Part shown: positions 1 to 37,016 of the stretch, piece by piece
Layout of the letters: each line of letters opens with the position of its first letter
Position numbering within the stretch: the stretch's first letter is position 1
Assembly (NCBI GenBank): GCA_014239685.1
Contig: JAAZYK010000005.1
Coordinates: forward strand, 1 to 37,016
Length of the DNA: 37,016 nucleotides
Direction: 5' to 3'
From: Dehalococcoidia bacterium
GTDB lineage: Bacteria; Chloroflexota; Dehalococcoidia; Lucifugimonadales; Lucifugimonadaceae
Program-made: the position numbers and the translations under genes
The notes under the pieces: model-generated
Database searches by the model: none
Seen by the model: only the letters and a program-made list of their open reading frames with translations
What the model was told of the DNA's origin: nothing

Positions 1-573
1 GTGTCCGCTCCTGCAAGCAGACATCCACGGCTGGACGATGGGACTGCCGTGCCGCCGGAAGAGCTCGGCCCGATCTTCGACCGAATCCCGGGCGCGCACG
101 TCCCGGACCGTTACGCCCTGCCGCGCCGACTAGACTTCGGCGCCGACCCGGATCTGAACCAGACTCATACGCTTCCGGCAATTCCGGGCAAAGCATTTGG
201 GTCTCTGGTCTCCGCAGTGGACGCAGATGGCAACGAGATCGCCGGAATTCGAATGCCCGATATCACGGTTCCGCTAGCTACGCACACCGGCTGGAACCTA
301 CGCCATCCCGACAACGGTGGTGAACGCCAGCTATTCGTCTTTATGGGCGCAACCATTCCGTTCGCTGCAACACGTGCAGACCGAGAAGCGACAGGTGATC
401 CTCGCCCTTCAATCGAAGAACGCTACCCATCACGCGACGCATACCTGTCGCAAATCCGTGCCGCCGCCACGGCTGTAGCAAATGAAGGCTACGTCCTAAC
501 CGAAGACATAGAGGCTCTGGTCAACCACGCCGGGGATCGCTGGGACTACTACACGAACGCTCATACCGGTTAA
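1..573 (+). CDS. Alpha/beta hydrolase domain-containing protein (Abhydrolase_10-like), C-terminal part, truncated by window edge
   Basis: ORF open from base 1; SAPASRHPRLDDGTAVPPEELGPIFDRIPGA matches the C-terminal part of the downstream paralog (PPASRHPRIDDGTAVPTGQPATVFNKLPGA); taa stop at 571-573. Confidence 0.75.
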   Translation: MSAPASRHPRLDDGTAVPPEELGPIFDRIPGAHVPDRYALPRRLDFGADPDLNQTHTLPAIPGKAFGSLVSAVDADGNEIAGIRMPDITVPLATHTGWNLRHPDNGGERQLFVFMGATIPFAATRADREATGDPRPSIEERYPSRDAYLSQIRAAATAVANEGYVLTEDIEALVNHAGDRWDYYTNAHTG

Positions 574-794
574 GGGAGATATCTCAGCCAAGTGCCGATA
601 CGGTTCAGGTGGATCGACATCTATGTCGGTAGGCGGAGATTACGAAGTGACCACCGGCACTCCAGTCTCATCAAGTATCGGGGTCTCCTCTCGCACCAGA
701 TAACGCTTAGTACTTGAATGATCCGTTTAGGCGTACTCTGTGGTCGAAAATCGCAGCCATTGTGTAACACCCGATACGTCATAAGGAACGCTAG

Positions 795-2786
795 ATGCCG
801 GTAAATCGTTTCGATGTCAATTTCAGTCGTCTCATTGCCGATGGAAAGTCGTGGGGAGATGTCGGTCCGTATGAAGAGCTACGCGGCACACTTCACTTCG
901 ATATCGACCCCGAACACTCAGCCAACGAGCGCATTACAGACGTAAAGATGGCCCCACGTAATGCAGATGGACGGGTTGAGTTCTCGGCGGATTTGTCGAT
1001 CATCCTGCCGGTGGACCGAAGTAAGGCCAGAGGCAAAATGGTCCTAGACGTGGTGAATCGCGGTAATCGGGTCGCTCTCCCCAATTTCAACCGGGCTACA
1101 CGTCCAAGCATCAACGCTGACACGCCGATCGATGTTGAGGTCGATCCGGGAGACGGCTACCTTATGCGACACGGCTATGTGGTCGTGGCATGTGGTTGGC
1201 AGAAAGACGCGCCACCCTACCCGGCCCTCATAACACTGGACAGTCCTGACGGCGTCGACCCGGACGGAAACCCGATCACCGGAAAGATCTACTCCCAACT
1301 CCAGTCGCCCGTCGACACCCACAACTTCCTTCTTTCGGACAAAGGCCATCGCGCATACCCGGCAGCAGACATGGACGAACCCCGAGCATCGATGGAAGTT
1401 CGGGACGAACCGGACGGAGACCCACAGCCAGTCGAGCGGTCAGACTGGCGATTCGGACGGATCGACGAGGACGGGAACTACGTCGCCGATCCCGACTACA
1501 TTTGCTCCGAGACTATGTTCCAAAAGGGCCGTCTGTACCAGGTTATTTACAACACTGTCGGTGCACGAGTGCTCGGTCTAAGCTTCGCCGCCCTCCGGGA
1601 TGTCACATCTTGGATCAAGCACGGGACACCCACTCTGGAGTCCCCCGTTCCCGGTGTAAAGCATGCTTACGCGTATGGGCGTTCCCAGACCGGGCGCTAC
1701 CTCCGGACATACGTCTACAACGATTTGAATCTAGACGAAAATGGGCGTGAAGCACTGGACGGCGTTATCGCCAACGTGGCCGGAGGCATGCGAGGTGAGT
1801 TCAACCAACGATTTGGCCAGAACTCCAAAGACCGCAACAACATGCTGACCCAGCTCTTCCCGTTTGCCAGCTCCCAGACAATCGACCCGGAGACGGAAGA
1901 AATCGGTTCGCTCCACACTCGGCTAGACGAGCGTCGCAGCAACATCAAGGTGTTCTACACGAACTCGTCCGCCGAATACCACCGAGGCGACGCGTCACTA
2001 TTGCACACCGACCCGGATGGAATGCAGGACGTTGATCCGGGACCAAACACCCGGATTTACCACTTCACTGGCACGGAGCACGGCCTCGGTATGTGGCCGC
2101 CTACAGACATCGCCGCCGCAGGGGAGGAAGGTCAGGACCGATCCCAGAACCTTCGGAACATCATCGACTATGGACCCTTGCTGCGTGCGTGCCTTGCCAA
2201 CATGGACGCATGGGTTGTGCATGGTGTCGAGCCACCGGCTAGCAGGCATCCTCGAATAGACGACGGCACAGCAGTTCCGACTGGGCAGCCAGCCACCGTA
2301 TTCAACAAGCTCCCGGGCGCCAACTATCCTAGGCATCACGCCGATCCAAAGCGACGCGACTTTGGGCTAATGGAGGCACGAGAACAGGTGACAACATTCC
2401 CTCCGCGCGAGGGCAAAGTTTTCGGATCTCTCGTGTCTGCCGTGGACATCGACGGGAACGAGATCGCCGGGGTGAAACTCCCTGAGGTCGCCGTACCTAT
2501 AGCTGCAACGACCGGCTGGACGCTTCGGCATCCCACAGTCGGCGGCGAGACTCAACTGCTGGTCTTTGCCGGCGGAACCGTCCCTTTTGCGCCTACCCAG
2601 GCACAACGTGAGTTGGTTGGCGACCCTCGTTTATCTATTGAGGAGCGGTACGCATCGAAGGACGTATACCTGGAGCGGGTGAGGGCCGCGGGCGAGGCGC
2701 TGGCGGCAGAGCGGTACCTCATCGAAGAGGATATCGAGGTGTCGGTATCGCAGGCATCAAAGTTCTGGGACTGGTTCGCTGACTAA
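795..2786 (+). CDS. Alpha/beta hydrolase domain-containing protein (Abhydrolase_10-like), 663 aa
   Basis: Long ORF; YAYGRSQTGRYLRTYVYNDLN nucleophile-elbow-like segment; IANVAGGMRGEFNQRFGQ and TGTEHG segments seen in this family. Confidence 0.8.
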   Translation: MPVNRFDVNFSRLIADGKSWGDVGPYEELRGTLHFDIDPEHSANERITDVKMAPRNADGRVEFSADLSIILPVDRSKARGKMVLDVVNRGNRVALPNFNRATRPSINADTPIDVEVDPGDGYLMRHGYVVVACGWQKDAPPYPALITLDSPDGVDPDGNPITGKIYSQLQSPVDTHNFLLSDKGHRAYPAADMDEPRASMEVRDEPDGDPQPVERSDWRFGRIDEDGNYVADPDYICSETMFQKGRLYQVIYNTVGARVLGLSFAALRDVTSWIKHGTPTLESPVPGVKHAYAYGRSQTGRYLRTYVYNDLNLDENGREALDGVIANVAGGMRGEFNQRFGQNSKDRNNMLTQLFPFASSQTIDPETEEIGSLHTRLDERRSNIKVFYTNSSAEYHRGDASLLHTDPDGMQDVDPGPNTRIYHFTGTEHGLGMWPPTDIAAAGEEGQDRSQNLRNIIDYGPLLRACLANMDAWVVHGVEPPASRHPRIDDGTAVPTGQPATVFNKLPGANYPRHHADPKRRDFGLMEAREQVTTFPPREGKVFGSLVSAVDIDGNEIAGVKLPEVAVPIAATTGWTLRHPTVGGETQLLVFAGGTVPFAPTQAQRELVGDPRLSIEERYASKDVYLERVRAAGEALAAERYLIEEDIEVSVSQASKFWDWFAD

Positions 2787-3046
2787 CATCCTTTGCAATG
2801 GTGTGACCGGCAGGGATAAGCATGTTGGCCACCATCCCACGCGCCCAGTGGCTTGAATAGCCCAACCACAGCCCAATCGGCAACCCTACATCTGATGAAA
2901 TACCGGATCAAAACATGCTGTTGGTGGGTCTTATTGCCAAATCGACTTAGGATACCCACAGCTTCTAAGGGAGTCCTATCGCCATTCGCCGTGCTCCAGC
3001 AACGGTCCATTGCAAGAAGCGTTAATCAACGTTGGATGGAATTGGC

Positions 3047-4195
3047 ATGACAACAACGGATTCGGCGGACGTCCTCATCGTTGGCGGTGGGATCATCGGA
3101 TGCCTGACCGCGTACTACCTTTCGCAACGCGGGCTTAGTGCAATCGTGATCGAGGCAGACGGCATTGCCAGCGGTGCATCCGGCACATCGGCCGGCTGGC
3201 TCACGCCTTACTCCCACAAGAACGATCGCGCTATGCTTGCCTTATCCCCGACTACATTGCGCCTGCACGCCGAACTCGCCGAAACTCTACCGGCACTCAC
3301 AGGCATCGACCACGGCTACCAACCCGCCCCCTACTTGCGCTGCGCCATCACGGAAGACGGCGTTGCAGAGTTGCTAGCTTTCCAATCTCAACGCGCCTCT
3401 GAAAGCGTGGTAATGGAATGGCTGTCGGGCGAAGAGGCGCGTGCCATGAGCCCGTGGATAACGGCAAATATCATCGGCGCGCTGAGGAGCGACAACGAGC
3501 CAACAGTGGATTCCTACCGCCTCACAATGTCTGCGTTTCAGGCCGCTGAGATGGGCGGTGCGCGCATGATTTTTGGAAGAGTGGTCGGGCTAATCAGTCC
3601 CGGCGATGGGGTCGCTACCGGGGTACGGATGGAAAACGGATCAGAAGCCCACGGGGATGCGGTTGTCCTAGCGATGGGCCCATGGTCTGGTGCAGCTGCG
3701 AAGTGGCTGGATCACCCGGTGCCGGTAACACCGCAAAGAGGCGAATTAGTGTACCTAGCTGCGCCCGGGGAAGGCGATGGCCCTGAGCTAGATATCGGGT
3801 TGAACCTCGTCGAGGACGGCAGTTCTATCCTTCGGAAGCGACTGAGCGACACCATAGTGGGCGTATCGAAAGAGTACGTCGGTTTCGACAGGTCAACTAC
3901 GATCGGAGCACGTGATGAGTTGCTGATCAACGCCGCTCGATTGTCGAGACGCGTTGAGATGGCGAGCATCTCTGGCCAGACGGCCTGCCTAAGACCTATC
4001 TCGGCGGATGGTCGAGCATACGTGGGACTCGTCCCCGGTTGGGACGCGGTCTACCTGGCGACCGGGCACTCCGGTGAAGGTATCCACTACGGCCCGGTAA
4101 CCGCTGACGCAATCGCCGGACTAATCTCCGACGGCATATGTGAGCACGACATAGCGCCCCTGAGTCCGACGCGAACGAGCACTACGAACGTATAA
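3047..4195 (+). CDS. FAD-dependent oxidoreductase (DAO / glycine-D-amino acid oxidase family)
   Basis: N-terminal Rossmann motif VLIVGGGIIGCLTAYYLSQRG; GHSGEGIHYGP near the C-terminus. The ORF track starts at 3032 (MDGIGMTTTDSADV); the internal ATG at 3047 is preferred. Confidence 0.85.
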   Translation: MTTTDSADVLIVGGGIIGCLTAYYLSQRGLSAIVIEADGIASGASGTSAGWLTPYSHKNDRAMLALSPTTLRLHAELAETLPALTGIDHGYQPAPYLRCAITEDGVAELLAFQSQRASESVVMEWLSGEEARAMSPWITANIIGALRSDNEPTVDSYRLTMSAFQAAEMGGARMIFGRVVGLISPGDGVATGVRMENGSEAHGDAVVLAMGPWSGAAAKWLDHPVPVTPQRGELVYLAAPGEGDGPELDIGLNLVEDGSSILRKRLSDTIVGVSKEYVGFDRSTTIGARDELLINAARLSRRVEMASISGQTACLRPISADGRAYVGLVPGWDAVYLATGHSGEGIHYGPVTADAIAGLISDGICEHDIAPLSPTRTSTTNV

Positions 4196-4258
4196 TTTCG
4201 CCCTCCGGCGCGCCGCAACACACCAAAATTCCACCACCCGAAAACCTGAGGAGCCAGC

Positions 4259-4999
4259 ATGGCTAACCATCCTCCCACTCCTGCCCACACACTGACCCAG
4301 GACCTGATCGACGGCCTTATGGCTATCAACTCTACCGCCGTCCTAGACGTGCTCGCCAAAAACGGTTTCGCCCCTAACTACATGTACATGCCGAACATCA
4401 GAAACCTAACCCCGGGACGGCGACTTGTCGGCCGAGCAGTAACAGTGCGATTTGTTCCGTTCCGGACGGATGTTGAGGCCAAAAAGCCTGCGGGCGAGAA
4501 CTCTCCGGAGTACGCCGCGTTTGAGGCAGCCGAAACGGGCGACGTGATCGTTATGGAGTCGATGCGGGACAAGCGTATGTCTATCGGTGGCGACGTGAAG
4601 TTTCTGCGGCTGAAGCAGCGTGGGGTCGCAGGGCTGATATGCGACGGGGGCGTCCGGGACATGCACGTGGTCAAGGATTACGGACCTGCATTTTTTGGGT
4701 TAGATCAGACATCGAACCTCGGAACTACATTCGGGTTTCCGTTTGAGACCAACGGCACGGTGGCGGTCGATGGCGTACTAGTACAGCCGGGTGACTACCT
4801 ACATGCAGACGATGATGGTGTGGTAGTAATCCCGAGAGAGGTGGCAGCCGATATTGCCAAAAAGGCCATCGAGTACGACGAGCTTGAGGAGTGGATACGC
4901 GCCCGGCTAGATGCCGAAGGTTTGTCCCCAGGTAAGTACTACCCTCCCGACGAGAAGACCACAGTCGAGTTCAGGAAGTGGAAGGCCCAGCAGGGGTGA
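4259..4999 (+). CDS. RraA family protein / HMG-CHA-type aldolase-like
   Basis: RGVAGLICDGGVRDM and PGDYLHADDDGVVVIPRE motifs of the RraA-like fold. Ends in TGA, so TGA is a normal stop in this genome. Confidence 0.85.
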   Translation: MANHPPTPAHTLTQDLIDGLMAINSTAVLDVLAKNGFAPNYMYMPNIRNLTPGRRLVGRAVTVRFVPFRTDVEAKKPAGENSPEYAAFEAAETGDVIVMESMRDKRMSIGGDVKFLRLKQRGVAGLICDGGVRDMHVVKDYGPAFFGLDQTSNLGTTFGFPFETNGTVAVDGVLVQPGDYLHADDDGVVVIPREVAADIAKKAIEYDELEEWIRARLDAEGLSPGKYYPPDEKTTVEFRKWKAQQG

Positions 5000-5102
5000 C
5001 CAGACACCATGTATCTACATAGTGTGGTGATTGAGAGCAACGCTCTTGTAGTTGGATAAGCTAGCCAGATTTAAAGGCTGCATCGTACGTCCGAACTGGT
5101 CC

Positions 5103-6875
5103 CTAAATTTCCTCATGCTCGCCGAGCGTCAGTCGAGCCAACCACGCGCTCTCACCGCGCCTCGGATCGGGGTCGAATCCACCGACCCATTCTTGGGCGA
5201 TCCAGTGCGTTGTACGCGCCGCCACAGTGAAACGATGAGCGCCTTCTAGAATCCGGAACTGCGCGTCCAGTAACGTTCTCCTGCGATCCGATGGGTCCAA
5301 CTGAGTTCTCTGGAGTTCTATCAACCCATCAAGTTCGTCGGACGAAAACCCGGTGGTGTTCCACATGCCCTTCGAATAATGGACCGAAAACAAATCGTCG
5401 CTGACGCCGTCCACGGGGGCCTGAGCACCCACGAAAACCTGATAATCACCACCGATCCAGACCTCATCGGCAAATTTACGAGTGGTCACCTCACGTATCG
5501 TGCTCTCAAATCCCAATACCGCCAGCGCATCCGCGACCTTCCGGGCCTGGAGCAAATACAAATCCCCGAACTGGCCGACAGTTATCTCAATCGGCTCGGT
5601 TGGCACGACGCCAGACTCCGACGATAGTTCGGACGCCCGGTCCACGTCGGCAAATCCGGTGCGCATTGCGGCTTCGCTAAGTAACCATGACGAGCGGGGC
5701 GTTGGAATCCCGAGAGTTACAACACCCTCTCCACCCCACACCTCCTCAAGATCACTCCATGGGTCTAGCGCCCTGAACACGGCTTGCCTGAATAGCTGCG
5801 AGGTGAATGGAGATTTGTCCGTATTAAGAGCTATCTCAGCTCCAGTTCCAAAGTTACTGATCGATTTTGATGTAATGCCCGGCAGATTCTTCAGAACCTT
5901 TGCTGTTTCTTCACCGGAAGCGTCAACGAAATCCAACAATCCGACCCGAAAAGCGGCATTTCTTGTACTGGCCTGTGGAATGTACGAAATCTGTAGGCCG
6001 TCAATATCTGGAGTGCCGGATTCGAAATAATCAGGATTTCGGTCATACGCGGCGGTCTGCGATGTCGTGTCTATCCAGATCCATGGCCCACTGCCGATGT
6101 TTGGGCCGCGAAGCAGATCACCGTGGATCGCCACTATTTCCGGTGCAACAATCCGCGTCCGGCCGTCCGCAAGGTTCAGTAGAAGATCAGCGTCAAGGCC
6201 ACTGGACACGAACTCTAAATCTAGAGTCCGATCATCGACCGTCGTGATCGCACCGATCCCGGTCAGTAAATCACCGTTGGGGTTTCCCGGGCCACGCTGC
6301 CGCTCCAGGCTGAACGCCACGTCAGATGCCACCAATCGGCGTCCGTTCAACGGGGCGATGTTCTGCCACATCACGTCAGAACGGAGCGTAATCCGCAACT
6401 TCTCGGAATCAACGAACTCCCAGCTCTGACAGATTTCACACTCCACAAGGCTTGCAGAGTCGGCGTCAGCATTCCTGAGTAGTCTGCTGTAGATCAGCCC
6501 GATCCCCCATGTGGAAAGCGCCGGCGACACCTCGCGATGGATATCAAAATGCGGCCCAGACTCCGGAACCGAAAACCGGAGGAATCCGCCGCCTATATCT
6601 GTCGGAGGAAGGATCGAGGTTACTCCGACCGAAGGAGAAGCCGTCGCGACTGGGGACGAAATCACCTCGCCGACCGGGGTCGCGACAGTTGTTTCCGAAG
6701 AGTCCGGGGTGGGCGTGGCGATCACAACGTTAGCAATCGCGTCTTCGGCGCCTGGCAACTCGCCAGAAGAGCTACAGGACACTGTCAGCAACAAGAACAG
6801 CAGTGCAATTAATAATGCGGGCGCGCTCGGCCCATGCCAAAGGGGGCCGGTACGTAAATCTGTAGTTAATGGCAA
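5103..6875 (-). CDS. ABC transporter substrate-binding lipoprotein (SBP family 5, peptide/nickel type)
   Basis: Lipobox-like LLTVSCSSS; SBP_bac_5-like body (NADADSASLVECEICQSWEFVDSEKLRITLRSDVMW...). No permease or ATPase genes nearby. Confidence 0.75.
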   Translation of the reverse strand: MPLTTDLRTGPLWHGPSAPALLIALLFLLLTVSCSSSGELPGAEDAIANVVIATPTPDSSETTVATPVGEVISSPVATASPSVGVTSILPPTDIGGGFLRFSVPESGPHFDIHREVSPALSTWGIGLIYSRLLRNADADSASLVECEICQSWEFVDSEKLRITLRSDVMWQNIAPLNGRRLVASDVAFSLERQRGPGNPNGDLLTGIGAITTVDDRTLDLEFVSSGLDADLLLNLADGRTRIVAPEIVAIHGDLLRGPNIGSGPWIWIDTTSQTAAYDRNPDYFESGTPDIDGLQISYIPQASTRNAAFRVGLLDFVDASGEETAKVLKNLPGITSKSISNFGTGAEIALNTDKSPFTSQLFRQAVFRALDPWSDLEEVWGGEGVVTLGIPTPRSSWLLSEAAMRTGFADVDRASELSSESGVVPTEPIEITVGQFGDLYLLQARKVADALAVLGFESTIREVTTRKFADEVWIGGDYQVFVGAQAPVDGVSDDLFSVHYSKGMWNTTGFSSDELDGLIELQRTQLDPSDRRRTLLDAQFRILEGAHRFTVAARTTHWIAQEWVGGFDPDPRRGESAWLARLTLGEHEEI

Positions 6876-6975
6876 TTTATTGTGGATAGGAGGCGCTACG
6901 ATTGATCGCTACCAATCAGCGTACCGGTGAGTTGCCTCCTCAACCAGTGGGAATCTGACGCAAAACACGAGCTCT

Positions 6976-7812
6976 ATGGTTGTCCACAAAACGTGGCAGC
7001 CGGATGAGAAAGAACGGGGAAATAACTTGTTCGTCGATCTTCATACGCATATCGATCAGTACGAGCCCGACGAACTACCGGGTATGTTTGAGCGCGCACG
7101 TGCGGTTGCAGTTGGTCCAATCATCGCGGCCGGTGTAACCGTTGAAAGCACGCGCCGGTGCCTCCAGCTAGCCTCTGAGTACGAGAACGTGTTCGCCGGC
7201 GTAGGCGTCCACCCGTCTGATCTAACCTCAGATCTGGATAACTTTGCTCTTGATCAGTTACGAAACATGGCCTCTGAGAAACGGGTAGTCGTGATGAGCG
7301 AGGTCGGGCTAGATCATCAGGATCATTCACCGGACAGGTCTGTCCAGGAGCGCGCGTTCCGTGCCCAGCTCGACATCGCGCATGAGGCCAGTCTTCCGGT
7401 CGTATTCCATATGCGGTTTGCCACGGGCGACATGATTCGTGTACTTACCGAGGAACGAATATCAGAACTAGGCGGAGCGGCACACTATTTCCAGGGCAGC
7501 CGCGAAGAGGCCTACGCTGTGATCGATCTAGGTTGTTACATCTCGCTGGCAAAGCCCCTCCTACGGCTGCCGGAGTTGCAGGAAGTCGCACAGAATATTC
7601 CACTTGAGTGGATCGTACTCGAGACCGATTGCTATCCACAGCCGTTTAAGGGAAAACGGGAGAAGTGGACGGAGCCTAAGGATGTACCAATCGTCGCTGC
7701 GAAACTGGCGGAACTGAAGGGCATCAGTGTCGCCGAGGTTATGGAAGCCACGACGGCGAATGTCCTGACTATGCTCGGCTCAAGGGCTGATCGGGTTTCG
7801 GCCGCCCTGTAA
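6976..7812 (+). CDS. TatD family metal-dependent hydrolase
   Basis: FVDLHTHID, VGVHPSD, SEVGLDHQD, VFHMRFATGD, LETDCYPQPF motifs. The true start may be internal, e.g. TTG at LFVDLHTH. Confidence 0.85.
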   Translation: MVVHKTWQPDEKERGNNLFVDLHTHIDQYEPDELPGMFERARAVAVGPIIAAGVTVESTRRCLQLASEYENVFAGVGVHPSDLTSDLDNFALDQLRNMASEKRVVVMSEVGLDHQDHSPDRSVQERAFRAQLDIAHEASLPVVFHMRFATGDMIRVLTEERISELGGAAHYFQGSREEAYAVIDLGCYISLAKPLLRLPELQEVAQNIPLEWIVLETDCYPQPFKGKREKWTEPKDVPIVAAKLAELKGISVAEVMEATTANVLTMLGSRADRVSAAL

Positions 7813-7953
7813 TCAAGCGCATCCATACCAGTACGAGCGCCTATTTCGTTTTCATAAAGTGTTTTCACGTAATTCCCGCTGCGTCTCACGCCGACTCGCT
7901 CGTATAATTCCATCTGGCCCCGTAATCATCGGCGACGAAAACAAGAGGTACGA

Positions 7954-8568
7954 ATGATGCCTAACGCGTGTCAAACAGCTTTTAAAGAATGGGCCGTCAC
8001 AATAGAAGCACTTGCGCGCGGGGAGCAGATCATCATCCTCCTAAAAGGCGGTATTCAGGAGCCTAACCTGCATTTTCAGATCGAGCACGACCGCTTCCTG
8101 TTCTTCCCCGGCTATCTCCATCAGGACGCGGAATTGCTGAAAATGGATTACAGGTCATGGTTATCGAATAAGGAAGACCAGCCTGATCCGTCCGAGGTCA
8201 CATTCAGTCTTTATGCAGAGGTTACAGATGTGATCGAAATCGGGGTTACAGACTCGGGAGATCCCGAGGTAGCAGAGGCCGCGGCGGCGGTACTTGAGCC
8301 ATTTCACATCTGGGCACCTGGATTTGCCCTGAAACGCGTTCACTGGAAGCCGTTGCACCCATTGAACGCTATCTTCCTTCGCTGCTACTCAATCCAGGAT
8401 CCGGTGACCATACCGGTAACCCCGCAATACAGTGGATGCACCTCTTGGGTAGACCTCGATAGCCACGTTTCGCTGGGCGAAATAACCCCCGTAATGCAAG
8501 ACGCCGATTACGAGCAGAGGGCATCGGAAATTAAAGCCGCCCTCGCTGCGACCCACGCGACCACCTGA
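7954..8568 (+). CDS. DUF1802-like family protein
   Basis: AFKEWAVTIEALARGEQIIILLKGGIQE opening, FFPGYLHQDAELLK, and ALKRVHWKPLHPLNAIFLRCY resemble DUF1802 proteins. Confidence 0.7.
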   Translation: MMPNACQTAFKEWAVTIEALARGEQIIILLKGGIQEPNLHFQIEHDRFLFFPGYLHQDAELLKMDYRSWLSNKEDQPDPSEVTFSLYAEVTDVIEIGVTDSGDPEVAEAAAAVLEPFHIWAPGFALKRVHWKPLHPLNAIFLRCYSIQDPVTIPVTPQYSGCTSWVDLDSHVSLGEITPVMQDADYEQRASEIKAALAATHATT

Positions 8569-8641
8569 ATCTCATTACACGCGAAGAACTACACCAAATC
8601 CCAACAGTTAGAGGCCTGAAGAGGCCAAGAAAGGCCCACCG

Positions 8642-9661
8642 TTGAAATACCGGACCCTGGCCGGAACCGACCTCAAGCTTTCGACTATCGGCTTCGGCGT
8701 ATGGAGCGTTTCCACTGGCTGGTGGGGGCCTGTCGATACAGAGGCAGGCGAAGCCCTTCCCAACAGGGCGTTCGATCTCGGCGTCACATTCTTCGACACC
8801 GCCGACACATACGGCGAGGGTTACGGCGAAGAGATCATGAACAACGCTCTTTGCTCGCATCGTCAGGAGATCGTGATCGGCAGTAAGTTCGGTTACGACC
8901 TTGATGCTCCCCGGGAGGGACACAAAGAGCGGCCTCAAAAATGGGATCCAGAGTTCGTTGTAGAGGCCTGCAACCGTTCGCTCAAGCGGCTGGGTACCGA
9001 TTACATCGACTTCTACCAGGCCCATAACGCGCGCCTGTCCGCGATCGAGCGAGACGACCTATTCGACACTCTGGATGGGCTGGTGAAGGCCGGTAAAGTC
9101 AGGACCTACGGGATCGCCGTTGGCCCGGACATCGGGTGGGTGGAAGAGGGCGAATTCACGATCCAGAAACGGCATGTCCCGGCACAGATAATCTACAACG
9201 TTTTTGAGCAGGAACCTGGACGCAGGTTCATAGAAGTTGCAGCCAAAGAGGGCGTCGGCGTAGTCAGCCGTGTGCCGCACGCATCGGGACTGCTGGACGG
9301 GACATACACACGGGACAAACCAATTGAGTTTGACCCCAGTGACCACCGAACTTATCGGAAGAAACAGTGGTTGGAGAAGGGCCTGAACAAGCTGGATGAA
9401 ATCCAGTTTTTGTTCGAGAACAGCGACGGAACGGTCGCTCAGGTCGCGCTCCAGTTCGTATTAAAGCCTGAGATAGTAGCGTCAGTGTTGCCGACGATGA
9501 CAAGCATTGAGCAGCTTGAAGAATTCCTCGGTGCGGCTGATCTCGCCGAGGTTCCGGACGACGAGAACACCAGGCTTGCGGATCTGTACGACGACAACTT
9601 CGGGCAGGGTCCGCACGACCCGATCAAATCCAGTCTCACCGAGTCTGGCTATCGCGACTAG
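8642..9661 (+). CDS. Aldo/keto reductase
   Basis: TTG start; KYRTLAGTDLKLSTIGFGVWSV, FFDTADTYGEGYGEEIM, RLGTDYIDFYQAHN motifs. Confidence 0.9.
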   Translation: MKYRTLAGTDLKLSTIGFGVWSVSTGWWGPVDTEAGEALPNRAFDLGVTFFDTADTYGEGYGEEIMNNALCSHRQEIVIGSKFGYDLDAPREGHKERPQKWDPEFVVEACNRSLKRLGTDYIDFYQAHNARLSAIERDDLFDTLDGLVKAGKVRTYGIAVGPDIGWVEEGEFTIQKRHVPAQIIYNVFEQEPGRRFIEVAAKEGVGVVSRVPHASGLLDGTYTRDKPIEFDPSDHRTYRKKQWLEKGLNKLDEIQFLFENSDGTVAQVALQFVLKPEIVASVLPTMTSIEQLEEFLGAADLAEVPDDENTRLADLYDDNFGQGPHDPIKSSLTESGYRD

Positions 9662-9743
9662 CCTCCAGTGGCGGCATTATTTTGGTTGGCGTGGAGGTTT
9701 GGGTAGAGCGGATATCTACATTTACTGATTCCGCACAGTGCCC

Positions 9744-10289
9744 CTAATCTTGCGTCGCCACGGCCTGCTGGCCTGATTCACCATGAATGCGCCGCCCGCG
9801 GCGGCCGCGGCGTCCCCTACCACGACGTCGGATCTGTTTCTTTGCCACGCTCGCCCGCTTCAACTCTTCCTCAAGCATCGTAAAATCTCGCTGAGGAATA
9901 ATGTGAAGGGTGCCGACAAGCGCAAGCGGCCACATCTCCGGAGGCCACTTTCGAACATATTCAAGCCGCGGGCCAATCTGCATTGCGTCAACCCAACTCT
10001 CTTCCTCTACCACCACATCGACCCGCATCTTGACTCGGTGCGGGAAATCCTCGGCTTCTGCATGCGACTTCCAGATCCGTTCGTGATCCTCGAAGTGATT
10101 GGATGTGAGTGTCGTGGAGGCCGCAAACGCTCTCCGATCAGAAATGTAGAAGATCATGCGATCCTCTTCGGCCATACGCACCGCCTTCCGGCGCTGCTTA
10201 GTGTCCACACCCTGAACGCTGAAACCCAAATCACTGGTGGCCTGGAAGTTTTCTTCTGTCGAGGAGAGCAGCCAGTACGTCTTGCCCAT
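9744..10289 (-). CDS. EVE domain-containing protein with Arg/Gly-rich C-terminal tail
   Basis: MGKTYWLLSSTEENFQATSDLGFSVQGV...MIFYISDRRAFAA is EVE/PUA-like; C-terminal tail KKQIRRRGRGRRGRRGRRIHG. Confidence 0.7.
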   Translation of the reverse strand: MGKTYWLLSSTEENFQATSDLGFSVQGVDTKQRRKAVRMAEEDRMIFYISDRRAFAASTTLTSNHFEDHERIWKSHAEAEDFPHRVKMRVDVVVEEESWVDAMQIGPRLEYVRKWPPEMWPLALVGTLHIIPQRDFTMLEEELKRASVAKKQIRRRGRGRRGRRGRRIHGESGQQAVATQD

Positions 10290-10434
10290 ACGTCTCCACT
10301 TGAGGCGAAGATTTGATCAGCCGGGATTGGCCAACACAACTTCAATCGTAGCACTCGTAGAAGGACATGCCACGCACCAGATCAACTCGCACCCTGCGCC
10401 CAAATCTCCGGGAACAGCCATAATTCGGAGCATC

Positions 10435-11619
10435 ATGGACGAACAACTAAGCTGTGATCCGACCAACGATCCAAAGACGCTCCCGCCACTCACAGACCAA
10501 GAAGCGCGTCGTTACCGGAAATTCAAACGCTTCGCGTCGATCGTCAGCCTGATCGTAACGATCGGACTGCTGTTGGCCGTAACACTCACTCCCGCAAACA
10601 CATGGCTGCGAGACTTGGTGGAAAAGTTCACCTTGAACGCCTCCCTCGGTGCGGCCATTGTCTTCATACACCTCTACATCGCCTTCCAAATCCTGACCTT
10701 CCTCCCACACGTCTACAACAGCCTTTTCCTCGAGCGCAGGGCGGGTACATCTGTACAGCTCTTCGGATCGTGGTTCAAAGACTGGGTGAAGTCTCTCGCG
10801 CTGGGACTAACGTTTGGTGTCGCGGGCGCCGCCGCCGTATACGGACTGATCGATGTGTTCCCGAACACCTGGTGGTTGATCGCAGGCACCGTTGTGACAG
10901 TTTTCGTCGTGCTTTTGACGAACCTCGCCCCGGTACTACTAATGCCGCTCTTCTACAGATTCGATCCGCTGCCAGAAGGGCCGATCAGAGATCGGCTCTT
11001 GGGACTCTGTGACAGAGTCGGCGTACGCACAGTAAGAGCCTCTGTGTGGAAGTTGTCGGAAAAATCGACCAGATCCAATGCCGCGGTTGTTGGGTGGGGC
11101 AACACGCGCAGGGTGATCGTGTCAGACACGATGCTTAACACCTACGAACCTGAGGAGATCGAGGCGGTGCTCGCCCACGAGCTTGGCCACCACGTAAGTG
11201 GGGACATCAGAAATTCCATACTGGTCCAGACGCCTATCACGTTCGTCAGCTTTTTCGCCATTCACATCTTGCTCGGCTGGCTCGATGACCCGATCGATCT
11301 CACGGGCCGTGGTGACCTTGCGGGGATGCCAGCGCTTGCCCTCATCCTGATCAGCGTCTCGTTGATCGCGCTACCCCTGATAAACAGCTACTCCCGATGG
11401 CGTGAGGCAGCCGCGGACCGGTTTGCGCTGGACACGATCGATCAGCCCGACAGTTTCATACGGGCCATGGAGAAGCTAGCCGAACAGAACCTGGCGGATC
11501 GAAACCCTAACCGCTTGATGGAGATCGTCTTTCACTCACATCCACCCATAGACAAACGTATTGCTACTGCCGGCACTCATTCTGTTTCATCGCCCATTCC
11601 GAATACCACAGGATCATGA
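10435..11619 (+). CDS. M48 family metallopeptidase (Ste24/CAAX prenyl protease-like)
   Basis: HELGHH (HEXXH) zinc motif; multiple TM segments; RWREAAADRFALDT; SHPPIDKRI near the C-terminus. ATG at 10435 chosen over the longer ORF. Confidence 0.9.
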   Translation: MDEQLSCDPTNDPKTLPPLTDQEARRYRKFKRFASIVSLIVTIGLLLAVTLTPANTWLRDLVEKFTLNASLGAAIVFIHLYIAFQILTFLPHVYNSLFLERRAGTSVQLFGSWFKDWVKSLALGLTFGVAGAAAVYGLIDVFPNTWWLIAGTVVTVFVVLLTNLAPVLLMPLFYRFDPLPEGPIRDRLLGLCDRVGVRTVRASVWKLSEKSTRSNAAVVGWGNTRRVIVSDTMLNTYEPEEIEAVLAHELGHHVSGDIRNSILVQTPITFVSFFAIHILLGWLDDPIDLTGRGDLAGMPALALILISVSLIALPLINSYSRWREAAADRFALDTIDQPDSFIRAMEKLAEQNLADRNPNRLMEIVFHSHPPIDKRIATAGTHSVSSPIPNTTGS

Positions 11620-12461
11620 TTCCACGGGCGCCACACCGTTGGATGTTGGGCGCCAAATTCGCGGTCTGTTTTCTACTGCTCGTCCCTGGATGGATCGCCA
11701 TCTGGACTACTACCGGATACCTGAATCCTATCGCCTTCGCGTTTCTGTGGACCGGTGCAGCGCTGTTCATGTGGAGCGCCGCAGACAACTACCCTGGCGT
11801 ACGGCGCCACATAGCGCTCGCGGCCGTATCGATTCCCCTCTGGTGGTACTTCGAGGCGATTAATGAGCGTACCGCCAACTGGCAGTACATTGGACGTGAT
11901 CGGTACGATGACTTCGCTTACGCAATGTTCGCCTCGATTTCGTTTGCGACCGTCGTACCCGCTTTAGCCGCAGCGACGGCAATGATCGGACGATTCACCA
12001 ACGAGCATTCCGAACGTGTTTCAAGTACCAATCGACGCGACGGTTTCAGCAGGTTTGCGATCTTACTCATTGGGTCTGGGATCGTATGTAATGCAGCGAC
12101 GCTGATGGCACCCAGCATCTTCTACCCACTTGTCTGGATCTCGCCGTTCCTTCTTTTTGACGGGCTTGTCATCGCTGCGGGTGGACATTCACTCGTTATG
12201 GAGCTGTCCAAGGGCATCTGGAAACGTGCCGCCGTGATCGCCTGGTCAGGATTGCTCTGCGGCGGGCTGTGGGAGTTCTGGAACTTCTGGGCGTTCCCGA
12301 AATGGACTTACGACATCCCATTACTGGACTTCGTACCGGTATTCGAATTGCCTATCCTGGGTTACGGCGGCTACATCCCGTTTGCATGGAGCGTGGTGCA
12401 ACTCGTCGCACTGGTGGATATCGTTGCGGGAAAATTTCACGATCGGATGCTCACATATTGA
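11616..12461 (+). CDS. Multi-pass integral membrane protein of unknown function
   Basis: Hydrophobic 281-aa ORF; ATG overlaps the TGA of the upstream M48 gene (ATGA), suggesting translational coupling. Confidence 0.75.
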   Translation: MIPRAPHRWMLGAKFAVCFLLLVPGWIAIWTTTGYLNPIAFAFLWTGAALFMWSAADNYPGVRRHIALAAVSIPLWWYFEAINERTANWQYIGRDRYDDFAYAMFASISFATVVPALAAATAMIGRFTNEHSERVSSTNRRDGFSRFAILLIGSGIVCNAATLMAPSIFYPLVWISPFLLFDGLVIAAGGHSLVMELSKGIWKRAAVIAWSGLLCGGLWEFWNFWAFPKWTYDIPLLDFVPVFELPILGYGGYIPFAWSVVQLVALVDIVAGKFHDRMLTY

Positions 12462-12470
12462 GGGTGAAAA

Positions 12471-14066
12471 TTACCGCTCTGGCTGTTCCACGAGCGCAGT
12501 CTCCCAGCGCAGGTAATTGATCATGTCTCCATAACTGCGATTGGTACCGGCCGGTAACACGTCAAGCGGCGCCGACATCACACCGCTCAGGCCCTTTTCT
12601 AATGAACGACCCTCGGAGCGCCATGACTCCATGCCACCTTTAAGCCATACAACATCTTGATAACCCATCTCAGAAAGCGTCGCCGCAGCCAGCGCAGCAC
12701 CGCCTTCTCCGTTTGCGCAGGTAACAGCCACCGGCGCTCTGAAATCCGGAATCGTCGAGCCAACCTCGTCCTCGAGAACCCCACGAGATACCCATGAAGC
12801 GTCTGGTACATGACCTTCAGCAAACTCAGCGCTCGTCCCAACAAACAGGACGGCGCGAGATAAATCGGAGGCCAAATCTTCGACCGAAATTTCACGATTT
12901 CTGGAGAGCGCCACATCAAGGCCCAGCACCGTTTCGGCGTCTGGTCCAGACTCCTCAGCGTCGCCCACCAGATCAAATCCGGCGTGCGTCCAGGCCACTG
13001 TGCCGCCATCTAGCGCGTACACCTCGCTTTTGCCCATCTGCCGATACCAGGACCCAGTGATCGCAGCCCGGGTAACTCCGTCACATATGAATACGACCGG
13101 TGCGTTGTGGACCACTACAGTAGCGTCAGCAGTCTGAACCGCCTGACCACCGGGCATCCATGAACTGCCGGGAATATGTCCCGTCCGAAACTCGTCCCTC
13201 ATGCGCACGTCCACCACATACACCGTCTCCTCACATTCCTCACCCATCAACTCTCGGAGCTTGGATACATCAATGAACTGCACACCGTCTTCATCGGCCA
13301 CGCGGCGCCCGAAACGCTCCGCCTCAGACGCGCCCTCGGTCGACGGTTCTGGCATACCCGTTCGATCTGCGTTCGCCTCAAGTTCATACCCAGCCAGTCC
13401 CCAACCCGCCGTTCCGTTCTCCAGTCCATAAAGATCCTCGACCCCCATTCTTTGAAGCAGTCGGGTACCGATGATGCTGCGTGTCCGGCCGGCGCAATTC
13501 ACGATCACCGTTGCGTCGTCCGGCGCCTCGGCACGTATGTCCGCGATTCGAAGCGCCAGTTCTCCGCCGGGCACACTTCGACCGCCAGGTATGCAGAGGC
13601 GCTGGAACTCTTCAGGAGTACGCGTGTCCAGAATTACAAGATTGTCGCCGCGCTCGATCCGCTCATGTAACTCATCCGCTGAAATAGTCGGCACATCGTG
13701 CTCCAGTTCGACCTCCTCGCCAAAAGTCTTGCTCGGAACATTCACGCCCCACTCTGTTGGCCGTCCATCGGCCGCCCATCGGTTGACGCCGCCTTTAAGT
13801 ACGGATACATCGGTGTAACCACCCCGGACAAGAGTAAGAGCGGCGCGCTCGGCGTTACGCCCGTTCTCATCGCACAGAACCACCTGAACGCCCATATACG
13901 GCAATGCCTGGCATACCTCGAACTCAAGTCGGCGTCTCGGGATTAGGCTCGCGCCCGGTATGTGGGCCGCGTTGTACTCCATGGGCTCTCGTACATCGAT
14001 CAGTGCGAACGGCGCGTCTCCGTCCAACAACGCCGAAAGCTGTTCTCCAGTGCACTCACCCGGCAT
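12471..14066 (-). CDS. Multidomain rhodanese-like protein with four rhodanese repeats
   Basis: Repeated rhodanese signatures ALIDVREPMEYNAAHIPGA, VILDTRTPEEFQRLCIPGG, VYVDVRMRDEFRTGHIPGS (printed in the ORF as VYVVDVRMRDEF), VLFVGTSAEFAEGHVPDA. Four Cys loops: CDENGRN, CAGRTRS, CDGVTRA, CANGEGG. Confidence 0.9.
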   Translation of the reverse strand: MPGECTGEQLSALLDGDAPFALIDVREPMEYNAAHIPGASLIPRRRLEFEVCQALPYMGVQVVLCDENGRNAERAALTLVRGGYTDVSVLKGGVNRWAADGRPTEWGVNVPSKTFGEEVELEHDVPTISADELHERIERGDNLVILDTRTPEEFQRLCIPGGRSVPGGELALRIADIRAEAPDDATVIVNCAGRTRSIIGTRLLQRMGVEDLYGLENGTAGWGLAGYELEANADRTGMPEPSTEGASEAERFGRRVADEDGVQFIDVSKLRELMGEECEETVYVVDVRMRDEFRTGHIPGSSWMPGGQAVQTADATVVVHNAPVVFICDGVTRAAITGSWYRQMGKSEVYALDGGTVAWTHAGFDLVGDAEESGPDAETVLGLDVALSRNREISVEDLASDLSRAVLFVGTSAEFAEGHVPDASWVSRGVLEDEVGSTIPDFRAPVAVTCANGEGGAALAAATLSEMGYQDVVWLKGGMESWRSEGRSLEKGLSGVMSAPLDVLPAGTNRSYGDMINYLRWETALVEQPER

Positions 14067-14110
14067 TCAATTCACCCCCCCCAGTTAAAAAACCAGACAC
14101 TGCCTGCCTC

Positions 14111-14695
14111 TTAGCAGTTGTCCCAGCGCGTCGTCGAGAAGTTCTTCACCGCCCCGGTCTCGATGTTGTACATACACCGATCTAGGCCCTTCAAATCCTT
14201 TCCGTAGACATGAATCTCTACGGTCGGCCGATCAGATGTGTTGTCCATCTGGTGGATCTCATCCACATCCGGTATCAGCAGTGAAACCTCTCCCGGCTTC
14301 ACAAGCGTCTTTCGGTCAACTTCCAGAACCGCGAAATCATCCCGGATACCATCGTCTTTACGATTGAAACGGGTTTCGAAAATGCCGTTATTCATTACGC
14401 CGATCATTCCCCAAGTTTTGTGGTCATGCGCCGAGATGTGGTCGCCCGGCCCCCACACAACGCTTGTGATCGCCAATCCTTCTCCCCGATGGAGGATATA
14501 AGAACCGTGGTTGGCGGAACGACCCCTTGAACCTGCCGGCACGCGGAACTCCTCCGGCACAGCCTCAGGGTTGTTGACCAGTCGCTCTAGATAAGAGGAC
14601 CCGAGATCGAAAAGGCGTTCTTGATCTGGTTGACCTCCCACAAGGACGGTCATGTCGTGGACAAATTCATCGAAGGCATACTTGGTCGTAGTCAT
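14111..14695 (-). CDS. Cysteine dioxygenase-like cupin family protein
   Basis: VVWGPGDHISAHDHKTWGMIGVMNNGIFETRF cupin motif with HxH; DEIHQMDNTSDRPTVEIHVYGKDL. ATG at 14695 (MTTTKYAF). Confidence 0.75.
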   Translation of the reverse strand: MTTTKYAFDEFVHDMTVLVGGQPDQERLFDLGSSYLERLVNNPEAVPEEFRVPAGSRGRSANHGSYILHRGEGLAITSVVWGPGDHISAHDHKTWGMIGVMNNGIFETRFNRKDDGIRDDFAVLEVDRKTLVKPGEVSLLIPDVDEIHQMDNTSDRPTVEIHVYGKDLKGLDRCMYNIETGAVKNFSTTRWDNC

Positions 14696-14961
14696 CGGTA
14701 ACCTCCCGGGTGCGATAACGATGTACTGCCAATGTAACGGAAGTTCAGTCCAGAGGGGATCAGGTACCACAGAGGGTGTTTGGGGGTTTCCTCTTTGATA
14801 AGTAAGTCGCCGTTTACGTAAGTCTCTACCTCACTACTCGCATGGACACCGCACTTGACGCCCTTGCGAAACCAGGGCGCCAAAACATCCCAAACATTGC
14901 TCAAGACGTCGAAAAGACCGCTACTGGCGGTGACATCGTCGCCCACACGCCCACATCGCAA
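14692..14961 (-). CDS. Possible small hypothetical protein, translationally coupled to the cysteine-dioxygenase-like gene
   Basis: 89-codon ORF (TTG start) whose TGA overlaps the ATG of the downstream gene (ATGA). No recognised homology. Confidence 0.3.
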   Translation of the reverse strand: MRCGRVGDDVTASSGLFDVLSNVWDVLAPWFRKGVKCGVHASSEVETYVNGDLLIKEETPKHPLWYLIPSGLNFRYIGSTSLSHPGGYR

Positions 14962-15102
14962 GGGCCACTGATCGTTGAGGGTACTTTGTACGCTGGTAAT
15001 CAGTTCCCGTTATCTGGTCTGGCGGGGAAGCAGCAGATCGTAATATCCTCTCCCCCGCAGCCACCCACCATCGGGACACACCAACAGAGGGGAGAAACGC
15101 GT

Positions 15103-15663
15103 ATGAGCTCGGCGGAATCGATTCGAAAGGCCGTAGTTGCTACCGCATATCTCACAGATAAAATCTCGCCGGACGACAGATCCGCGCCCACACCATGCGA
15201 TCAGTTCAACCTCCACGGGCTTGTGAGCCACATGGCAGACGTGTTCGCTATGTCCGCAGCGGCGGCAACGAAGAATGGCCCTACCACTAACCCTCCCGAA
15301 CAGGTGACTCCTTACGATTCACTTACAGAGTTGGGCGCAAATTTAGTGATTGCCTGGGCTACACCTGATGCATTTGAAGGCCGTACCCATTTGGGAACTC
15401 GCGAGATGTCGGCGTTCTTCGCCGGTCACATCACTCTGTTCGAAATCCTTGTCCACAGTTGGGATCTGGCAATGGCCACGGGTCAACAGTTGGAACTGTC
15501 CAGAGAACTGGCCGATGCCACTCTTGTCACCGCTCAACGACTCTGTACCCAGGCGGCAAGGGATACCGGAGCATTTGGGATTGAGATCATCGCTGCGCCG
15601 CAATTCGGGCCATTTGAACGTGCCCTCGCGCTCACAGGTCGAGATCCAAACTGGTCCGCCTGA
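15103..15663 (+). CDS. TIGR03086-like / DinB-superfamily metal-binding protein
   Basis: SAPTPCDQFNLHGLVSHMADV and EILVHSWDLAMATGQ patterns of the mycothiol-dependent maleylpyruvate isomerase-like/DinB fold. GGGGAGA-like RBS upstream of ATG 15103. Confidence 0.7.
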   Translation: MSSAESIRKAVVATAYLTDKISPDDRSAPTPCDQFNLHGLVSHMADVFAMSAAAATKNGPTTNPPEQVTPYDSLTELGANLVIAWATPDAFEGRTHLGTREMSAFFAGHITLFEILVHSWDLAMATGQQLELSRELADATLVTAQRLCTQAARDTGAFGIEIIAAPQFGPFERALALTGRDPNWSA

Positions 15664-15724
15664 GGGTCTGGCACAATAAAAAGACTTGTAAGTATTTCCA
15701 TCCTCTTTTTCTCAGGGCATCCTA

Positions 15725-16426
15725 ATGTCTCTCGATCAAGCTCCGCCGCCACTCAAGCCGCTCGACGCTCCCATCACGTTCATCGTCTGGTATGACTACA
15801 TATGACCCTGGTGCTACATCGGGCTGGCACGGCTCGACAAACTGGCTGACGAGTTCAACATCGAGTTCGATTACCGCGCGTTTATGCTCCATCCGGAGAT
15901 CCCGCCCGAGGGCAAGATTCGCGAGCCTCGACCTGGAGAGGGCAAGGGCGAGGGCGAGTTAAGCCCTCGTATCGCGGCGCTGGCTGAAGAAGAAGGCATC
16001 GTGATGCGGCGGGCAAATTTGACCCCGTACACGATCCATGCCCAGGCGGTTACCGAGTATGCGAAGGGATTCGGCAAGGCGGGGGAGTTCCACCACGCTG
16101 CTTACAAGGCGTTCTGGGAAGACGGCCTAAACCTGGGTGATTTTGACGTGCTGAAAGAGATCGCAATCGGCGTCGGTATCGACTGGGACGACATCCTTCC
16201 GAAGCTGGAATCTCGTGAGTACGACCGCCTGATTCAGGACCAGTTCGATGAGGCGATTCAGCTCGGCGTGACCGGAGTACCAGGTTTTTTGATAGACGAC
16301 CGATTATGGTTCACAGGTGCACAGCCTATGGAGATGTTTCGCCTGGCCGCCAAGAAGGCACTGGAGATCAGGAAACCAGAGAAGAACACTCGTCTGGGCA
16401 TCGGGATAGAGACGGCCGAGGAGTAA
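15725..16426 (+). CDS. Candidate selenoprotein: DsbA/FrnE-like thiol oxidoreductase with UPWC active site (in-frame UGA at 15803..15805 read as Sec)
   Basis: Same-frame translation from ATG 15725: MSLDQAPPPLKPLDAPITFIVWYDYI-[TGA]-PWCYIGLARLDKLADEFNIEFDYRAFMLHPEIPPEG... The TGA replaces the first Cys of the CPWCYIG active site. The cis-Pro region GVTGVPGFLIDDRLWFTGAQPMEMF is intact downstream. The ORF track only lists the post-UGA part from 15884. Confidence 0.8.
15819..15837 (+). promoter_or_regulatory. Candidate bacterial SECIS (bSECIS) hairpin in the coding sequence
   Basis: UCGGGC (15819-15824) pairs with GCUCGA (15832-15837), 6 bp with one G-U; 7-nt loop UGGCACG starting at +20 after the UGA with GG at +21/+22. 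Confidence 0.6.
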
Positions 16427-16432
16427 TACCCC

Positions 16433-16449
16433 CCTCTCTGTGAGAGAGG
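16433..16449 (+). terminator. Hairpin CCTCTCT-GTG-AGAGAGG just after the seleno-DsbA stop
   Basis: Perfect 7-bp stem with 3-nt loop 6 bp after the stop codon. No T tract, so it may be part of a dispersed repeat rather than a classic terminator. Confidence 0.4.
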
Positions 16450-16664
16450 ATTGGGATGATAAAGAAGCGACGCTAAGGACTCCTCCGCTTGACCCCAGAC
16501 TGAAGGAATCTAGGCCTAAAGATTCTTCGCCGTGGGGCCAGAATGACGGAAAGTGCGGTCGCAGTCTTAGCCCCATAAGAGGAACCACTCGACAAATTTC
16601 GGGCGCATCATTCAGGCTGACCGTTAACGTTCGCAGCCCAACAAGCTGAAATCAGGAGACCGGA

Positions 16665-17867
16665 ATGCCAATTCATCCGCCGTTAGAAGGCGTCAGGATT
16701 CTTGCGATCTCACAATTCGGCGCAGGGCCGTTCGGCACGACCGTTTTGTCCGACATGGGCGCCGAGGTGATCAAAATCGAGGACCCGGGTGCCGGGGGTG
16801 ATATCGCCCGATACGTTCCGCCCTTCGCATCGGACCAAGACTCCCTGTATTTTCAGGCGTTCAATCGGGGCAAAAAGTCGGTGACCCTGAACCTTCGAAC
16901 CGAATCCGGCATGGCTGTGCTGCACGACCTCGTCAAGGCCTCAGATGGCGTCTACAACAACCTCCGCGGCGACTTACCTTCCAAGCTTGGACTCGACTAC
17001 GAAGCTCTTGGGAAGTTTAATCAGAAAGTTGTCTGCTGCTCACTTTCTGGTTTTGGTTCAACCGGGCCGCGGGTTTCGGAGCCAGGATACGATCATCTGA
17101 TCCAAGCATATGCGGGATACATGTCCATCACGGGCGAGCCAGACGCCCCGCCCGCCAAGTGCGGAGTCTCGATAATCGACTTCGCCGGCGGCTATGCTTC
17201 TGTTCTTGGCCTGATGATCGGGCTGTTTGACGCGCAGCGGACCGGCATCGGCCGCAACGTGGACGTCTCACTCCTCGACACCGGCATCGCAATGTTGTCG
17301 TACTTCGCCTCGTGGACACTGAATCGTGACTGGGAGCCCACCCGGCAAGCCGCGTCAAGCCATCAGTCACTGCTCCCGTCCCAGAACTTCCGCACACGAG
17401 ACGGCTGGATCGTCGTGTTCTGCGCAAAGGAGAAGTTCTACGAGAACCTTGTGGTGGCCATGGGACGGCCAGAACTCGCGACCGATCCTCGATTTTCGAA
17501 CTTCGCCGGGCGGCTTGAGAACCGTGATTTAATCATTCCGGAACTTGAGAAAGAGTTTGCAAAGCGAGACACGGCTGATTGGCTTCAACGACTCCGTGGC
17601 ACGGTACCGTGCGCACCCGTTAATTCGGTGTCAGAGGCCCTTCAGGACCAGCAGGTGCTGGCTCGCAAGTTGATACTGGAGGTGGAACATCCGGAGTACG
17701 GCACGATCCGTCAGGTTGGCTCGCCTATCAAAATGGACGGGGTGATCGAGCATCCGACCCCGGGACCTGCTCTCGGGCAGCACACGAACGAGGTGATGGC
17801 TGAGGTGCTTGGTTATTCCGACGAACGCGTATCATCGCTGCGTAAAGACGGCGCGTTCGGAAAGTAA
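16665..17867 (+). CDS. CaiB/BaiF family CoA-transferase
   Basis: PLEGVRILAISQFGAGPFGTTVLSDMGAEVIKIEDPGAGGDIARY, FNRGKKSVTLNL, GQHTNEVMAEVLGYS motifs. Confidence 0.95.
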   Translation: MPIHPPLEGVRILAISQFGAGPFGTTVLSDMGAEVIKIEDPGAGGDIARYVPPFASDQDSLYFQAFNRGKKSVTLNLRTESGMAVLHDLVKASDGVYNNLRGDLPSKLGLDYEALGKFNQKVVCCSLSGFGSTGPRVSEPGYDHLIQAYAGYMSITGEPDAPPAKCGVSIIDFAGGYASVLGLMIGLFDAQRTGIGRNVDVSLLDTGIAMLSYFASWTLNRDWEPTRQAASSHQSLLPSQNFRTRDGWIVVFCAKEKFYENLVVAMGRPELATDPRFSNFAGRLENRDLIIPELEKEFAKRDTADWLQRLRGTVPCAPVNSVSEALQDQQVLARKLILEVEHPEYGTIRQVGSPIKMDGVIEHPTPGPALGQHTNEVMAEVLGYSDERVSSLRKDGAFGK

Positions 17868-17974
17868 GTTTGACGCGCCGATTCAGCGAATATGGCATCA
17901 GATTTTGTACCCAGCAACGGCACGGTCGGATATCAACTATTACGGCTGAAAAGGAATCTTTATTGCGGATCCTG

Positions 17975-18256
17975 ATGACGGACGAAGCAAGAGATCATAT
18001 CCGTGATCTTGGTCGGCCTATCGCTCTGGACTATCTCGCCGCCATTGGCTGAGGTGGTCACGCAAAAGTGTCGGTAGACACCTACGCCCGGAAGATCAAT
18101 CTGAATTTATATGAACTGTTGCGACACCAGGGCGCCGAAATTCTGGTCGCCAAGAACCTTGTCTCTCAGGCAGTCGGTGTCACGCTAGAACTAAAGAAGT
18201 TCCTGATTTTCAAGTGGCTCAAAGTGGACGCTGCCTTGTATGGCCACTCCACTTGA
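17975..18256 (+). CDS. Candidate selenoprotein: HesB-like / CC-Se motif family protein (in-frame UGA at 18050..18052 read as Sec)
   Basis: ORFs 17870..18052 and 18068..18256 share one frame and are separated by a single TGA: MTDEARDHIRDLGRPIALDYLAAIG-[TGA]-GGHAKVSVDTYARKINLNLYELLRHQGAEILVAKNLVSQAVGVTLELKKFLIFKWLKVDAALYGHST. The joined ~93-aa product resembles the HesB-like CC/Se family end to end, with UGA at the conserved Cys/Sec-Gly-Gly motif. Confidence 0.72.
18068..18081 (+). promoter_or_regulatory. Candidate bSECIS hairpin in the HesB-like gene
   Basis: GUGUC (18068-18072) pairs perfectly with GACAC (18077-18081); loop GGUA with GG at +21/+22 after the UGA. Confidence 0.6.
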
Positions 18257-18270
18257 AACGCCAATCACTG

Positions 18271-18287
18271 AGCGACCGTGCGTCGCT
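18271..18287 (+). terminator. Hairpin AGCGAC-CGTGC-GTCGCT after the HesB-like gene
   Basis: Perfect 6-bp stem, 5-nt loop, 14 bp after the 18256 stop, between convergent genes; no strong T tract. Confidence 0.35.
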
Positions 18288-18404
18288 TGGAAATGGGGTT
18301 TGGAATACCTCCTCACAAGCGTCCTGAGGCTCGTTAACCACCGAGAGTCGACGAGATTGCCCCCTAGGACTACTTCCCCCCTTCAACGGCGATAACACGC
18401 TTGC

Positions 18405-19754
18405 CTACATCTTCTCCCTACCGGGAGAGCCAGCGAGCAACTCGTCGGACACCCTCACCGGCACAGACATAGGTTTCTCTAACTCCAACACCGACTCCGG
18501 CAACCGTTCGAGTTCCATACGCGCCAGATCGCGTGCCTGCCGGAGTGACAGCAAATCGCCGGTAACTGTCCCGTCACGCATCACTACGTTCAATAACTTC
18601 GTCGCATTGGGTTCCGGCGAATCCGCATCGGCGCTCGTCAGATGATCGTGGGCAACTATTCCATTTCTCGCATCGAAACATCGCCACACCTGCTTCGGGC
18701 CAGAAAACGTTGCCTTCCCGGGACTGAACTTGGCGACTGGACGGCCGTCGTACGTAACCTGTTTATAGGCGGCATCCGACCATGGTGCATCCGCCGACAC
18801 GCCCGCCAATGTCCCGACGCCATACGCGCCAATTGGCGCGCCACTCCTCGCCAGAGCCTCAATGGAAAATTCGTCCAACCCTCCGGAGGCCACGATCTGG
18901 ACGTAGCCAAGTGATGCGTCATCAAGCATCCGACGAGCGATCCGTGACAGGAAACCTATGTCTCCGCTATCGAGCCGTATTCCGGCCAGCCTACTGCCGC
19001 GTGTCTCCAGTTCATGTGCAACGGTGACCGCCGCTTCTATCCCATTGACCGTGTCGTATGTATCCACAAGCAAGGTTGCCGAATCCGGGAAGGCGTCTGC
19101 ATATGCCCTAAAGGCCTTGAGTTCGCTGTCAAAACTGGTAATGAACGAGTGCGCCATCGTGCCGATAGTCGATATCTCGTATCGGGCTCCGGCACCCACA
19201 TTGCTAGTGCCAACGAATCCGCCAATGTAGCTCGAGCGGGCGAACTTGTTTCCAGCGTCCGTGCCGTGTGTGCGGCGTGCGGCGAAGTCCGCGACACCTG
19301 CCCCGCCAGCAGCCTTCACCACGCGGGCCGCCTTCGTTGCGAAAAGCGATGCCATGTTCACCTGATTGATCAGGAACGTCTCGACGATCTGCCCCTCAAT
19401 AACCGGGGCGGTGACTTCTATCATCGGTTCGTTAGCAAAGAACGCCGTTCCCTCGTCCATCGCCCGTACGCTGCCGGTGAAGCGGAACTTGGCGAGATAC
19501 TCGATGAAGTCGTCACCGAACTGGCCGGTGCTCCGGAGATAGTCGAGATCGCCGAATGTGAATCTCAACTCTTCGAGATATTTAAGAACGTCCTCCAGCC
19601 CGGCGAATAACAGGAATCCACGATCAGGAGGTAGGTTACGCACAAATAAGCTGAACGTAGCCTCAGCGGTCTGACCGGAGCGCAAATAAGCCTGTCCCAT
19701 CGTGAGTTGATACAGGTCCACGTAAAGTGCGTGAGAAGGATCGAATCGAGTCAT
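18405..19754 (-). CDS. pncB: Nicotinate phosphoribosyltransferase
   Basis: LYVDLYQLTMGQAYLRSGQ, FSLFVRNLPPDRGFLLFAGLEDVL, LVDTYDTVNGIEAA, GIRLDSGDI, GVGTLAG motifs. Confidence 0.92.
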   Translation of the reverse strand: MTRFDPSHALYVDLYQLTMGQAYLRSGQTAEATFSLFVRNLPPDRGFLLFAGLEDVLKYLEELRFTFGDLDYLRSTGQFGDDFIEYLAKFRFTGSVRAMDEGTAFFANEPMIEVTAPVIEGQIVETFLINQVNMASLFATKAARVVKAAGGAGVADFAARRTHGTDAGNKFARSSYIGGFVGTSNVGAGARYEISTIGTMAHSFITSFDSELKAFRAYADAFPDSATLLVDTYDTVNGIEAAVTVAHELETRGSRLAGIRLDSGDIGFLSRIARRMLDDASLGYVQIVASGGLDEFSIEALARSGAPIGAYGVGTLAGVSADAPWSDAAYKQVTYDGRPVAKFSPGKATFSGPKQVWRCFDARNGIVAHDHLTSADADSPEPNATKLLNVVMRDGTVTGDLLSLRQARDLARMELERLPESVLELEKPMSVPVRVSDELLAGSPGREKM

Positions 19755-19889
19755 CAGTGAAAGTTTAGCGACACGCGGTCCATTGAGAACACCGTGGGGC
19801 GTATTGGTATCAGCTCAAACCCATTGTGTGAAAACGTCAACAAACGGATACAGGGCCTGTGAAATAACCTCGGCCGTGGTTCAGTGCCG

Positions 19890-19986
19890 TCAGGAGTCGT
19901 TTCTCCACGTGCTCAGGATGACAGGTTGTCGTTCGACGCCGACCTTGCCCAATTCCTCTGCCGGTAGGAGAGGGTTGAGGCAAGTC
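19890..19986. repeat. Dispersed intergenic repeat-like element
   Basis: On the minus strand reads CTTGCCTCAACCCTCTCCTACCGGCAGAGG...TGTCATCCTGAGCACGTGGAGAAACGACTCC, the common CCCTCTCC...GTCATCCTGAG composition of bacterial intergenic repeats. A similar architecture occurs at about 16433..16560. Confidence 0.4.
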
Positions 19987-20022
19987 AGGTCCGAGGGACA
20001 ATCCCGCAATCAGAATCATTCT

Positions 20023-21195
20023 CTAGAACACATATTCCGGGCCAGGAACGTATTTGAAGCGTTCCAGCGCATCGTCCCGTAGTGTAAAGCCCAGTCCCGG
20101 AGCAGTTGGCGCGTACACGCGTCCGTCTGGTCGAACGTCGTAATCCTCGTTGAACAACTCGTTCATCATCGGCATATAACCCTGACTGACCTCAAGAATG
20201 TGACAATTCGGGGTCGACATCGCCACGTGAATGCTGGCAGCAAACAGCACCCCCATGCCCCACGCGTGTGGAGCCACCCGAACGCCTCGCGCCGACGCCA
20301 GAGCGCTGATGCGTCTGATTTCCGTGTATCCACCGGCGCGGGCGATGTCCGGCTGGGCTATATCACAGGCATGATTGTCAAACAGCGACTGAAAGTCGAA
20401 ACGCGTGAACTCGCGCTCACCAGTGGCGATCGGCGTCGTGGTCGCACGTCGAACATACCCGAGCCCGGCGTGATCATCCGGGGAGATCGGTTCCTCGAAC
20501 CATGCCACATCGTACTTCTCCATCATCTTCGCCAACTTGATAGCTGTGGAGACGGCAAATGCGCCATGGGCGTCCAGCATCAACTCCACATCGGGGCCGA
20601 TACCTCGACGTGCCGCAGCGATACGCGTTTCGGCGTTCTTGAACGAAAACCCATCACCGCCAACCACCCGCATTTTCACGGCGTCAAAGCCTTTGGCAGC
20701 ATATCCGGCCATCTCGGCCTCGGCCTCGTCGCCGGGCGCCCAACCGCCGCTGCCGTAGCCACGGACGTTGTCACGGACAGCGCCGAGCGCCTGGTAAATT
20801 GGCACACCGAGTATCTGAGCCTTTACATCCCACACGGCCAGATCGACACCAGAAATAGCCTCAACAGTTACGCCCCGGCGGCCGTCCTGCGGCTGCGAAT
20901 TACCGCGCTCAAGCGCGGGCTTCCATCGCGATCCGTTGTACATTTTTTCCCATATAAGTTCGGAAAACAGGGGGTTTTCTCCGAGCACCGACGGACCAAG
21001 ATCGAACTCTACCAAGGCCGCCACAACCTCCGGATTACCTAGCGAAGCGCCAAGCCCCTTAAGGCCGTCATCCGTCTCCACGACTATGAGCGTGGCATCA
21101 CTTTTTACCTTGGTGCCAAGGTCGTTCCTGTGCTGCCGATTAAGTGGCACCGGGTCGGACATCGGGATCGCCTTCACAGACGTGATCTTGGACAT
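20023..21195 (-). CDS. Mandelate racemase/muconate lactonizing enzyme family protein (enolase superfamily)
   Basis: DAVKMRVVGGD, ELMLDAHGAF, VAWFEEPISPDDHAG, IATGEREFTRFDF, CDIAQPDIARAGGYTEIRRISALA, VAPHAWG. ATG at 21195 (MSKITSVKAIPMSD) preferred over 21225. Confidence 0.92.
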   Translation of the reverse strand: MSKITSVKAIPMSDPVPLNRQHRNDLGTKVKSDATLIVVETDDGLKGLGASLGNPEVVAALVEFDLGPSVLGENPLFSELIWEKMYNGSRWKPALERGNSQPQDGRRGVTVEAISGVDLAVWDVKAQILGVPIYQALGAVRDNVRGYGSGGWAPGDEAEAEMAGYAAKGFDAVKMRVVGGDGFSFKNAETRIAAARRGIGPDVELMLDAHGAFAVSTAIKLAKMMEKYDVAWFEEPISPDDHAGLGYVRRATTTPIATGEREFTRFDFQSLFDNHACDIAQPDIARAGGYTEIRRISALASARGVRVAPHAWGMGVLFAASIHVAMSTPNCHILEVSQGYMPMMNELFNEDYDVRPDGRVYAPTAPGLGFTLRDDALERFKYVPGPEYVF

Positions 21196-21534
21196 AAAAC
21201 TCTTTCTAGGAGGCACTGTGTGCATTGTGATTGGTTGTGTGACCGCGCAATATAAAATTACCGTATTGCAACCCGCATCTGAATCCTATCCCTGAGAAGA
21301 GGACAGGCCGGACGACTAGATCCTATTCTCACGGCCAAGCGCTTCCGCGACCGTCTCACGGACCCAAGATTCGGGCCCAGCCAACCGTATCTTTGACGTG
21401 GTCGGGAAACTTGCCCAAAATGCCGGTCTGCAGCGCCACTTTATTGCCGGCCGCCATCGGACCGAATCTCAATTGGTTAGTCCCGTTTGCAAGCACGTCG
21501 CCTGGCTCCAGTCGCATTCAGGTATCCCCGATTT

Positions 21535-22617
21535 CTAACGCAGGGTCCGTTTGAACAGCCTGAGATTGTTTGTGCCAAGAATCTTAGTAACGGTGTTTTT
21601 GTCGTGGCCGCGATGCAGCAGGCCATCCGTCAGATAGGGCAAACGACTGATGTCGTCCATCCCGACTGGAACGGAGGAAACTCCGTCGTAGTCAGACCCG
21701 ATACCGACGTGGTCAACTCCCGCCAGCGTCACGGCCAGATCGAAGTGGTCCAGCAGCCTGTCCATGGGCGCGCCGGGCTTGCCGTCCGGTTGATGAATGC
21801 GCTCAAACTGATCCCTGAACAGTGACCGTTCTGGCTTGAGCATCGGCACAAATGGCGGATGATCTGGCCCACCGATGAAGGGTGAGGCGAAATTGATGTT
21901 CATAACGCCATCGGCCTGACCCAGCGCCACGATCATGTCATCAGTCATATTGCGTTTGGCGTCCTGCAATGAGCGGCAGGACGAGTGTGAGGCAAAAACC
22001 GGCCCGGCAGCGGTTTCTAGCACGTCGTAGAAGGCCCTGTCCGAGATGTGCGAAACATCGGGCAACATGCCAATTTGCCCCATCTCTTTAACGATGTCAC
22101 TACCAAGCTCCGTGAGTCCGCCATGCTGCTCGTCATTACAGGAGTCGCACCAAGATGTGGCGTACTGCCAGGTCAGCGTGATTGACCGAATACCGGCGCG
22201 GTGCAGCTCCCGCAGAACGGCAAGATCGCTGCAGATGGCGTTGCCGCCCTCAACGGTCAGGAGCACAGCGATCCGGCCCTCGTTATGGATACGCTCGACA
22301 TCGTTGCCCGTATAAGCGATCTCCAGAGTGTCGGCGTGTGCATCGACCGTCCGACGCATAAGGTCTATGCCCTGCATAACGTACTTTAGCGAACCGGGTT
22401 CGTCGTACACATCATCGTCCAACCAGATAGCGAATAGTGCTGCGCCAACGCCACCTTCGCGCAGGCGTGGAATGTCAACATGCCCGGCCTCAAGCCGCGC
22501 GCCAAAGTCAGGGTGACGCGCCATCAGGTGTGTGATGGTGTCGATGTGCGTATCGACGACCAGCGAGCGCCGATGGAGCTCGATTGCCGCGTCACTGATC
22601 GAGTTATTCGGGGTCAT
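21535..22617 (-). CDS. Membrane dipeptidase (peptidase family M19)
   Basis: LVVDTHIDTITHL, GGNAICSDLAVLRELHRAGIRSITLTW, GMLPDVSHISDRAFYDVL, PVFASHSSCRSL, HVGIGSDYDG motifs. Confidence 0.95.
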   Translation of the reverse strand: MTPNNSISDAAIELHRRSLVVDTHIDTITHLMARHPDFGARLEAGHVDIPRLREGGVGAALFAIWLDDDVYDEPGSLKYVMQGIDLMRRTVDAHADTLEIAYTGNDVERIHNEGRIAVLLTVEGGNAICSDLAVLRELHRAGIRSITLTWQYATSWCDSCNDEQHGGLTELGSDIVKEMGQIGMLPDVSHISDRAFYDVLETAAGPVFASHSSCRSLQDAKRNMTDDMIVALGQADGVMNINFASPFIGGPDHPPFVPMLKPERSLFRDQFERIHQPDGKPGAPMDRLLDHFDLAVTLAGVDHVGIGSDYDGVSSVPVGMDDISRLPYLTDGLLHRGHDKNTVTKILGTNNLRLFKRTLR

Positions 22618-22747
22618 TTAATTATCCGTCCCAGCGTCTTCAAACTGCCTCCTCCTAATGTGTACGGTGGTTAATCATGTCTCCCCAACTAGACCCACGC
22701 TCAGACGTCCTTTGAATTCCACGGAAGAAGGCTTCCAAATTCGCTTC

Positions 22748-23833
22748 TTACTCCACGATCGCCTTCTCCAGAGCGTCTTCGTCAAACTCCAGCCCGAGTC
22801 CAGGCCGGTCCGGGAGATGGATCATCCCGTCTTCCGGCATAATCGGCTCCTTGAACAGCCCTGCGATCAGTCCAAGGTCGCCCGAGAACTCGTCGGAGAA
22901 CTCGTGCGGGCGGATCGCATTGCCGACGGTCGAATAGGCGTGCAAAGAGGCTGCGCTGTTGATTCCGGCTACCGGACTGTGTGGCATGACCGGCTTGTTC
23001 CGAATCACCGCCATATCAAAGACCCGCTTAACCTCAGAAATCCCACCAACGTTCAATATGTCCGGCTGGAGAATGTCCGGATTCGCCTGATCAATCAGAT
23101 CACGGAAACGCCATCGAGACGTCTCTTGCTCTCCTGTAGAGATCGGAACATCCAACGCATCTACGACCTGCTTGAGGCCGGGCAAATCATACTGAGGAAG
23201 CGGCTCCTCAAAGTGAGAACATCCGAGATCTTGGAGTCGTTTGCCCTGCAATATGGCGGTAGAGACTGAGTACGCGTTGTTGGCGTCGAACCCCAGGGGG
23301 CAGTCGTCCGGCAACCATTCACGAGCCATCTTGAAGATCGCGAAATCGTTCTCGGGATTAGCGTCTTGCCGGTAGTCCCGCCAATCCATCCGTACCTTGA
23401 AGTAGCGGAATCCCTGCTCGTAGCCCCGCTGGACATCCCGAAGCATCTGTTCCGGCGTCTTCTTCCAGCCGTTGCCTTGGCTCCAATAGAGTGGAATTTC
23501 GTGACGGGCGGCGCCTCCCATCAAGGCGGAAAGCGGCATGCCGGCCGCCTTGCCCATGATGTCCCACAGTGCGATATCGATAGACCCGACAATCTGCGGG
23601 GGAAGCCGAGTGGCACGATCGCCGTTCCCGAGTGAAAGGGTCTCCCAGTGCCGGGTCGGTTGCAGGGCGCCTTCGCCGACCAGAAGAGGCTTGATCACGT
23701 CGTTCAGGTAGGCACGGGTTATAGCCACGGACCGGCCACCATCGGCGATTCCGGTCACCCCCTCGTCCGTAAATACGCGGACAAGCGTTCGGCCGGTGGT
23801 GAGCAGATTGACGGTGATATCAGTAATTTTCAT
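22748..23833 (-). CDS. Mandelate racemase/muconate lactonizing enzyme family protein (enolase superfamily), second copy
   Basis: YFKVRMDWR, LGFDANNAYSV, CSHFEEPLPQYDLPGLKQV, ISTGEQETSRWRFRDLI, DILQPDILNVGGISEVKRV, VMPHSP. Confidence 0.92.
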   Translation of the reverse strand: MKITDITVNLLTTGRTLVRVFTDEGVTGIADGGRSVAITRAYLNDVIKPLLVGEGALQPTRHWETLSLGNGDRATRLPPQIVGSIDIALWDIMGKAAGMPLSALMGGAARHEIPLYWSQGNGWKKTPEQMLRDVQRGYEQGFRYFKVRMDWRDYRQDANPENDFAIFKMAREWLPDDCPLGFDANNAYSVSTAILQGKRLQDLGCSHFEEPLPQYDLPGLKQVVDALDVPISTGEQETSRWRFRDLIDQANPDILQPDILNVGGISEVKRVFDMAVIRNKPVMPHSPVAGINSAASLHAYSTVGNAIRPHEFSDEFSGDLGLIAGLFKEPIMPEDGMIHLPDRPGLGLEFDEDALEKAIVE

Positions 23834-23899
23834 TTGGCGTTCCGAAAATGCCCTTCAATGGCTCATTTTTGATTTATAAGAGTTTTTAAAACGAATCGG

Positions 23900-24148
23900 T
23901 CAGAGTTGCGTCGTCACAAACCAGTAGATGGCGGCTGCTATGACGATGAGAGGGATAAGCGCCATAAGAATCGCCATGATGAGCGATTTAGCGATCATCA
24001 TTGGAATGCCGATGACGACTTTTTTGATGATGAAGATAACGATCTTGAACGGCAGGGTCAGAAGTGTTCCCAAATCTGCTTTCTCCTTGGAATAAGTCGA
24101 TGAACGGCGCGGCCGAACAATTGTTGCCAGAACCTTATCAACGGACAT
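23900..24148 (-). CDS. Small membrane protein of unknown function (82 aa)
   Basis: Strongly hydrophobic TLLTLPFKIVIFIIKKVVIGIPMMIAKSLIMAILMALIPLIVIAAAIYWFVTTQL. Confidence 0.5.
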   Translation of the reverse strand: MSVDKVLATIVRPRRSSTYSKEKADLGTLLTLPFKIVIFIIKKVVIGIPMMIAKSLIMAILMALIPLIVIAAAIYWFVTTQL

Positions 24149-24337
24149 GGCTCAGTCGCCAACCAGACCACACCGCTTCCGATACCGCGGCAGACTATCC
24201 CACGAACCGGCGAGTTCGTCGAGTCGACTAGCCGCCGGATCAGTGTCGATACCGTGACTGATCGGAAACTCATCGTCATTACCTAAAACGAGGGGGGGAG
24301 CGAAGACAACAGGTCACTGCCAATCGGCCCCATCGAA

Positions 24338-25276
24338 TCAATCCGGCGACCAACTCTCGCCCAGTAATTCAACCAATTTCGCCGTGTCCGAATCACCCAA
24401 CGGCCCTCGGACCAGTGCCGCAACGTTTGATTCCAGATGCGAAATGTTTGACGTGCCCGTCAGAACGGTACTCATCGGATCCTGGTTCGCAGCAAACCTG
24501 TAAGCCGCCTCCGCCACGGATGCCACGTCCCCATTAACAAGCCAGTCGAACGGCGAATCTCCCGTCAACGCATTCGGCGAAATCGTCCCGTCAGCGCGCC
24601 ATTCGTCGAGGCGTGAACGCATTGCATCCGGGTTGGTCAGTGTCGTCCGCACGACCGCCATGTTCACAATGCCGATATCGTGCTTCTTTGCTAGGGGCAA
24701 TGCCGCTTTAGCCGCCTGCTGGTTCATAATCCCGTATTTCAGCATCACCACGTCCCAAAGGTCAGGGTCGCTCTCAAGAGCCTTCATCACGCCCTCAAAC
24801 TTCGGTTCGCGCTTGATGGTCTGTGTGAATCCGATGTGGCCGATTTTCCCTTGCTCTTTTAGCTTCACCACTTCTGGGTAGAACCGATCACGGTGTATCT
24901 CGTAAACCGGGGCATCGATCATGTGGAACAGAAACACGTCGACGTGATCCGTCCCCATCCGGATAAGACTGCGCTCCACCGAGTCTGTAAGTGTAATTCC
25001 ACCTGACTCAAGGAACGCCCCGCCGTCCCACTTCGTCTCAAGGACGTACGAATCTCTTGGCTCGCCGGCCAGAGTCTCTCCAAGATAAGTCTCGGATTCG
25101 CCATAACCACCAGCCGTATCAAAGAAGGTGACGCCAAGATCAAGCGCCCGACGCACAAATCCCTGCCTATCTACCGCCGTCGTCCCTTGCGCCGCACCAA
25201 ACTTTCGCGCCCCACCGGTGCCATACCCGAGTAACGACACCTTTAAGCCAGTCCGGCCAAGTGTTCTGTATTCCAT
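24338..25276 (-). CDS. Aldo/keto reductase
   Basis: MEYRTLGRTGLKVSLLGYGTGGA, LGVTFFDTAGGYGESETYLGETL, RMGTDHVDVFLFHM. Confidence 0.92.
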   Translation of the reverse strand: MEYRTLGRTGLKVSLLGYGTGGARKFGAAQGTTAVDRQGFVRRALDLGVTFFDTAGGYGESETYLGETLAGEPRDSYVLETKWDGGAFLESGGITLTDSVERSLIRMGTDHVDVFLFHMIDAPVYEIHRDRFYPEVVKLKEQGKIGHIGFTQTIKREPKFEGVMKALESDPDLWDVVMLKYGIMNQQAAKAALPLAKKHDIGIVNMAVVRTTLTNPDAMRSRLDEWRADGTISPNALTGDSPFDWLVNGDVASVAEAAYRFAANQDPMSTVLTGTSNISHLESNVAALVRGPLGDSDTAKLVELLGESWSPD

Positions 25277-25278
25277 CC

Positions 25279-27159
25279 CTATTCCTCAATAACCGGCAGG
25301 GTAATACGAGATGGGCGTGTCGCGTCGTGGAAAACCGTCTGCCGCGCAACGCGTAGTTCGGCGTCCTGCCAGTCGTCTGCGCCGGAGTTGTGGTTACGGT
25401 CGTGATTCGGATAGTCGCTTGAGGAGATGTCGATCCGAATCCGGTGTCCGATCTTGAACAGATTACTGGTGGGAAGCAGTTTGATTTCAAACTCGTACAC
25501 GTCGCCCGGCGTCATCATCACGGTAGGTTCATCAAGGCCGTTCCTGAACCTGGCGCGCTGGAAACCGTAACAAAGATTGATCCCTGTACCGTCCGGGTGG
25601 ACGTCGATTAACTTCACTGTGAAATCTGTATCTACCGCGTCCGAGGCGACATGCAGTCGCAAAACAGGGTCACCGGTCACCTCGATCGCCTGTTTCAACG
25701 GCTCGGTTTGATATACAAGAATGTCCCGACGATGCGCGTTCATTCGCTGATCGAACGGCCCGTCTTGACCATTCGCCAAGTACAGACTCATCACCGGGTC
25801 ACGCGGGTCGTAGACGTACGAATCCGGATTCTCCGACCCCGGCCCTTCAAGTGACAACTCGCCATCGCCAGACGGCGTATTCGCTCCGCCACGTGAGTGC
25901 AAAAAGAGGTCGGTATGCACGGCACGCGCCGGCGGCCAGGTCTCTTCACGACGCCACATGTTCGCGCCCATCACGAAGATATTGACCGGGGCGCCGTCCA
26001 TCACCCCGTTCTGTTGCCCCTTAAGCCAGTAATCAAACCAAGAGGTCGCAAGCTCTACCCAGTCGATCTCGGCATCTGGACCGAAGTCCATATCCCCAGT
26101 CATACGCGTCATCTCGTTGGCGTGCGTGTACGGACCGACGAACAGTCGCTGATTAGATCGCGCATGCCCGGAAGGCGCCTCGTTGATCATGTGGTCGTAC
26201 ATATCGGTCGTGGCGATCAAACGGTCGTACCAGCCGGTTCGGTGATGAACCGGGAGATCGATCTTAGAAAAGTTACCGACAAAGCCGAAGCGGTCCTTGT
26301 GATGGTTGCGTAGCCAGTCGTGAAAACCCTCACGAAGCCCACCCACAGCCTCAAGCGGAAGTTCGCTCCACGGTAGGAACCAGAGCCACTTCTCACGATT
26401 GGCGATCCGGGTAATGGCGTCATAATCCGCGATCGTGGTCGGACCCTGGGCCTCGTCCAACCACTTCTGAGTGTCGGGTGCGATCAGACCGAGCAGCCAT
26501 TGAAGCGCCCGCCCCGGCCGGAACACGCCGCCCATCTCCCAATCGGTCGTCTTCGGCCCCATTCCGCCGGTGAACATCGTCACGAGGTGCGGCGGCATGA
26601 GTGGCGCCAGCATCCACTGCGTCCACGACGGGTAAGAGTAGCCAAATGTGCCGACCTTGCCATTAGACCAGGACTGCGCCGCTGCCCACTCGACCGTGTC
26701 GTAGCCATCCTCTGCGTCGTCGAACTGCGCCCCATACATCGGGCGATACAGTCCATCCGACTCCCACCGTCCGCGCTTGTCCTGCACCACAACGGCGTAC
26801 CCGTTTGACGCCAGCCCCCGGTAACGCTCAGCATCCCGCTCCCGTGACTTGTCGTAGGGCGTCCTGCAGACGAGCGTCGGTAAGCCGCCACCTCCATTGC
26901 TCGCGCCCATCGCTCCTATCGGAATCACCTTTTCGGGCAGATACAAATCGGCACGTAAGAGAGTGCCGTCCCGCATTGGAGTCACTACGTTGTGTTCGAC
27001 TGTTATATCAGTCTTGACCAGCGGCAAAGGGCAGCCTTTCTTCGGGTCTTGGCGATGATAGAGAATGCGCTTAAGGGCACCGTAGGATATCGTGCCCCCG
27101 CAGTAGGCCAGAGAGATCGGTTCGACCGATTCCAGTGAATCCACTTTCCACAGGATCAA
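25279..27159 (-). CDS. CocE/NonD family hydrolase (X-Pro dipeptidyl-peptidase-like)
   Basis: VVTPMRDGTLLRADLYLPE, LVCRTPYDKSRERDAERY, VVVQDKRGRWESDG, GKVGTFGYSYPSWTQWML, IDISSSDYPNHDRN. The true start is probably downstream of 27159. Confidence 0.9.
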   Translation of the reverse strand: MILWKVDSLESVEPISLAYCGGTISYGALKRILYHRQDPKKGCPLPLVKTDITVEHNVVTPMRDGTLLRADLYLPEKVIPIGAMGASNGGGGLPTLVCRTPYDKSRERDAERYRGLASNGYAVVVQDKRGRWESDGLYRPMYGAQFDDAEDGYDTVEWAAAQSWSNGKVGTFGYSYPSWTQWMLAPLMPPHLVTMFTGGMGPKTTDWEMGGVFRPGRALQWLLGLIAPDTQKWLDEAQGPTTIADYDAITRIANREKWLWFLPWSELPLEAVGGLREGFHDWLRNHHKDRFGFVGNFSKIDLPVHHRTGWYDRLIATTDMYDHMINEAPSGHARSNQRLFVGPYTHANEMTRMTGDMDFGPDAEIDWVELATSWFDYWLKGQQNGVMDGAPVNIFVMGANMWRREETWPPARAVHTDLFLHSRGGANTPSGDGELSLEGPGSENPDSYVYDPRDPVMSLYLANGQDGPFDQRMNAHRRDILVYQTEPLKQAIEVTGDPVLRLHVASDAVDTDFTVKLIDVHPDGTGINLCYGFQRARFRNGLDEPTVMMTPGDVYEFEIKLLPTSNLFKIGHRIRIDISSSDYPNHDRNHNSGADDWQDAELRVARQTVFHDATRPSRITLPVIEE

Positions 27160-27183
27160 TCATATGAAAGGCAGGCAGCGTCT

Positions 27184-28335
27184 GTGACTGAACATAAGAC
27201 CCGAATTTCCATCGACGGCGAAGACTGGCTTATCAACGGACAGATCACATACAAGGGCCGGGAATATCGAGGATGGCGAATCGAAGGCCTCCTCATGAAC
27301 AGTCGGATGGCGAGCGGGATTTTTGACGATGAGAATCCGCTTACCCGTGACCTGTGGAAGTACCCTGACACTGGCGCCTGGGACGCCGATCGCAATACCA
27401 ACGAGTTGATTGCTATGCTGCCGGAGTACGCGTCCCACGGCATCAACGCTCTGCCATTCAACCTTCAGAACAGCTCACCGCTCGGTTACTACCGCCGTGA
27501 GCCGGAACACCTAAAGGAGTTGAGAAAGCGCATCCACGCCGATCATCCGGGCGCGTCCGACGACGACATATGGAAGGGTCTCCTGCTCGAAATCGAATCA
27601 CAACCATGGATCTCGGGCGCGTTCAACGCCGACGGTTCTCTAAAACCGGCGTTTATGGTGCGGGCAGCAAGACTTATCGATGCCGCGGACGATAATGGGA
27701 TGGTCGTGATTCTGGGCCTGTTCTACCAAGGGCAGGACGAGCGGTTGACCGATACCCGAGCCGTGAAAGCTGCCGTGGCTAACGCCTGCCGATGGGTGCT
27801 CGAAAAGGGCTATACAAACGTCCTGATCGAGATCAATAACGAGGTGAATGTCCCGACCTACGAACACCCGATTCTCCATGAGGACCGAATCCACGAATTG
27901 ATCGAACTGGCGAAGGGCGTGACTCGAAATGGGGCCCGACTGCTTGTGAGTACAAGCTGGACGCGCCGTAGCACAGCGACTTCAAAGGCCGTGGAGTCTT
28001 CAGACTACATCCTCTTGCACGGCAACGGGCTGGTCGACCCCGACGATGTGTCAAAGGTCGTTGACAACACGCGGGCCGTTTCCACATACACGCCGATGCC
28101 GATCCTTTTCAACGAGGACGATCACTACCACTTCGATAGGCCGTTAAACAATTTGACGTCGGCTATCTCACGACACGTCGGATGGGGATACTTTGACCCG
28201 GCAGAAGGCGCAGGGGGAACGCCCTTCTACGGCGACTACGAAAACGGCTACCAGTGCCCACCAGTCAATTGGGGGATCAACACTCCACGTAAGAAAGCGT
28301 TCTTTAATTTCGTGAAGGAAGTAACTGGGGTTTAA
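27184..28335 (+). CDS. Hypothetical protein, possible TIM-barrel glycoside-hydrolase-like (clan GH-A-like)
   Basis: ARLIDAADDNGMVVILGLFYQGQ...NACRWVLEKGYTNVLIEINNEVN resembles a GH-A beta4 Asn-Glu motif; MPILFNEDDHYHF could supply a second acidic residue. Confidence 0.6.
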   Translation: MTEHKTRISIDGEDWLINGQITYKGREYRGWRIEGLLMNSRMASGIFDDENPLTRDLWKYPDTGAWDADRNTNELIAMLPEYASHGINALPFNLQNSSPLGYYRREPEHLKELRKRIHADHPGASDDDIWKGLLLEIESQPWISGAFNADGSLKPAFMVRAARLIDAADDNGMVVILGLFYQGQDERLTDTRAVKAAVANACRWVLEKGYTNVLIEINNEVNVPTYEHPILHEDRIHELIELAKGVTRNGARLLVSTSWTRRSTATSKAVESSDYILLHGNGLVDPDDVSKVVDNTRAVSTYTPMPILFNEDDHYHFDRPLNNLTSAISRHVGWGYFDPAEGAGGTPFYGDYENGYQCPPVNWGINTPRKKAFFNFVKEVTGV

Positions 28336-28336
28336 A

Positions 28337-28349
28337 CGCCTTTGAGGCG
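28337..28349. terminator. Hairpin CGCCT-TTG-AGGCG between convergent genes
   Basis: Perfect 5-bp stem with triloop, 1 bp after the stop at 28335; no strong T tract. Confidence 0.35.
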
Positions 28350-28374
28350 GCGTCTGCCCCGCCCCTAAGCGGAC

Positions 28375-29124
28375 CTACCTCATCATCCGTCCACTAAACA
28401 GCGGATGTGTAGGCCCAAAGGCGTCTATCGACGTTCCTGTAACGGCCGAACTGTCATCAGAAGCCAGGTAAAGCACCACGTTTGCCATCTCGTCAGGTGT
28501 CATGAGTTGGCGGTCCAGCGATGCGCCTATGACCCGCAGCATTTCTGTTTCGACACCGCCCGGGCAAACACAGTTCACACGGACGCCGTGAGAAAAGTTC
28601 TCAGCTGCCAGCGTCTCGGTCAAGTTGATGAGCCCGGCCTTCGCTGCACGATATGGCCCCCTGCCCTTCGAACCGTGACGACCGCCGATGCTTGAGATAT
28701 TCACGATCGAGCCCGAACCCTGTTCGATCATCTTCGGCAGTAGAGCACGGGCGCACAGAAATGGCCCTGTCAAATTGACGTCAACCACCCGACGCCACGC
28801 GTCCGGCTGCATGTCCACTACATCGATATTCGGTAAATTAGTTGCTGCGTTGTTGACCAGGATATCAATTCTGCCCCAATGCGAAATCGCTTCGTCCACC
28901 ATTCGTTGAACACTGGCCTCATCGGACACATCGCAAACAACGCCTATGGCCTCACCACCTGCAAGTACAATCTCATGCGCAACGTCAGCGATCTCGCCAG
29001 CAGTTCGGGCCGTCACAACAACCCGAGCTCTTTCACGAGCAAATCCCTGGACGATAGCCTTACCAATTCCACGCCCACCACCGGTGACGATAGCAACGCG
29101 GTCTGTGAACCTATCTTCTGCCAT
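28375..29124 (-). CDS. SDR family NAD(P)-dependent oxidoreductase
   Basis: AIVTGGGRGIGKAIV, DILVNNAATNLP, GSIVNISSIGGRHGSKGRGPYRAAKAGL (YxxxK), VNCVCPGGVETEM. Confidence 0.95.
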   Translation of the reverse strand: MAEDRFTDRVAIVTGGGRGIGKAIVQGFARERARVVVTARTAGEIADVAHEIVLAGGEAIGVVCDVSDEASVQRMVDEAISHWGRIDILVNNAATNLPNIDVVDMQPDAWRRVVDVNLTGPFLCARALLPKMIEQGSGSIVNISSIGGRHGSKGRGPYRAAKAGLINLTETLAAENFSHGVRVNCVCPGGVETEMLRVIGASLDRQLMTPDEMANVVLYLASDDSSAVTGTSIDAFGPTHPLFSGRMMR

Positions 29125-29129
29125 ACCCC

Positions 29130-30143
29130 CTACCCGCTAACCCGCGCCCATTTGCGCAGACTTACGAATTCACGGGGGGGGTCCTGGTGCCGACCCACTT
29201 CCACGTAGCTCACTTCGGCGGCGTAGATGTTGCCCCTAGAATCCACCGCCACCGAGTGCAGCCAGTTGAACTGGTCCGGACCTTCACCAGGCAGGTCCGC
29301 GCCGATCTTCTGGATCATGTCCCCGTTACGGTCGTAAATGCCGATCTTATGGCCCAGATTCGCTACACCAAACTGAACCGGCGGCGGGCCCTGCTCTGCA
29401 ATGTAGACGTTCGTGTCATCGCCCTTTCCGCTAAATGCCGCCACCGCCTTGTGGACATGCCATCCCTTCACATATTCGCCGTCCGTGGTAAACACCTGCA
29501 CCCGATGATTCTCCCGGTCGCACACGATCACCTGTCCATCCCCAAACATCGCGACGTTATGCGGCAGCGAGAACTGCCCGGGGTCGGTCCCGGACTGTCC
29601 CCATGACAACTGATAATTTCCGTCCTTGTCGAACTTATGAACTCGGGAGTTGCCGTAGCCGTCCGAGACGAATATGTCACCGTTTGAAGGATCGACCGCC
29701 ACGGAGGTGGGACGGTTGAACATTTCGCCCGACTCCCGCTCCGTCGGCACGCCGGTGCCGATCGTCATCAGGGTATTGCCCTTCTTGTCGGTCTTGGACA
29801 TGCGATTGCCAGAATCGTCGGTCAACCACAGATTGTCCTCGTGATCGACCGTGATGGCGTGCGCGCGTGTGAAACGGGTGCCGATCCAGCGCGGCACCAT
29901 GTTGCCGTACGGATCCTCCATGAGGGTGACACCCTCGTACGGAGTATCGTTTCCCCAGCTATCGATCATGTTGCCATCAGGATCGAACACGAGCACCGGC
30001 ATGTTGCCGCGGTTGAACACGTAAACGCGGTCATCTGAGTCCACCGCGACCGAAGTAGCTTCCTTCATCCAGATGCCATGCGGGATCTTCGCCCAGCCCT
30101 CGGCTGGCTCATATAGGGTGGCAGGCGTCGCGGGTGTGGGCAT
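29130..30143 (-). CDS. NHL-repeat / peptidyl-alpha-hydroxyglycine alpha-amidating lyase-like protein
   Basis: Repeating VAVDSDDRVYVFNRGNMPVLVFDPDGN, ITVDHEDNLWLTDDSGNR, VAVDPSNGDIFVSDGYGNSRVHKFDKDGNY units. Confidence 0.85.
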   Translation of the reverse strand: MPTPATPATLYEPAEGWAKIPHGIWMKEATSVAVDSDDRVYVFNRGNMPVLVFDPDGNMIDSWGNDTPYEGVTLMEDPYGNMVPRWIGTRFTRAHAITVDHEDNLWLTDDSGNRMSKTDKKGNTLMTIGTGVPTERESGEMFNRPTSVAVDPSNGDIFVSDGYGNSRVHKFDKDGNYQLSWGQSGTDPGQFSLPHNVAMFGDGQVIVCDRENHRVQVFTTDGEYVKGWHVHKAVAAFSGKGDDTNVYIAEQGPPPVQFGVANLGHKIGIYDRNGDMIQKIGADLPGEGPDQFNWLHSVAVDSRGNIYAAEVSYVEVGRHQDPPREFVSLRKWARVSG

Positions 30144-30269
30144 GGGCCGGTGATCCTTCGCTGACAGGGATTGTGTTTAGACAGAGGCCGCATGGTACCC
30201 GGTGTTTGGGGCGTTTACGGTGTATGACGGTAAGGGCCTGTGGCGTCCTATCTGGGAGGTAGGAGGTGG

Positions 30270-31109
30270 TTACGTGGCGCCGGCTCGTCCGCGCGCAGTC
30301 AGCAATCGGCCTCGGGCGCTTGTGTACGCGATGCTGACCACAAAGAACCCAGATGCCACCAGTACCACGGAAGCGCCAGATGACACGTCTATGAACCAGC
30401 TGAGGTAGATGCCGATCGCGCCGGCTGATGCGCCGATCAGTGGCGATAGAACCATCATCCTCGTAAAGCTGCCCGTGAACTGGCGCGCCACTATCGGTGG
30501 AACGATCAGTGCGGCGGCGATCATCGTCACTCCAAGTACCTGCATGGATACAACAACCGTCCCCGCAAGAACCAGCGCAAACGCCGTATCGACCCAGCGC
30601 ACAGGCACCCCGTAGGACGCCGCAACCTCGGTATCAAACGTGGCAAAAAGCAAGTATTTGTAACCGACAATCACCGCAACAAGTACCGCACCCGTTACTA
30701 CGGTGATAGCAACGAGATCTGATCCCGTCACTCCTAGGATGTTGCCAAATAGCGCCGCCTCGAAGCTCCGGGTGAAGGTCTGGGTCCTACTGATCAGGGC
30801 GATTCCAAGGGCGAAGGAAGCCGTCGTGATGATGCCGATGGCCGCGTCAGAGGAAATGCTGCGGCGGCGGGAAGTCCACTGGATCAGGACGGCAGATAGG
30901 AAACCCCAGATCGAGGCGCCAACGTAGAAATTGATCGACATGATGAAGCTGACGACGGCACCGCCAAAAATAGCGTGTGATAGTCCGTGACCGATGTATG
31001 ACATACGTCGCAGCACGATGTAGACACCCATCATTCCAGCTAACCCACCAACCATAGTTGCGGCTATCAATCCACGAACGAAGAACTCGAATTCGAACGG
31101 TTCAGTCAC
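30270..31109 (-). CDS. znuB: Metal (Zn/Mn) ABC transporter permease
   Basis: ABC-3 family: MMGVYIVLRRMSYIGHGLSHAIFGG, VSMQVLGVTMIAAALIVPPIVAR; overlaps the upstream ATPase gene. Confidence 0.9.
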   Translation of the reverse strand: MTEPFEFEFFVRGLIAATMVGGLAGMMGVYIVLRRMSYIGHGLSHAIFGGAVVSFIMSINFYVGASIWGFLSAVLIQWTSRRRSISSDAAIGIITTASFALGIALISRTQTFTRSFEAALFGNILGVTGSDLVAITVVTGAVLVAVIVGYKYLLFATFDTEVAASYGVPVRWVDTAFALVLAGTVVVSMQVLGVTMIAAALIVPPIVARQFTGSFTRMMVLSPLIGASAGAIGIYLSWFIDVSSGASVVLVASGFFVVSIAYTSARGRLLTARGRAGAT

Positions 31110-32019
31110 GGGCCCGGACCTCGGCTACAACTTCTTCATGCACGTGCCCATTATCACCGTGCTCGTGCCCGGTTCCAGCATTCTCGTTGCCAGAAGAACC
31201 CCCGTTCCGGGCAGTAGCGCCAAATCGGTGCGGCGTCTCCGCCACCAGCGTCATGCCACGGTACTCGGTCACCGGCATCTCAGCTCCATAGGTTGCCTTC
31301 AGCACGTCCGGCGTCAGCACATCCCGAGGCGCACCATCGGCGAGGATTCGGCCGTTCATACAGATCACGCGTGGCAGGTGTGCGGCGACGGCGTTAATTT
31401 CGTGCGTGGTCATCAGGATGGCAATCCCCTGGTGATTCAGTTCGTCCAGTAGGTGCAATACATCGTCCCGGGTCTTCATATCGACCCCGGCCGTCGGCTC
31501 ATCCAGCAGTAGGATATCCGGCTCGCTCACAAGCGCCCGCCCCAGGAACACCCGCTGCTGCTGGCCACCGGACAACTCACGAATCTGCCGGTTCGCCAGT
31601 CCATCCAGCCCTAGACGCTCAAGTATCTTCCCCATTTTTAAACGATCTTTACGCCTGAACCACGGGAATAGAGGTGCGTTACGGGTCGCGCCCATCAAGA
31701 CGACCTGCTCGACTGTTACCGGAAAGTTCCAGTCGATCGCCTCCAATTGCGGCACATAACCTATTCGCGGGCGGGATTTACGGACCGATTCTCCTTTGAA
31801 GAGAACGTCGCCTGCGTAGACATCAGCAGCTCCCACGGTAGCTCGCAACACCGTTGTCTTGCCGGAGCCGCTAGGGCCAAGTAGCGCGGCGAAGTCGTTC
31901 CGCATGATGTCCAACGAAACGTCATCGATCACGCGGTTGCCGTGATACCCGGCGGCGAGGCCACGGATCTGGATCAACGGCGGCTCGTGGAGGTCTGGGT
32001 GTGGAGTCTTGTGAAGCAT
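31102..32019 (-). CDS. znuC: Metal ABC transporter ATP-binding protein with His-rich C-terminal tail
   Basis: Walker A GPSGSGKTT, LSGGQQQRV, LLLDEPTAGVD; C-terminus GTGHEHGDNGHVHEE. Confidence 0.93.
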   Translation of the reverse strand: MLHKTPHPDLHEPPLIQIRGLAAGYHGNRVIDDVSLDIMRNDFAALLGPSGSGKTTVLRATVGAADVYAGDVLFKGESVRKSRPRIGYVPQLEAIDWNFPVTVEQVVLMGATRNAPLFPWFRRKDRLKMGKILERLGLDGLANRQIRELSGGQQQRVFLGRALVSEPDILLLDEPTAGVDMKTRDDVLHLLDELNHQGIAILMTTHEINAVAAHLPRVICMNGRILADGAPRDVLTPDVLKATYGAEMPVTEYRGMTLVAETPHRFGATARNGGSSGNENAGTGHEHGDNGHVHEEVVAEVRARD

Positions 32020-32036
32020 GATTAGCGCCCGGGCCC

Positions 32037-33038
32037 TTAGCCCGGGTACTCCGCGTGGGACTGGCCATCGAACACAAGACTAGAATCTACCGCGCCCAAC
32101 CCAGATGCATCACCACCTAGGGCGCGAACCATCGTCACCATGTTTTTTATCATTAGTCCGAGGTAGCTGTGGCCGGCGTCACCCGGGTCTCCCGGCAGGT
32201 CGTCGTCTGCGAGCTGGTCGATAAAAACGGCCCCGCTCTCGAATGCTATCTGCTCCATCACCGAACTCGGGAAGACCTCGGAGCCAAAGATCGCTGGCAC
32301 GCCGAGATCGCGCACTTGCACGATCAGATCCGCCATATCTCTTGGGGATGGTTCCGTGAAGTCGGCCGGTTGGACAGCACCAAGGACCTCGAACCCGTAT
32401 CGTTTTGCGAAGTACGCCCAGGAGTCGTGGTACGTTAGCAACTGCCGTTGAACCTCCGGAACAGTCGCAACCGCTGTCTTGATTGCAGCGTCAAGCGTAT
32501 CGATACGGAGCCGAAATTCTTCGTAATTAGCTCCGTAATAGATCGCACCCTCAGGGTCCAATGTCGTCAACGCGTTCCGCACGATCCCGGCGTACTTGAG
32601 TGCGAGGATCGGGTCCGGCCAGAGGTGCGGATTGGGTTGTCCGTTTGCCTCCGGGAACGAGAAATCGAACTGCCACTCTTCCGGTGCGATGGCCAGTTCA
32701 CCCAGCAACACCGCACGTGCTCCATCACCGTGGTTTGCGTTGAACATCTCGATGGCCGGCTCTTCCAGATAGAGTCCGTTGGCTATGAACAAATCCGCGT
32801 CGGCGAGCACGCGAGCAGTCGATGGCGGCGGATCGAAAGTGTGGGAGTTGGCGCCTTCCGGGATGATGCCCCGTACCAGGATGCGCTCACCACCGACGTT
32901 CTCAACTATGGACGTAATCGGAGAAACCGTCGTAACGACGCTCAGCAAACGGGATTCTTCTGGCTGCTCCATATGGTTGCTGCCACAAGCAAGTAACAGC
33001 ACCGTAACCAACATTATTGCCATCACCTGAAACTTCAT
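32037..33038 (-). CDS. znuA: Metal ABC transporter substrate-binding lipoprotein (ZnuA-like)
   Basis: Lipobox VLLLACGSN; GIIPEGANSHTFDPPPST, NPHLWPDP, LTYHDSWAYFAKRYGFEVLG, IFGSEVFPSSV. Confidence 0.93.
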   Translation of the reverse strand: MKFQVMAIMLVTVLLLACGSNHMEQPEESRLLSVVTTVSPITSIVENVGGERILVRGIIPEGANSHTFDPPPSTARVLADADLFIANGLYLEEPAIEMFNANHGDGARAVLLGELAIAPEEWQFDFSFPEANGQPNPHLWPDPILALKYAGIVRNALTTLDPEGAIYYGANYEEFRLRIDTLDAAIKTAVATVPEVQRQLLTYHDSWAYFAKRYGFEVLGAVQPADFTEPSPRDMADLIVQVRDLGVPAIFGSEVFPSSVMEQIAFESGAVFIDQLADDDLPGDPGDAGHSYLGLMIKNMVTMVRALGGDASGLGAVDSSLVFDGQSHAEYPG

Positions 33039-33478
33039 TTACCGGCAACCTCAGAACCACGGGAGCAATCTAGGCATATGCCGGGAACGGCGAGGTGTTG
33101 TAAATCGGCATCAAATCCGTGGGTGTCAGAGAGCTGCTTCGCGAACCCAATAACGACCTCGTCGGACAGCTCATAGACGACACCGCACTGGCTGCATACG
33201 AGGTGATGGTGAGGACGTTTCTCTAACCATTCGTAAGCAACTTCCCCGTGTCCGAAAGTTGTCTCCGAGATCAATCGCGAATCACGAAGCGCGCCAAGAG
33301 TGCGATATACGGTCGATTCACTGACGTGTGGTGCGTCTCTACGAACCTGGTAGATGACCGATGTCGCGCTGAGATGATCGCCGGCGTGGCGCAGCGCCTC
33401 CATGACGAGAAGCTTCGCCGAGGTCACCCTGTGACCGGCACGCCGGAGCGTTTCGGCCGATTCTTCACGAGACGTCAT
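33035..33478 (-). CDS. zur: Fur family transcriptional regulator, probably Zur
   Basis: AGHRVTSAKLLVMEAL, VSESTVYRTLGALRDSRLISE, HHHLVCSQCGVVYEL; adjacent to znuABC. ATG at 33478 (MTSREESAET). Confidence 0.88.
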   Translation of the reverse strand: MTSREESAETLRRAGHRVTSAKLLVMEALRHAGDHLSATSVIYQVRRDAPHVSESTVYRTLGALRDSRLISETTFGHGEVAYEWLEKRPHHHLVCSQCGVVYELSDEVVIGFAKQLSDTHGFDADLQHLAVPGICLDCSRGSEVAGK

Positions 33479-33479
33479 A

Positions 33480-33510
33480 TTGCAACTCCCCTCAGATGCA
33501 ACAACTTGCA
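33480..33510. promoter_or_regulatory. Putative Zur operator upstream of zur-znuABC
   Basis: TTGCAA at 33480-33485 and inverted repeat TGCAA-CAAC-TTGCA at 33497-33510, 18 bp upstream of the zur ATG. Confidence 0.4.
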
Positions 33511-33856
33511 AGAGCGAGCAGTGACGATACACCCGTGACGCGAGGTGTCAAGCGAAAAGTTGGTGAAAGATGATCGATATTCAGGTCCCAGTTGATTGCC
33601 TCGGACCGTACGCCTATCACCCTGATCGCCAACTTTCGCTCCGAGACGTGCCTGACGCTTCTACAGATACTCGTCAACCTGAACTTGATTCAGTTTCTGC
33701 TCATCTAGGGAGGAAAATTGCTGCGGCTTGATCGTCTTCCTATAATGACCGCTGTCCCTTTCGAGGTCGGGCGTTAAGAATCGTCGGTGGCCTTATCGTT
33801 TTCTCCCTGCGTAGAGCAGAGATTTGACTCAACTTTCAAGAAGGAGCCCAGTATTC

Positions 33857-34792
33857 ATGTCGCCCGAGCCTTACGCATTCCTCGGCGGGAAGCAGCTCCC
33901 ACTGTCCGAGGCGAAGGTAGGGGTCATGACCCACGCGCTGCATTACGGCACCGCAGTGTTCGAAGGCGTTCGTGGCAATTGGAGTGAAAAGCACGGCAAA
34001 ATGTACGTGTTCCGATTGCGCGAGCATTATGAACGACTTCTTCGTGGTTCGAGCATCCTAAAGATCGACCTCCCGTACTCCGTCGACGACCTGATCCAGA
34101 TCACCAGAGATCTCGTCGAACGCAACGGATATCGGCAAGATGTCTACATCCGGCCGCTCGCATTCAAGAGCGCACAGCTCGTTGCCAATCTCAAACTGCA
34201 TGAGGTCGAGTCAGACTTCACTCTGATGGTTCAGCCTTTCGGCGCGTATATCGAGAACGACGGCGCGATCAGGTGTCAGACATCGTCCTGGCGACGACCG
34301 GATGACACGATGATCCCGACGGGCGTGAAGTTGTCTGGGCTGTACACAACCGGAATTCTCGCCAAGACCGAGGCGGTGATGGCGGGATTTGATGAGGCCA
34401 TCGTTCTGAATCACGACGGGACTGTCTCCGAGGGAACGGGCGAAAACCTGTTTATGGTGCGGGACGGCGTGCTCCACACGCCCAGCGAGACGGATAACTG
34501 CCTGCTTGGCATCACGCGGGCTTGTGTCATCGAACTCGCCCAGAAAGAGTTTGGGCTGCAAGTCGTTGAACGACGTATGCACAGAAGCGAGTTGTACCTC
34601 TCGGACGAGGTGTTTCTCACCGGAACGGCGGCACACCTTACGGCCGTCGGTGAGCTAGACAATCGCAAGATTGGCACAGGCGAAATGGGTCCGATAGCGC
34701 AGAAACTTCAGGAAATGTACTTCGACATCGTCGTCGGAAACAACCCGAAGTACATGCACTGGCTCGAGGAAATAACGCCAAGCGGCGGCTAG
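33857..34792 (+). CDS. ilvE: Branched-chain amino acid aminotransferase
   Basis: VGVMTHALHYGTAVFEGVRGNW, YIRPLAFKS, EAIVLNHDGTVSEGTGENLFMVRDG, EVFLTGTAAHLTAV. ATG at 33857 (MSPEPYAF). Confidence 0.95.
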   Translation: MSPEPYAFLGGKQLPLSEAKVGVMTHALHYGTAVFEGVRGNWSEKHGKMYVFRLREHYERLLRGSSILKIDLPYSVDDLIQITRDLVERNGYRQDVYIRPLAFKSAQLVANLKLHEVESDFTLMVQPFGAYIENDGAIRCQTSSWRRPDDTMIPTGVKLSGLYTTGILAKTEAVMAGFDEAIVLNHDGTVSEGTGENLFMVRDGVLHTPSETDNCLLGITRACVIELAQKEFGLQVVERRMHRSELYLSDEVFLTGTAAHLTAVGELDNRKIGTGEMGPIAQKLQEMYFDIVVGNNPKYMHWLEEITPSGG

Positions 34793-35039
34793 GAGCCGTT
34801 TACCGTGGCGCTGTGTGGGCGTGGTCGCAATTCCGTTAGTTCGAAAGCCTCAGGTGCCGGTTTTTCACATTAGTGCTCCGCAATACATTGTCATCCCGAG
34901 TTAAGTTGCGGAAATTTCACCGACAGCCCGTCAGGCAGAAACACATTTAGACCGGGTAAATCTTGAAGCTCCCTCACTCTTTATGCACGTAGGCATCTCC
35001 CAACCGGGAAAGAGGGTCACAGCACCACCGAGTAGGCCA

Positions 35040-35858
35040 TCACGCACCTCGAGACCAGATGCTCCACCATTTCCGGCCTGAATCAAATGCTCCGCGCTCA
35101 AATGATCGACCGAGGTCGTGATTAGGCTCTCGGCCCGCGAGCAACATGCGCGGGTTATCGTCGAACAGTTCAAACGCTCTCTGCTCGTCGGTGAGCTCTA
35201 CCACCCTGTCATAAGCGGGTGAGAGTTCCGGAGTCCGGGACTCAACCGGACGGTGGGTATCGGACGCAATAAAGTGCGCCGTTCCGTCGCGGACCAACTC
35301 TTCAGCAAGCCGCTGAGCAGGTCGGCCGAAGTCACCCAGTAGACTTCCGGCGGTGAGCTGAATCAGCATCCCGTCCTCAACCATTCTTCGGATCTTTTTG
35401 GCGTTACGCTGGAGCACGGAGTTGCGTTCCGGGTGGGCGATTATCGGAACCAGTCGCAGGTCTTGAAGTCGGCTCAGTACGTCATCGACATAGTCCGGGT
35501 AGGAAGCAAAGGGCGGCTCTGAAAGGATGAAGCGTGTGTCTGATATCGGCAGCGCCCGTCCGTCTTCCACCCAGTCCGGCAAACCAGGCTCGATGTGGTT
35601 TTCCATCCCGATCACGATGCGTACTACCGGACGATGTGGCTCTTCTTCCGCCCGCAAACGTCCGTTCAGCTCGCTGACCAGATTCCGGACATGCTGTACC
35701 GAAGAGCCGAGCATGATGTCTCGCTGATGTGGCGTCGCCACCATGATTTCGGTGCCATCGACGACAGCGCGGCGTGCGATATCTAACGCCGCGGACATCT
35801 CCCGGGGACCGTCGTCGATTCCCGGCAAAAGGTGAGTATGGATATCCACCCAGCCCAA
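35040..35858 (-). CDS. CpsB/CapC/YwqE-like PHP-domain tyrosine-protein phosphatase
   Basis: TTG start; GWVDIHTHLLPGIDDGPREMSAALDIARRAVVDG, ATPHQRD, PIIAHPERN, FIASDTHRP motifs. Confidence 0.92.
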   Translation of the reverse strand: MGWVDIHTHLLPGIDDGPREMSAALDIARRAVVDGTEIMVATPHQRDIMLGSSVQHVRNLVSELNGRLRAEEEPHRPVVRIVIGMENHIEPGLPDWVEDGRALPISDTRFILSEPPFASYPDYVDDVLSRLQDLRLVPIIAHPERNSVLQRNAKKIRRMVEDGMLIQLTAGSLLGDFGRPAQRLAEELVRDGTAHFIASDTHRPVESRTPELSPAYDRVVELTDEQRAFELFDDNPRMLLAGREPNHDLGRSFERGAFDSGRKWWSIWSRGA

Positions 35859-35861
35859 TGA

Positions 35862-36005
35862 TCACTCCGATCTTTTCGGCCCGCGTTCCACCTTGGCGTC
35901 CACCCGGTGATCTCCCGGGATTTGAATTCCGCCACGCGTCAAATTGTGAAGTGCGGTCAAAGCTCCGTCAACAACATACGACGTGATTACTCGCGGCCGA
36001 TCCAA
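35862..36005 (-). CDS. Possible small unannotated protein between the PIG-L and CpsB-like genes
   Basis: Open minus frame VTIWGRVSDFGVFQEIVVSLDRPRVITSYVVDGALTALHNLTRGGIQIPGDHRVDAKVERGPKRSE* (open from about 36062). First standard in-frame start found is TTG at 36005. Its TGA lies 3 bp before the TTG start of the downstream gene. Confidence 0.35.
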   Translation of the reverse strand: MDRPRVITSYVVDGALTALHNLTRGGIQIPGDHRVDAKVERGPKRSE

Positions 36006-36073
36006 GGAGACGACGATTTCCTGAAAAACGCCAAAATCACTGACTCGACCCCAGATTGTTACGAGGTAGACCG

Positions 36074-36874
36074 TTAAGCTCGAGCGATCAACTGCCTGAA
36101 CGTCTCTCCGTACTCAAATCCGTTGGCCTCTCCGGCGCTACGAGAACGTTCCCTCAACCTTTCGCCGAATCGTGGTCTACCATCCGAGCCGTCAGAAAGA
36201 TCTGTGTTTGTAAGACCGCCTACCTGTGAGGAGTGCTTCGAAAGTGCCTCGATCTGTGTCTCCACCTGCGCACTCGTCACTTGCACCACCACGTCCGGAT
36301 AGTCGGCGCCCCAGTACAACAAACGACGGACCTTGTGCGGCTCAAGCCCTTCTTCAAGCTGTTCCGGATAGTGCAGGTGGTCACGAGCATAAGGATAGAT
36401 GGCATCACCAGTCACCGTCCCCACCATCCGGTGATCGCGATGTTGAAAGCCGTTAAAACGGTGGGGATCGTGGCAGAAAACCGTATCCGGCCTATAAGTG
36501 CGAATGGCACGCACTATCTCGCCACGGAAGATACGATCATCCTCAAGCCCGCCATCTTGATGGGCGAGCATGAGGACCTCTTTAACACCAAGCACGCGAG
36601 CCGCTTCTGATTGTTCTTCCTTACGGACTGGTACGATGCGATCGCTTGTCATATCGCCATCGTTTGACCCGCCGCTTCCGTCCGTGCACACCACATAAAC
36701 CACCTCACATCCCCCCTCGATCCACTTAGCCACCGTTGCGCCGGTACCTATCTCGGCGTCATCCGGATGGGCGCAGACCACCATAGCCCGCTCCGGTATA
36801 TCCGCGATCACCGTAAAAGGTTCGGAGCCTGCGGGTTGGAAAAACTCGGATGACCGGGATACCCGTGGGTTCAT
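36074..36874 (-). CDS. PIG-L family deacetylase (LmbE-like)
   Basis: AMVVCAHPDDAEIGTGATVAKWIEGGCEVVYVVCTDGSGGSND, VFCHDPHRFNGFQHRDHRMVG. Confidence 0.93.
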   Translation of the reverse strand: MNPRVSRSSEFFQPAGSEPFTVIADIPERAMVVCAHPDDAEIGTGATVAKWIEGGCEVVYVVCTDGSGGSNDGDMTSDRIVPVRKEEQSEAARVLGVKEVLMLAHQDGGLEDDRIFRGEIVRAIRTYRPDTVFCHDPHRFNGFQHRDHRMVGTVTGDAIYPYARDHLHYPEQLEEGLEPHKVRRLLYWGADYPDVVVQVTSAQVETQIEALSKHSSQVGGLTNTDLSDGSDGRPRFGERLRERSRSAGEANGFEYGETFRQLIARA

Positions 36875-37016
36875 CTATATCGAAATTCCTTACTGGGAAG
36901 CTAAAAGCCTGGCAAGCGCAAAAATAGCGCCTTTGGCTGAAACGGAACACCTGCGTATCTCGTATCTGGAGATAAATCATAGCGGCGGCCGGGAAGTGGC
37001 CCGTAGACTTATTAAC

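Follow-up and report, generated by a model that had tools for sequence, protein, structure and literature searches.

The locus described here lies in a stretch of 37,016 nucleotides from a Dehalococcoidia bacterium (contig JAAZYK010000005.1, positions 1 to 37,016), which was analysed as a whole and is called the window below. Two open reading frames on its forward strand share one frame and are split by a single TGA (18050-18052), as the first-pass annotation had described. The frame then runs past another TGA (18254-18256) to a stop at 18269-18271, only five codons further on. Comparison with homologues makes it highly probable that the locus is a single gene (17963-18271) for a 102-aa selenoprotein of marine Chloroflexota, in which two UGAs are decoded as selenocysteine (Sec). 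The features of the locus are as follows:

16665-17867, + strand: upstream neighbour, CoA-transferase family III
17950-17955, + strand: AAAGGA, 7 nt upstream of the start codon and probably the ribosome-binding site (sequence and alignment of homologue upstream regions)
17963-18271, + strand: whole gene for a predicted 102-aa selenoprotein (Sec30, Sec98) that starts at TTG and ends at TGA 18269-18271 (homologue starts, C-terminal extension, translation)
18050-18052, + strand: UGA codon 1, predicted Sec30, in IG-U-GGHAKVSVDTY (TGA in 79/79 homologues, Cys in the remote L057 and L058)
18068-18081, + strand: putative SECIS hairpin 1, GUGUC-GGUA-GACAC, loop from 20 nt past UGA 1 (covariation, synonymous constraint)
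18254-18256, + strand: UGA codon 2, probable Sec98, in GHST-U-NANH-stop (TGA in 40/40 homologues with this C-terminus, Cys in five)
18266-18271, + strand: conserved C-terminal His codon and real stop, TGA here, TAA or TAG in most relatives
18268-18290, + strand: putative SECIS hairpin 2, CUGAGCGAC-CGUGC-GUCGCUUGG, loop from 20 nt past UGA 2
18405-19754, - strand: downstream neighbour, nicotinate phosphoribosyltransferase (NAPRT)

The boundaries of the gene differ from those given in the first-pass annotation, which started a protein of about 93 aa at ATG 17975 and took TGA 18254-18256 as its stop. In homologues, the codon equivalent to TTG 17963 is ATG or TTG and is directly followed by conserved sequence; with AAAGGA 7 nt upstream, the alignment places the start codon at TTG 17963 and makes ATG 17975 internal. 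Since the gene contains two in-frame UGAs, and the second one lies close to the true stop and resembles a normal stop itself, standard annotation splits the gene and its conserved C-terminus is lost by pipelines, even by those that look for split open reading frames. The adjacency of the CoA-transferase and NAPRT genes to the selenoprotein gene recurs only within its own genus, and this neighbourhood gives no hint of function. No match to Rfam was found in the window. It should be stressed that the split layout is common: 62 TGAs of the window are preceded by at least 25 open codons and followed by at least 60, and the 38 nt downstream of UGA 1 fold no better than shuffled sequences (z = -0.04), so the layout alone is no evidence for recoding. 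The case exceeds chance because the same UGA is conserved in all 79 homologues.

These 79 are the distinct homologues from the loci that make up the Dehalococcoidia set, and each of them has TGA at the Sec30 residue, which lies in a Gly-Sec-Gly-Gly centre. Where Cys forms of this site are clear, they belong to remote relatives: two remote members of the phylum (L057, L058) have a CC pair, its second C aligned with Sec30, and a third (L059) has CU, encoded as C-TGA, with the U at this place. The gene was found in 31 of 76 genomes of the same family, 87 of 250 genomes of the same order and 27 of 396 sampled genomes of the class. Among named genomes, MAGs of Dehalococcoidia and Chloroflexi come closest, with protein identity of 73-93%; a search of viral contigs gave no relatives. 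In one family of the order, adjacent tandem copies of the gene occur (L070, L073, L074, L085, L087, L089). Every copy has UGA where Sec30 is expected; the second one reads SVST instead of SVDT and its hairpin is altered. At a further MAG locus (L056), the N-terminal third is no longer recognisable, but UGA 1, the hairpin and the tail are kept; the locus represents either a frameshift or a decaying copy. In another genome (G005; L029 and L054), FKWLKV has a TGA, the third in frame, in place of its conserved Trp codon, which may reflect a nonsense mutation, faulty assembly or recoding.

The machinery for Sec insertion is encoded in the same genome, the assembly of which is 79% complete. SelA, SelB (C268, 334.7 bits), a tRNA-Sec with anticodon UCA and SelD were all found. 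The SelD gene (L019, G000:C55:7765-8691) is a full-length match with one in-frame TGA, so SelD is itself likely a selenoprotein. In a SelB search of 40 relatives, all 13 carriers of the gene had SelB above the cut-off, and the 5 relatives without SelB above the cut-off were also without the gene.

The hairpin that the first-pass annotation had pointed out downstream of UGA 1 is present as described (loop GGUA, 5 bp, spacing 20 nt, -8.8) and fits the published bSECIS rules (PMC13188914). Stem positions that coincide with third bases of codons change together: among the 79 sequences, the stem combines GTG with GAC in 41, GTA with GAT in 27 and is mixed in 2, which gives matched Val/Asp codon pairs in 68 of 70, a value equalled in 0 of 20,000 shuffles. 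On the tree, 7 changes were counted on each side and 8 changes of the joint state; in the sign test, 4 well-supported independent pairs changed the same way and 0 the other (p = 0.125). The outer pair is seen as G-C, G-U, A-U and C-G. Moreover, the Val codons of the hairpin use 1.3 effective codons, compared to 2.2-3.5 elsewhere, and codon diversity is lowest in the hairpin. The changes in this stem are compensatory and synonymous, and together with the conserved UGA and the complete Sec machinery they uphold the initial proposal of Sec at 18050-18052. SelB with Sec-tRNA would decode UGA 1 as Sec30 with the help of the hairpin at 18068-18081.

The second UGA is very probably also a Sec codon, Sec98. 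TGA stands at the same C-terminal place in 40 of the 79 homologues, followed by two to four residues and a second stop, and a His is found in this tail in 38 of the 40; in the window the C-terminus reads GHST-U-NANH-stop. In the remaining 39 homologues the stops are TAA (18), TAG (13) and TGA (8), and the conserved tail is absent except in L005, where it carries Cys. Altogether five homologues have a Cys codon at site 2, ending in GPACTH (L005), GPTCRH (L142), GLTCQH (L144), GPGCRH (L148) and RPTCAH (L150), and for L144 and L150 there are close relatives with UGA instead (APTUAH, APTUSH). This exchange of Sec and Cys, as read from the alignment, is the strongest single argument for Sec98.

UGA 2 would be decoded by SelB and Sec-tRNA via the hairpin at 18268-18290, most of which is 3' UTR although it overlaps with the true stop. 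Among homologues the loop is mostly CGUG[CAU] and begins some 20 nt downstream of UGA 2, and the hairpin extends over the real stop and past it; in the window the loop is CGUGC on a stem of 9 bp, at 20 nt, with -12.1 kcal/mol and z = -2.0. In the aligned stems 91.4% of cells are paired and 51 cells are changed on both sides. The covariation is 0.679, as against 0.063-0.135 with the partners slid, and 0 of 500 shuffles equal it; in this measure one row shifted by the aligner counts against the hairpin, and registration of the rows by the hairpin itself biases the value in its favour. The hairpin was also considered as an intrinsic terminator and rejected, as no T-run follows the stem.

The most serious competitor is a protein with one Sec. 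Here only UGA 1 would be recoded, translation would end normally at TGA 18254-18256, and the conserved hairpin downstream would have its role in mRNA stability or in termination. The proximity of UGA 2 to another stop, the lack of the tail in about half of the homologues and the listing of family NF041239 with one Sec (PMC13188914) speak for it. However, an ordinary stop would hardly be TGA in 40 of 40 cases while the next stop is mixed (TAA 21, TGA 13, TAG 6). The five homologues in which this tail carries a Cys codon have no comparably strong hairpin: the scan found none in three and weaker ones in two (scores 5 and 8), compared to 13-17 in six further UGA forms. The missing T-run argues against termination, and the loop xG[UG]xx with a spacing of about 20 nt matches the SECIS rules (PMC13188914). 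We therefore consider a single Sec unlikely.

Two other explanations concern recoding as such. Reading of UGA as a different amino acid, by Trp or Gly recoding or plain readthrough, would leave the frame open just as Sec insertion does, but UGA terminates 9 of the 29 long open reading frames of the window, tRNA-Sec, SelA, SelB and SelD are present, and relatives carry Cys at the aligned residue, which makes this explanation very improbable. Even less credit can be given to a pseudogene or a sequencing error, where the UGA would be a nonsense mutation of a gene in decay. Although stop-split reading frames look decayed and the genome with L056 has a damaged N-terminal half, the identical UGA occurs in 79 homologues of many genera with the flanking coding sequence intact; this conservation already refutes decay. 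To return to the selenoprotein with Sec30 and Sec98, comparison shows the conservation of both UGAs, both hairpins and the machinery, with Sec/Cys exchange clear at site 2 and remote at site 1, and from this we infer actual Sec insertion at both UGAs.

As for known families, the label "HesB-like CC/Se-motif" given at first is right in its second half. The CC/Se motif family (NF041239) was first predicted in Moorella thermoacetica. The joined product matches its profile at positions 6-90 (E = 1.3e-7), and with the corrected start the match extends to positions 1-90 (34.8 bits, E = 1.3e-8), thus spanning UGA 1; the score stays below the 40-bit cut-off of the profile, which a relative (G063) exceeds with 42.5 bits. 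The likeness comprises length, the N-terminal opening and homology over the whole profile, all 44 tested homologues match, and Sec30 of the window aligns with the second Cys in the CC of Cys-containing members. The window protein differs in having Gly29 in place of the first Cys of CC, and no Cys is found there in the 79 homologues. The family has been published with one Sec and CxxU (PMC13188914), whereas about half of this clade has a second, probable C-terminal Sec. A literature search of partial coverage found neither a report of the family from Dehalococcoidia nor one of a member with two Sec.

The HesB-like part of the label finds no support in the window protein, for which the HesB-like and IscA profiles (TIGR01911, PF01521, NF038090) gave no match; the HesB-like protein (TIGR01911) and the CC/Se motif family (NF041239, one Sec) are also listed separately (PMC13188914). 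Among the 44 homologues, weak matches were obtained for PF01521 (10, best 1.4e-4), NF038090 (7) and TIGR01911 (1). One profile alignment, itself weak with a probability of only 15.8%, matches Sec30 to the first cluster Cys of IscA, and the extended profile could not be aligned sensibly. HesB/IscA proteins have three cluster ligands, of which the last two form a C-terminal CGC; this CGC is absent, there is no Cys in the window protein, and its C-terminus reads HST-U-NANH. The profiles suggest at most a faint kinship to HesB/IscA. A search of PDB sequences with the window protein gave no match, and a structure model from six close sequences reached pLDDT 45. The UXX-star selenoproteins (NF041114, NF041211) have, by name, Sec near the C-terminus, from which a SECIS reaching past the stop would be expected for them too. 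They are different protein families, with suggested metal ligands (PMC13188914), and here the C-terminal Sec would be added to a protein that has an internal one.

On a larger scale, the comparison makes it likely that small proteins with two decoded Sec form a family across the class, the second Sec being placed within 3-5 codons of the stop. In this proposal SECIS 2 would extend across the stop and into the 3' UTR, and Sec/Cys exchange would go with gain or loss of this hairpin. Any assignment of function is more tentative. Since 46 of the 79 homologues have no Cys beside Sec30 in a 97-residue stretch, a common mechanism based on a CxxU or UxxC disulfide is improbable. Sec30 and Sec98, beside the C-terminal His, could possibly form a joint site for a soft metal or metalloid, or a diselenide redox pair; the pattern HxHxx[U/C]xH-COOH of many members suggests, equally tentatively, that the flanking His residues contribute to such a site. 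At site 2, Sec forms and Cys forms differ by one hairpin outside the coding region, which offers a clean comparative case. It can be tested how far past the stop a bacterial SECIS may sit, and how many UGA-ending C-termini in Sec-using bacteria are really Sec tails.

Other parts of the window may be mentioned. A gene for a DsbA-like protein (PF01323) at 15725-16426 would have the active site U-P-W-C if its TGA at 15803-15805 encodes Sec, and the same TGA is found in L051, L052 and L055; this gene is probably the first selenoprotein candidate of the earlier annotation. Further downstream, at 20023-23833, a membrane dipeptidase gene (M19) lies between two genes of the enolase superfamily (MR_MLE).
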